From: Pseudovirgaria hyperparasitica
Lineage: Eukaryota > Ascomycota > Dothideomycetes > Acrospermales > Acrospermaceae
Reading direction: 5' to 3'
Assembly (NCBI RefSeq): GCF_010093815.1
Contig: NW_022985567.1
Location: forward strand, 211,367-275,366
DNA: 64,000 nucleotides
The position numbers were made by a program, and so were the translations under genes. This document shows, piece after piece, positions 1-64,000 of the stretch. The notes beneath the pieces were generated by a model. That model saw only the letters and a program-made list of their open reading frames with translations. It did not search any database and was not told where the DNA came from. The stretch's first letter is position 1; the number at the start of each line of letters is the position of its first letter.

Positions 1-843
1 GAAACATCAAGTGTAAGAGAGACGGTAAGAAGATTAGGGATTGTGTTCTATAAGGGTCACATCTACTAGAGATTTGATGGTAAGAATTAGATCATGTTTC
101 TCTACTTCGTAATTTCACCTAGTCGAAAGTTTGAAATATAATTCTCACACGATGTTTGTTTGTTTGTTTCGTGGGGTTTGCACTATCTATTCGCACGCAC
201 AAGTCAATAACAAGTCAGCAATAAGAGCGTGTCATACTTCCATGAAACCTGTCTACTTCTCACATCGGTCCCTACGGAATTCCAATGTCACACTCAATAT
301 CGCGGAATACGGCGACGAGTAGAAACCCTACATAAAAGTCATATAAGTGGGCTAGTAATCTGTCGGCAGGATATTGCAGATGGTTAGACGGGCAGCATAT
401 ATTTCGCCTGTCGTCGTGGGTTGTATATGGCAGGCACCGGGTATGGCATGCAATGAGGGAATGCATAAAACGAGTAATGAGCCTATGAAAAGGGCAAATT
501 TCATGTGTACATGTATTGTGCGTAGCACGAAGTTTACATGAATCTTGATTGAAATGGGCCAGCTGAGAGTGTTCTCTGTTCGTGTAAGTACAGCAGATAT
601 ATTTAATCTTGGATATGAGAAGAAGAGGACAAGTGTGAAATGTGAACGGAGAAACAGTTAGGAACATCGAAACTGCTGTGTCTAGGGCTGACAATCTGAA
701 CAGGGCAGCTTAAGCTGATCGTCGTATGGAATGTTTCGTCACCGTTATCACGAAGTAGTCAATAGTTGAAGCTTGGTTGGAAGTCCCAGTGATACCATGT
801 TCTAATCGTCCGCATCTTGCATGCCACATCTCATCACCAACCT
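1..843. other. Left-edge stretch without a recognised gene
   Basis: I see no convincing coding region here. The open frames are short, overlap on opposite strands and show no family motif. The right part is the 3' flank of the minus-strand gene that ends at 844. Confidence 0.5.
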
Positions 844-1647
844 TTACTCCTTCACCCCCTTACTCGCCGGCATCCCGGTCACAACTCCAGGCGTATACTT
901 TGCCTTACCACTCTCACTCGTCGTGGTCTTCTTCGTCGACCCTCCCGCGTTACCCCTTTTCACACTCGAACCAGTCCCCTTTGGCATTCCCGTAACCACC
1001 CCCGGTGTATACTTCGCACCACTACCATCCTCCGTTGTCTTCTTCACCCCTGCCCCTGTGATCTTCTTCTGCGCGGTACCACCTGTCCCCGTCACAACAC
1101 CTGGCGTATACTTCGACCCGGCCGTCGTCGCAGACGCAGACCGCGAACGCACCACCGATCCCTTGGTGTCAGTCACCCTTGGCTTCGCAGAGCTAGCAAT
1201 AGACCTTTTCGTCGGCACAGTCCCGGTATAAGGCATATTAGCAGCCGCAGCACCCTTCCCATTTGGCGCCACAGGAGTGGAATGAGCCCGTTTGACCGCC
1301 ACTGGCCTCTTCGTTGTTGAAGACGCGCCTGTGGCGATGGTCTTTCTAGGCCTCGAACCTGCTGGTTTGGATGCTGAGCCGGTGCCTTTGATTGCGTTGC
1401 CCCAGGTGTCGAATTTAGTTTCCACGGCTGGGAGAATCTATGTGAGCCAGCAGGCGTGGGTGGAAAGGCTAGGGAAGGCTGAGAGGAGAACTGGGGAAGT
1501 CGTACCTCGACCGTATGCAGCACCGCCGGACTCAATGTAGTCGCCTGCTTTATTCAATATATCTCCGGCGTAGCCACCGGCGGTGCGCATGCCGCTGTCG
1601 ACGAAGCCGGCGACGCTGGACTGGATGATATTGGAGACGAAGTTCAT
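844..1647 (-). CDS. Small basic hypothetical protein with three KYTPGVVTG repeats
   Basis: I do not recognise this 241-residue protein. Exon 1 (1647-1506) encodes a glycine- and alanine-rich start, MNFVSNIIQSSVAGFV..., with an amphipathic look. An intron at 1505-1428 (GTACGA...CTCCCAG) joins it to exon 2 (1427-844) in phase and avoids the stop codon that the nearer TAG acceptor would create. The C-terminal two thirds is rich in Lys, Thr, Gly, Ser and Pro. It carries the nonapeptide KYTPGVVTG three times, about 30-35 residues apart, twice followed by MP. No transmembrane segment or catalytic motif is visible. The start could instead be an upstream in-frame ATG at 1704; I chose 1647 because the residues from there look structured. 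The gene is surely coding; its function is unknown. Confidence 0.6.
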
Positions 1648-2344
1648 GCTTGGCGGAATGTGGAGGTGACGGTGTTGGGGGACATTGACTGTATAGAAAC
1701 ACACTGTCGACCTTGACGATTGATGTTCCTGTTACAGAAGTCGAATGTTGCTACGGATCTTGGATGCCCTGTTTACATCCCTGTCAATGACATCGCTTAT
1801 ACGGGATGAGACATCACGTGTGTGTGCCACAAGCGGCATTGTCTTAGCATTCATACTCCTGCCTCTTCAAAATTGGACTTGATCATTCATTGTTGAGACT
1901 ATACAGCCCGCCATGCCGATGCTCCCACCACTTTTTATCCTATGGACAAATACAGTAAAATCAGAACATCGACCGAGTAACCCAACATGCCACGAGATGT
2001 GATCCTCATTCCTGCATGGTGAGCGTATTAATGCAACGTGAAACTCTATGCAGACCGCACATGCAAGTCGGATATCTCAGTGTGAAAAAGACGACCAGAC
2101 AAAGAAATATCGTACCGGAAGTGGAAATGATATATGAAACGGACGCACAGAAATGACGAAAACTCGCATGGCTACCGTCTGGAAACTATCGAGTACTGGA
2201 CAGCCTGCGAGCTTTTCGCCATAGGAGAGGAGTCGTTTTTGTTTTGTTTTACACCCAAGCTGGATGGTCGAATCAACGCCTGGTCTGGGGAAATGTATGA
2301 AATGCTGCACCTGTATAAACAAAAGCTCCAAAGACGAATTGAGC
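1648..2344. other. Intergenic: promoter of the repeat protein gene and 3' flank of FPR4
   Basis: About 700 bases between two minus-strand genes. No family-supported reading frame was found. Confidence 0.5.
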
Positions 2345-4143
2345 TTAGTTGATGGAGATCAATTTGATGTCGAAGACGAGGTTAGAGTTAGCGGGAATAC
2401 CAGGAAGTGACTTATTTCCATAGGCCAATTTGGACGGAATGGTGAGGCGTCGCTCGGCACCGACAGTCATGCCATCGACGCCGATTTCCCATCCTGTGAT
2501 AACTTCACCCTTGCCAAGGACGAAGGTGAACGGCTTGCCCTTTTTGTTCGCTGAACATAGGATCAGCACAAAGGCCACAGTTGGAATTGGAGCAAACTTA
2601 CAATCGAAGACTTTGCCATCTTTCTCGAGCTTTCCGATGTACCTCATGCCGATCTTGTCGCCTTTCTTAGCCGCAGGGCCTTTGCCCAGCTTTTTGTCGT
2701 CAATCTTTACCCCACGAACATTCTTTACGCCGAGGGCCTGCTTCGGTTTGGCATCCTCCTTTTCTCCAGCTTTGGGGAGTGGGGAACCGGTAGGTCCTTG
2801 CTCAAGGTTCTTCGCGAATTGAACCTTTTTGTCGGACTTGGCGGATTGGGGAGTGCCATTGGTGCCATTGACTTCCTTCTTGTCAGATTTCGATGTAGTC
2901 CCGTTGGCCTCTTTTTTGGCAACCTCATCAGCACCAGCAACAGCCAAGCCTTGGTTGTTCTTCAGCTTCTTGAGCTGCTTCTTGCTCAACTTCTCACCAG
3001 AAGCAGCCTCGCCAGACTTCATTGATTTTGCAATGAGATCGTCAAGGGTAGAAGCATCCTCCTCCGAGTCTTCGGCAGCGCGCTTATTCTTGCCCTTCTT
3101 GTCCTTTTTCTCAGCCTTAACAAGCTTTGGGGCCTCCTCTTCCTCACTTTCAACTTCAGTGACGCGGGGATCAGCAATGTCGTCGAGCTCATCAGATTCC
3201 TCATCATAATCATCTGAATCCTCATCCATACCTCCCAAACCTCCGTAGAGATCCATCTCATCGTCATCTTCATAGTCCTCATCATCAGACTCATCTTTGA
3301 CATCAGCAATGTAATTACCGGTCAAGAACACGCTGTGCGTGCCAATGACCTTGAAGTAAACCTGCTCATTTTCGCTGACGGTGATGTCAATTGGTTGTTG
3401 ATAGTGCTGCGTATGTTAGCGTATAGCCATGAGGATTACAGAGACAGTCTAACCTGCGTGGTGTCAAGAGTACAGATCACATGCTCCTCCAATTCACCAT
3501 CCTCACTGTCTGCCTCATCGGAGTCGATTTCCTCGTCGTCGTCTTCATCGGACGCTTTGCCTTTGCCTTTGTTTTTCTTGATACCGTTGACACCGTTGGA
3601 CATGTCATCAACGTCCATATCGTCATCACCAATGAGCGCTTCAAGGATCTGCTTGACAGCAGCGTCTTTTCGAGCTTTCTTGGTTTTTGCCGGATCGCTT
3701 GGGCCGCCATTTACTTCGTCGTCACTTTCATCATCCTCGGAGTCTTCTTCAGAGTCCTCGTCGGACCCGCCGAGAGCAGGTCTGAGACGAGCTTCCAGAG
3801 CAGCGATATCGTCGGAGTCGTAATCGTCCTCGTCGTCTTCGCTTTCACTCAGCTCAGCACTTATGACCTTGATGATCTTCAGAGTCGCGCGAGGGACGGT
3901 CTGATCGGCTGGAGCCAGGTCGAGCTGTGCGGGGGCACTAGGGTCAATGGCCGCCATTGAGATGCGTATCTGCATATGTTTAGTTTCTTATTCAGTCTGA
4001 AAATTTGCGCACAAGTAATATTAAAAGGCAGAGAATGATTAGACAGTACATACAGATGCAGGAAGGTCTTCGAAGCCCGCTGGGATGGGCATATCGCCAG
4101 GCGGGACCTCAAGGGCGTAAACGCGCACAGGTTGCTGAACCAT
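2345..4143 (-). CDS. FPR4: Nuclear FKBP-type peptidyl-prolyl isomerase / histone chaperone (Fpr3/Fpr4)
   Basis: Four exons (4143-4054, 3969-3454, 3406-2602, 2550-2345) give 538 residues. The N-terminus ([16 protein letters not shown], then residues about 30-110) matches the nucleoplasmin-like fold of this family. The middle has several long Asp/Glu/Ser tracts, then Lys-rich linkers, typical of nucleolar histone chaperones. The last 110 residues are an FKBP domain with the [27 protein letters not shown] and [12 protein letters not shown] segments that line the FK506/proline site. Family knowledge: Fpr4 isomerises histone tail prolines and assists nucleosome assembly at rDNA. All three introns are 47-84 nt, and joining across them restores family-conserved sequence. 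The gene shares a 657 bp divergent promoter with REV1. Fpr3 and Fpr4 cannot be told apart here; filamentous fungi usually have one. Confidence 0.93.
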
Positions 4144-4800
4144 GGCGTCGGAGTACTTCGATTTAGGAATATGGGTTGAGTCCCAAGAGAAAGGCTCTCT
4201 TCTGTGAAGAAAGGATGCTATGTGAAGTAGGTAGCGACAGCAGTAAAGAGAGCAGTCAAAATGTCTGTATGAATGCGTTGCGGGTTTGGAGCGGGAGCAA
4301 CGAGCACGAGAGAAGAAAAATGAGAGCTATGGACATGGAACTTTTGAAGCGGGCGATATTTTTTTGCCTGCCCTGCTCACCGCCTACGATTACCGGGGAT
4401 CGCGGGCTGCTAGGCCTAATCACGTCTAGCCCTTCCATCGCATCCATTTGATCCTCGTCTGTTCCATTGGAATAGCTGCACCTGTACGTGGCCCCCTTGA
4501 TGTTGGTGATGCGATTGACGACATTGACTAAAGGGCTTCAAGAATATCTTCTCGTGGCGATAAGTCTGCATCAATCAATATCCATGAGTTTTATATAAAT
4601 GTGTGCAATCCTTTATGTTCTCTCGCTTACTTGGCTCGTGCACGACTCATTTAGGTCGCGGGCGCGTTCCCACTTTGCAGCGCGTCATCCTGGTATCCAT
4701 CTCATCTGCGTCTGCAACATTGACCATACACACCGACAGCTCCATGAGGTCGCATATAGTCTTGCCAAAGCTATGAGGCCACCTTGCCGTCTACTTCGAG
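4144..4800. promoter_or_regulatory. Divergent intergenic promoter region FPR4 / REV1
   Basis: Between the ATGs of FPR4 (-) and REV1 (+). It must hold both promoters. I could not assign a TATA box or a factor site with confidence. Confidence 0.5.
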
Positions 4801-7800
4801 ATGGGCTCGAAGTTAGAAAGCAATTCCACAGCAGTGCGCAAGCGCATCGAAAGCCGTAGGTATTGCCCAGAGGCCAAAACCTGTACGCTCACCACCTCAT
4901 AGATACATTTGACAATGAGGAAGGAGAGGAATATGAGCCATCCAAGTTTGGAGGCTTCCCTGAATACTTTCGGCGCAAGAAGATAAAGCTCCAGAACCTT
5001 GATGCCGAACTACGCGCCAAGTCCGCTGACAAGCCCGCTGTATTCCGTGGTGTCGTTGCGAACGTCAATGGGTACACTCAGCCATCCTTGAATGACTTAC
5101 ATAGGATGATAGTCGAACATGGTGGTGGTTTCATGCAGTACTTGACCGGCAAGACGGCGGTGACCCATATAATTGCGAGTAGTCTTACGCCTAAGAAGGC
5201 TGTAGAATTCAAGAAATACCGGATAGTGAAGCCTGCATGGGTAGTTGATAGTATCGCTGCTGGAAAGCTGCTGCCATGGGACGCCTATCGTGTTGTGGAC
5301 GAAGGTGTCGGGCAGAAGATTCTCGGGTTCGACAGTGGCAAGATTGTCAGCCAGACAAGCAAACAGTCCAAAGGATACAGGGACCAGTCAGATACCAGCT
5401 GGTACACAAGCCAACTGAAGCAGTCGGCGTCCACCCCTAGCTCAAGCAGACCGAAGTTTCGGTCACAGAGGCCTCCGACACCCGTTTCCGACGATATTGA
5501 TGGCGAGGAGCAATCCGATCCTGACGACGATGTGAAATTGAGGGAGGCTGTCAACTACGATGTGCCTGAAGGTTTCTTTGACGGTGCCACCCCGAATACC
5601 CCCCCGAAGACCAGTCCTGTAGAAGAAACCCCCCAGAGAGAACTGATTCCCGAAGTGGATAAAAGTACGGAGAGCAGGACTCCTGGTGAGAAAGTACGAA
5701 CACCCAGTATAAGGGCCCACAAGAGATCTAGAAGCCCCTCGGCAGATGCTGCGGCTAAAAGACCAAGATGGACTTCAGAACAGAGTGGCGCTCTTCTTGA
5801 TTCTCCCTCGAAACGGAGTCACTTGACCGCCGAAGAACATAACGCCATCTTACTAGCGGATCCCAAGGTCCGGAAATCATCTGTTATCAATCCAGAATTC
5901 CTCGAGCAGTACTACCGCGAGTCACGCCTGCATCATCTATCTACGTGGAAAGCTGACCTCAAGTCTCAGCTACAGACGCTTGCGGCGGAAAAGACATCAT
6001 CCCAGAGAGTTCGCCAGAAGCGAGCCCCCGGTGCTAGAAGGTATATACTACACGTCGACTTCGACAGTTTCTTTGCAGCCGTCTCTCTCAAAAAGCATCC
6101 AGAGTACAAAGAAAAGCCTGCTGTGGTTGCACATGGCAATGGAACGGGATCTGAAATTGCTAGCTGTAATTATCCAGCTCGCAAATACGGAATCAAGAAT
6201 GGCATGTGGATGAAGCGTGCGTTAGAGCTATTCCCAGACCTAAAGGTTTTACCATACGACTTTCCCGCCTACGAAGAAGCAAGTAGATCATTCTATCAGT
6301 CAATCATGAACTGCAGTCCGGAAGCAGTAGTTCAAAGCGTAAGCATAGACGAAGCATTAGTCGATGTCTCTAACAGCTGCAATGCAGCTGGAGGAGGCAA
6401 TGGGGTCCATCCAAGTAAAGGTGCCCTATATCGTGAACAAGAGCAAGCTAATGAAATTGCGACCCGACTACGTGACGAAGTTCTCGCAAAGACTGGTTGC
6501 AATGTTTCAGTTGGCATTGGAGCCAACATTCTACTTGCCAAAGTCGCTCTTCGCAAGGCTAAGCCCGCAGGCCAGTATCAAATCAAGCCCGATGAGATGC
6601 TGGATTTTGTAGGGGCACTCCAGGTACAAGACCTGCCAGGTGTTGCTTGGAGTATTGGAGGAAAGCTCGAGGAGATAGGGATCAAATTTGTGTCTGATAT
6701 CCGTCAAGTTACGAAAGAAAAGCTGGTCAACGCTTTGGGACCCAAGACTGGTGAGAAGCTGTGGGATTACTCTCGAGGCATCGATCGATCCGAAGTTGGT
6801 GACGTGGTGGTGCGTAAGTCTGTGTCTGCTGAGGTCAACTGGGGAGTACGCTTCGAGAACCAAGAGCAGACCGATGAATTCATTGAGAATCTCTGCGGGG
6901 AGCTGAACAAACGACTGCTCAAAGAGAGAGTCAAAGGCCGACAATTCACCATGAAGATCATGCGTCGCGCAGCAGATGCTCCTCTCGATCCACCTAAACA
7001 TCTCGGCCATGGGAAGTGTGATACGTACAACAAGAGCATCGCATTAGGTGTTGCGACCAACGCGAAAGAAGTCTTGACTAAGGAAGCGCTGTCCATATTA
7101 AAAAGCTTCAATATCTCCCCTGGTGAGCTCCGAGGGATAGGGGTTCAAATGACAAAGTTGGAGCCACTGAGAGCCAATCTCGATGGGAAAATCGAGACCA
7201 GCCAACGTAGGCTCCAATTCAAGACTCATAATGCTGTTGGAAGGCCACTGCAAGAGTCTGTATCCGACGAACCGGATGCAGCAGACGATTCCATTCAAGA
7301 CGACGTCGTCACCCCAAAGAAGCCAAAAGCTCCGCCTAAACAGATCAATTACGGCCCTGCTGACCTTCACCAAAGCACACCTCGAAAGAAACCACTTAAC
7401 ACGCTCGGAACGCAATTTATTCTGCCCAGCCAGGTTGACCCTACCGTGCTTGAGGAATTGCCTTCAGACATACGGGCTAAACTTGCTAGGCACGTCCGTC
7501 AAGCATCTCCTTCGCCAGCGGCGAGGCCCAGACCTCCAGCATCAACAGTCCTCCCTAGTGAGTCACAACTCGACCCTGAAGCTCTCTCTGCCCTCCCAGA
7601 CGACCTTCGGGCAGAAGTGCTTGCACACTACGCCCAGGATCTCGAGAAGTTGCACACAGGCGAACATGCCGGTCTTCCCCAGTCACCACAAAAAACTCGT
7701 ATCTTCGCACCTCCAAAGAAACCTGTCGTTCCCGTAAAGCGTGGCCGTGGCCGTCCTCCGAAATACGCCATCGCACCCACCTCTGCCGCTACAAGCAATG

Positions 7801-8459
7801 CGACTTCATCTACTTCATCAACCCTCACCCAAGCCAACTTCATCACATCCCGCCCGACTTCCCGTAACACGGATGCTCTGCAACAAGTCAACGCTGCTGA
7901 CGTTGATGTCGAGTTCCTGGCCGCACTTCCTGCATCCATCCGCGCCGAAGTCCTTGCGCAGCAACGGCTCTCCCGACTTAATAATAAGTCAGCTCTCACT
8001 CTCCCTCGCAAAGCTCCTCCAAGGCCGAAAGCTCCCGTCACTCTACTTCCCTCTCAGCGTACGTTAGTATTACCACCAAGGAAACCACGGCCAACATTCA
8101 CGACGCAGAAGTTCACATCAATCGAAAACCTGCGTACAGCAATATCCTCATGGTGGGATACGTTTAGCGATGAAGGTCCATATGACGAGGATGTCGGTGC
8201 GCTAGGGAAATACCTCTCTGCCGTCGTTCGTGATGAGATGGACATGCACAAGGCAATGAAAGTAGTACAGTGGCTGGCCTGGGTTGTGAGTGAGGGATAC
8301 GAGCAAGACGAAGGGACAGTTGAAGACAGCGACGGATTTGCTGGACTGACGGCCAGCCAAGAAAAGGGGAAGCTCAAGTGGGAAGGTGCTGTAGAGACTG
8401 TCAAGGTCGTCGTGCGGAAAGCAGTAAAGGAACGTGGGCTGGGGGAGATAGACTTTTAA
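4801..8459 (+). CDS. REV1: DNA repair protein REV1 (Y-family dCMP transferase)
   Basis: Exon 1 is 4801-4855 (MGSKLESNSTAVRKRIES), followed by a 47 nt intron 4856-4902 and exon 2 4903-8459, giving 1203 residues. The short first exon is needed: it restores the N-terminal motif of fungal Rev1 just before EGEEYEPSKFGGFPEYFRRK. A BRCT domain lies at about 62-150. The Y-family polymerase starts at about 400 with LHVDFDSFFAAVS (metal-binding Asp residues) and includes SIDEALVDVS at about 497. After the polymerase come three leucine-proline ubiquitin-binding-like motifs (about 858, 904, 1018), each with a [D]xxxLxxLPxxIRAE/KxL core. The C-terminal 115 residues form the helical Rev1 C-terminal domain that contacts Pol zeta and other translesion polymerases. 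Family role: deoxycytidyl transfer opposite abasic sites and scaffolding of mutagenic bypass. Confidence 0.95.
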
Positions 8460-9547
8460 TCAGGAGTTTTTGTATCAATTATCGGCGTTGGGAGATGGAA
8501 TTGTGGATCTGATACCAAGGAGGCACGACATATGGAAACGGAGATTATGTTTATGTTCCAGACTTCAGTCCCACCGTGTCGTGTGTCGATAACACCGGAA
8601 TATATTTCAAAACTGTGGCGGTGTCTTAGCTGTGGTGTGGCTAGTAACACTCACATTTCGGAGCAAACCGCGCAACACAGGCTCGTAAATAATACTCGTG
8701 ACGGGAACGCGCCGGTAAGAACAATGCTCAATTGCGTAATCTCGTCCATCGCGTCTTTTGACTTCAGACTGCAAGTAGATGAATACCAGACTGTTTCGTT
8801 CTGACAATTGCGAACTCGCAAGACAGCCCTCCCATGTCCGACTTCAAACAAAGAGGCTGTGCCGTCCATGCATCCCATACCGAAGTGGAGACCTCAAACA
8901 CCCACCTCCGGTCTAGCCCGCTGTCTTCAACATCACCACATCTGTACCTGTACCTAGCTATATACCCATAACTCCCGCTCGCGACGTTGTTCGAACCCCT
9001 CGGATCGACTACTATCCCTGATCGTCCGAGTCTGATGTTTTCACCACTACAAGCCTGACACCTGCCATGCAGCCGCCCTGAGTCGTGAAGAACACGCTCC
9101 ACGTCGCTGTCCGAGGCAAGCTGCTTTGCGATACTGCACGCTTCACTACCATTCCTCCGTCAAGAGCCTTGCGCGCATAATACCGAGACCATAAACCGTG
9201 ATGACAAGGAAAGAGAATGTTGGCAGGCATGGTTCTACGGAAAGCTCCGGAGCTGATAGCTGGCGCTCGTCCGACACTATCAGAGGGTCACCGGCAGGAC
9301 GTGCGAGAAACGCGCCGGTAAGATCGAGGCCTGGGAAGGAAAAAGAGTACGTGCTGTTTGATTTCCATTCTGTTTGAGCATCCGCTGGTTCTTGCTGTCG
9401 TGTCTAGCGGCGATCTCATGGTTTGAAGCCGTGAGCCTCGAGAGATTGATGACTGAAAGAGTATCTGAGAGCGCTGTAAACGCGCGGTTATAGTACAGAC
9501 CACAGTTGTGGAGGGATCCTTTGTAGCCAGCTCTTCTGATAGCGTCC
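8460..9547. other. Intergenic between REV1 and adenylate cyclase
   Basis: About 1.1 kb. The right part is the presumed adenylate cyclase promoter and leader. Several short overlapping frames exist, but none has a recognisable product. Confidence 0.5.
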
Positions 9548-12500
9548 ATGTGGTCTCCGCACGAGTCTCGCGCGTCGAATGATCAATTACGCCCGTCTTC
9601 GCACTCGGATGGCGCATTGTATGAGCGCACAATGCTGACATCTTAAGCAGAGCTGATATCGACGCTGATATTTCTCCTGGAACCAGGCCACGAGTGCCTG
9701 CGCAGAGTTCTAGATCAAAGATCGCCCCGTGGGAGACCTCTGGAAAGACGTCAGAATTCAACAACTACAGGAAAGAGCTGGCAGTATTAGATGCGCCGAA
9801 CAGTAATCCAGCGCCGAACTCACGCCAAAGGGTACATAATGCGAACTCGGATTTTCCACCTTGGGCTACTGGACTTGGTGGTACACCGAACGTTTCCAGT
9901 GTCTTCGGGAGCATTGGAAGCTTCTACAATGATTCGAACGAGGACCTGACCCAGCTCTCACCTGGACTTCGCCCTGGCAGTAGTAAAGATGAGGTGGTTT
10001 ATCCTGGTGATGATCGCCGGCCGTCCATCGCTAGCAACACCACTGTGAGCAGTCAAGGATCTAAATCGAGCATTGGCCGCGGGTTTCATAAAAAGCTGCA
10101 GGGTTTCTTCGGTGAAGAATTTCCAGTTATCGACTCCAGACAGAGCTCTGATACTAGCCTCGCCTACAATGCCTTTGCTGCTGCTGGAGCTGGCAATAAT
10201 AGCGACAACTCGTCTCGAGTACGTCCCCGAAACAATTCAATGCGGACCGCTGTAGGGGAGGGCTTAAACAGCCGACCAGTATCACCTGCAAGCTCACGCC
10301 CACGTACACCTCTACCATCAAGCGAAGTTACCCCTTGGGAATATCAAGATCTCAAGGTAAGGAGCCATTGGGGAAGACGGTTGAGCGCACTATGCTGTTG
10401 TGCTTTCCTTGCGTTCCATTTTGATTGTCTCAACTGACGACTTGGGCAGGAACTCCCAGGCTCCATCAGCTTGTCACGCCCCTCAACGGAACATTCGAAC
10501 TCCAAGTTCTCCAAATCGCACAAACTCCATCTACCTGGACACCGTCAAAGAGGGAGCAAGGAGGACAACAGAGCCGAATCTAACATCGGATACACATTAC
10601 GACCGAGTCTCAGCAGAGAGGAGTCGAGCGGAAGCGCGCGCAAGCCAGATAGTCGACTTCATCAGCTCCCAGTGGCACTTAGCTCGGCTTTCAACTCTAG
10701 CACTACGCTCGGTCGACCTTCAAGTCCAACGCCCAGCGGATCAAGTGCGCTCAGCAAGGAGAATATGGCTCAGCGCTCCCCGGGTGGCAATGGCAACCAC
10801 AAACGCTCTCTCATCGACCGATTAACGCGAAAGCACAAGGCCGATCGAGTCGTTGCGGATCCACTCAGTGACTTGTCCCCGTCCTCAACGTCTTTACATG
10901 CCCAACTGAGAGCCCCGAAGCTTCCGAAATCTGAGCCCACGGGAAACACGCGGAAACGGCCTGGCATAGAGCCCCCGCCAAGCATTCGTAGCAAAGAATC
11001 AATTCCGAAAAAAGAGCATGCCAGTAGGATACCTTTCAAGAGCTCGAAAAGAGGCCACCTAGCTGTCGAGCCATCAGCAAAGGATCCAAACGAAGCGCGG
11101 GCTTCAGCCGTTATGAACGAAGCTCTTTGGAATCTAGACACAGACTTGACACAAATGGAGGGTATCATCGGCAACCCCCTGCTTGGGCCCTTGACACCAC
11201 CTGTGGGGGACGTATATACAGCCTTCCCAGGTGACGATGCGTACAAAGAACCCAAGGAATACGAGGCACCCCCTGCGATATGGGATGCTCCGGATTCCTG
11301 GGCAGTGAAGCGAGTCGGGGATGAGAACATGGGTAGGCTACGTGAGCTTGACGAGAACGGCGATATTCCTAAGGATGACAACGTCGGTCCACCATATTGC
11401 GTACGCATATTTCGAGTTGATTCGACTTTTGCTGTCCTTTCCGTGGGACTAAACACAACTGTTGCTGAAATCATAGCGATATTAGGCAAGAAGACTTTGC
11501 TGCAGGACGAATTGAACAATTACCAGATCGTTATGCGGAAACACGACACTTCGCGGCAACTGCAACCCCAGGAAAGACCTGTCGTAATACAGAGGCACCT
11601 CCTAGAACAGGCTGGCTACACCGACTCTGATCGTCTTGAAGATGTCGGTCGAGAGGACAACAGTTATCTCTGTCGTTTCACTTTTTTGCCGTCCAAGATG
11701 ACTGGCTACTCGAGTCTCGAAAAGGATCCCGGCTTCAAGAATATGCAAAAGTTCAGTCATATCGATCTCCAAGGCCGAAATCTAGTCACTATTCCGATCA
11801 CACTATATCAGAAAGCAACTGAAATCATTTCTCTGAACTTGTCCCGCAACCTCTCCCTCGACGTCCCAAAAGATTTCATACAGACATGCACTAATTTACG
11901 GGACATCAAATATACTAGTAATGAGGCTTGGCGGCTACCTCCCAGTTTAGGCTTGGCCAGCAGGCTTACCATGCTAGACGTCTCCAACAACCGCTTGGAG
12001 CAGCTAGACAACACGGAGCTTAACAAGCTGCACAGTCTACAAGGCCTGCGTCTATCAAACAACAAACTTACGTCCTTGCCCTCGTATTTTGGCCAGTATA
12101 AAGCTTTGCGAAGCTTGAACCTCTCATCGAACTTTCTGAAGGAGTTTCCAGACTTCCTCTGTGAGGTTCGAACACTCGTGGATCTCGACATAAGCTTCAA
12201 CACGATTTCCAGTATTCCGAAGATCGGACAGTTGACCTGTCTAGAGCGACTTTGGGCGACAAACAACAAGCTCACCGGATCATTTCCACCATCACTGAAG
12301 AATCTCGTCAACCTCAGGGAGATCGATGTGAGATTCAACAGCCTAAACAATATCGACGTCATGTCTCAGTTGCCGAAGTTGGAGCTTCTGATAGTTGGTC
12401 ACAATTCAATATCTGCCTTCGAGGGCACTTTTGAGAAAGTCAAAGTGCTGCACATGAATCACAACCCAGTAACAAGATTCGGAATCACCTCATACGTACC

Positions 12501-15500
12501 GTCACTCTCCGTCCTAAATCTTGCATCCGCAAAGCTGGCGCAGCTCCCAGAGGACTTGTTCCAAAATGTACCCGGCCTTATTAAGTTCATCCTAGACAAG
12601 AACCATTTTGCATCTCTTTCTCCACAGATAGGACGATTAACTCGCCTCGAGCATTTCAGCGTTGCAAGAAACAATCTAGAACACTTACCAACCGACATTG
12701 GGCGTCTTATCGAACTCAGATTTCTGGACGTAAGAGAAAACAACTTACGGAAACTACCACAGGAGATTTGGTTTGCGCGCAAATTGGAAACTCTCAACGT
12801 CTCATCGAATGTCTTAGACACATTCCCTAAGCCACTCTTCCAAGCATTGAATGTAAATGAGCCAGCCGGTCTAGATGGAGGATCGACACCCACCCAAAAC
12901 AATGCGACAGGTCCCGAATTCGAAGAGCTTGGAAAACTCGAAGACTTCGCCGCTCGGCGCCCGAGTCAAGCTTCCGGTTACCTAAGTGTTGGTAGCTCTC
13001 CAGGGACATCAGTTCGTAAAGGGTCGATGGCCTCATCTTACGCTAGCGGCAGAAAACCTTCAATTATGTCCAGATCGACTGAAGGGACCCTGACGCCTGT
13101 CACACGGAAGGACTCAAGCTTGTCAAATAGACTAATGAGTACTTTTGCCGGATCCCTGCGGCACATTTATCTTGCCGACAACAGGCTGAACGACGATGTC
13201 TTTGATGAACTCGCACTACTTCCAGAACTGAGAATTGTCAATATGTCTTACAATCTGCTATACGACATTCCACCTCGTACGATTCGAAGGTGGTCAAATC
13301 TCGCAGAGCTGTACTTGTCTGGCAACGACCTGACATCGCTACCAGCCGAAGACCTCGAAGAGGTCACCTCCCTGAAAGTATTGCACATTAATGGAAACAA
13401 GTTTCAAGTCCTTCCGGCCGAACTAGGGAAAGTTGCCAAGCTGGCCATTTTAGATGCGGGTAACAATGCGCTGAAGTACAATGTCTCTAATTGGCCATAT
13501 GACTGGAACTGGAATTGGAATCACAACTTAAAGTTTCTCAATCTGTCTGGAAATAAGCGCCTTGAGATCAAGAAAGCCCTGAACGCTGTGGGAAATGCTC
13601 GAGAGGGCAGAGATCTGACCGATTTCAGCTCTTTGACTAACCTTCGTGTTCTTGGTCTGATGGATGTGACAATGATCGGCTCAAGCGTTCCTGAACAGTT
13701 TGAGGATCGAAGAGTCCGCACCTCGGGATCAACCGTAGGATCAATGGCCTATGGAATGGCCGACAGCCTCGGCCGCAATGAGCATCTTTCTACGATGGAC
13801 CTCGTCGTTGAAAGGTTCCGCAGTCACGATGATGAGACTCTCCTTGGCCTGTTTGACGGACAAGCGTTGTCTGGTGGCGGCTCCAAGATAGCGCGCTATC
13901 TTTACGAGAATTTCAAGCTTAGATTCACCGATGAGCTGGAGAGACTACGACCGCAGGAATCTCCTGCAGACGCTCTCCGTCGGACCTACTTAGGGCTAAA
14001 TAAGGATCTTGCAACAGCTGCCACTTCGTCGTACGAAAACAAGGCACACACTTCCCAGGCTCCTGGCGCACATCGCGGCTCAATATCTCTGCCAGAGCTC
14101 GGAGAGGATGATTTGAACTCTGGCAGTGTCGCTACTGTGCTTTTTCTCAAGGAAATGGACCTCTTCGTTTCCAACGTGGGGGACGCACAAGCTCTCTTGA
14201 TTCAGTCCGATTACACTCATCGCACAATCACAAGGAAGCATGACCCTGCAGAACATGGAGAGAGGGCACGGATACGTGAGGCTGGCGGATTTGTCTCTCG
14301 ACAAGGCAAGCTGAATGATGTACTGGAAGTATCGCGCGCCTTCGGATACGTGCAGATGTCCCCATCGGTGATTGCCGCGCCCCACGTGAATAAGATCACA
14401 CTTAAGGAAACCGACGAGATGATCGTAGTCGCCTCAAGAGAATTATGGGAATACCTTGCAGCGGACTTTGTTGTCGATGTTGCAAGATCAGAGCGCAATG
14501 ATCTCATGCGAGCAGCTCAAAAGCTTCGGGATCTGGCAATTGCTTTTGGAGCGGCAAACAAGATCACGGTGATGATTATCGGAGTAAATGACCTTCGCAG
14601 CAAGCAACGTGCCAAGCACCGCACTCACAGCATGTCCATGGGTCCGTCAGGTTCCCCTGATGAATTCACGAGCAGACTCAAGAATGCCAAGCGAGCGAAG
14701 GATATCGTCGCAGACTCAAAGTTGGCCCGGCTGGACCAGGAGGTCGACGCACCTATAGGCGAAGTCAGCCTTGTCTTCACGGATATCAAGAGCTCGACTC
14801 TACTTTGGGAGACATATCCAGTACCGATGAGATCCGCTATTCGCATGCACAACGAAGTCATGCGACGCCACCTACGCATCATCGGTGGTTACGAAGTGAA
14901 AACTGAAGGAGACGCATTCATGGTCGCCTTCCCAACTGTGACGTCGGCATTGCTATGGTGTTTCACAATTCAAAGCCAACTACTGGAGGTGCCGTGGCCA
15001 CAGGAAATCCTAAACAGTGTGAACGGCCAAGAAGTCTTGGATGCTGATGGTAACGTGATATTTCGCGGTCTTTCCGTCCGAATGGGTATACATTGGGGTA
15101 CTCCAGTGTGCGAGGTTGATCCAGTCACGAAACGCATGGACTACTTCGGGCCAATGGTCAATCGGGCCTCGCGTATATCATCAGTGGCAGATGGTGGACA
15201 AATTACAGTCTCATCTGACTTCATTGCGGAGATTCAGCGGCTGCTAGAGACACATATCGAGACTGACCGCAGTGGATCAACAGGTTCGGAAGACACAATG
15301 ACCGAGGATCCCATCAACCAAGTCATTCGACGCGAATTGAGGTCGCTCAGTAGTCAGGGCTTCGAAGTCAAAGACCTTGGAGAGCGAAGGCTGAAAGGTC
15401 TTGAGAATCCCGAATACATCTACCTGATGTATCCTCATTCGTTGGCAAGTCGCTTGAGTGTACAACAGCAACGAAACGAAGCAGAGCAACAAGTACCTCA

Positions 15501-15955
15501 GCAACAGGGAATTGCTGCCACTAAAGTTCGAGACAGTACGTTGACAATTGACACTGAGCATGTATGGGATCTCTGGAACGTAAGCCTACGTCTAGAGATG
15601 CTATGTAGTGCCCTTGAAAGTTCTAGCGGTCCGGCGCAACTGAAGGCGCCGGAGACTGCATTACTTGAAAAGATGAAGAACAGAGGCGGCGAAATCACGG
15701 ACCGGTTCTTGATAAACTTTGTCGAGCACCAGATTTCACGGATTGAGGTATGTTAATCTTTTTTCTTATCTTAGATGGATCATGACTAACTAAAAGCAGA
15801 GCTGTGTCACTACACTAGCACTGCGGAATCTCATCCGACCGTTCGGGCAAAATAGTCTCCTCGATCAAGCCTGCCCAATGGCCGACATATTTGCTGCTCT
15901 CACCTCTCAGCTAGACGAATTGAAGACTCTACAAGCTTCCGCGGTGAACTTCTAG
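9548..15955 (+). CDS. CYR1: Adenylate cyclase (fungal Cyr1 type: RA - LRR - PP2C-like - class III cyclase)
   Basis: About 2064 residues in four exons: 9548-9618, 9687-10356, 10450-15747, 15800-15955. The first 250-550 residues are Ser/Pro-rich and disordered. A Ras-associating domain follows at about 562-660, then two blocks of leucine-rich repeats (about 683-1041 and 1148-1330). A PP2C-like domain spans about 1341-1631 and the class III catalytic domain about 1681-1911, with LVFTDIKSSTLLWE, EVKTEGDAFMVAF and MGIHWGTPVCEVD. The tail continues through the last intron to a C-terminal segment that in yeast binds the CAP/Srv2 protein. The product makes cAMP for the PKA pathway, downstream of Ras. 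The long frame from 10471 is certain. The first exon and its 68 nt intron are inferred because the next exon has no ATG before an in-frame stop. Confidence 0.93.
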
Positions 15956-16982
15956 ATGGCTTCTTCATTATCGCCCTCTAAGTCTGTCTCGGTCCTACCA
16001 TAGGCACGGATCCACGAACTTTTCACAATGGACTCGCGGAAGATGCATCGTTCATTGCAGCCTCCCGTAATATGTACAACACATGATTCGCTACTATACG
16101 ACCGTCAGCTTTGCGCGCATGAATATATTATACTTGCATGATTGTGCGTTGCATTCAGATAGCATTCGAGGCGCAAAGAGCTCTTCTGGGAGGGGTAAAG
16201 GTTCATAAGGATTCTCTGAGAACCAGATTTTGCTATCACATGAGATTGGCGTCGGCACTGCGATATAGGGGCGGTCGTCACGCTTTACGAGATACCTCAA
16301 TGGGAGAATACTGATACGTTTTTCCTTTTCCAACGGTCTGTGGAGATTCTGACCCAGCATGACGCAGTATTAGGGGGCCTGTGTGCGGTTGGGTAACCAC
16401 TCTATTACCTGCTTATTAGTGAAGGACGCATTGAATGATATATATGAAGTCATAGAGACGTGTATTTGTGATTAGATCCGATGCAGCAAGGAATCATTAA
16501 GATCAGGACTTGACCAAGGCCCTAAATGTCACGCAGGTCCCATTTCCCAAGCTTCGTCCCAAGCACCATTCGTGCTCAGGGGGAGACCATGCGCTGACTC
16601 ATCCATCCGTTACCGTACTGGGGTCCTTGCCCATGCCAAGCAATCTCGCGCGTGACCCTGACCTCGGAAGGCTTGGAAGACGACATCAAGATCCATCACG
16701 TCCTTGACGACTCATTGCCTTTGTACTGCCACCTCGACAACTCAGCCCCTTTATACTTCCTTTCATGTGTAGGAACACTGTATTACACGTATATATATAC
16801 GCTAATTTACCACCAACGTTCTTCGGTACCAGACCATCATCCACACAACCGCTCTATCCACAAAAGATTCCACACGATCGTGCAACTACTACTACCCCGA
16901 AGCTGCGCGCTAAAAAGGAAATGCCATTGGAATAGTTACACCAGATCAACACCACGTACTCTCTTTGTAGTACGCTGCCGCG
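15956..16982. other. Intergenic between adenylate cyclase and the FKBP-STIMATE gene
   Basis: Contains the adenylate cyclase 3' flank and the next promoter. A TA run, tatatatata, near 16788-16800 lies about 185 bp before the next ATG and could be a TATA element. No gene recognised; the short minus frame around 16.1-16.4 kb has no supporting features. Confidence 0.5.
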
Positions 16983-18501
16983 ATGCGGTCCACTCTATCC
17001 CTGTACTCGTCTGTCACCGCCATCCTTTTTGCACTACAAGCCACAGGTCAAGATGTCAACAGCAAGGCAGAAGTTGGAATAGAGGTCTTGCGCACAGTCG
17101 AGTGCTCCAGAAAGACGGTAAATGGAGATGCTATCAAGGTTAACTACCGTGGCACGTTTCAGAGCGATGGCAGCGAGTTCGACAACAGTTATGACCGTGG
17201 CGAGCCGATAGGGTTCACGTTGGGGAAGCACCAGGTCATCACCGGGTGGGATATGGGCCTACTGGGGATGTGTATAGGCGAACAAAGACGTTTGACGATT
17301 CCTCCTGAGTTAGCGTATGGCCATGATGGTACTGGTCCGATTCCACCGGAAAGTACACTGAGTAAGTTTGATAGTCATATATAAACATGTGTTGAACGAG
17401 ACTAACCAAGGATGTAGTGTTTGACACTGAGCTGATGGATATTGCTGGAGTTGGCGTCGGTGACTTTACAGATGCAGACGGTGGCCCTGATGCGCAACCT
17501 GCTGAAGACAAAGAGCATGGAGGAGATAAGCCTGAAGGCGATGGTGAATGCCGTCTGCTGGGACCGTTCGCATTGATCGTCCAAGGAGCATTGGGTGCTC
17601 TGGCTCTGCTCTCTCTGGTATTCAAGCGGTGGCGCGAGTCTCCACGGCGTCCGATCAAGGTTTGGTCCTTTGACGCGTCGAAACAAGTCGTCGGCTCAAT
17701 CCTTCTTCACGTGGCCAACCTTCTCATGTCAATGCTATCGTCTGGAGATTTCGATATCGCCGCAAAGACAAAGGAAGCAGTGGAGAACAAGCAACCCAAC
17801 CCTTGTTCGTTCTATCTCCTCAACCTGGCTATCGACGTAAGTCTCCATCATAGCAGCCGCATCAAAGTTTAATGCTAACCAAATAGACTACCCTGGGCAT
17901 CCCCATACTTGTTATCTTGTTGAAGGTGCTCCATCACGCCTTCCTCCTCACTCCTCTCGCTCGACCACCGCAATCCATCAAATCCGGCCACTACGGCTCC
18001 CCACCTCGTGTGTCATGGTGGGCCAAGCAATCGCTCATCTACTTCCTCGGCCTGATTGGCATGAAACTCTGCGTCTTCTTCATCTTCAAGCTGCTCCCCT
18101 GGATTGCGTGGGTCGGCGACTGGGCACTGCGCTGGACAGAGGGTAACGAGGCAGTACAAATCACCTTTGTCATGTTCATCTTTCCGCTCATCATGAACGC
18201 CATGCAGTACTACATCATTGATACTTTCATCAAGGACCACGCAGGTGGAGAGGAGAGCGGGGAGTATCAGCAGGTAGACGGCGATGAGGATGAAGAGACG
18301 AGGAGAATTCGTGAGGCAAGGGAGTGGGAGGATGCGGATAGTGACAACGACGAGAACGAACCATTGACGGGCAGGGAGACACTCAAGGAGGCCAACCCGA
18401 CTGCAGTGCCGGTAAGAGATCGGGATGGAGGGCACAGCAGTTCGAGCAGTAGGAGTGAGCGGAAAGGTGGTTTGCTTGGAAAGGAAGCCAAGACGAAATA
18501 A
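16983..18501 (+). CDS. Fused ER FKBP prolyl isomerase and STIMATE/YPL162C-type multi-pass membrane protein
   Basis: Three exons (16983-17361, 17418-17836, 17887-18501) encode 470 residues. Residues 1-22 look like a signal peptide. About 30-137 form a secretory-pathway FKBP domain of the Fpr2 type ([50 protein letters not shown]). The first intron falls just before the last FKBP strand, so the FKBP fold is completed only by exon 2 ([11 protein letters not shown]). Exon 2 then runs without a stop through an acidic linker into [17 protein letters not shown] and the conserved STIMATE (TMEM110; yeast YPL162C vacuolar membrane) region, with about five hydrophobic segments. The C-terminus is charged and Ser/Arg/Asp-rich. 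The family's animal members regulate ER-plasma membrane calcium contacts. The N-terminal FKBP would be lumenal. The fusion is the unusual point; a nested second start at the ATG at 17435 is the alternative. Confidence 0.85.
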
Positions 18502-19248
18502 TCAATTTTGTTAATATTTGTACGATAGACGCGCCGAAAGCCAATACAGTTTTTTGAGATTCAATATGTCGCTGAGCAACAGAAGCACGCACGGCCTAGT
18601 AACCCATCATTTGCCACTGACCACATCTGGATGGACGAAACATAGACTCACATTTCAGGAGGACTAACATCATATCGTGAGCATCAAGAAAACCAGTGAT
18701 ATATACGATGCACGAAAAGTATATCCGAGAATTTACGTAAAACATCGCAAAGTCAAGGGAAGAAAGGTAATTGGTGTTATTTCATAGCAGTCAACATATA
18801 ATCTAATTTCTTTGCACTGTTGTTAGAAATCATGTGGAACCTAGTAGTCAAACAGAGATTTGCTCTTAGAATGCGATTTTGAGACCGCGTAGAGAGGGCG
18901 GGGATCGTTCGGACGAGGGAGGACGATTATCGCTCGTAGTATACATGAAAGACCGATCGACCGTTTTCGCCGTAGGATACCGTAGATAGTTCGCCTCGAG
19001 CCGCTCGTAGTCGAACTGCTGGTAATATCAATTTTGTGAGACTAAACACCCCAAAGTAGTACACGACAACCAGAGACGTCTCTGGCGCTTGCAGCTTGCC
19101 ACCGGAAACAGAAAAGAAAGCAAGGAGATGAAAACCTAGTCAGACCGCGCGCGTCCATGTTGTTTAGATTCGGTGCAGAAACATTTCGTAACAATGCCTT
19201 TCTGGTTTTGACACCGCAGCATCGTGGTAAGTCTGATATTCAATCCTC
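18502..19248. other. Convergent intergenic region
   Basis: 3' flanks of the FKBP-STIMATE gene (+) and the SR protein gene (-). No additional gene recognised. Confidence 0.5.
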
Positions 19249-20262
19249 CTACTCAGCCGTGTCAAGATCATCGTGGGCTGGAGGAGGGGATTCGACTTGG
19301 ATTGTTAGCATTGACTTGAGTGCTTGTGTGTAGAGAGGTCCTTAAATTACCTTTGCGTTCTTCTCCTTCGACTCCGTTCTCACGCTCTTCTGGATCGCGG
19401 TCCTTCATCTCACGGTCACGATCGCGATCCTCTGGAGTCCGCGACCGGTCTCTGTCTCGGCGGTCGTAATCGCGATCACGTCGTTCTTCCTTACGAGGGG
19501 AGTAGTCACGCGACCGGATGGGCGATCTACTACGGCCACGACGGGGAGAGCGCTCACGACGTCCACCACGGTCGCTGCCACGATCGCCTCCACGCTCACC
19601 AGGTTTAGCATCGCGACCGGAGTCAAATCGCCAAGACGCGGAAGGTGGCGTACGAGCCCACTAGTGCTCGTCAGCAACTGCAATATCGAGAATATAATGA
19701 ACTGACCTCGATCTTCAGAAGATCATCACGTCCGATTCGCTTGTTGTGCATCTCATGGTATGCATCATCAGCGTCGCGACGGCTCTCGTATTCGACGAAA
19801 GCGAACCTACTTTCACGTCAGCCGTTCTTTCCTGGATGGAGGAACTGATAGCTTACAGTCTGCTGGACGCTGAGCGTGGAGCTGGAATGTCACAGCGAAC
19901 AAGCCGTCCATAGCTGAGAGGATACGTTAGATGTGTTTGTGCACGATCATAGATGGTGGATGACGGGATGAATAGCAGTGGGGAGAAATCGAGCTCGACA
20001 GCAGCCGTGTGTACAAGATAGAGAGGGACGAGGAAGGCTAGGACTCTCGGAGCGATCGATCGAACGACATTCGAGGGAAGGTGATAAGACGAGGAATCGG
20101 GGACTATCGTGCAGTAACGGCGACGAGGTGATCGATAACGATGACGGATCGATTTCAGAATGCGTTCGAGACGTACCGTTCGAATTCGTAGGCAAGATCG
20201 CGGGCGCGGGTGCCGTGGCCGAAGCCCGTAACGTAGAGGGTAGTACCGCCACCTCGAGACAT
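19249..20262 (-). CDS. SR-family splicing factor with one RRM (Srp1-like)
   Basis: Five exons (20262-20177, 19913-19857, 19806-19707, 19660-19351, 19295-19249) give 199 residues. The N-terminus holds one RNA recognition motif with RNP2 TLYVTGFG and RNP1 LFAFVEYES, split over exons 1-3. Residues from about 90 are Arg/Asp/Ser-rich, with SPRRGRSRSPIRSRD and repeated DRD/RDR blocks, and the tail is ESPPPAHDDLDTAE. This layout is that of SR proteins that promote splice-site recognition and are phosphorylated on the RS region. Four of five splice junctions interrupt the RRM or its edge. The first intron is 263 nt, five times the local norm, as often seen in SR genes that regulate their own splicing. 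It is divergent from NAB2, so two RNA-processing genes share a promoter region. Confidence 0.85.
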
Positions 20263-20734
20263 GGTTGAGAAGAGTAAATGACGGGCTGTTCGTATCGAGA
20301 ATGATGTGTGATAAAGTGACGACGCGAGGCAGGGGGATGTTGAGTTTGCTTAGACCCAGATAGAGAGAAATAAATGATTTGATGTGGTGAAGGCATTCTG
20401 GTCGTCATGGGCTGGGACTAGCGCCTGCCACCGAGGTTGGGCCGAAGCCGCTCCTTTCGACAGTCTGTCTTGCGCCTACCTCACTTCTTACAAACAGTCA
20501 CTTGCAATACTCCAACCCGGTCTCCAGCCTTTCTATTATATCTACGTCTTTGAAACACGGATAGACACTCTCTTGACGCAAATCGCAATTTTACTCCAAT
20601 ACTAGGCGCAATCTACACTACTGTGGGAAACTGGATCATCACCACGCGCCACTGAACCTCTCCCCGAGCGCTCTTCTTGTTCGCAACTCACATCCACGGA
20701 CGTCCTGTCAAGGATATACTCCCAAAATCTCTCA
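20263..20734. promoter_or_regulatory. Divergent promoter region SR protein / NAB2
   Basis: 472 bp between two RNA-processing genes. It must hold both promoters. No specific site could be assigned. Confidence 0.5.
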
Positions 20735-22279
20735 ATGGCTACTGAAGTGAGCCAAGGTTCTGCTCTCGCCGAGCAACTGCAAGCTGTAGTACAACCAAAG
20801 CTGGTAGAACTTGGTTGGAGCACGGGCGGACTCGATGACTCTGCGCTCAGCGAATACATCATTTTGATGCTAGTGAATGGGAAGAGTCAAGATCAGATAG
20901 CATCGGAACTCTCTGAAGACTTGTTGAATCTCGGACCTGAAGATGCTGGTGCTCAAGAATTCTCGAAGTGGCTTTTCGTGCAGGTTAACGCATTGAATGC
21001 GGGCTTACATGGAGGCTCGTATGTTGCGCCAACTGAATCCACAGTATCAACAGAAAGCGGAATGAAAAGTGAGGAGAAAGAACCGACTGCGGATGCTGAG
21101 ATGAACGAAGCGATTGATGGAGGTTCAGGATCAATGTACATACCAATCCTTCGTTCGCACAGACAAGAGCTAATTTCTGCCAGACCAACTGGACCCAAGG
21201 CAATGCGTAACGGACACACGAACCCTCGAGATAAGCGTATGCTTGGTAATATCAACAAAACGCTAGATCGCTCGGGAGACTCTCCCCTTCATCGAGTGCG
21301 CGGAACGACGGGTAGTGGACGTATCAATTCCCATTCCAGGGAACCACCCAAAGGACCGCGAGCCAAGCTCAATCACCGAAATATTCAGCAAATGGCGGGT
21401 GGCACGGCGCCGCAGATGCAGATGTCAGGCATGATGTCGAATCACCTAGCGAATGGCATGTCAAGTCTTCCACCTGGGCAACAAATGGAAATGCTCGCGT
21501 ACTGGGAACAAGGTGCCCGGATGATGCAGCAGCTCATGTCAAATGGTGGAGTTCCGAATGGTGGGCCGGTCTTCAATCCTGCGTTCCAGCGGGGGAACCA
21601 ACTACCGCAAGGGAAATCACTCTTTGACAGAGTTTCGAAGCCCCGTCGCCAACCAAAATCAGCCCCCAAGGATTCCGATATGGGAGGAACAAATGATGGA
21701 GGAACAGGTATGGACTTTGAGTTGTCCCAACCCACGAAGCCAGCCTCCGAAACAAGATGTCGCTTCGATCTCAGCTGTACGAACCTAGACTGCACGTTTG
21801 CGCATCAGTCGCCAGCTGCCAAGCCTGGCATGACTTTGGACATGTCCACAGACTGTAGCTTTGGTGTAGCATGCAAGAACTTCAAATGCTCCGGGAAGCA
21901 CCCGTCCCCAGCAAAGCGGACTTCGTTCCAGTCGGAGAAAGATTGCGAATGGGGTCCTATGTGCAAGAATCCGACATGTCACTTCCGCCATTCCACAATG
22001 CCTCCCTGCCGCAACGGAGGCGATTGCACAATCGAAGGCTGCAAGTTCGCACATACACGTGTTACTTGCGTCCACAATCCTTGCACAAGACCTGGATGCG
22101 CGTTCAAGCACGCAGATGGCCAGAAGAAAGGAAAGTTTGGAGACAAGGTTTGGACAGCGCATGGCGAAGGGAACTCGCATGTCAGCGAGCGCAAATTCGT
22201 TGATGAAGAAGGCGAAGAAGAACTTATCATACCCGGTCACCAAGTCACGGTTACCCCAGGGGAAGCAATTATTACGTGA
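20735..22279 (+). CDS. NAB2: Nuclear polyadenylated RNA-binding protein Nab2
   Basis: One exon, 514 residues. Residues about 10-95 resemble the Nab2 N-terminal PWI-like helical domain that meets the nuclear pore export machinery (MATEVSQGSALAEQLQ...QPKLVELGW). The middle is Gln/Met/Gly-rich and basic. Five tandem CCCH-type zinc fingers lie at about 345-460: CRFDLSCTNLDCTFAH, then CSFGVACKNFKCSGKH, CEWGPMCKNPTCHFRH, CRNGGDCTIEGCKFAH and CVHNPCTRPGCAFKH. Budding yeast Nab2 has seven such fingers. Family role: binding poly(A) tails, limiting tail length and licensing mRNA export. The tail is Lys/Glu-rich. There is no sign of an intron. Confidence 0.92.
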   Translation: MATEVSQGSALAEQLQAVVQPKLVELGWSTGGLDDSALSEYIILMLVNGKSQDQIASELSEDLLNLGPEDAGAQEFSKWLFVQVNALNAGLHGGSYVAPTESTVSTESGMKSEEKEPTADAEMNEAIDGGSGSMYIPILRSHRQELISARPTGPKAMRNGHTNPRDKRMLGNINKTLDRSGDSPLHRVRGTTGSGRINSHSREPPKGPRAKLNHRNIQQMAGGTAPQMQMSGMMSNHLANGMSSLPPGQQMEMLAYWEQGARMMQQLMSNGGVPNGGPVFNPAFQRGNQLPQGKSLFDRVSKPRRQPKSAPKDSDMGGTNDGGTGMDFELSQPTKPASETRCRFDLSCTNLDCTFAHQSPAAKPGMTLDMSTDCSFGVACKNFKCSGKHPSPAKRTSFQSEKDCEWGPMCKNPTCHFRHSTMPPCRNGGDCTIEGCKFAHTRVTCVHNPCTRPGCAFKHADGQKKGKFGDKVWTAHGEGNSHVSERKFVDEEGEEELIIPGHQVTVTPGEAIIT

Positions 22280-22709
22280 TGTCATTTCAACAAAGGAGTT
22301 TTGGTATGGGACCTACTCTTGGCGGCAGATAGGCGAAGATACCTTTTCCTGTACTTATATGAATTCTGGTGCGGCTATAGTACATGTTAGGCAGGGCTAC
22401 ATGCCTCAAATCAACGGAGAATTAACAGTCACCCTGAATCTGGTCATTCAGTCGGGGTTATGAATATATACCGATTTTCCAAAGCTTGACTTGTAGATTA
22501 AAATATAATGTTTATATGTGAGCGTTGACACGAGCCCTCGCGTTCACGCTACTACGCAAGGTACCTCCGCGTACGCATTTCTGTACATTGCATCACGTCA
22601 CTGCGTCCGAGCGAACCGAATCGTCACCTACGATCGTACATTCTTTTGAGCTCGAAGACAACACGCTCTATGGCCCAATCACTCTTGTGTCTTCTTCTCG
22701 ATTATTGCA
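22280..22709. other. Intergenic between NAB2 and HEM14
   Basis: Terminator side of NAB2 and the HEM14 promoter. Nothing else recognised. Confidence 0.5.
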
Positions 22710-24636
22710 ATGCTTCAAAGAAGCAATGCTCTTCGATGCCTGACGCGAGCGTCCTATGGACGCTCTTCAAAACCCTTCCTCACTCACCTGCATAACCCAT
22801 GGTTCCGCCGCTCATATTCGCCGGGGCCCTCTGACGGGCAGCCGTATGAGATTGCAGTTCTAGGTGGGGGTATCACCGGCCTGTCGACGGCATACTGGCT
22901 CACGAAGAAGGCACCCAAAGCCAATATCACAGTGTACGAAGCTAGCAAGCGTGTCGGGGGATGGGTGCAATCGCTTGAAATGGATGTGGATGGAGACACT
23001 GTTGTGTTCGAGACCGGGCCTCGGACCTTGAGAACAGGCTCTGTTAATGCCATGGTCACACAAGCCATGGTGCGTGGCGGGAATGTCGTTCTATGCATAA
23101 GCTAATCTCGAGTCGCAGTTGGAGGATCTTGATTTGGCAGACGACATCATTTTCACCTCGAAGGATGCTGCGTCATCTCGAAACAGATACATATACTACC
23201 CCGACCACCTTGTGCGCATTCCATTCCCAGTCGATGGCCTACTGGACACTCTGAGTACCGTATTATTAGAACCTGCCTTCGAAGGAATCCTATGGCAGGT
23301 ACTAAAAGAGCCTTGGAAATGGACTAGACCATCACATCTTCTGGATGAGAGTGTAGGGGAGTTCTTGACCCGTCGCATAGGCAAGACGGCAACGAATAAT
23401 TTGGTATCTGCTGTGTTCCACGGGATCTATGCGGGAGACATCTGGCAACTAAGCGCAAAAAGCATAATGAGGAGTGCATGGGAACTTGAAGGCTCCTTTG
23501 GGTCATTTGGGCGCGGTCTGTCCGAGTGCCTGGAACATGGGGCTCTTGTTGATGCCAGGGACGCTGAACTCAAATCAGTATTGGAGCCCTTCCTGGACGG
23601 GAGTCAGTTCATGGACGATTTCAAATCTAGTAGCGTCTTCGCTTTCAAAGGAGGATTATCGCGGTTGACTGAGGCACTGGAAACCTATCTTGAAGACTGT
23701 CCGAACGTAACATTGATGACCAATTGTCACGTTGACGACCTAACATGTGAGGGTGCATTAGACCTTCACAATAGTGGTGTCTTGACAGATGGCAAGGTCA
23801 GAGTATGTTCATTTTAGCTCATGTCCGTGTCGTTCATATGCTGACATCTCAAGTTTAACGTCACCGACATGACTGATGAACGTCGTCTGAGGGCGCCACA
23901 AGTTGTTGACAAAGATCTTGTGATCTCTACGCTCCCGTCCCGGGTTCTAGCCAGCATGTTCGCATGGAAGACAGAATCTGGGATTTCGCCCTACCGTGGT
24001 AGGCCCATCCCTTCCATTGAAATGGGCGACTGGGCAACTGTAATGGTAGTCAACTTTTACTTCCGGGAATCTAACATCGTGCCTGTCAAAGGCTTCGGAT
24101 ATTTAATCCCACAAAGCGTCCCTTTCGAGAATAACCCTGAGCGAGCTTTGGGAGTGATATTTGACTCGGATGCAGTAACTGGCCAAGATACTGGATCTGG
24201 TACCAAACTCACGGTTATGATGGGTGGCCATTACTGGGCTGGGTGGGACAAATATCCCTCTCCTGAACATGCCACTCAGATGGCCATGGATCTACTTAAG
24301 AGACATATTGGTGACATCCCTGAACCTGCGAAGACAATGGCAACACTACAAGAGAACTGCATACCTCAATACAGAGTCGGTTGGGACACAGCAACGAAGT
24401 CTGCGCACGAACAGCTGCTTCACTATTTCGGCGGCAGACTGCGAGTGGCAGGTCCGTCTTGGCATGGGGTTGGTCTTCATGACTGCACGCGTGCAGCATA
24501 CGACGTAACTGAGGGTGCGGACGGATGGCACAGAGGCAAAAGCGAGCCTAGAACGGGCCTCGAGATGTTCAAAGAGGACCCTGTGTTTCTGCACAGCAAA
24601 ACAATGCAACAACCTAAGAAAACGCGATTCTACTAG
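22710..24636 (+). CDS. HEM14: Protoporphyrinogen oxidase (haem biosynthesis)
   Basis: Three exons (22710-23069, 23119-23802, 23854-24636) give 608 residues. Residues 1-40 are Arg/Ser-rich with few acids, as in mitochondrial presequences. The FAD dinucleotide motif VLGGGITGLSTAYWL begins at about 48, followed by YEASKRVGGWVQS. The middle contains the ETGPRTLR segment and substrate-domain helices; the C-terminal part has GKxxV-type FAD contacts and ends KTRFY. The enzyme oxidises protoporphyrinogen IX to protoporphyrin IX at the inner mitochondrial membrane. Both introns are about 50 nt, with donors GTGCGT and GTATGT. Exon lengths are multiples of three, so the frame is secure. It is convergent with CMR1. 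Confidence 0.93.
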
Positions 24637-25018
24637 CATTCCTCTCCTCTTTCAGGAGACCAGGCCACGATTTCGAATCAGAGAAAACGATCTTGTCACT
24701 GTATAACAACCTGTGTAGATATTGTAGTACATAGCGTGCAGACGCATTTACCGTAGATGGCTTATACTAGTAATGCTCAATAGCTTTCGGCCGAAGTCTT
24801 GAATCGTGCTTGTCAACACTGTGTCAACACTGCAAACTCTGGAATTACATCACTATCGACTCAGAAACTCCCGTCACATATTTCTACGGATTGCGGTTGC
24901 TGCGCACGATAGCAGAACGCTTCGTACAATCAGCGAAGTATGTTTATATCTTCTCATCCATTCGTTCAGAACGATACCCAGACAACTCCAATCAGACAAT
25001 TTCCAGACCAATACAATC
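24637..25018. other. Convergent intergenic HEM14 / CMR1
   Basis: 3' flanks of two genes facing each other. No gene or RNA recognised. Confidence 0.5.
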
Positions 25019-26630
25019 CTACATCCACAAACACAATTTTCCACTAGCAGTACCTGCAGCAACCCAGTCCCTCTCCGGATGAAACTGGGCCACCGCTGGT
25101 ACCGCCGTTATCAGCTCCGGGTCCCCTAATTGCGCCAACTGCTGCCCGCTCGCCGTATACACATCTACAAAGCGGTTCATGTTCCCAATCACAAATCGCT
25201 GCACGCCATCCACCGGGCTGCGCTGCCACTGCGGCCGCAAGATCGTTACCCATCGTCCAGTCTGGTTGTTGTGCGGGACGACCGTCACAGGCGCCATTTT
25301 GGCTTCTGAGAGGGCTAAACCTGCCGCGCCCGAACCTGCTGTCGCGAAATCGTATATCTTGACTGTATCGTCGTAGGAGGACGTGGCGAGGTGGCCGGAT
25401 GGCGCGAACGCGGCGTGAGAGACGGACAGACGCGACTCGTGCTCGCCGAGAAGGGCGGGCAGTGCGTTCTCGCCTTTGCCTGCGATCTTGCGCAGGTCCC
25501 AGAGTTTGAGCGTTCGGTCTAGAGAGGCTGTGGCTACGACGTGTGGCGATGTTGGGTGCAGTGAAAAGCCGCCTATTTTCTTTTCGCAGAGCTGGTATAG
25601 AGGTGAGGACGCGGTTTCGGTGGACGGCGTACGGGTGTCGTGGTGTCCGAAGGAGCCATCGAGGGTGGTGAAGTAGACAGTGTGCGGGTCGGAGGGATGG
25701 ACTTCGATGCCGGATAAAGGGGCGTCGTGGGAGGGATCGGGAGGGGCGTAGATTTCGACAGCGACGCCTTTATTGAGGTCCATGCGACGGATTGTGGAGT
25801 CGTATGAGGAAGAATAGATGTGGTGGGCGGAGGAAGGGGAGCATTGCAGGGCCGAGATTGTACGGGTATGGATCTTGAGAGTCGTAATGGCAGGAGAGCG
25901 ATCGTCCTCATCGTCGGAGTCTTCCTCCTTTTTGACAGCTGGAGCCTGTGGTGAGCAATCGCATATGCCCAGATTGCCCATCTTATCGCCAGCGAGAACG
26001 AGAGGTTTGTCGGTTGTGGGATGAAAGCTCATTGCGTAGATGCGCTCAGGGGTGATTTTGATCTCTTTGATATTCGTTAGCACGCGTCTCTTGTAGGACA
26101 TCTTGATTCATCATAACTATACCATTTGGTGTAAAGTCTTCCCACAGTTCAAGACTGCTCATCTTCTCCCTCAATGCCTGCAACTCTTTGTCACTTGTTT
26201 CCTTCTTGGCATCGAAAGTCCTCTCATAGGGCCTTGACGCTCTGATATCCGCAATCGCAGTCCAATCATTCCCGGCAACCAGCGCATCTCCAAGATTGAT
26301 ATCGCCACTAACGCGCTGTCTCTTTGCTCTTTCGGCCTCTCGGAGGGCCTCGTGCTCGTCCTCGGCTTTCCGTTTAGCTACTTCGCTGTCTGCGACAATG
26401 CCCCTCAAGCGCGATGATGTTCGCCGTGGGCCTATGTCTTCTTCCTTTATCTTCTTGGGGGCTGGCTTCTTCTTCTTTGCCGCACCGTTCGACGCGGCTT
26501 TCCTCGCCGAAGGCGCGATTCCTGCAGAGGCGGCATCAAGGGCAAGATCCCTTAGGAGAGCCTGATTCTTCGCAATCTTCTCTTGTCGAGCTCTTTCATA
26601 CTCGCTAGTTGCAGCAGATGTCCGCGCCAT
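25019..26630 (-). CDS. CMR1: DNA damage-binding WD-repeat protein Cmr1 (WDR76 homologue)
   Basis: Exon 1 26630-26123 and exon 2 26064-25019 encode 517 residues. The N-terminal 170 residues are Lys/Arg-rich with coiled character and contain [13 protein letters not shown], the family's basic patch. The 58 nt intron (donor GTATAG, branch GCTAAC, acceptor CAAAG) joins ...[10 protein letters not shown] to [12 protein letters not shown], the exact junction expected for this family. An uncorrected frame would wrongly start at the internal ATG at 26101. The rest is a seven-bladed WD40 propeller with clear blades such as [13 protein letters not shown] and [14 protein letters not shown]. Family knowledge: Cmr1 binds UV-damaged DNA in vitro, associates with histones and enters intranuclear quality-control foci after replication stress. 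It shares a 188 bp divergent promoter with the Mtf2-like gene. Confidence 0.92.
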
Positions 26631-26818
26631 TTGTGTTGCCTCGCAAGAATACTCAATTGTGTGACGCGCAGCAACTATAGGTAATGCGGTCATTGAACTT
26701 GACGCGTCGGAGGATACCCGCAATCACCTGACTTGGCGTTTTGCCAAGATTTCCCAATTAGACATCTAGGTATTCTTTCGGACTTCGTGCCGTGATTCCT
26801 CACTTCTCTGCAGTCACA

Positions 26819-28246
26819 ATGTCGTTACCGTCGTGCAGTAGGCGATTTGCCTACAAGATCACGGCCGATATATTACCTAGTCCTAGGACGTCATCCGGTC
26901 TCTCTTTCTTATACAACACTCCTACTATCCTAAGCCAAACAGTCTCGCGCCGCCGCAATTTACACACATACTCCCCGTCAGACTCAGTACCGTTCGATGA
27001 CGCCCAAGTCCCAGTCGCGAGAAAGCCTCGCAATCTCAACGACATCATCAGCGGCAAGAGAGGGACCAGCGTGACTGAAGCGGAGAGGAAGGTCTTCGAA
27101 CAGATCTTTTACGATGCAGAACAGCAGAAAGACGAAACGTCATCTGTCGACCAGCTAGTGTCGAACGAGGAGGACCTCGACGACGAAGACATTCTCCAAA
27201 TCGAAGAAGAAGAAGAAGATCCCATGGACATCGGCCGGCCCCGTAGGGGCAAGAAGGCGTTCAGCAACGACACAGACGACTTCCTCAAAGCCATCGCCGG
27301 CATCGAGAAGAATCGCAAGAAAACCCTCGGGCCCTCCTATCTCTGGCCCCAAGAAACCCAAAAGACAATGCAGCACGCCGAGAAGCAGATGAAGGCAAAG
27401 ATCGCCCGCAAGGCACCCAAGTTCCTCACGCATACCAACCTTCTGAAGCAGCGACAGCAAACCGAGCGCATCCGCGTGAGCAACCTCGTCAGGCGAGCCC
27501 GAACCGATTTCGAACTCTGGAACATCCTCGAGACCGAGGTTTTCGCCCCTGTCCGCGCCTTGCGACTCGACGACGACGACGCCGCCGCCGTCGCCGCCGC
27601 TGCTTCTGCTTCTACTGCCTCTATCCCCGACGACACAAGCACAGACGCCATCCCGAAAACAGTCGCAACACTCGCCGATCTAGCACAATCCCGCAGCAGA
27701 GCATCGTACACCAACGCGCCGCATCTCGCCATCATCGGCCCAACCTACCCATCCGTCATGGTCCTCGCGCTGCGCGTACTACGACACCGCTTCCCCTCCT
27801 CGACCCTCCCGCTCAGCGTCCTGCCAGCCATGCGCTCGCTCGGCCGCAGCAGCTTCGTCCTCGGAGCCAGCACGTCGCTCTACCACCAGCTCATCATCCA
27901 CTACTGGCTCAAGTACTCGGACTTATCGGGTATCAACGCGCTGCTCGAAGAAATGGCGAATGGCGTTGTGGAATTCAATCACACGACGCTCGACCTGCTC
28001 CAGCACATTACGCGCGAGGTGTTCCGGGCGCGGGACGGGCAGTTGGGTCCTGTTATGAAGGCGCTGTGGGGCATGGATATGTTTACGGATGCGTTGGGCG
28101 AGATGTGGCGGTGGAGGGAGCGGATCACGAAGGAGTTGCCGGATGAGAAGCCGGTTCAGAATTGGGATTCGGGTGAGGGGTCGGTGATTAGGCCGGTTTA
28201 TAGGACTTTTACGAGGAAGGTCTTTACGGCGCCTAGCACGTTTTGA
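26819..28246 (+). CDS. Mtf2-like mitochondrial expression factor
   Basis: Single exon, 475 residues. The first 60 residues are basic and hydroxylated, a likely mitochondrial presequence. A Glu/Asp tract (about 115-140) comes from a (GAA)n stretch. The C-terminal half (about 280-475) matches the fungal Mtf2-like C-terminal domain, with LPAMRSLGRSSFVLGAS, LLEEMANGVVEFNHTT and a pattern of short helices similar to pentatricopeptide proteins. Yeast Mtf2/Nam1 couples mitochondrial transcription to RNA processing and translation; the same role here is inference. An Ala-rich run near 265-270 follows a GCC repeat. The start at 26819 is the first ATG in frame. Confidence 0.75.
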   Translation: MSLPSCSRRFAYKITADILPSPRTSSGLSFLYNTPTILSQTVSRRRNLHTYSPSDSVPFDDAQVPVARKPRNLNDIISGKRGTSVTEAERKVFEQIFYDAEQQKDETSSVDQLVSNEEDLDDEDILQIEEEEEDPMDIGRPRRGKKAFSNDTDDFLKAIAGIEKNRKKTLGPSYLWPQETQKTMQHAEKQMKAKIARKAPKFLTHTNLLKQRQQTERIRVSNLVRRARTDFELWNILETEVFAPVRALRLDDDDAAAVAAAASASTASIPDDTSTDAIPKTVATLADLAQSRSRASYTNAPHLAIIGPTYPSVMVLALRVLRHRFPSSTLPLSVLPAMRSLGRSSFVLGASTSLYHQLIIHYWLKYSDLSGINALLEEMANGVVEFNHTTLDLLQHITREVFRARDGQLGPVMKALWGMDMFTDALGEMWRWRERITKELPDEKPVQNWDSGEGSVIRPVYRTFTRKVFTAPSTF

Positions 28247-28409
28247 AGCTTTGAGAGGGATGTATCGCTGTAGATGGGATTATGGAAGCTAAATATATGT
28301 TGCTCACTCCGCGTGCAGACAAGTATGCAGACATGGCTGTGTCGCTGCACACTTCGCACAATCCATGTCTCATAAAACCACCCGCCCTGAACGTCGGCAC
28401 ATCACCCTC

Positions 28410-30632
28410 CTACACCATCCCACTCCCAAGCTTCTTCGGGCCCCTAGCAATCTTCGGCGGTCCTTCAGGCTTCACCGTGACCTTCGATTTCCCGCTTGAG
28501 GGGGCCTTAACTGCAACACTAGGTACGACCTTCGTTGATACCGTATTTGGCTTCACAACATCACTGTGCCCTTGCTCTACTGCTGCTTGTTTAATCTTCA
28601 CCCCGCCTTTCGTCTCGATATACCCCGTCTTCATGTTGCTCCCTTGTGCTATGCTAGCTTTGCCTTGGCCGCCAGACGTCTTGATCCGGACTCCGCCTTT
28701 AGTTTGGAGGTAGCTTTCTGGTATTGTGGGTGTAGTAGGCTTTGCAGATGGCTGGATCTGTACGCGAATGCCATTGATGATCGCGTATTGTGGTGAGTCT
28801 GGGTTTGCCGATGTTTGTTTTGTGGGTGGGAAGGGGACGGGGACAGAAGTCTCAGGAATATGAGTTCGTCCTGGTGTCGGAGCAGCAGATTTTCCTGGTG
28901 TTCTCGACGGCGCGGTTCTCGCAACTGACCCGAGAGCTGTTGATGATGCCGGCACTCTCTGCGAGGTTGCAGGCCTAGAAGGGTCCTTCGCCGCGGTACC
29001 CGTCCTACTCTGATTCCTCTGAAGTCCTGTCCTGACCCCGCTCATCGCAGCAGCTCTTGCCGCCTTTGTATCCGGCAGCTCCCTGACAAATTTCCCAACT
29101 CTCCTCCTCTGCTCCGCCTCGAGCCCGACCTCCTTTGGTAGACTATCCTTGAACAATTTCAGATACTTCAGTTTCTTCTTCTTGTCCTCTTCCGTGTTAC
29201 CTTTCATCTGTACCTCCGGCGGACTCAGGGGTGTTGACATGCCCGGTACGCCGTGCTCGAGCATCTTTTCGAGATCAGCGGCGTTGGTGGGTAGTGAGAC
29301 TTGACCCATCAGCGGGCCGAGGGCTTGCGTGAAGTAGGACATTCCGTTTGTGAACGGAAGATCGGACGGTGATGCGCCGTATGCCAGAAAGAGTGCCATG
29401 GCCAGCGCGGTGATGGGTGCGAAGATGCGTATGAATTCCTCTGGACGGCCGCTCTTGATCTCTGTCTCGATGGACACGGCTGGGCGTGCAACGCTCCGAA
29501 TGCTACTCTCACTCTTCGAGTCCGCTCCTTGTGCAAGTTGGTCTTTCCAGTAGCTCGTGGCTGGAAAGCGAGTGTGCTTGGCAAAGTACGCGAGCATGTA
29601 GTCCTTCTCGCGCCATCTGTTCCTGAGCCAAGCGTCAAAAGCTTTGGGCCCATCGAGAGGTATATCGGCGATGCGGAAGCGGCGCCAGTGCATATTCACG
29701 CTCTTGGGTGGGCGGCCTTCGAAGAAAGAACTGCGTAGTGTGAAGACGTCCTGGCCATATGCGCCGGCAGGGACGCCTTCGTAGGCGATCGTGCAGTCAT
29801 ACAACCAGTCTGTGGATTCTCGTAATTCCTTTAGGCAGAAACGTAGGCCGGTGCTGCGAGGGAGTAGCTGGTGCTTCATGTCCTGAAGGTTGTTCTTCTT
29901 CGCCCAAGCTGTGCTCTTTTCGCGTGTGCCCGCGCTCAGGTTTGTACCTTCAGGGAAGATGATGAGCCACATCGGGTCAGAAGGCTGTTTGAGATGGGAC
30001 AAGGATTCGCGAAAGCGCGGCTGGTCCTCTTCCCATTTTCTACTCAGGAAAATGAAGTTGTAGAACTGGCAGCCCCAGCCTAGTATCGGGATCTTTTTCA
30101 AGGACTCCTTGAGGATGATATAAATCCGGCCATGCATCTTGTTGGTATATGCAATCCACCAGAGGTATAACCAGTCCGTGTATAGCTGATGATTGGCCAT
30201 AATTACGGTACGGTCAGAGAAGTTGCATCGCAGGCTACCATCTGAAAGTTTTATAAGTTGGCCTTTCATGCTCTCGTCGCCCGAGACGCGTACTTTCGTT
30301 GGAGCCCACCATTGTGTCAAAGATGTGATGAGTACTGCAAACGACTCTTTGGTATAGGCCATGTATGCATCATAGAATGCTGAGTCAATAAATTTAAGAG
30401 GGGCTCCAAGAAATTGAGAGGCAGTGATTCTGGTCACCAAATCAGATTTACCTCGGTGCAACATGACATTTACTTACGCCAGTACTCCAGATATGAACGT
30501 TGATCCGAGCGTAAAAGCTCTCTCTGCCTGACCAAATTCGCCATGGCGAGGCGGCCCAGACGGATGTCGGCCAAGTTTGGTAGGGCCCAGATTCAATCCA
30601 ACGCCAAAGTCTTTTTTTGGTTTCATTGCCAT
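28410..30632 (-). CDS. Membrane lysophospholipid acyltransferase (LPLAT/AGPAT family, Cst26-like)
   Basis: Exon 1 30632-30478, a 48 nt intron, then exon 2 30429-28410: 724 residues. The first exon gives MAMKPKKDFGVGLNLGPTKL... and an N-terminal hydrophobic segment (AERAFTLGSTFISGVLA). The acyltransferase domain (about 60-300) carries the NHQLYTDWLYLWW version of the HX4D motif (Asn in place of the usual first residue) and FPEGTN. A hydrophobic segment lies at about 395-415. Family members acylate lysophosphatidylinositol or lysophosphatidic acid at the ER. Odd point: the last 250 residues are a long Pro/Ser/Thr/Lys-rich tail, ending with three related units around NGIRVQIQ, TKGGVRIK and TKGGVKIK. 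The upstream exon is required, as the long frame alone lacks the N-terminal helix. Confidence 0.85.
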
Positions 30633-31159
30633 ACCAAGACGATGCACATATTCTACGACTACCCTTCTGTCTTCGACATGACGGCTAAGCTATCATCATG
30701 ATGGAGAACTTGTCGCAATTCCTGCTCCTTGGAAGTGACCTGGTTCCTGATCCCTGACCCCAAGCAACTGTGGCGGCGTTGTGACGTCGTTTGTAATACC
30801 AGGATGCCTGCATGCCATTACCAAGATTGCAGCATCTCCTCCTTTCGCAAACGAAATGCACACATTGCTGCTGCATCGATAAAAGTCGCAGAATCGCAAA
30901 CGCTCCCGGAAAGTCTGGTCGATACCTTTGCTCGGTAAGTTGACTCTTACTATTTAGCGCGAAGATTTCTTTGTATGGTCTTCAAGCAGCCGTGTACCAG
31001 GGACATTTACTGCTTTCAGTATTATGTTGTGCTCAGGTGGCCGTACACTGGATAAGACTCCGAATATACTAGGGATTCAGGCTTTGCGCAGTCTGTCTTG
31101 CCGAACAATCAAGCTGACACACCAGTAGAAGACATCGGATCATTAAAACACCAAACCAG
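30633..31159. promoter_or_regulatory. Divergent intergenic region
   Basis: Between the acyltransferase (-) and the small coiled-coil protein (+). Short frames here overlap on both strands and lack motifs. Confidence 0.45.
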
Positions 31160-31692
31160 ATGCCTACCTCATCGGTTTCGAAGACAAGCCAGGCGGCCAA
31201 ACGCACACCGAAGACTCCTCAGGTCAATGGAGCTGTCAACGGGCATATCCCTTCGCCGTACGAGATCATGGCCGGAAGGATTGCGAATCGTGTGGCAGAG
31301 ATGGCAGAAAACATGACCTTCGTCGAACGTGAGAGGTAAGAAGTCCACGTCTATGTGGTGATATCTCCTGCTAACCCGGTCGAGATAGACCACAGCAGCA
31401 GCCTACTCCGTCATCGCCTGTGCCACAGCAAAAGAAGCCGCCACGCAAACTGGAGATGAGGCTCCAGAAGTACGCACAAGCACAGTCTGACGTCACCTTT
31501 TCAGCGCCATTCTTGGACAACACACTGTCAAAGATGCTCGATTTACAAAACCGCATGCTGAGAGTTGGCAAAGATATCGGTGCGGATGAAAACGTTAGTG
31601 AGGAGATTAAACAAGAACAGTTCAAGCAATCTGCTGAGCTCAGCCGGATCATTGCGTTGATATGTGCAGAGAAAGCTAGACAGGGAGCCTAG
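31160..31692 (+). CDS. Small conserved-looking hypothetical protein, helical C-terminus
   Basis: Exon 1 31160-31335 and exon 2 31389-31692, separated by a 53 nt intron (GTAAGA, branch GCTAAC, acceptor ATAG), give 159 residues. The N-terminus is Ser/Thr/Lys/Pro-rich, then YEIMAGRIANRVAEMAENM begins a helix. After a Pro/Gln-rich hinge, residues about 75-159 are strongly helical, with heptad-like leucines (LEMRLQKYAQAQSDVTF, LDNTLSKMLDLQNRMLRV) and end EKARQGA. No transmembrane or catalytic motif is visible. The size and C-terminal coil suggest a subunit of a complex. I do not recognise the family and give no function. Confidence 0.7.
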
Positions 31693-33210
31693 AGAGGACG
31701 TGATTTATAGGTGCTCGTCTCATGGCGGCTGTCTGGACAACATGATTGTTTCGTAATCCTACTGATTTGAGGATGAATGGTGCTCTTTGGACGGTGTTTA
31801 GCATGGAAAGCTGCACGATATCTGGATAATTGGCGATCAAAGACTTGTACTGTATGCTCTAATTAGTCTCTTTATCAAAACATGGAGGTATTCTTGAGCA
31901 ACGTCACAAGGGAAGCGTCCCAAGCTCAGCGAATTCTTGATTTGCGCCTGGTACAGCGACCAAGACGTCGTGTTTCATCTAATGATCGCTTAGACATGGA
32001 GTATAGAGCAATCCATAGAGCAGTTATGCACTTTTCAGCGCAGGATATATGCCTGCCCTTGACCCCTAGAAGGCTCAGATCGTCCGGAAACGAGCCCGAA
32101 GGGTTGACTGGGGGACTTTTTAGATCAGGAACAAGCCGAGCAGAAGTTGGCAGGAGGCGCCGGAAAGGATGACGGCTGTAGCAATGATCGACAAGCGTTT
32201 TGTGATGATGATGATGATGATGACTGTTGCGATGATGGTTGGTATTGGTTGGCATTGGTTGGCATTTTGTTGCAGGTGAAAGCTACCAATGAAGACGCTG
32301 GGAGGACTCCTCGGTTAGGATGGCAGGCGATCAATCACTTTCTACCTGCTGTTTTCTGTCAGGTAGAAAGCATCAATCGTTGTATGATGGCCTGTGGTTT
32401 ATTACCATCACCATCAAAGAAACGTCGAAAGGCCGTGGGTATAAGCTCTAGGAGCGAATGAGCGTTGTCGTTGTTGACAAGGCTGAAGAATAGGCACGCA
32501 GGTGTGTTTCCAAGGCTTCCCGAGGTCCAGGACGACAAATACAGTGGCTAGCACTGAATAGTACGCACGACCCCGCAAACCAGCAAACGCTCCAAGCCAT
32601 ATCCGATGCAGAGTGGTGTGTTTTGGCGTGCTGATGACGTTTGCGTGCGTATCCCGTATCCCGTATCGCCGTCCTAGCAAGCATTGTCAGCCCTGATAAT
32701 TACTGTAAAGGTTTAATAGGTTTGGCCAAGGTCAAAAGTAATTAATTACTATGAGTAGCCAGCAACACTTTCTAGTTGTTCTCAAGAATTCTGCTCTCCC
32801 GATACTACCACCAAATCCTCACAAGATCACAAGATTTATTTATTGCTCAGGTGAAACATGCATCGGTAGCGGGCCCACACGCGCTGCACCCTGACCCTGA
32901 GTTCTGACTGACTGAACCCGTTTTTTGGCTGCGCTGCGCCCCGTTTCTATCGATTCGTATCCGCTCAACTCGCTGCTTTTGGGCACTGACTGGCCGCGAC
33001 AAGCAATTCCAATAGCGCTGCCCTTACTCATTTCTTGCCACCATCACAACAACTTCTTCAGCATCAACAACTCTTCCCACCGCCTTTTCATCCTCCATAT
33101 ACATCTTCCAAGCACGCCGCTGGACTTTTCTCCTGTTGGCTCTTTCGTTCGTTCTGTCTTGTTTGCTTCCAGGTCTCTCGTTTGCTTGTTCTACCACTAG
33201 CTGTCCATCC
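31693..33210. other. 1.5 kb intergenic region with a (GAT)n tract
   Basis: No supported gene. It contains a short trinucleotide repeat at 32203-32223, several TTAATTA tracts near 32.7 kb, and the pyrimidine-rich leader of the kelch gene at 33.0-33.2 kb. Confidence 0.5.
32203..32223. repeat. (GAT)7 microsatellite
   Basis: Seven GAT units in a row, visible directly. Confidence 0.9.
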
Positions 33211-35664
33211 ATGGCGACCCTTCCCGCAGACCCACCCACGCCGCGTCTTTCAGTCTTTCGCGAGGTTGGACTGGACGACGAAGACGACACGACCCTCTTC
33301 ACATCTCTGCCACTACAGCGACCGCAGCTTAGAGTTCGCTTTCGAAGTCACAACTCCATAATAAATCCCAATGGTGAGGACAACGCAGACGACTCCGACG
33401 ATTGGGAGAGTATTGACCATGTTGAAGGGGATGACTTTGACTGTCAGTCCGACGAAGATGTGGACGTAATCACAGTACAGTCAAGAGCGTCGCTACCGTA
33501 TCGCTTGACACTCCTTGCCTTATTCGTCGCTATTGCCTTACCCATCGTCCAGAGTGCACCATATCTGGTCTCTGCAAGAGATTCACTGTGGAGGCCTTGG
33601 ACAACGGTAAACCCCAGCAATAATTTGCAGAGAAGAGAAGATAGCCCGACGAATATTTGTAAGAGATGGAGCCATCAGAGTGCCGTGGTGAATGGCACCT
33701 TGTACATGTATGGTGGGCGGGCAATGAGTGACAAGTCACAGACATCTGACCAGTGGAGTACGTCACACGAGCACCGGATCTCTCGACGTCACTAACACAG
33801 CCAACAGATAACTACTTCCTCTCTCTCGATCTGACAAAGACTTGGCAAATCAGTGATCCTGCCCTCACTGGCTATCCTCAACCTTCCGGTCCTCCTCCTG
33901 TCTCGAATGGCTTCCTATGGAACTCTCACGATTCACTCTACCTATATGGCGGAGAGTTTTCTGATACGCCCATAACATCGCCCGTTCCATTCTCCACGTG
34001 GGAGTACGATATCAAGGCTGGAAACTGGGTGGAGCATGAGGATCCAAAAACATCCGCTGGAAAAAATGCCGAACCCGAAGGCCAATCAGTACAGCGTGCC
34101 GCCGAAGGAGCAGGAGCCGGCGTAGCGGCATTGGGTAGGGGATGGTACTTTGGAGGTCATCTGGACTTCCTGACGACATACGAATGGAGCAACCAGGTTG
34201 CCAGGGTCTACATCAAATCTTTGGTCGAATTCACGTTCCCAGGATACTCCAACAGTGCCGTTGACACTATTTCTAGTAGCCCGGCTGGAGACGATGGTGT
34301 CTGGCGTAACATCACACAGGGCGGCGTACAAGAGACCGGCGGGTTTCCCGAACGAGCGGATGGTCTTCTTGTCTACGTGCCTGGCTTTGGAGCTGAAGGT
34401 ATACTTTTGGGTCTTGCAGGGGGGGACAACCAGAGCTTCGTAAGTCGACTCGACTACTCCTTCCTCAATCCGACGACATACTAATCATCCCAAGACTCAA
34501 ATGAATGTTATCGATGTGTACGATATAGCCAATTCGACCTGGTACAAGCAGTCAACCGCTGGAACGACACCTGGAATACGGGTCAACCCTTGTGCTGTCG
34601 TTGCAGCTGCTCCTGACGGATCATCATACAACATGTACATGTACGGTGGTCAGGACTTGAAAGCTAACAATAGTCAACAAAACCAGTACGATGACATGTG
34701 GATCCTGTCTATGCCTTCCTTCACCTGGTTTGAAGTCAAGACGGACTCCCAAGTTCCCCCGGGCCGCTCAGGACACACCTGCAACGTCTGGGACGGTCAA
34801 CTTGTTCTCGTTGGCGGCTACGTCGGCCAAGATCTTCTTTGCGATTACCCCGGAATATATGTTTTTAATCTCACCAGCTTAAACTGGAATAATCAGTTCA
34901 CAGCCCTTACCGGCTCTGACAACATCAACAACAAAGACGCTGCCGACTTCAACCCCTTTTCCCAACAGTCGAACCAACTCTCCCACAAATCCGACTCCGG
35001 CACTGGCGGTCTCGAAGGCTCATACGGCTACCAAGTCCCCGCGCAAGTGTATTCTGCAATCGGCGGTAATGAGCTTGGCGGTGCCACTATCACCAAGCCC
35101 GTCGCGACCGCAACAGCAGGCCCTTTTGCCACTGGCTCGCCCATCACGTACACTGTCACAAACCCCGATGGTTCCATCGTAACGTCTATCACCGGGGGCG
35201 GCAAGTCCAATAATGGTGGCGGCACGAATGTCGCCGCAATCGTCGCCGGGTACTTTGCCTTCTGTGCCTGGATTTATCGGAAACAGCTTCAGCTATACAA
35301 GACTCACGCCGCAATGATGCAAGCACGCAACGCTAACGAGAAAGACGCCTTTCTACCGTCAGGCACCTCCATGATCGGAGGAGGAGCGGCGCTCGGCACG
35401 GCGCTAAGCAAGAGTAGCTCTGAGCGGGCGCAAGGACTGAGACCGGACAGTATTGCGAATACGGTGGGGAGCCACTCGCGTACTGCGAGTAGTGGAAATG
35501 GAATAGGTGCAGGGACGGCGTATGCGGGCGCAGGTGCGGGAATGGGGAGAGGCAGTATGGATTCGATGGAGGATCTGCTTGCGGACCAGGAGCCGAGCTT
35601 CTGGGGAACGAAGGGGGTGTTGTTGAATCCGAGAAGGAGTCTGAGGGTCATTAATCGGGATTAA
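33211..35664 (+). CDS. Membrane-anchored kelch-repeat protein
   Basis: Three exons (33211-33757, 33808-34439, 34495-35664) encode 782 residues. The first 90 residues are acidic and cytosol-like. A hydrophobic segment at about 95-117 (LTLLALFVAIALPIV) is a signal anchor. The following lumenal or extracellular part is a kelch propeller with repeated YMYGGR, LYLYGGEF, MYMYGGQDL and LVLVGGYVG strands. A Gly/Thr-rich stalk leads to a second short hydrophobic segment (about 637-655) and then RKQLQLYK and a Gly/Ala-rich cytosolic tail of about 110 residues. Fungal proteins of this layout are cell-surface or secretory-pathway proteins of unknown role. The first ATG in the frame is used; upstream in-frame codons lack ATG. 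Confidence 0.83.
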
Positions 35665-35960
35665 TGATGGAAGAGAGAGAGAGAGAGTAATAAGGAAGAG
35701 CGGGTATGTGAATTGTCGTCTGTCGTCTGTCGTCTGACGTTGTAGTTGTGTGCGAATACCCTGAAGATTTGTTTCGGAGGACATGTATAGAGTATATTTC
35801 AAGACCTGGATTCGAGGGTCGACAGGCATGCGCGGGAAACAAGATATGAGTACAGGACATAATGATAATGAATAAGAAGAATTAATACGATCATCCCATA
35901 TATATATCTATATATGACCGTATATTGATGCTGCGATTTTATGCCACAACGCTTAAATGC

Positions 35961-36976
35961 TCAGTCCTCATCAGGATCATACAGATCCAGCCCTCCATCA
36001 TCAAACGTCTCCACCGCCTTCCTCTCCTCCCTCCTCTCGCCCCCATCCTGATGCGCCTGTGCCTGCACCTGCGCCTGAGCCTTCGCATACGCATTCTCCC
36101 GCCGGGCCCTCTCCTCAGCAGCAGTCGCCTCCCGCAGCCGACGCAGGCGCTCCTCCTCCGCGGCCCTCGCCCGATCCGCCACCGCCTGCTCCTCGGCGCT
36201 CAGCACCTGCCACGGATCCAGGCCGCTGTCGAGCATGCGCTGGATCGCAAACAGGTTGCCGCTGCGGATGCGGTCGTTGCTGGGCCAGGGCTCCCAGGGC
36301 GCGGCGGCCATGCTCGCGAGGACGTCGCGCATTTCTTGGGATAGGCCTTTTTGGTTTGTGGGGAGGGTGGGGTCGTGGGTTGGGTCGAGGAGGGTGGTTG
36401 TTTGGGTGGGTTGTTGGTCGTCTTGGGGCAGTGTGGGGGATTGGGTGGTGCCGTTGGGGGGGTCGTCTGTGGTTATGGCTGTTGTTGTTGTTGTGGTGGT
36501 GGTTGTGGGTTCTGGTGCTGCTGCTGCTGCCGCAGCAGCATTGCGGACTGTGGGCGGACGCGTGGTTTTGCTGATGAATTTGGCGTACGAGAGGAGCTCG
36601 TCAAAGGGGACGTCGCGGGAGGTGCTGGGAAAGGTGGTGACGGGTGTAGCGACGAGCTCTCTGCGGGTTTCCGCGATCGTTGCGAGGATGGATTTGAGGG
36701 TGTTGTCGAGCGACTCGGCGGTCTGGCGGAGGGCGAGGATGCGAGTGTGGTTTGCTTGGTGCTGCTCGACTTTGGGACGTCAGTGAGATGAGACTGGGAG
36801 AGAGTATAGTTTATGTGGGGGGACAGACGTCTTTCGAGCTCCTTGTTGAGGCCCTCGTCGGCGTCCATGAGCTTCTTTGCATCCTCGATTAGCGGGTTGT
36901 AGGCGGTGATGGAGTCGATGAGGGTGCTGAGAGAGGATTCGAGGCGCGTGAATTGCGCGTCGAGCGCAGCTTCCAT
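35961..36976 (-). CDS. MED4: Mediator of RNA polymerase II transcription subunit 4
   Basis: Exon 1 36976-36829 and exon 2 36769-35961 encode 318 residues. The N-terminal helical region (MEAALDAQFTRLESSLSTL) continues over a 59 nt intron into LEQHQANHTRILALRQTAES. The Med4 signature VPFDELLSYAKFISKTTRPP is at about 100-120. Then come Ala and Thr runs (a coding trinucleotide repeat) and the conserved tail MAAAPWEPWPSNDRIRSG, followed by a long charged helix rich in Arg, Glu and Ala. Med4 sits in the Mediator middle module and helps tie it to the head. The intron donor is the weak GTCTGT. The gene is convergent with the kelch gene (296 bp gap) and divergent from NCS-1. Confidence 0.9.
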
Positions 36977-38171
36977 GGTGGTTGTTGGGCGTGTTGAGGG
37001 GTGTGTGAACTTGAATGATAGTGAGCGAATTGTGTAGATGCTTGGAAGTGTAATGTCGAGGTAGTAATACTGTATGTAATTGTAGGTAATTCGACCAGAC
37101 GCCGACTGAAGCGTGCATCCTCATCTTTGGAGCCGAAACACGCTAACCAGTAATTAACCACACGGGCACTTGCGGGCAACTGGAGTAAAGCCGCATGTGC
37201 CAAGACTGCGGCCCACTAAGGTACAGTAATTAACTACGCCAGCGGCTCCCACCATGCATCCAGTGTCCTTCAGGTGACAACTTAATCGATTTCATCATCG
37301 GAATCTCAGATAGCGTGGCATAAGGCAGAATTAGGGGCGGCCGACAAAGACCTACATATAACCATATCTAGGCAGAGTGTATGCGGCCTTGTGGACTGAT
37401 TACGTCGCCGCTGGTCTATCTGGTCAGCCATTCAGTCCTCAGTTAACGACCTCGCGAACACCTGGCGTCCTCCACCTCTTTGTACATCCATGATAGACTT
37501 GACGGGTGACGGAGGCGTGTGGCACTAATATGGACGAGACGAGAACGGTTTATGTGGAATGAGTGGAATGAATGGATTATGACGATGCTCCACAACTACT
37601 GCTGCCACCAGGCCGACACTCAGCTGCCTACCTCTCTGCCACTGCCTAATCATATACTAGTATACCTTACATGTCATATCCATCACCCCCGCCGCCATAA
37701 TGAATGGACGCCCACCTGCATTACCCGGGAATCCATTCTTAATTACATACAGCACTGAAGAACTACCTATATATCCTACACTATTAGCTACATACATGCC
37801 ACACACACACACACATCCGTCTCTCCCATTCTCCATTCTTGATTCTCCATTCTCGTCCTACTACTAATTACTATTACTCCCTCCGCCTCGAAAGCCAACC
37901 CCAAACCCCCCCAAACCCAGTCGGGCGGCGCTCCCGTAGTCCCTCCCTGCCCATCATCTCTTTCTTGTCGCACCCCGCCCGCGCGTCATTTCGCCTCAGC
38001 TTGGGTCCCCGCCAACTTTAACACACTGCTGCACCCTCTCCCATAACCATCCAGATCTTCCAGAAAAAAGTCCCACCCGTCCAGTTTTCCTCCATCACAC
38101 CGCCGTTACCAAGCTTTGCGCCCCCTATACCTGGTTTTTGGGCCCTCCTTGCAGGGAAGTCTTTGCAGCTA
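36977..38171. promoter_or_regulatory. Divergent intergenic region MED4 / NCS-1
   Basis: About 1.2 kb holding both promoters. Pyrimidine-rich blocks occur at 37.8-38.1 kb near the NCS-1 start, and a short (AC)n at 37801-37814. No extra gene recognised. Confidence 0.5.
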
Positions 38172-39377
38172 TGGGTAAATCGTAAGTCTTCTTCCCTGTT
38201 CTGTCCACTCACTTGGCTTCATCACAACAAACCTGGTCGACCCTTGTGCCTCCCTCCTCCAACATGTTCGACTGATTCTTCACCATCCTTCCTTCCTCGT
38301 CTTCGAAACAGTCTTGAGCAACGTTGCTGTATCTTCTTCTCCACCGACCGCCACTTTTCCAGCGCATCCTCATGCCGGACCAGGACGACTGCTCCTCGTC
38401 TCCAAGAATGGCTCCCGCACGAAGACACAGCATACCGCGATATGAAGACACCGCTGGGCCTCAGCGCATGTCCGTCAAGACAAGCCATGACGTCCCTCTC
38501 TTGTCGAACAAAACCTCTCCCCTCAACCTTGCGCGACCCCACCATACCCACATACCCAATCATGACGAACGTGGCTACGACCAGTACAAGGCGCAACGCG
38601 ACTTTGTCCTGGAAAGGGCAATCAAGGAGAGAGCACACGACCTTTCACGACACTGGCCGATTGATCACATTGTCCTGGCCAAGAAGCTGATTATCCATTA
38701 TAGCCAGAGCAAGTTGTCGCAGCAGGAGCTTGCCGATCTGCAAAAGGCCACACATTTCGACAAGAAGGAGTTGCAGCAGTGGTATAAAGGTCTGTTGGTC
38801 CAAAGTCTCGTCAACAACCCTGGACTGAGGTAGCTGACACACCCGTCAAAGGCTTTCTGAAGGACTGCCCTTCTGGCATGCTCACGAAAGAGGAGTTTCA
38901 GAAGATCTACAAACAATTCTTCCCGTTCGGTGATCCGTCAAGTTTTGCAGATTACGTCTTCAACGTCTTCGATGCGGACAAATCAGGATCGATCGATTTC
39001 AAGGAGTTCATTTGCGCTCTCAGCGTGACAAGCAGAGGAAAGATGGAAGACAAATTGGACTGGGCGTTCCAGCTGTACGATATTGATGGCGACGGCAAGA
39101 TCAGCTACGATGAGATGCTAGCGATTGTCGAGGCAATCTACAAAATGGTAGGTCTATGTGCCGAGCCTGCGACATAGGGCGCTGATGAATCCGATAGGTC
39201 GGATCCATGGTCAAGCTCCCCGAAGACGAAGATACCCCTGAGAAGCGCGTAAAGAAGATCTTCAAGATGATGGACAAGGACGAGAATGGCAGTTTAGATA
39301 TGGCTGAGTTCAAGGAGGGCTCCAAGCGAGACGAGACCATCGTGTCAGCCCTTTCCCTCTACGACGGTCTCGTCTAA
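38172..39377 (+). CDS. NCS1: Neuronal calcium sensor NCS-1 / frequenin
   Basis: Four exons (38172-38182, 38704-38789, 38852-39147, 39198-39377) encode 190 residues, the usual family length. The 11 nt first exon gives MGKS, completing an N-myristoylation signal ([13 protein letters not shown]). Four EF-hand regions follow; the first (FPFG region) is degenerate as in all family members. EF2 ([13 protein letters not shown]), EF3 ([13 protein letters not shown]) and EF4 ([13 protein letters not shown]) keep the metal ligands. The C-terminus [10 protein letters not shown] is family-standard. Fungal NCS-1 binds and activates the phosphatidylinositol 4-kinase Pik1 and senses calcium. The first intron is unusually long (521 nt) and carries an open frame that runs into exon 2. 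Confidence 0.95.
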
Positions 39378-40814
39378 TAATCAGTCAATTGAGCGTTTCC
39401 ACTATACTTCATTAATCCATGACTGGGTTTCTCCTCGCTCTATTCGCTCTCCGGTACAAGCACCATCTTTAGCTCAGCTCATTGCACTGGAAGACAGTAC
39501 CGCAGTTATATCTGCTCCATTACACGTATCATGGCATGTCGGAGGTCGTTTGGGGGTTTGGTTCACTGTGAAAAGAGCGCCTTGTACGTACGTATCTTTC
39601 CTTCGTTGGTTACCGGGGCTCTTTGCTACTCTCTGTCAAACGTTAGGAATGCCTCTAGTCAGAACACCTGTCATAAGAGGCTATGAAAACACTATAAAGT
39701 TGATTCGAGCCTGTTTGCATTGTTAGCTTGTTGCGTTGCGTACTGGTTCATTTCCTTGCAGTGTTACCGGCGTACTTGCTTGGGACATTGCTGTGGCATT
39801 TATGCCGCCATTTGGGGAGCAACATCTGTCGTATTCTCAGGGGTCTAGGATCCTAGGTGAGTAGCAAAGAGCAAACAAGTGTCTGGACAAGTGTGAGCTC
39901 GCTAGAGTGAGCATACATACCGACTCTCTTCAGTCATACAACATCGCGAAATTCTTCTTCTGGCTGGACGATGAGCTCTCGTCCAATGCAATCTTGGTTG
40001 GTGATTTCAAGAGTGGTCAGGATCAATTCCTTCACACAAGGGACCGCAACTTCTTTAGGCTTGACGACTCAAAGACAATAAGTTATCAAAGCCTGCGTCG
40101 GGTACTCGGTAATACTGATACTCCCTCGAGGATTTATTCTGCTCCGATCAGTGCACACTAATATCCGATGATGATGCTCTCCATTAACAGACTGACGATA
40201 TATGCGATGGGGGTTTCACTGCAAGTGTATCACTGCAAGTGTAACGCGCTTAATTACACGAAGCTCGTGTCTCCTCTGATCCTATTCATGGTCCGACACT
40301 CCAGGTCTTCACGAAGTTGCACGCGGAAGCCTGTTCGGTCGCTGGACCACCTTCGAACCGAGCTTTTATCCTCGGATGATTAGGCAATAACCATAACACG
40401 CTTGGGTTGCCTGACGATTCCACATACTGCCGGGTTGATGCTATATGCATCTCCGTGATAATACTAGCGGTGAAGATGGCGGTCGACTGTACAGGGACTT
40501 CTCAATGGCATATTATTGTTCGTGGCATAGGACATCTATTCAATCATTTACTCTCTTTGGTCTTCTACTTATTCTTCCTACATATATATACTTCTGGCTT
40601 CCAGGTACAGTCTCCTCCCTTACCATCATGTTCCTCACAAGCCTTGCAAGTATAGTCAAGCTTACTATCAATCATGAATCTAGAATCAGACAACTGGAAC
40701 GCAATCGCTTTGCCAGCCAAACTCTGTCTCACGACTACTCAATCAACGTGCAAACAGAGCACTATGGCAAGCTCCGCTGGGTCGTGCTTGTGTAAGCTCT
40801 ACTGACAATCGCAG
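39378..40814. other. Intergenic between NCS-1 and the chromo-Myb gene
   Basis: About 1.4 kb. No confident gene. The right end may hold a short upstream exon of the chromo-Myb gene: an ATG at 40476 opens a frame to a donor at about 40605 (CAG|GTACAG) that would join in phase to 40815. Confidence 0.4.
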
Positions 40815-43463
40815 GTGTTGACCCCTGGTCCAAGTCCACAATCTGTGTACTCCGAACCAAGTAGGGACGGGTGCGGTGGATCGTCTGAGAGCATGATGGA
40901 TCTCCACTCCCTCGCATCGCACGAAGACATCGATTGGCATCATTTTGAGCAGCATGTGAGCGGCCTTGACGACAACTGTTTCTCAAATCTGCCTCAAAGC
41001 TACACTCAAAGCTCCATGGATGTAGCACACCATTTCTATGGCAACTCAGACCTTAATGACTTTTATGGTACACTGACACCGCCTTACGATTCGCCGCAAT
41101 CGCGAGACCAGTCTATAGCCACAGAGGACACAAGCGAGGGGTTCGGTACTCTCACCCAATACCATCCATATTGTACGGACCGTTCCGAAAGCGGGGCCTT
41201 GTATACGTCTTGTCCATGGCCAACTAACACGACAGACGCGTGGGCGCTTGATACCTCTGATGTTGAACACCTCCACCCGCATAGGGCTGACAGTTGTCAG
41301 CCTCCCGATCTTGGCGACCCCACTTTGAAGGCTAGCTGTGCGCCCGTGCTCAAAGTCGAGATGTTTGGCCCTGGTTATACTCAACAACCTCAACGGTCAT
41401 CACACTCGGTTTCTACGCCACCCGAGCAGTACTATTCAGCAACCACTCCTGGTCTACAGACGTCGCTCGATGTCTATGATCCGTATCCACAGCGTTCGGC
41501 GCGCTCGCAAGAAGAGCTACATTTTAGGGCCATGGCAGATGTTCGTTCAGACTCCATAAAGTATTCAAGTGTACATCATGCTAACACAGACCAGAGCGAT
41601 GATGAACGTGCCTCGCAACAGATCATGTCAGAACACCGACAGAGCGTGCGATCATGTATTCCCCCCACCGATCCCCTCGATGCGACATTCTCTTCTTCTC
41701 CCCTGGAGAGCACTTCGTCCCATGGTCACCTCTCAAGACCAGCAGTAACCTCCCCGAACCAGACGCAGAGACCTATCGCACAACATATAAAGAAGGGTAC
41801 AGGAAAAGTCGGCTTGAAGGTACTCAAGGGCCGCTATGGGAACATGCTCTGCTCAAGTCCAAGCAATGACTTGTTCGACGACATGAGCTCCGGCTCGGCA
41901 TTGCCTTTGAAACTGTTTCCATCATTGTCCGTGCACACTCCACTACGACGCAGAAAGCATGTCGCGGTGGCGTCGCCGATTTCTGAAGAACGTGCGATTG
42001 AAGAGACTATAGTTGAGAAGTTTGCTCGTGCGCCTGTCAATGTGCCTATTGCAGATTCATCCATCGTCAACGCCACCACCGATGACGGATCGTTCGGGCC
42101 AATCACTAGCGACGAAGACGATGGGCAGTTTTTAGTAGAGGAGGTTCTCGATAGGCGATCAAAGTTGATGGCTGATGGCTGTGAACACTTCGAATACTTG
42201 ATCAAGTTTGTCGGGTATAGCGCCAAATACAATGAATGGATTCAGGCCGATGATCTATGCGCTGACCTGCGTATTAAGTTCAATATTGAACATGCTGGGC
42301 TAGACTTTGAAGGACAAAATACGTTGGAAAAGGTCTCGGTCGATCCTGAGGAAGACCTTTTGGCTGCCATCGAGCGATGCGGCGACCCTGGCATCCGCAT
42401 CGGCAGTGTTGCCTTGGGCGAGCCTGACTGGGATGAGATGGATCTGGAGAGCACTCAACGGCTCGCGGAATCTGCTGCTGACGGAGACATGCAAATGGAG
42501 GATGAATCTGCCGGTGAAGGTACGAACAAGATCTCGAGGGGCAAGCCTCAAAAGAGTCGCAAAGCCTGCAAGTCAGACAAGCAAGTCAAGCCCTCCAAGC
42601 CCGCAACCAATCGTGGATCTTTCTCGGCAATGGAACGGGCTGTCATACAGCGACGTGCCAACCAGATCTGCAGAGAAAGAGGGATCACAGCATATGAATT
42701 CAAGGAGGCGATTCAGGTTAAACGTTACAAGGCAAAAAGTGACGTGTCTGAAATATGGCAGTCTCTGATAAGTGCGCTTCCACTGCGCAGTAGAGTTTCC
42801 GTTCAGAAATACTGTAGGAGACAGTTCAATAATGCCCAACGCGGAGCCAACTGGACTGCCGAGCAAGATGCTATCTTGCTTGAGTATGTGACGGAGTACA
42901 ATAACAGCTGTGGCTCGTCCAAGAACATTCCATATGCCATCATAGCCGAAAGATTGCAGCGCCGGGCCGAAGATTGTCGCGACCGCTATCGCGACTATCT
43001 CGAATACCCCGATCGGCGCACGGATCCATGGACGGCTGAAGAGGAGGCAAGATTGCTAGACGTTGTCGAGAATGTCATCCAGTTCGACATTGACTACATC
43101 AAGGAGAGCGGGACGTGGGACGCGTCACGGTATCCGCGAGAGGCCCTTGAACGTCGTATAAATTGGGACGTAGTTGCAAAGACGATGAAGACCCGGAATC
43201 GCCTTCAGTGTCATCCTCACTGGTACACTCTGAAGAACGGCAACACCCCAAGACAGCGAAGAGAGAAAGCCAAGGCTAGAAAGCCCGCCGCTGAGAGGGC
43301 CGAGGCCGAGTCTGCTGCGGAAACAGACGTCGCTTCACTCAACAAGCACAATCGCCTCTCGCAGGCCACCACATTGCCGCCGACAGACCAGAGTAGCCCG
43401 GACGCCATCTCAGCAATAGGCCAACCCCGACACGTCCGAAGGAAGAGCAGCCTGGAGCTTTAA
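40815..43463 (+). CDS. Chromodomain protein with two C-terminal Myb/SANT-like domains
   Basis: The long frame encodes at least 882 residues; the 5' end is unsettled. The first in-frame ATG is 40893 (MMDLHSLASHE), but coding-like sequence (LTPGPSPQSVYSEP) starts right after a CAG acceptor at 40814, so an upstream exon is likely. The first 400 residues are Ser/Pro/Asp/His-rich. A chromodomain lies at about 437-490 (QFLVEEVLDRRS, FEYLIKFVGYSAKYNEWIQA), with aromatic residues in methyl-lysine cage positions. A Lys-rich linker leads to a SANT/Myb-like block (about 675-725, NWTAEQDAILLEYVTEY) and a second one (about 735-805, WTAEEEARLLDVVENVI, ending HPHWYTLK). The C-terminus is basic. It is probably a nuclear chromatin or DNA-binding factor. 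The combination is unusual and I cannot assign an orthologue. Confidence 0.8.
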   Translation: MLTPGPSPQSVYSEPSRDGCGGSSESMMDLHSLASHEDIDWHHFEQHVSGLDDNCFSNLPQSYTQSSMDVAHHFYGNSDLNDFYGTLTPPYDSPQSRDQSIATEDTSEGFGTLTQYHPYCTDRSESGALYTSCPWPTNTTDAWALDTSDVEHLHPHRADSCQPPDLGDPTLKASCAPVLKVEMFGPGYTQQPQRSSHSVSTPPEQYYSATTPGLQTSLDVYDPYPQRSARSQEELHFRAMADVRSDSIKYSSVHHANTDQSDDERASQQIMSEHRQSVRSCIPPTDPLDATFSSSPLESTSSHGHLSRPAVTSPNQTQRPIAQHIKKGTGKVGLKVLKGRYGNMLCSSPSNDLFDDMSSGSALPLKLFPSLSVHTPLRRRKHVAVASPISEERAIEETIVEKFARAPVNVPIADSSIVNATTDDGSFGPITSDEDDGQFLVEEVLDRRSKLMADGCEHFEYLIKFVGYSAKYNEWIQADDLCADLRIKFNIEHAGLDFEGQNTLEKVSVDPEEDLLAAIERCGDPGIRIGSVALGEPDWDEMDLESTQRLAESAADGDMQMEDESAGEGTNKISRGKPQKSRKACKSDKQVKPSKPATNRGSFSAMERAVIQRRANQICRERGITAYEFKEAIQVKRYKAKSDVSEIWQSLISALPLRSRVSVQKYCRRQFNNAQRGANWTAEQDAILLEYVTEYNNSCGSSKNIPYAIIAERLQRRAEDCRDRYRDYLEYPDRRTDPWTAEEEARLLDVVENVIQFDIDYIKESGTWDASRYPREALERRINWDVVAKTMKTRNRLQCHPHWYTLKNGNTPRQRREKAKARKPAAERAEAESAAETDVASLNKHNRLSQATTLPPTDQSSPDAISAIGQPRHVRRKSSLEL

Positions 43464-43709
43464 GCGGTTCCAGCAGTTTGAACTCCATCAAAAACGGATA
43501 TCCAGGAGGCCAGATGTCGGATTTGCCTGATCTTGACCTTGTGATCTACGGGGGGCCTTGGGGGCTACTTACGACCTTACGATGTTACGACTCAAAGAAT
43601 ACCTCTGTTTACCAATTTTCTTTCCGGGTCCTCTTTTCCGGCGGTTGTCACAAATGGGCTGCGTGTTGTTGATTCTCAGTTGTCGGAAAGTTTTGCGTCT
43701 CTTGGTATA

Positions 43710-43730
43710 GCATGCATGCATGCATGCATG
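43710..43730. repeat. (ATGC)5 self-complementary repeat
   Basis: About five tandem units of the self-complementary tetramer (CATG/ATGC). A similar run lies at 50268-50287. Confidence 0.9.
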
Positions 43731-43845
43731 ATTGTCCCGGTGTAACGACGACGCTGCACTGGTCTTCTTTTGGGGATGGATGCATACTCGGAGGCTCTCG
43801 GGCATTGGGGATGTAGTAATATTGGGGTTGGGGGGTGGGCTTTCG

Positions 43846-44057
43846 GGCTTAGGTGTTGGTGGAGTTTGTTGCCTGTTGGGTCTACTTCTCTTTGGTTAAT
43901 TAGTTGTTTTAAACTAACTGTGGTCCAAACTTCTCATCATTACTGGACAGTGGAGTTTCGGCTTTGGGCGTTGGTGGTGTTGTTTCTTTTTTTCATGTAT
44001 TATACTTTTCGGTTCGATAGGTTGTTTTGTTATAGTTGAAACTTCTCATCATTACTG
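43846..44057. repeat. Imperfect tandem duplication, period about 112 bp
   Basis: 43846-43945 and 43959-44057 share a start (ggct..gg.gttggtgg), a middle gttgtttt and an identical 19 bp end (aaacttctcatcattactg at 43927 and 44039). The rest has diverged. Confidence 0.7.
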
Positions 44058-44220
44058 TGTTTTCACGAAACCCCCCCCCCTCCCTAGCAGTCCAGGAAGG
44101 AACCCCAGAGCGCTATAACGACCTGATGGATCCAGGAATGAACAGAGGAAACAACACGGAAACAATCGGGAGGGCCCAAAGCGATCCAGAGAACACGCCT
44201 GCCGGAGATCCGGATTCACG

Positions 44221-44267
44221 GGATAGATTTGTTAGTCAAGGGATTCCCTTGACTAATAAATCCATCC
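44221..44267. repeat. 22 bp inverted repeat with 3 nt loop
   Basis: Arm 44221-44242 and arm 44246-44267 are reverse complements at 20 of 22 positions, separated by att. In plus-strand RNA one of the two mismatches is a G-U pair. No coding gene overlaps it. Confidence 0.92.
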
Positions 44268-44705
44268 ATCCATCTACCACCTACACGCGCGCTGCGCCGG
44301 GGGCAGGCAGGGCAAATACCGGTTATATAGGACGTGGACCCACTCAACCTCAGGAGAGTGTTATATTTCTCTATCTTCTCACATGGCACACTGACTGTAT
44401 CGCGTGTTCAATTCTCGATTTCAGTCGCTGGGTTTTGTATATATGGCTTGACTGGTGCGGAAAAGGCCTACGCTGCGTGATTGATGGGACACGCTACGTC
44501 AAGGGGAAAAGTGTAGATTGATTTTCCAAATTTCTCAAAGGCGCGATGGGCAAAGTCGCATTATCATGCCATAAATACAAAGAATAGTAGCGACTCCATC
44601 ATGGAAATCTAGTAGTACATCTCACACACAATCATCACTCTGCCAGACCAGCTCGGCATAATATACTACAACTCCTCCATCATCCCATCATCCCCTCATC
44701 AACCT

Positions 44706-45347
44706 CTACGCAATCGACCGCGTCCCATTATCCCCCTCCTCTACCCGCAGCTGCCCGCCCTCCCGCCGCCAAAACTCAATATCGCCCACCTCCCCTCTAC
44801 TCTGCTCCTCGCCCACACTACCCCTCACAATCCCCTCATCATTCTGCCCCCTACTCAGAATATCCTCGAGCGTGGTGCTCTGGTCCGTAAAGATCTTGAG
44901 GTGATCGGCTATCAGATGCCGCGCCTTGCAGCTCGGACACGCGATCAGCACCGTGCCGCCGTGGTAGCCTTGCTTGGAGATCCGGTGTGTCGAGCGTGTG
45001 GTGCAGGGCTTGCAGGTGAAGGTGAGCTGGTAGTGTGGTACGCCTTGGAATTGGGGCGGGATGGCGGTTGGGTCGGCGGGTGTCGCAGTGGGGGTGTCTG
45101 AGGATGGAGATGGGGAGGAGAATGTTGAGCCTGGTGCGCTGGTGTGGGTTGAGGAGGAGGAGGAGGAGGAGGAGGAGGAGGAGGAGGAGAAGCGCTGTGG
45201 GATTGGAGAGAGGCGAGGAGGGATGCTGATGCGGCGGAGGGCCGGAGGTGCGGTGGTGGTGAGGGTGCGTCGGGGGTGGAGGTTGGCGCGGAGGCTTGCG
45301 AATGTGCGCTGGCGGAGGGCGCGCGTGAAGAGGGTTGTATGGGACAT
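44706..45347 (-). CDS. ZIM17: Mitochondrial DNL-type zinc finger chaperone Zim17/Hep1
   Basis: Single exon, 213 residues. The first 55 residues are Arg/Ser/Thr/Pro-rich with almost no acids, a clear mitochondrial presequence. A 13-residue serine run at about 53-65 comes from a (GAG)n microsatellite on the plus strand. The zinc domain at about 105-160 has CKPC and CPSC pairs around YHGGTVLIACPSCKARH and the DNL-like LIADHLKIFTD. The C-terminal tail is Glu/Gly/Arg-rich. Zim17 keeps mitochondrial Hsp70 soluble for protein import and iron-sulphur work. It is divergent from CUL3 across 505 bp. Confidence 0.92.
   Translation of the reverse strand: MSHTTLFTRALRQRTFASLRANLHPRRTLTTTAPPALRRISIPPRLSPIPQRFSSSSSSSSSSSSSTHTSAPGSTFSSPSPSSDTPTATPADPTAIPPQFQGVPHYQLTFTCKPCTTRSTHRISKQGYHGGTVLIACPSCKARHLIADHLKIFTDQSTTLEDILSRGQNDEGIVRGSVGEEQSRGEVGDIEFWRREGGQLRVEEGDNGTRSIA
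45151..45189. repeat. (GAG)13 coding microsatellite
   Basis: Thirteen GAG units within ZIM17, read as polyserine (TCC codons) on the minus strand. Confidence 0.95.
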
Positions 45348-45852
45348 TGTTTAGATGGTGGTGAGCATGGTAGTAGTGTGTTGGTGTGAAGGTTGGATGG
45401 AATGAATGAATGAATGATGGCTCTTGGAACATTTTTTCTTTTCGGGCAAGGAGATCCAGTGACGTCTGAGGACAGGGTCCCGGAAAGTGGGTCCGTGGGT
45501 GGATGGCCGCCTGTGTGTTCTAGCAGAATTCCATTCCGCATTCTCTAGAATCCCACCCTTTGTTCCCACAGAAACCTCGGGATTCTCTCTGCATAAAGCG
45601 ATTCTGAACGCTTTAGAGACGTGACAGAGACTTGCTCGCCTTTCCACAACTCCGTGCCCGCCCTACCTCCTCTACCCAGCAACACACGTCGGAGTATAGC
45701 GCCGTAGCCCGCGATCCTCCAACCCCCGCGTATTTCATCAGGTTGAGCCCGCGCGCCAAAAGCCAGGATTCGGCTCTGAAATCCGAGGACCACCGTCGAC
45801 TACTGGCGAAAAGAACCGGACGTGTTGCGTTTGGCGTTTTGAGGCTGCGAGC
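45348..45852. promoter_or_regulatory. Divergent promoter region ZIM17 / CUL3
   Basis: 505 bp between two start codons. A short GAAT repeat lies near the ZIM17 ATG. No clear TATA box. Confidence 0.5.
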
Positions 45853-48573
45853 ATGTCTTTGACCTCGAATCGGACTAAGCATAGAGTGAAGCCTCCCCGA
45901 AAGGTATGTCATTTCACTGTTCTCAACCGAGTACACACAGCACGCGTCTTTCCCAGACCTAACCTTACCACTATCATGAACTCTTACTGACATCCGCTTC
46001 TACGCACAGGGACTCCAAGGCGATGCCGGCGGCTTCGAGCAGATGTGGCCCGAACTGCGCGATGCGTTTGGCGAGGTGCACAAGAAATGCGCGTCCAAGC
46101 TGTCCTACGAACAGCTGTACCGCAAAGGCTACACCCTGGTGCTGAAGAAGATGGGCATCCAGCTCTACGACGGCATAAAGGAATCAGAAAGTGTTTGGCT
46201 GAAAGCAGAAGTACTCGGTGAGATACGGGCAGTCTTGGCCGCGGGACAGTTCCAGACAAGCTCGGGCAGGTCGGAGAACGAGCAGCGGATATATGGGGAG
46301 GAGTTTCTGAGGATCATGAAGAATACGTATAATGATTATATGACGTCTATGAGTATGATTGCGGACGTGCTGATGTACTTGGTAAGGGCTGTTTCGTGGC
46401 GTTTCTGACGCAGAGAACAAGGCTGACATCGGTTGTAGGATCGTGTGTTTTGCAAAGATCACAGATGCCCGACGGTCTTCTCGATGGCTATGGGTCTGTT
46501 CCGGAAGATCGTGCTCGAAGAGTCGGCCTACCCGAACGACCCGGTCAACGTCCTCCGACACCTCACAGACATCATTCTGTTTCAAATACAACTGGAGAGA
46601 TCGGGCGAGATTATCGACAAGAGCCTGATACGGCAATGTGTGTACATGCTTGAGGGACTATACGTGACGGACCAGGAGCGGGAAGAGGACAGACTCTACG
46701 TGAACGCTTTCGAGCCCCACTTTCTAGACACGAGTCGAGAGTTCTACAAGTCCGAAGCCGAGCGCATGCTTTTCGAGTCCGATGCCGGGGCCTACTGTCG
46801 CATTGTGAGGAAACGCATAAATGAGGAGCAAGACCGGTGCAGATCGACGCTCTCTGACTTGACGACGGAGAAGATTGTCAGGGTCGTCGAGAATGAGCTT
46901 ATCAAGAATCAGATCGGTAACATCATTGCGTCGCCGAGCGGCGTTCGACATATGATAGACAATGATTTGTTTGATGAACTTGAGCTCATCTACGAGCTAG
47001 AAAGCCGTATAGATAAACGCAAGGGGGAATTGAAGAAGGCATTGCAGAAGAAGATTGTGGAGGCTGGCATGGAAGTCAACAATGCCGCGATCGCGGCCTC
47101 ACAGGCATCTGCCGCACCAGCCCAGGCAGGTGAGGGCGGCGAATCGTCTAGTAGAGCGCCCGCCGAGAAGTCTGGGAGCAACCAGACTGTTGCAGCCCTG
47201 ACGTGGGTCGACGACGTGCTTAAACTGAAGGACAAGTACGACTTGATCTGGCAACGATCATTTGACCAAGACCAAGACCTGCAAACAGCCCTTACGCGGA
47301 GCTTCTCTGACTTTATTAATTCAGCCACATTTCCTCGAGGTTCGGAGTACATTTCGCTGTTTATCGACGAGAACATGAAGAAGGGCATCAAAGGTAAGTC
47401 GGAAGCTGAGATTGACCAGCTGCTTGACAAGGCTATCACGCTACTCCGATACGTGCTCGACAAGGATATGTTCGAGAGGTACTACAAGAAGCACTTGTGT
47501 CGCCGTCTGCTCATGAACAAGTCTGTTAGCAATGATGTTGAGAAGCAGATGATCTCACGCATGAAGATCGAGCTTGGAAACAGCTTCACGGTCAAGCTGG
47601 AGGCTATGTTCAAGGACATGACCATCTCCGAGGAGCTCACCAGCGGTTACAAAAACTTTATCCACAATATGGGAGCAACCGACCCGACCAGAGTGGACCT
47701 GTCTATATCCGTCCTCACGAGCATGACCTGGCCATTAGAGTCTATGGGTGGTGCGATTGAGAACAGCGATTCAGGGGGCAGATCGAAATGCAAATTCCCT
47801 CCAACAATCGAGCGAGTGCGGCAAAACTTTGAACGATTCTACTCGGAAAAGCATTCGGGCAGACAGCTGACGTGGCTATCAAACATGGGCACGGCAGACA
47901 TCAAAGCAATATTCCCAAAAGTGCAGACAAAGGAGGGCTACAAGGAGCGGAAGCACGAGCTCAACGTCTCCACCTACGCCATGGTCGTGCTCCTGCTCTT
48001 CAACGACCTGCCCGCCGACCAGAGGCTCTCCTTTGAGACCATCCACGCCGAGACAAACATCCCCAAGGCCGACCTTGTCAGAACGCTGCAGTCGCTCGCC
48101 GTCTCGCCCAAGACGCGCATCCTGGTCAAGGAGCCGATGAGCCGCGACGTCAAGCCGACAGACCACTTCTGCTTCAACGAGGGCTTCAAGAGCCCCTTTG
48201 TCAAAGTTAAAGTCGGCGTCGTCATGGCCGGCAACAAGGTCGAGAACGAGCGGGAGCGGCGCGAGACGGAGCAGAAGAATGAAGCGTCGCGGGGGTTTGT
48301 CATTGAGGCCGCGATTGTGCGCATCATGAAGTGAGTCGACGTCCTCTTTCCCATAATTTTGGTATCTAGTAGTAGCTAACATTGTTGTGTCGTGGCAGAC
48401 AGCGCAAGGAGCTCAGCCACCAACAGCTCATCGCCGAGGTGCTCAGCCAGATGGCCGCCCAGTTCAAGCCCGAGGTGGCGATGATCAAGAAGCGCGTCGA
48501 GAGTCTGATTGAGCGCGAGTATCTGGAGCGGCTGGACGGCCAGGACCTGCCTGCGTACCGCTACCTGGCCTGA
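45853..48573 (+). CDS. CUL3: Cullin-3, scaffold of BTB-type ubiquitin ligases
   Basis: Four exons (45853-45903, 46010-46381, 46439-48330, 48399-48573) encode 829 residues. The N-terminus [17 protein letters not shown] and [17 protein letters not shown] are typical of Cul3 and lead into the helical cullin repeats that bind BTB adaptors. The cullin homology domain contains [18 protein letters not shown], the RING (Rbx1) contact region, and [14 protein letters not shown]. The C-terminal winged helix holds the neddylation motif [16 protein letters not shown], then IEREYLERL and the invariant YRYLA end. A small Ala/Ser/Gly-rich insert occurs at about 345-375. The last intron splits the codon of the neddylated lysine (residue 772), and retention would stop right after it. 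The 17-codon first exon matters for the start. Confidence 0.96.
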
Positions 48574-49380
48574 GAGTCCGAGAGGTGGTGGGCATGGTGG
48601 GTTAGTAATCGACAATGGTAAAAGGGTTTGTGGGAGGATTGGGAGGCAGGGTTTGCTATAAACTGCCCCATAAAAATCTCAATGCATTTTGCTTAGCATT
48701 TGTTAGTTTTCTTTTCTTCTTCAACGTTTCATTTTTCGGTTTTGAGCGTTTCTTGTCTGTTTTGTTTTTGGTTATTTGATTCCTCGCATGCATGCTACAG
48801 CAAGAAATGAAGCTGAGCAGCAGTGGAGAGAGGAAGGGGAGTTCAGATCTTGAACTTGCATTTTCGGAGTAGGAAATTTTTTTTTTTTTGGGAGGGGGCG
48901 TTGGTTGACATTGTTTGGTACCGCTTGCAATCTGTGTCACATTGAGCGGACGAGGGTTGAATTGCGGCGTGTATGGATGGATGGATGGGTGGAGAAATGA
49001 AAGGTGGTTGATGGCGATGAATGATGATGATAGGGCGGGCATATCCAGATGGTAGGCGCTCTGCTACTACAGGCAGGTTCAGATTGAGGTTTTGGTAAAG
49101 ATATATATATACTACTATCTATACTATACCAATATATACGACATGATTTGTTGGGGAGGGGGGCAATGATGCATGCATTGCTGTCTGCCTGCCTGCCTAC
49201 CTACGCACTACGCACTACGCACTACGCAGTATGTATGAGGTCTGTCGAGAGTTGGTTTTGAGCTCCTTTATCTTTGTTTTTGGTTTCCCCTCTTGCACAC
49301 GTGGGCGTGGGCGTGTGCATGTACGACATGTATGTATGTATGTACAAAGCCAGAAGCCAGCCAAGTATGCACGGAGGAGT

Positions 49381-49420
49381 CAGTCAGATATTCAGACAGT
49401 CAGTCAGATATTCAGACAGC
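49381..49420. repeat. Exact 20 bp tandem repeat, two copies
   Basis: The 20-mer beginning cagtcagatattcagacagt occurs twice end to end; the last base differs in copy two. Confidence 0.9.
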
Positions 49421-49596
49421 CATACAATCAGACAAACGAACAAACGAAAAGCAAGCTCATCTCATCTCCCGTCCTCTCGTAGCTCGTATATGTAATTAGT
49501 GCTAATTACTTATCTGGCGATACCGAAGGCACGGAAGTGCTATCGCCAGCGAGCGCTTGTTACACGGCGTAATCTCGGTGGCCTGTCTGTCTGTCG

Positions 49597-49640
49597 GGTG
49601 TGTGTGTGTGTCTTGTGTGTCTTGTGTGTCTTGTGTGTTC
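49597..49640. repeat. GT-rich tandem repeat
   Basis: A (GT)n run followed by three units of TCTTGTGTG. Confidence 0.85.
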
Positions 49641-50267
49641 ATGTGGTACGAATACGGAAGGAGACGGGGATTGGAGGGTGGTATATGATGTAGTAGTTGT
49701 ATGGTGTGGTGTGGTGTGGTATGTGGTATGTGGGGGTCATTGTGCGGGATGTACATTTAAGGTATAGAGGGAAGGAAGGAAGGAAGGGTGGATGGGAGAA
49801 ATGGGGAAATGGAAGGAAGGATGAAGAGGTGGAAAGGAAGGAAGGTGCGCAGGATGATGTCTCTATGAGACTACCTAGAGAAGCAGATGGATAGGTAGAT
49901 TTGTTGACTGTTTGCGCGCAGACCGGACAAGCAGTCTAGACGATCTAGACAGTCTATCTAGATGGTAGTATGGAGAAGGTTCGTCCAGGGCCTGGTAATT
50001 AGGTACCTAATTTCATTTAATTTGCTGGATGCCAGGTGCTGGGTGACTTTGGGTAATTTTAGTAGTGGTGTGTTTCACGCGTTCCTTTGGCGGCGGACCC
50101 GGATGGGTGGATGGATGGAATGGATAGGTGGATTGATTGTTACCAGGTAATTACAATCGTTTTGTACCTTAAATTATGCTTGCCCTGCCCTGCCCTGTGC
50201 AGCGAAGGACCGGTCAAGCAGCACTTGAGAATGGGCTCGCACGAGGTTTGTGTCGATCTGCTGTGTG

Positions 50268-50287
50268 TATGCATGCATGCATGCATG
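50268..50287. repeat. (ATGC)n self-complementary repeat
   Basis: Second ATGC run of the window, same unit as at 43710. Confidence 0.9.
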
Positions 50288-51479
50288 GAGTAAGTACTGT
50301 AGTACTCAGCTTTTTTGTTTGTTTGAAGGACTGCTTGGTGTAAGTAATTAAGCGAGTACGGGCGGGGACGAGAATGTAGTGGTTTGTTTGACAAACGGCG
50401 AAGACGGGATGGATGGATGATGATGATGTGTGTATAACGAAGAATACTCAGCAAGGGCTATGCTAGCTAACAAATAATGAGTTCAGTGATGTCGGTTTCA
50501 GCCACGACGGGAAAGAAGAAGACGAAGAAAGGTAATTAATAAGACGGGTTTCAGGTTCTTGGACTCCAGCAGACTGTATACATAAGAGCAAGTGCCCCAC
50601 TAGCAGGAGTGGAGAATAAGATGTGGGTGGAGCCGTGGTAGCTATTAAATACTAACTACGGTTCCAATGGACGCGATGGCGGCGGCGCTCAGTAAGAAGG
50701 CTCTGCGATGCAAAAGTCTTCATGTAGTATTATTAATTAGACAAAGCACAGTATGGTAATTAGTCGTGGAGGTGATGAATGTTAATGACAATGTCAAGGT
50801 AGAGTTGAAACGGTGGCGCATCCTACTGACGGTATGTCTCCATGTCTTATAATAATAACTTACTTTTTTTTGCATGCAATGTGTTGATGCAGTCAGCAGA
50901 TATGTCTACTCGTCGAGAATGTGAATATCGTGAATCGGCGCTGTGCGATCAGAACTACGCGTGACAACGCTAGGGAACAAACAGCAGACACGAGGCGGAA
51001 GAATGCTTGTGTTATGTTGAATTGTTCATTGTATCGTGTCGTGTCGTGTCGTGTGGCAGCACAGGGAGAGCGAGGCATGGCAAGTCCAGTATTCATTTCC
51101 GATCGGGACCTCAAAGGGCGTGGAGAGCTGCGGTGCCTATCAAAGTCGCCTATCAAGTCGCCTATCGGGGGGGGATGCTTGCATATCGCCGGGCGATTCT
51201 GCAGCCCCAGACGGCAGGAGGCTCGCGTACCTGATGCTAGACCACCTTACACGCCATTGTCGCCCGTTGATTGGCTGCAATACCGATCCTGACAGACTTT
51301 GACATACAAAGCACGGCCGTCCCTGTGTTTCATCCTACGCGTCCGTCGTGACTTCCTGGCTGGGTCTGCATGACGAATACAGGGCAGGTGCCAGCTGTGG
51401 CAAGGTCGACATCCATCCGGCGCCCTCTCATTGGCTGCGTTGCCCCCCCAGTACTGCCGCACCGCCGCAACCCACAACT

Positions 51480-51560
51480 CCCGTCATCTCTACTATATTC
51501 TCTCCCCTCTCTCCTCTTCCTTTTCTTTCTCTTCCACCTTTCTCTCCCTCTCTTCCCCCT
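51480..51560 (+). promoter_or_regulatory. CT-rich promoter/leader tract of the glucanase gene
   Basis: About 80 bases, almost all pyrimidine, 300-380 bases before the ATG. CT boxes of this kind mark transcription starts of highly expressed filamentous-fungal genes; the assignment is inference. Confidence 0.5.
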
Positions 51561-51862
51561 CTTGCTATCGCATCGCTCAGGTCGTGCTCTTTGGCACCTT
51601 GCTCTCTTTTCAATCACTCTTCGGAGTACAGTCCTTCTTTTTTTATCACTCAATCGATCCACACACTCTCTTTCGAGCTTTGCCCACCTTTGCCATTCCT
51701 CGTTTCTTTTGCCCTGGAAGGCCACTATCCTTAAGAAAGCACTTCGAAAGTTGCTCATCCCCGCCCTCTGTTGCATATCCACCGCCAATTGACCATCTTC
51801 CACGTTTACGACCCGATCAGAAACGATTTACGCAAAAAAGTCAGTTATCCAATCTACCAATC

Positions 51863-53248
51863 ATGTCGACCAAGCTCGCTCTTCTCGCCCTGCTCTCTTC
51901 CGCTCTCGCCGTTCCGTTCGATGCCCGGCACCCAAAATACCCAGCTGGCAACACCACGGCTGTCATGCCCACTGGTGGCTATGGCGGTGATCACTCTACA
52001 GTCGAGCCCACCACCTACATCACAAGCACCTCATACATCACCCAATTCATCACCCTGACCAGGCCGCACTCTCCCAGTGCCCCTGAGCAAACCCCCACCC
52101 CCACTCAGGAGCAAAGTGTTGACGCCGAGGCTACTGGTGGTGCTGGCAGCGATTCTGGTGCCAATCCGGGCGGCTATGCCAGTCAAGGCAGTCAACAGTG
52201 TGGAGCTGTCGTCACTTCAACTGTCAAGCAACAGGTCACCGTCACTGTCACGGCTGGATCCGCCAACACTCCCGCGCCTGCTCCTCCCGCTGCTCCGTCC
52301 GCTCCTGCTGAACCTTCTGTCGCCCAGAGTCCAGTTGCTGCCCCGTCCTTTGCCACCTATGCTCCCGAGTCATCTGCCGCCCCGCCCGAATCTCACGCGC
52401 CAGAGGCCACTCCTTCCCCGACTCCAGCTCCAGCTCCGGCCCCAGCTCCGGCCCCAGTGTCCAGCGTTGTCCAGCAGCCAGCCCCCAGCAGCTCCACCGA
52501 GGAAGGTTACAAGCCCGCCCCCACAGCTGGTAGCTCCCCCAAGGGTGGCAAGCGTGGTCTCGCCTACAACGATGCTTCTCTTACGACATGCTTCAAGGAC
52601 AACGCAAAGGTCTCTTGGGCCTACAACTGGGAGGCTACTCCCCGCAACCTTGACTCCGCCTTCGAGTACGTCCCAACCATGTGGGGTATGAAGTCCGACT
52701 TTACCTCCACCTGGAAGGGCTTTGCCGACGCTGCCATTGCCTCTGGCTCAAAGCACCTCATGGCCTTCAACGAGCCTGACCTGACGTCTCAAGCCAACAT
52801 GTCGCCCGCTGACGCTGCCAAGAACTACCGTACCTACTTCCAACAATACTACGGCAAGGGTCTCCGTCTAGGTGCTCCATCCGTGACCAACGGAGGTGGA
52901 AACATGGGCCTGACCTGGCTGGCCAGCTTCATGAAGGAGTGCTCCGACTGCCAAATCGACTTTTGCCCGGTGCACTGGTACGACTCCTACCAGAACATTG
53001 ACTACTTCAAGAGCCACATGCAAAAGGCCACCGAGGCTTGCAACGGCAAGCCAATCTGGCTTACCGAGTTTGGTACCAATGATGGTTCTGATGACCAGAT
53101 CAGCGGCTTCCTCAAGACCGTCCTCCCGTGGTTGGACAGCCAGGACTACGTGGAGCGATATGCCTACTTCATGGCCGGCACTGGTGCACGCCAGCTCGTT
53201 ACCGGAACTGCCGCGAGCACCATTGGCGCCGTTTATGGCTCTGCATGA
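51863..53248 (+). CDS. Secreted GH128-type beta-1,3-glucanase (Asl1-like)
   Basis: Single exon, 461 residues. Residues 1-17 (MSTKLALLALLSSALAV) are a signal peptide. A Ser/Thr/Pro/Ala-rich region of about 210 residues with PAPAPAP repeats serves as an O-glycosylated stalk. A dibasic KR at about 229-230 sits right before the catalytic domain GLAYNDASL, a likely Kex2-type cleavage point. The catalytic domain (230-461) is the GH128 barrel, with the acid/base Glu in MAFNEPDL (about 302) and the nucleophile in WLTEFGTND (about 399), plus YFMAGTGA near the end. It acts in the wall on beta-1,3-glucan. The frame is open another 144 codons upstream, but those are leader: the signal peptide fixes the start. 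Confidence 0.9.
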   Translation: MSTKLALLALLSSALAVPFDARHPKYPAGNTTAVMPTGGYGGDHSTVEPTTYITSTSYITQFITLTRPHSPSAPEQTPTPTQEQSVDAEATGGAGSDSGANPGGYASQGSQQCGAVVTSTVKQQVTVTVTAGSANTPAPAPPAAPSAPAEPSVAQSPVAAPSFATYAPESSAAPPESHAPEATPSPTPAPAPAPAPAPVSSVVQQPAPSSSTEEGYKPAPTAGSSPKGGKRGLAYNDASLTTCFKDNAKVSWAYNWEATPRNLDSAFEYVPTMWGMKSDFTSTWKGFADAAIASGSKHLMAFNEPDLTSQANMSPADAAKNYRTYFQQYYGKGLRLGAPSVTNGGGNMGLTWLASFMKECSDCQIDFCPVHWYDSYQNIDYFKSHMQKATEACNGKPIWLTEFGTNDGSDDQISGFLKTVLPWLDSQDYVERYAYFMAGTGARQLVTGTAASTIGAVYGSA

Positions 53249-53724
53249 TTCTTTTTAAACTTGTCATGAATCGATATCGTCTGGGTAGATGTGGTGCCTC
53301 TCTGTCTCACCCGGACGGGCACCGTCGTCCCCTACGGTGAATGAATTCCTCTTTATACTTCGTGTCTATACTTATTTAACACTGGCAAGAGTCGCTTTAG
53401 CGAACGGGGTTTCGTCGAGTGCTCTGCCTTTGGGATTGTGTTGTCATCAGCGCATTGCGTGGGCTGCGAAACGGCTTGGGTTCGATCATAGACTGGTGCA
53501 GAGCGCAGTATGTCCAAGTCAAATGTTGAACATTGTCTATCGACTTGTCTTTTACTCTCGTTGATTTTGCTTCCTCGTGTGACCTTGCTCGTGATGTTGC
53601 GAATTGAATGCAAGCCTACATCTCCACGATACTCGTAGCCCTTGCTGACGGTCCTCTCAGTCATGGTAGCACCTTTCCACTACATTTGTGTATCATACAT
53701 ACAAGCCATGTGGCCAACAGCCCT
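53249..53724. other. Convergent intergenic glucanase / F-box-like gene
   Basis: 3' flanks; no further gene recognised. Confidence 0.5.
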
Positions 53725-55251
53725 TTACCACTCCGTATCATCCACATCATGCCCGCCATGCGTGCTTGACATGTCCTCCCACCACACCAGATTATCCGCC
53801 ACATGCCTATACTCATCAAACCCCATGCCCAACGCCTGCTCATACTCGGCCGCTAAGCCAGCAAACCCGGACCTCGTCGTATCGCACTGCCTGAGCTGGT
53901 GCTGCTTCACCTTCCGATACCGCAGCAGTCGAAACGCAAGCACGCTGACGGGCGCCCACGAGCCCTCCCGCAGCGTAATCCGATCCAGGTCCAGCTCCGT
54001 GATGCGCCGGTGCCGCACAAGAAACCGGCACAGCTCGTCCGACGTCAGGTCAAGCGAGCCAAGGTACAAATACGCCAGATCGGGCCATTTCTCCGTGCCG
54101 CTGCCAACGTACGCCGTCAGGGGCAGCGCATAGTTTGTCGTCGTCGTTGTATCTCCGCCGCTCCGGTCCCGCCGCATCCCGCTGTCCGAGAGGTTGAGTT
54201 TGAGGCGCTCGAGCGCGGCGCATGAGCCGATGAGGCGGCCGAGGAGGCCCGTGGCTAGCAGGGCGCGGAGCTGTGTCTGCGAGCTTGGATAAGGGGCGTG
54301 GATCGCGCCGTCGTGATATTCGCCTGGTGCGTCGGTGCTTGTCGCGAGTGCGAGCTTGAGGTCGCGCACCTGAGCAAAGGAGGCGCAGAGTGCGGCGAAG
54401 CGCGCGGGCACGCGCTGTGCGGCGGCGAGAAAGGAGATGTGCATGTGGAGGTCTAGAGTGCGGATGTTGTTTGGTGTGCATGATGCCAGCGCGGCAAAGA
54501 GGTTGAACAGCGGCCGGAAGTCGAGGCAGTCGATGCCCTCGCGCGCGAAGCCGATGGGGAGGTTGGCAAAGTGCTTGTGTCTGCTGGGCAGTTGGGGCCC
54601 GCAGAGGTCGGGCTTCCAGCGGTGATCTTCCGCGTAGGACCAGAAGATGATCTTGGAGAGGCGCGGGAGGGCAGGGAGGGCGGTTTGGAGGAGGACGAGG
54701 GCGTCGTGGGCTTGGGCGCGGATGAGTTCGCGCTCTTGGGCCATGGGCTTGAAGAAGGTGTCTGTTTGCTTGGAGGGGATGTATAGTTCCTTGATGATCG
54801 CGCAGTAGCTGCAGCACTCGTTTTCGTCGTCGTTACTGTTCTCAAGGCTCCGCTTCGCGCGATGCAGCGGATCAAGCCACGCATTGCAGAACCCGTACGA
54901 CGCAGCATCATACACGAGCGTGCGCACTCCCCTCGCCACAAGCGGATGCTCGTCGCACAGCCTGCGCAGCCGGTCCAGCGGCGCCCTTTCCGACGCAATG
55001 CACACCCGCTCGAGCAGCAGTGGCGCCCCCGCATCTGCAAACGTCTTGCACACGAGGCGGAGGTTCTGGATCGAGGCGGTGTCGTGAAGGCTGTATCGCG
55101 GCCCGTTGGACTTGTAGTATTTGCGGCGTGGGATGTGTGCGCGGCTTGGCTGTCTGACGTGTGTGAAGATGAGAGTGGTGAGCTCGAGGGGGAGGGGGAA
55201 GGAGGATTGTGGTTTGGGCGGAGGGGGTGGTGAGGGGATTGGGGATGTCAT
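53725..55251 (-). CDS. F-box-like protein, no known target
   Basis: Single exon, 508 residues. The N-terminus is Pro-rich, then FPLPLELTTLIFTHVRQP and IQNLRLVCKTFADAGAPLL form an F-box-like helical motif, as in many fungal F-box proteins. The remainder has leucine-rich spacing and acidic/basic patches but no clear repeats; RHRRITELDLDRITLREG looks like a leucine-rich strand. The C-terminus has LAAEYEQALGMGFDEYRHVADNL, seen in fungal F-box families. Its role in a ubiquitin ligase is inferred from the F-box only. Base composition is GC-rich like its neighbours. Confidence 0.72.
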   Translation of the reverse strand: MTSPIPSPPPPPKPQSSFPLPLELTTLIFTHVRQPSRAHIPRRKYYKSNGPRYSLHDTASIQNLRLVCKTFADAGAPLLLERVCIASERAPLDRLRRLCDEHPLVARGVRTLVYDAASYGFCNAWLDPLHRAKRSLENSNDDENECCSYCAIIKELYIPSKQTDTFFKPMAQERELIRAQAHDALVLLQTALPALPRLSKIIFWSYAEDHRWKPDLCGPQLPSRHKHFANLPIGFAREGIDCLDFRPLFNLFAALASCTPNNIRTLDLHMHISFLAAAQRVPARFAALCASFAQVRDLKLALATSTDAPGEYHDGAIHAPYPSSQTQLRALLATGLLGRLIGSCAALERLKLNLSDSGMRRDRSGGDTTTTTNYALPLTAYVGSGTEKWPDLAYLYLGSLDLTSDELCRFLVRHRRITELDLDRITLREGSWAPVSVLAFRLLRYRKVKQHQLRQCDTTRSGFAGLAAEYEQALGMGFDEYRHVADNLVWWEDMSSTHGGHDVDDTEW

Positions 55252-56142
55252 TTTTGTGATGATGCTGCTGCTGACGTGGGAGAGAGGTGGTAGATTGCGT
55301 TTTATGTAAAGTGGTAGTCGTAGGCTACAGGATCGCGCTATATCTTCGCGCGTCTACCTATAAAAGCGGGTCGGAACTATATCTACTCTTGGCATGGTGT
55401 AGGACGACTTCGGGAGAGTAAGCTAGGCTAGTCATGTCTTGGTCTGTATGGGATTCCCGTTCGATATATATGTCGACGCATCAACAGGTGCAAGAGCAAG
55501 AGCAAGTTCGGATGCAATACTGTGGCCGCTTCAGTCTGATTTCTTCCTGCGTTCATTCGCTGTCTTTCGCCTCGGTTGAAGCCATCCATCATTGCCGTGC
55601 TGTATTCAATATCGATGCAAGTGCTCGACACAACGGTCAGTGGTGATATATTTATGATAGTATACTCTCCTTTTTTCGACACGCTGTCGGTCAAATCCGT
55701 ACAGCAGGGCTCCGGGCAATTGCTCGACCACAAATATCACACGATCCAGGGCAAGATGATTGTAGCGACCTATAATTCCGTCGTAGACAGGGGTTTCGAG
55801 CTGCATAGAGAATCCTTACAATGTCAGGTTCAGGAAAATGCAACACCCGCGACTGAACCGGAAGCCCATTATATATGGATGTGCCTGGATATATCTATGA
55901 ATAGGAGATATTGCTCTCTGCGAAGTCTTGGAAGAACATGGCTGCGTAGACACAGTATGATCTTTGGAACGGCACTCTACACTGGTCGAAGCATGAACTT
56001 GACGACACGAAGTTATTTGATTGATGCATAGTACTACTGTACAAGCAACAGTCATCAGGTTTGAAATACTAGAAGAGAGTTTGCGCCAAGGATGATACTC
56101 AATCACGAGGAATTCAGATTGTAATGACTAATACCAAGAGTA
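55252..56142. other. Intergenic between F-box-like gene and allantoicase
   Basis: 890 bp. Includes the promoter of the F-box-like gene. Short frames only; none supported. Confidence 0.5.
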
Positions 56143-57276
56143 TCAAGATCTTCTTCTCCCAAACACCCTGATTCTCTTCACACCTCCGTCAGGAATAATG
56201 ACCAGTTTGACATGTGAGTACGTCTGTCCCTGTGCATTGCTCAGCTCTTGTGATCCATACTCGTGCTCGCGATCTGGCCCTGCTTTCTGTGGCGACAAAA
56301 CCTCCTGCCATGCACCATCATCTGCATCAGGATCCTTGTCAAACCTCCCAGCAAACACCTGCACCTTCTGCGGGAAGTTACCACGGAAATGAGCAGTGTC
56401 AATAACAATCCGCTCGATCTCCCCCGTAGTTCCCAGTCTGATAATTGCCCAATCAATATGTGGACCCCTCGTGCGCTTGGTCTCCCAGCCATCACCCATA
56501 TCCATGCCTCGCCCTGGCAGGAGCAAATTGTCTTTCGTGCCAAAGTGTTGATCCGAGCAGCTGACAGCGACTCCACCATTCACAGTCGCAGCAAGGTCGA
56601 ATACCGCGTCAACATCCTGCGGGAACACCGGCAGCGCCACTCCGAACAGCTTGAAACGTGCAATGCCCCCATCAGGATACATCAGCAGTCTGACGTGTGT
56701 GTATGCCTTCTCCGTAATCTTGCTCAACAGCCATGCGTGTCGCTGGCTCGGCCCGCACTCCTGCTTTTCAAGTATCGTCTCCCAGCCCGCGAAGCTCTTA
56801 TCACTGACCTTTGCGTCATCATTGCTGAAGCAGCCCTCGACCGCGATTTCAGGGGCGTGGTTCCCGTTGAAGAATGCCGTGTCTATCTCCACGCCTTTGA
56901 CCTTCCCGCTGGCAACGCCCAGTCTTATGACTACCCAATCGAAGGGTTCGGTGTTGTGACGCCTCGTCTCCCAACCATCGTACCAAGCGCCTGCATGCGT
57001 GAACACTCCTGGCTTGCGTACAGGCGGTGTCGAAGTCGTAAGGTTCTCGGCCGCAGCAAACCATTCATCAGAAAAGGAGAGGATACGGGAGCCTAGTGGC
57101 TTGGAGATGAGGTCTGACAGTGTCGATGTCTCAGCAAGTCTCTACTCGTGCGTGTCATTCTTGGAGATTGAGTTACCTATACTAGTCGAGCCAAACGTCT
57201 CTTGGATCTTCTCGGGTGCGACTACTGTAACGTCGCCTTCACCTATGGGCTCGGAAACAATTGCTTGGATCTCCAT
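56143..57276 (-). CDS. Allantoicase (purine/allantoin catabolism)
   Basis: Exon 1 57276-57177 and exon 2 57113-56143, with a 63 nt intron (donor GTAACT, acceptor CTGTCAG), give 356 residues. Choosing the CTGTCAG acceptor keeps frame into DLISKPLGSRILSFSDEWFA, the family's first block. Two allantoicase repeats follow, each with a beta-sandwich pattern: DGWETRRHNTEPFDWVVIRLG and DGWETKRTRGPHIDWAIIRLG are the paired conserved segments, ending with YPDGGIARFKLFG and IPDGGVKRIRVFG. The enzyme hydrolyses allantoate to ureidoglycolate and urea in the use of purines as nitrogen. Equivalent to yeast DAL2. Likely under nitrogen control; no site was assigned. Confidence 0.95.
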
Positions 57277-57639
57277 GTTGTGCGACGATTGATGGATGTA
57301 CAGCTAGAAGCATGGAAAAGTCTCGAGGAAGACGGCGCCTTCTGAATAGCTCTTGTGAATGTCGGCGTTTGATTGTCCCTGTCATGGCGGGGCAGGCGGC
57401 GACCCAACCCCCGCGTAGGGCTGACTAGCTCCTGAAATCAGCAGCACTAAAAAGCCTTCTAAAAGGCTGTGCACTATACTGCGTCCAACGTCTCTAGGAC
57501 ATGATTGTTATCTCTGGGAACTAATTTGCCTTCGAGCTTTGAGCCCGGATTCCTGCTAGTATCTGCGAGTGATCTGATGTTCAAGTTTTCCGACCAAAAG
57601 TTCAAAAAGAAGGTCGAGCATGTAAATTCAAAAAGGAAA
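57277..57639. other. Intergenic between allantoicase and tRNA-Glu
   Basis: Allantoicase promoter region and the tRNA 3' flank. A T run on the minus strand just past the tRNA end would terminate RNA polymerase III. Confidence 0.6.
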
Positions 57640-57730
57640 TTCCGAATAGGGGAATCGAACCCCTGGCTGCTGTGTACTTCTTGGGAGACCCAATGAGAGA
57701 CAGCGATGTTAGCCACTACACCAATTCGGA
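57640..57730 (-). tRNA. tRNA-Glu (anticodon CTC) with a 19 nt intron
   Basis: Read on the minus strand, the acceptor stem is TCCGAAT/ATTCGGA with discriminator A. The D-arm TGGTGTAGTGGCTAACA and T-arm GGTTCGATTCC are standard. The anticodon stem GCTGT/ACAGC frames a loop CTCTCA with anticodon CTC at positions 34-36. A 19 nt intron (57693-57675) follows base 37, the canonical position. Mature length is 72 nt. A T-rich run beyond the 3' end fits a Pol III terminator. Confidence 0.93.
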
Positions 57731-60600
57731 AATGCTTAGAAGAGTTTTAGTATTTTTCAATATAATCTATGTCTATACTATTTTACACATGGGCCTAATC
57801 TGTAACCTTAATTATATAAATTAGAATAATTTAAGTAAAGAACTATTATAATAGCTGCTATAACAAAGCTAACGACACGTAACTCTCTACGTGGTGTCCT
57901 ATAGGAACTTTAGTAGAATTTACCGTGATTAACGTAATTATCTAACTAGTTTAACTACCAACGGTCCATATATACAAGCCTAGTACTAGATAAGATCTAG
58001 TTTGGGAACACCGAGCTAAATCGCAGCCCATGCCAGCGTCTGCAGCGCTTGTGTGGAATTGAACTCTACGGCTGTCGCGCTTTGGAGAGTGCATGCTATT
58101 AGCTTCTTCCCTACCATACCAACCGTGCAGCGTACGATGGCAACTGTTGGCCATCTACTTATCGCCTAATTGGCAGTCTATAATCAGGATCCAGGTTCTG
58201 GCATGTTCATGCGGCGTGGTAGTTAGCTAGTAAAATATCCAAGTCCCTTTACGGTACGCCAGGATAGCGTACTTCACTCTTCTATGAGGTAGCAGCGAGT
58301 AAATGACTCCAATGGCATTCAAAACCCAATCCAAAACTCAATCGAGAGTATGTCTTAGCTAATAAATAAATCTTCATACTAACAAATACGAGTAAGATTA
58401 TACTATTACCAACTTTCAAAGAGAACAATAGCGTACCTCAATAGGTAGCTAGCAAGACCTCCTAAGGAGGGCTTAGACAACATCAGGGGGAATACAAGAA
58501 GCACTTACAACACTCGCTAGTTCTATTAAAGAGCTTGGTAATGCGATGGAGGCCGCACAGTTACTTTTTAGTAAGGCTTACCGTAGTAGATTAGGGTCAT
58601 GCTAACTCGATAGGCGTATCCATAACGCAAGCGGACCTCTGCAGATCATTCATTGATATGTCCAATGACAACTTCGTTGCTACCATCGATAATATGACCG
58701 CGCTACCAGGCATCGAGACGTTCGAGTTCGCTGAATAGAAAACTATTATGAAGGAGCAAGGCACAAAGAAAGAAAAGGGGCCGATGATATTAGATACTAT
58801 ACTAAATAGAGATAAGTAGTAGAGTCAAGCATAACATATGCGATAGACCAGATCTACGTCGTCCTAACAGACTATCTAGAACCATACTACTAGGGTAGTG
58901 AAATTAAAGTACACTTTGCTAGAATCTTATCGTATCAATCAAAACTTCTTCTTTCACCGATTATAGTACTGTTAAGCCTCTAGATCTAGATAATGATAAC
59001 TTCGGGATAGTGTGAGGCTGTAAAGGCAGCTCTATTTCTAGATCGCCATGAGCGTAACCAGGATCCACTGCTAGAGTCTGGATCTGAAGAAGAATTCGGC
59101 GAGGTTTATTCATAATTGTAAGAAATGTACTAATAACCCCTTGAAGAGAAACATGCCCTTTCAAAACCTAGAAGCTAGTGAAGCGAATTGTATGGAGTTT
59201 GACTAGCTTTATGCGAGTGCGACTTTTGAGAACCTAGGAGTAGATTAGCTTTATTAACTTAGCATGCGCACGACGTGTTACGTACAAACAAAGCCAGTAC
59301 TTTTGAGGGATAGTGGCAAAAATCCGTCGTGTCAAGAGGATATTTCAGACCTGAGCCAGCGATGTTCAGTCGGAGCTCTTTAAGCTGCTTTAAAGATGAA
59401 ATAAGATCCCATGCATACCTCTAGGGCTACCGTGGTGGCTTCATCGAGTTCAAGTACAAGCACCGGAGAGTGCCTACATGCTTCATGATTACAAGAGTAC
59501 TCAAAGATAGCCGTAGGTTGGAAAGATCGAACTAGATGACCTTCAATCCGTCGATAGCAGTAAGCAAGCTTTCAAGAACTTGCACGACGCGTTACAAGGA
59601 TCTAATATAAAGAATATAGGTGAATGTTCCCAACTTAAGATCGGAAAAAGAGGTTAGAAAAGATTCTACACGGGGACACTAGATGACCGCCAGGTGACGT
59701 AATGCAGATGAACAAAGTATTTGGTGCAAGTTTAGGTCGACTCGAATTAATCGTAGAGAATTCAGTCCTTGCGGCACATAGTTCCAGATATTTCTTGGGA
59801 TAGTGCACGGAATATACGGGAAGCTCTCGTGTTCGTCAAGTCGCTATAGCCTTAGAAATGCGGCCCTTAAGTTACTAGGTATCGATGATATAGAACTGAC
59901 TTAGACACTAATCGCTAATAGGTTATCCGAAGAAACGACTGTACTACATAGTCGGTTCAACTGGCAGTGACTTAGGGAGCGAAGATCAAGGTATCGCAAT
60001 TTCCCATGCGTACTAAGGAATGTGCGGAAGCTTTACACACCTACTTAACTACTCGAAAGATAACTCGTGATCAAATCGCGTGGACTATGGCGAATATATT
60101 CCGTAACTTAGCTACTTTCGTACTCCCGCAGACGAATAAATCCTAGGATAAGAGTAAAGGTCGAATTGAATGATTAGCTAAGGCTGCCTCGTCGAGTACC
60201 ACGTAAAAGTGTAATAAGCTCGTCGCACTAACACTAGTTCCGCGTAATACTAAGCGAGCACTTAGAAGACCTTCTATTAGAAGCTTTTCTAATTAGCTGT
60301 TCGCTTCTACTATATAACTTAACATACCTAAGCTAAACATATTAGAGAAATAACTCCATTGGTATACTAGATAAGCTATGCCCTTAGAGGCGACTGGATT
60401 TGCATGGTTACTAGTAAAGGGAAAAAGCTAAGGATTCCAAGCTAATCTTACTATATGTACCTTTACATGGTTCACCCTATGTAATAGATTCTTACTAGAC
60501 AATTAAGAGAATAGTTACTTTATACATTTAAAAGAGATGGGACTTAGCTAGGATTGGCGGGACTTAGTAGGGCTTAGTCTAAGTTAACGGGCCGTTCCGT
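57731..60600. other. TA-rich, RIP-like degraded segment
   Basis: Composition shifts sharply at the tRNA: TA, CTA and TAG words abound, all frames are closed often, and no protein family is recognisable. This is what RIP-mutated repeats of filamentous ascomycetes look like. It may be a decayed mobile element, but I found no ends, and no family can be named. It appears old and thoroughly broken. Confidence 0.55.
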
Positions 60601-61256
60601 GTATCTATAAAAGATGGGGTCTAAAAGCTTGTTTGTTCGTGGTTAGATGCGCACGGGAACATGTATCATCTATGTTTATTATAAGTCTAAAGCTCGAGGA
60701 AGCTGTCCCTGCCCGCTTACCATGGAATCCAGTCGTCCTCTGTGCCGATAATGATGGCCCTAGTTCACTACTATTTCGGGTTGCTTCTATATGGAGGACT
60801 TATGGCGCGGTTCACATTAGAAGTTCTATGTAGAACAATAATGCGGGGATCTTGCGTCGTGGGAATGGTATGCTGGATTATTTCCAAAGCGGTATTTTGG
60901 TACTCTGCATTAATTAGTCTAAAGCTCTGGGTGCTTCCAGTCGGCGATGCTCGGTGCTCGCATTATTACATCGCGTTTCTCCTAATCGACTCCGTCCTCG
61001 TAATATGGGACTATTCGCATCATAGAAATAGAGTTTTGAATAACCTCTGTGGCGTGATTTTTTAGTCCACGAACCATCGATTGCTTCACGGAGTGTAATT
61101 AGCGAGTTCTGCTAGTGGAGCTGGTGATATTAGCGGCTTAGCCCCCGGTCAATCGCCTCGCGCTCTGCGTCCGCTTTCTTCGCCCGTCGCAACCCTGCCA
61201 ATCTTGCGCATCATTTCCTTTGCAACTTTACAGGCTTCGCATGCCCGCGATAGACC
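60601..61256. other. Stretch before the APH-family kinase
   Basis: Less TA-rich than the segment before it. The frames at 60633-60833 and 60742-61065 overlap in different phases and match nothing I know. The 61.1-61.25 kb part may be the kinase promoter. Confidence 0.35.
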
Positions 61257-62101
61257 ATGGCATCAGGCTTTCTTGATCGATGCATATCGCGCCTTCTACA
61301 TAGCCGAACTTCAATTGCGAAGAAGATCTGTGGCACATTAGGTCCCAACGTCGTTCGAGTAGGTCGACATCGACTCGTTAAAGGTCCCTGCCATGAGGCC
61401 GAACTGGAAGCCTTACAATTCGTCGCCAGATCAACATCTATACCTATACCCAGAGTTCATCGGACATATAAATACAAAGATAGGCTCTACATCGAAATGG
61501 AATATGTTCAGGGTCAGACTCTCGCGTTCGCTTGGATGAAAGGGCTGCTATCCGAGGATCAAAAAGAGCTATTATTGAAGAGCTCGCGAATTTTGTTGGC
61601 CAACTCCGGGGGCTGAAGCCACCGCAGGATGGAATCGTTGCATCGGCAGAGTCGCATTCCTGCCTGGATTATCGAATCGGGAATAGACCTGTTGGACCAT
61701 TCTCTACCTACGACGAGTTTCATGCCTTCCTTCGAGGCAATATCCCATTTGATTCTAGTGAGCAGATTTTTGGGCAGCAAGTATCAAAATGTCATTCGCG
61801 CTCCTATCGTACCCTCTTTTCTCACTCAGATCTTGCTCAGCGTAACATTATAGTCAAGGATGGTAGGATTGTGGCTATTATAGACTGGGCATTCAGCGGT
61901 TGGTATCCTGAGTATTGGGAGTATACAAAGGCGCATTATGGCATGATGAACGTGCCAGACTGGTACTCGGAGTTCGAACGTGTTATGCCTAAGTACGATG
62001 ACGAGTTGAAGGCTGAATATCTTCTCTGGGCTCTATATGAGGAGCCCGGGAATCAAAAGCATTGGCGCGTTCCCGGACCCGAAGGAGCAGTTGTTCAATA
62101 G
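61257..62101 (+). pseudogene. APH-family (aminoglycoside phosphotransferase-like) kinase, one frame shift
   Basis: Two overlapping frames, 61257-61616 and 61532-62101, form one protein of about 280 residues. The first has VVRVGRHRLVKGPCHEAELEAL and MEYVQGQTLAFAW. The second, LANFVGQLRGLKPP, carries the catalytic FSHSDLAQRNIIVKDG (HxDxxxxN) and IIDWAFSGWYPEYWEY. The shift is in a run of five A near 61562; with six A the frame would be continuous. Fungal genomes hold many such APH-like kinases of unknown substrate; nothing here says drug resistance. Either a sequencing error in a homopolymer or a young pseudogene. Confidence 0.72.
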
Positions 62102-62157
62102 GCACACTATCTATCATACTACGAACCACAGCTCCCCTATGGTCGTATCATAGACCT

Positions 62158-62685
62158 CTAGGCGTAGACATATATGTTTTGCGGACTCGATTCGCCCATC
62201 CAGTGGTCCGCCTGCCGAAGAGCTCGGATTAGAAACTGAGAAATATCAAACCCTCTTACTATCCTAGCCTCCTGAAGCATAGCTATAGCCGCCATTGTCC
62301 AAGTGACATAGTTCTGCTGCGGCGTTGCGTTTTTGACGGGAACCGGTACAGTAGCTAAGATCGCCTGGATCTGATCGTTTGTAATATCGTTAGGCACCTT
62401 TCCTATCAGGACCCTGCCAATAAGATGACCGCTTTGAAGAGGATTAACTCCCTGCTTGGCCGAAATACCCAGTTACGGTCGGGATTTAGGTCTTGCCTTG
62501 CTACTGGATCAAGTACAATCCCATCGGACACATCAATCGCAAAGCAGTCGTGACCGGTCGATTTTTTTCGGTGTGATAAGGATGCTCCAGTGATAAGCAC
62601 TATATTGTAGCTCAACCCGGTTCTGTCCAAGTGATAGTTCGTCACGATGATGGATCGAAACGTAGACTCGACGTTTATCGCTCAT
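62158..62685 (-). pseudogene. Small uncharacterised fungal protein, two frame shifts
   Basis: Three frames in order share one family-like protein of about 175 residues. MSDKRRVYVSIHHRDELSLG and YHWSILITPKK open it (start 62685). The next frame gives STGHDCFAIDVSDGIVLDP and PDRNWVFRPS. The last gives HLIGRVLIGKVPND, ILATVPVPV and YVTWTMAAIAMLQEARIV. Small fungal proteins with YHW.ILI.PK, a W-containing core and a C-terminal VxW segment form a widespread uncharacterised family (possibly DUF6914; I am not sure). The shifts lie at a run of seven A (near 62570) and near a GG in GCGGTC (near 62431). It is convergent with the APH-family gene. Confidence 0.5.
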
Positions 62686-62842
62686 AGTCAATCTGAATTG
62701 TTAGCTCGAGGCTATATACAAGAGAAGCACTGCTTACAGTGTGTTTCGAAGACTAGTTGTTAAGGATACTCGTTGTGCGGGCCGTGTGGACTGTACGTAG
62801 GCTTTCTTGCTGGAGGCTTTCTCGAAATCCCTTCCTACTTAT

Positions 62843-63063
62843 ACACCGTGAATGGCGCTGTGCTGATTAGCCTGCCTAGTACCCCAAACTTAGTGTTAGC
62901 ATATTCATTGGATAGGAGCCCATGAAAGACGGTACTTATCTCTCCAGCCTCGTAGGAGCTCTCTAAGTAGACTACACTAGGCAGCAGTTAGTATAAACAA
63001 TAGTACGCTGCGCTTATGTGGCACAGTGCCAGCACTTGCTTTTAGACTACTCTTGACATAGAT
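62843..63063. repeat. Diverged direct repeat, copy 1
   Basis: Aligns with 63219-63412: shared blocks atggcgct, ttagcatattcattgga, ggcagcagt, gctgcgcttatgt, and catagat at the end. Copy 1 has extra bases after the first block. Confidence 0.8.
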
Positions 63064-63218
63064 AATTTATTGAATAACGTTGGGATGAGGATTCCGTTCG
63101 AGGAGTTCCAACGCCTTAGCGCTTACCGTATATAGGGTTCAGAACCTCCATTAGTATATAATCATCGACCATGTTCGTGGTGAAAGTGCGAATTCGGGTA
63201 TACTTCCCTTTTGGTCCT

Positions 63219-63412
63219 TCACCATAAATGGCGCTTAAACTTAGTATTAGCATATTCATTGGACGAGAGGCTATGAAAGAATGTACTTGTTTTTCCAGCT
63301 TCTCAGGCGCTCCTCAACGCCATGCAGTCTATCACCAGGCAGCAGTCAGTACGAACAAAAGTGGGCTGCGCTTATGTAGCACACTTGCTTTCAGCCTGCT
63401 CTTGGCATAGAT
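63219..63412. repeat. Diverged direct repeat, copy 2
   Basis: Second copy, same orientation, about 375 bp after the first. Many differences are transitions, as RIP would leave. Confidence 0.8.
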
Positions 63413-64000
63413 CTTCCATCGATTGTCGGTTTGACTGATTTGGTATGCAGCTTAAGCCGAAGTCACAATTTGGATAAATGGCGTACATAAGCCGCTGCTC
63501 CGCGGCATCAACAGCAAACTTGCAACAACTCTCAAAAATAACTTCCAACATCGTCATGTATGTGCTATCCTTAATTCTCTCCGCTTAACCTAATTCGAGA
63601 TAGGTGTCACAACCGAAGTATCACGGTTATATTGATCGTTAAGGGCAGCCCCAGAGACTCTATGAAGTAGTCATCAGCGACTACAGAAACTCTTAGTATG
63701 TGGGACCGGCTAACAACCCAGCAAATAACGAGACTACAAACTATCCGATCCAGCTTTGCAAGCATATTGGGCGCAACATCGGGCCACTGGTCAAGAGATT
63801 GCTCGTAGCAGCTATTGATCTATCACCTTGGCGCAGTCGATCATGCTTCCTTATCGTGCTGCTGTGATGAAGTCTTCTATCCTGCGTCTCTAGTAACGAC
63901 TAAGCTTTCTCTAATGAGCATATAAGAGCCTAGATCTATGAGATTCCATATGTCGTTCGCATGAATTATGGTATTACTGGGTTTCATATCGTTATATGCA

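Follow-up and report, generated by a model that had tools for sequence, protein, structure and literature searches.

The question raised by this locus of Pseudovirgaria hyperparasitica is whether an FKBP-type prolyl isomerase and a STIMATE membrane protein are encoded as one protein or as two. The window, that is, the whole stretch of DNA analysed, covered 64,000 nucleotides of contig NW_022985567.1. The fused FKBP-STIMATE gene was found on the + strand at 16983-18501 and contained three exons, which gave a single frame of 470 residues after the splicing of two introns. Exon 1 (16983-17361) contained the start codon, a putative signal peptide (approximately residues 1-22), and the FKBP domain up to its last strand. 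Exon 2 (17418-17836) contained the last FKBP strand (MFDTELMDI), followed by an acidic linker of approximately 30 residues between FKBP and STIMATE (residues 136-166, nucleotides 17444-17536) and by the first two transmembrane spans (TM1 and TM2) of STIMATE. Exon 3 (17887-18501) contained TM3, starting from the exon border, to TM5, followed by a charged tail and the stop codon TAA. All these features were located on the + strand. Intron 1 (17362-17417) and intron 2 (17837-17886) were found to be 56 and 50 bases long, respectively, and both contained a GTAAGT donor and a TAG acceptor, with a CTAAC branch-like site at 17402 in intron 1 and at 17875 in intron 2. With the patterns used, the only branch and acceptor pairs present at 17362-17900 were those of these two introns. 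Intron 1 was located just 5' of the last FKBP strand, and its retention would give a stop at 17382-17384 and a product devoid of that strand. The initial annotation had placed an intron ahead of the last FKBP strand and had predicted that its retention would lead to an early stop and an FKBP without this strand; both claims agree with our results, and the coordinates given there for intron 1 and exon 2 were exact. The single reading frame that it had described was recovered as well, but intron 2, which was implied there and not stated, is also required for it.

In the spliced protein, residues 41-132 were found to match positions 1-93 of the 94 positions of the Pfam FKBP_C profile (E 4.2e-32; 110.8 bits, where the cut-off is 21.1), whereas residues 256-382 matched positions 1-123 of the 124 positions of the Pfam STIMATE profile (E 2.8e-43; 147.7 bits, where the cut-off is 22). 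No further Pfam family was found on the spliced protein at E up to 0.001.

The search of the assembly with FKBP_C gave five matches, which were read as four genes; profile searches of the genome ignore introns, and gene counts obtained in this way are lower bounds. The genes found were the fused gene, a gene encoding a KDEL-ended FKBP (contig C14), a nuclear nucleoplasmin-like FKBP gene in the window, and an FKBP12-like gene (contig C1, two matches). The fused FKBP was 59% identical to the KDEL-ended FKBP over 105 residues and 37% identical to the FKBP12-like protein over 97 residues. The identity to the nuclear FKBP, which was compared unspliced and with an insertion present, was 35% over 136 residues. 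Among the single-domain matches in the PDB, FKBP14 was the best (1.6e-30), followed by FKBP2, both of which are ER FKBPs. The same two, FKBP14 and FKBP2, were at the top of the PDB single-domain matches of the KDEL-ended paralogue, and therefore the ranking does not separate the fused FKBP from this paralogue. The cysteines at positions 41 and 97 of the fused FKBP were common to the KDEL-ended paralogue only, and this pair of the ER type suggests a lumenal FKBP. The ER-type FKBP that the initial annotation had proposed is borne out by the identity to the KDEL-ended paralogue together with these shared cysteines.

The pocket residues of FKBP12, which we take to be Y26, F36, D37, F46, V55, I56, W59, Y82, F99, and H87, were compared with the fused FKBP by eye. 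The first nine were matched; H87 was without a match in the fused FKBP and likewise in the KDEL-ended paralogue. As the equivalent of F99 is encoded by exon 2, a working pocket is not expected from exon 1 by itself. The N-terminus of the fused protein contained a modestly hydrophobic core, in which the best stretch of 11 residues scored 1.78 by hydropathy, versus 2.89 in the KDEL-ended paralogue. The C-terminal end of the fused protein was KEAKTK, without a KDEL or HDEL signal; a dilysine end was absent as well, as K was present at position -3 and A and E were present at positions -4 and -5. Because the KDEL-type end is missing, the fused protein was classed as a membrane-anchored variant and not as FPR2.

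Of the four FKBP genes given by the search of the assembly, two lie in the window. The nuclear FKBP gene, at 2345-3415 on the - strand and approximately 14 kb from the fused gene, contained a nucleoplasmin-like part and an FKBP_C domain; the insertion in the FKBP domain of its open frame may be an unspliced intron. The FKBP12-like gene was also found to contain, at L005 1831-1886 (contig C1), an intron directly 5' of its last strand. This intron lies within a few bases of the position homologous to that of intron 1, but in a different phase. The + strand of the window further contained a Rev1-type DNA polymerase at 4860-8459, in one open frame with BRCT, IMS, UBM, and REV1_C, and an open frame of 1772 codons at 10438-15756, the product of which has leucine-rich repeats and, towards its C-terminus, a cyclase-like stretch, and by eye looks like a fungal adenylate cyclase. 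Searching the 35 Mb assembly for exact copies of a 27-base pattern from the 18S rDNA end gave no match, and the rDNA may therefore be absent from it.

STIMATE matches in the assembly were confined to the fused gene, and the search of the assembly with exon 2 returned exon 2 alone. Five hydrophobic spans were found at approximately residues 177-195, 217-235, 266-288, 313-335, and 355-376 by hydropathy, with their ends adjusted by eye. The Pfam STIMATE match starts towards the 3' end of exon 2 (residue 256), and TM1 and TM2 lie outside the model. A human STIMATE sequence, which was used as a lead only, was aligned from GDGEC (residue 167), just past the linker, through TM5. The alignment of TM1 and TM2 with this sequence scored 140, whereas 500 shuffles averaged 26 and reached 46 at most; the assignment of these two spans, based on this comparison and on hydropathy, is tentative. 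No solved STIMATE structure was found at E up to 10. The search of NCBIfam gave five bacterial models, all of which were under their cut-offs, and the scan for bacterial promoters and terminators gave nothing useful for a fungal gene.

The charges around the spans were counted as K+R versus D+E. They were 7 versus 2 after TM1 and 3 versus 0 after TM3, and 3 versus 11 before TM1, 3 versus 4 after TM2, and 1 versus 3 after TM4. According to the positive-inside rule, these loop charges and the five spans would place the N-terminus in the lumen and the tail in the cytosol, and the FKBP would therefore face the lumen. In this model, cysteines 171 and 256 would both be lumenal. The tail was acidic overall (15 K+R versus 26 D+E), with the last 20 residues mildly basic, and its acidity is not explained by the positive-inside rule. 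The hydrophobic N-terminus, the ER-type FKBP, and the predicted lumenal N-terminus of STIMATE agree with one another. The lumenal FKBP, which had been claimed earlier, thus stands in sequence terms on the loop charges.

We consider it likely that one gene gives one protein here, namely a membrane-anchored lumenal prolyl isomerase in which STIMATE replaces the KDEL signal. The putative signal peptide, presumably cleaved, would direct the FKBP prolyl isomerase to the ER lumen, where its predicted catalytic domain would be followed by the acidic flexible linker and by a complete five-span STIMATE of the YPL162C type, which would hold the isomerase in the membrane. The charged tail of the STIMATE part would lie in the cytosol. 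STIMATE would then do the job of KDEL, that is, it would keep the isomerase in the pathway and set the membrane where the isomerase works. The clients, we infer, would most likely be membrane or wall-bound secretory proteins near that membrane. As for the origin, the soluble ER FKBP with the KDEL end was most likely duplicated, and one copy then lost this signal together with its stop codon and became joined to the STIMATE gene.

A variant of this explanation, with a probability that overlaps with it, is that the joined protein works at the vacuole and not at the ER; STIMATE would then bring the FKBP to the vacuolar membrane, with the FKBP on the side of the vacuolar lumen. We regard this variant as possible but doubtful; yeast Ypl162c is reported at the vacuole and the fused protein is without a KDEL/HDEL or dilysine end, whereas human STIMATE is given as an ER protein in the available sections of two sources (PMC8944985, PMC7889955) and the closest FKBP paralogue is KDEL-ended. 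The predicted topology is identical for the ER and the vacuole, and the sequence cannot decide between these membranes of residence.

The single membrane-anchored protein depends on the join in exon 2. The fused frame of this exon was found to be open as far as 17870, within intron 2, and the other two frames were stopped at 17433 and 17422. No donor-like site was found at 17430-17600 by the patterns used. Of + strand frames drawn at random from the window, with coding stretches counted in, 37% were open over 35 codons, and therefore the open linker alone is weak evidence. The codon preference in the linker, which was trained on just two open frames of the window, was best in the fused frame (0.214), followed by 0.132, which is close, and -1.096 in the other frames. 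In the joined exon, the codon score of the fused frame was the best in each part tested. The other three FKBPs found in the assembly were found to stop at most 8 residues past the last strand, and as these sister proteins end near the last strand whereas the fused frame runs on, the FKBP here is without an end of its own. What carries weight for the predicted fusion is this FKBP without its own stop, the presence of the domains in one frame, the codon preference in the linker, and the fitting topology. According to the initial annotation, exon 2 completes the FKBP and continues stop-free into the conserved STIMATE/YPL162C start; the open frame, the two domains, and the linker, in which the patterns used gave no donor-like site, bear this out, and at the level of the reading frame the fusion of FKBP and STIMATE is confirmed.

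It is distinctly improbable, in our view, that the locus gives two products, with a STIMATE-only transcript starting within exon 2 (ATG 17435) and an FKBP transcript that is short or minor. Translation from this ATG, which lies in frame, would yield all five spans of STIMATE behind an acidic N-terminus, but the FKBP part would be left without a stop past its last strand in a frame that is open to 17870 and has no donor-like site found in the linker, the retention of intron 1 would remove the last strand itself, and the stop within 8 residues seen in the three other FKBPs of the assembly has no counterpart here. A misassembly or a wrong base joining two neighbouring genes is very unlikely indeed, for although the join is known from one assembly, it lies inside an 839-kb contig, in an exon with the best codon score in the fused frame in each part tested, and the FKBP and STIMATE domains are both intact.

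Relatives of the exons were searched for in collections of viral, bacterial, and archaeal sequences, from which nothing follows for conservation in fungi. Exon 3 gave 6 pattern matches in the viral contigs and 53 pattern matches in the genome contigs, and exon 2 and exon 1 gave 11 and 8 pattern matches, respectively, in the viral contigs. None of these matches was confirmed as a relative.

For the single fused protein preferred here, a calcium-contact role had been proposed as well. Human STIMATE is described, in the available sections of PMC8944985 and PMC7889955, as an ER protein that acts on STIM1/Orai1 and stabilises ER-plasma membrane junctions, and TMEM110 is described as an ER-plasma membrane contact factor in that of PMC9889089. 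The search of the assembly for the Orai family gave no match, but the control was likewise without a match, so that this negative is uninformative. The proposed role rests on human STIMATE, whereas PMC8176713 reports yeast Ypl162c, in log phase, solely at the rim of the vacuole, and the role was not borne out.

It would be a further step, and one that we consider rather unlikely, to suppose that the fusion is kept across a fungal group and that fungal STIMATE/YPL162C proteins keep folding enzymes, whether fused to them or bound by them, in one delimited region of the ER or vacuolar membrane, with isomerisation acting on membrane clients or contact-site proteins. If this were true, STIMATE would bind a soluble ER FKBP via its lumenal face in the species without the fusion. 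Fungal STIMATE was found to be little described in the literature searched, where YPL162C is listed, in the sections available, among vacuolar proteins. If STIMATE is naturally joined to an enzyme whose activity and usual compartment are known, the N-terminus of STIMATE would be fixed as lumenal, and the enzyme would be a testable partner for fungal STIMATE. Such a fusion would also be a second means by which an enzyme of the KDEL type is retained in the secretory pathway.

In the available sections of PMC1618848 and PMC8192932, the FKBPs of fungi comprised ER, cytosolic, nuclear, and TPR forms, none of them paired with STIMATE. No membrane-protein fusion of FKBP is mentioned in the FKBP section of PMC1618848, which deals with 16 fungi. 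In the available part of PMC8192932, the four FKBP orthogroups of 24 Penicillium species were FKBP alone or FKBP with NPL. The available part of PMC5627428, on 69 mostly chordate species, names no FKBP and no fungi, and STIMATE and TMEM110 do not occur in PMC7016017. Among the literature matches listed, and within their available sections, no natural FKBP-STIMATE fusion was described; domain databases may already have this architecture. These sources weakly suggest that STIMATE is new as a partner of FKBP, whereas a membrane-anchored FKBP itself is known.

The fused protein shares the FKBP domain, and the cysteine pair of the ER type after a hydrophobic N-terminus, with FKBP2/FKBP13, FKBP14, and the fungal FPR2-type proteins. 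Unlike these, it is without a KDEL-type end and continues into a five-span membrane protein. With STIMATE/TMEM110 and yeast YPL162C (PF12400), it shares the full Pfam match and, tentatively, the run of spans of human STIMATE. The N-terminus of human STIMATE is short, and the fused protein contains the FKBP domain where this short N-terminus stands. TMEM110 contains 4-5 transmembrane domains according to the available part of a review (PMC7889955), and human STIMATE is described as ending in a polybasic tail in that of another source (PMC8944985). The tail of the fused protein differs from the latter, being acidic overall and mildly basic in the last 20 residues only.

Like the fused protein, NcFKBP3 of Neurospora, which we take to be FKBP22, is an FKBP of the secretory pathway in a filamentous fungus, and a charged part follows its FKBP domain. 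It ends with HNEL, an amphipathic helix and a role at the membrane surface have been suggested for it, and no membrane spans are described for it in the FKBP section of PMC1618848. The fused protein is unlike NcFKBP3 in its end and in its spans. FKBP11 is ER-lumenal; like the fused protein, it contains an FKBP domain and is anchored in the membrane on the C-terminal side of this domain, and its signal peptide would correspond to the putative one here. Human FKBP11 is drawn in PMC9027113 with the FKBP domain between a signal peptide and a C-terminal transmembrane region; the fused protein is therefore not, as such, the new type of membrane-bound foldase that had been claimed, because FKBP11 is already membrane-anchored. 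The anchor of FKBP11 is a plain transmembrane region, whereas that of the fused protein would be a conserved multi-span family.
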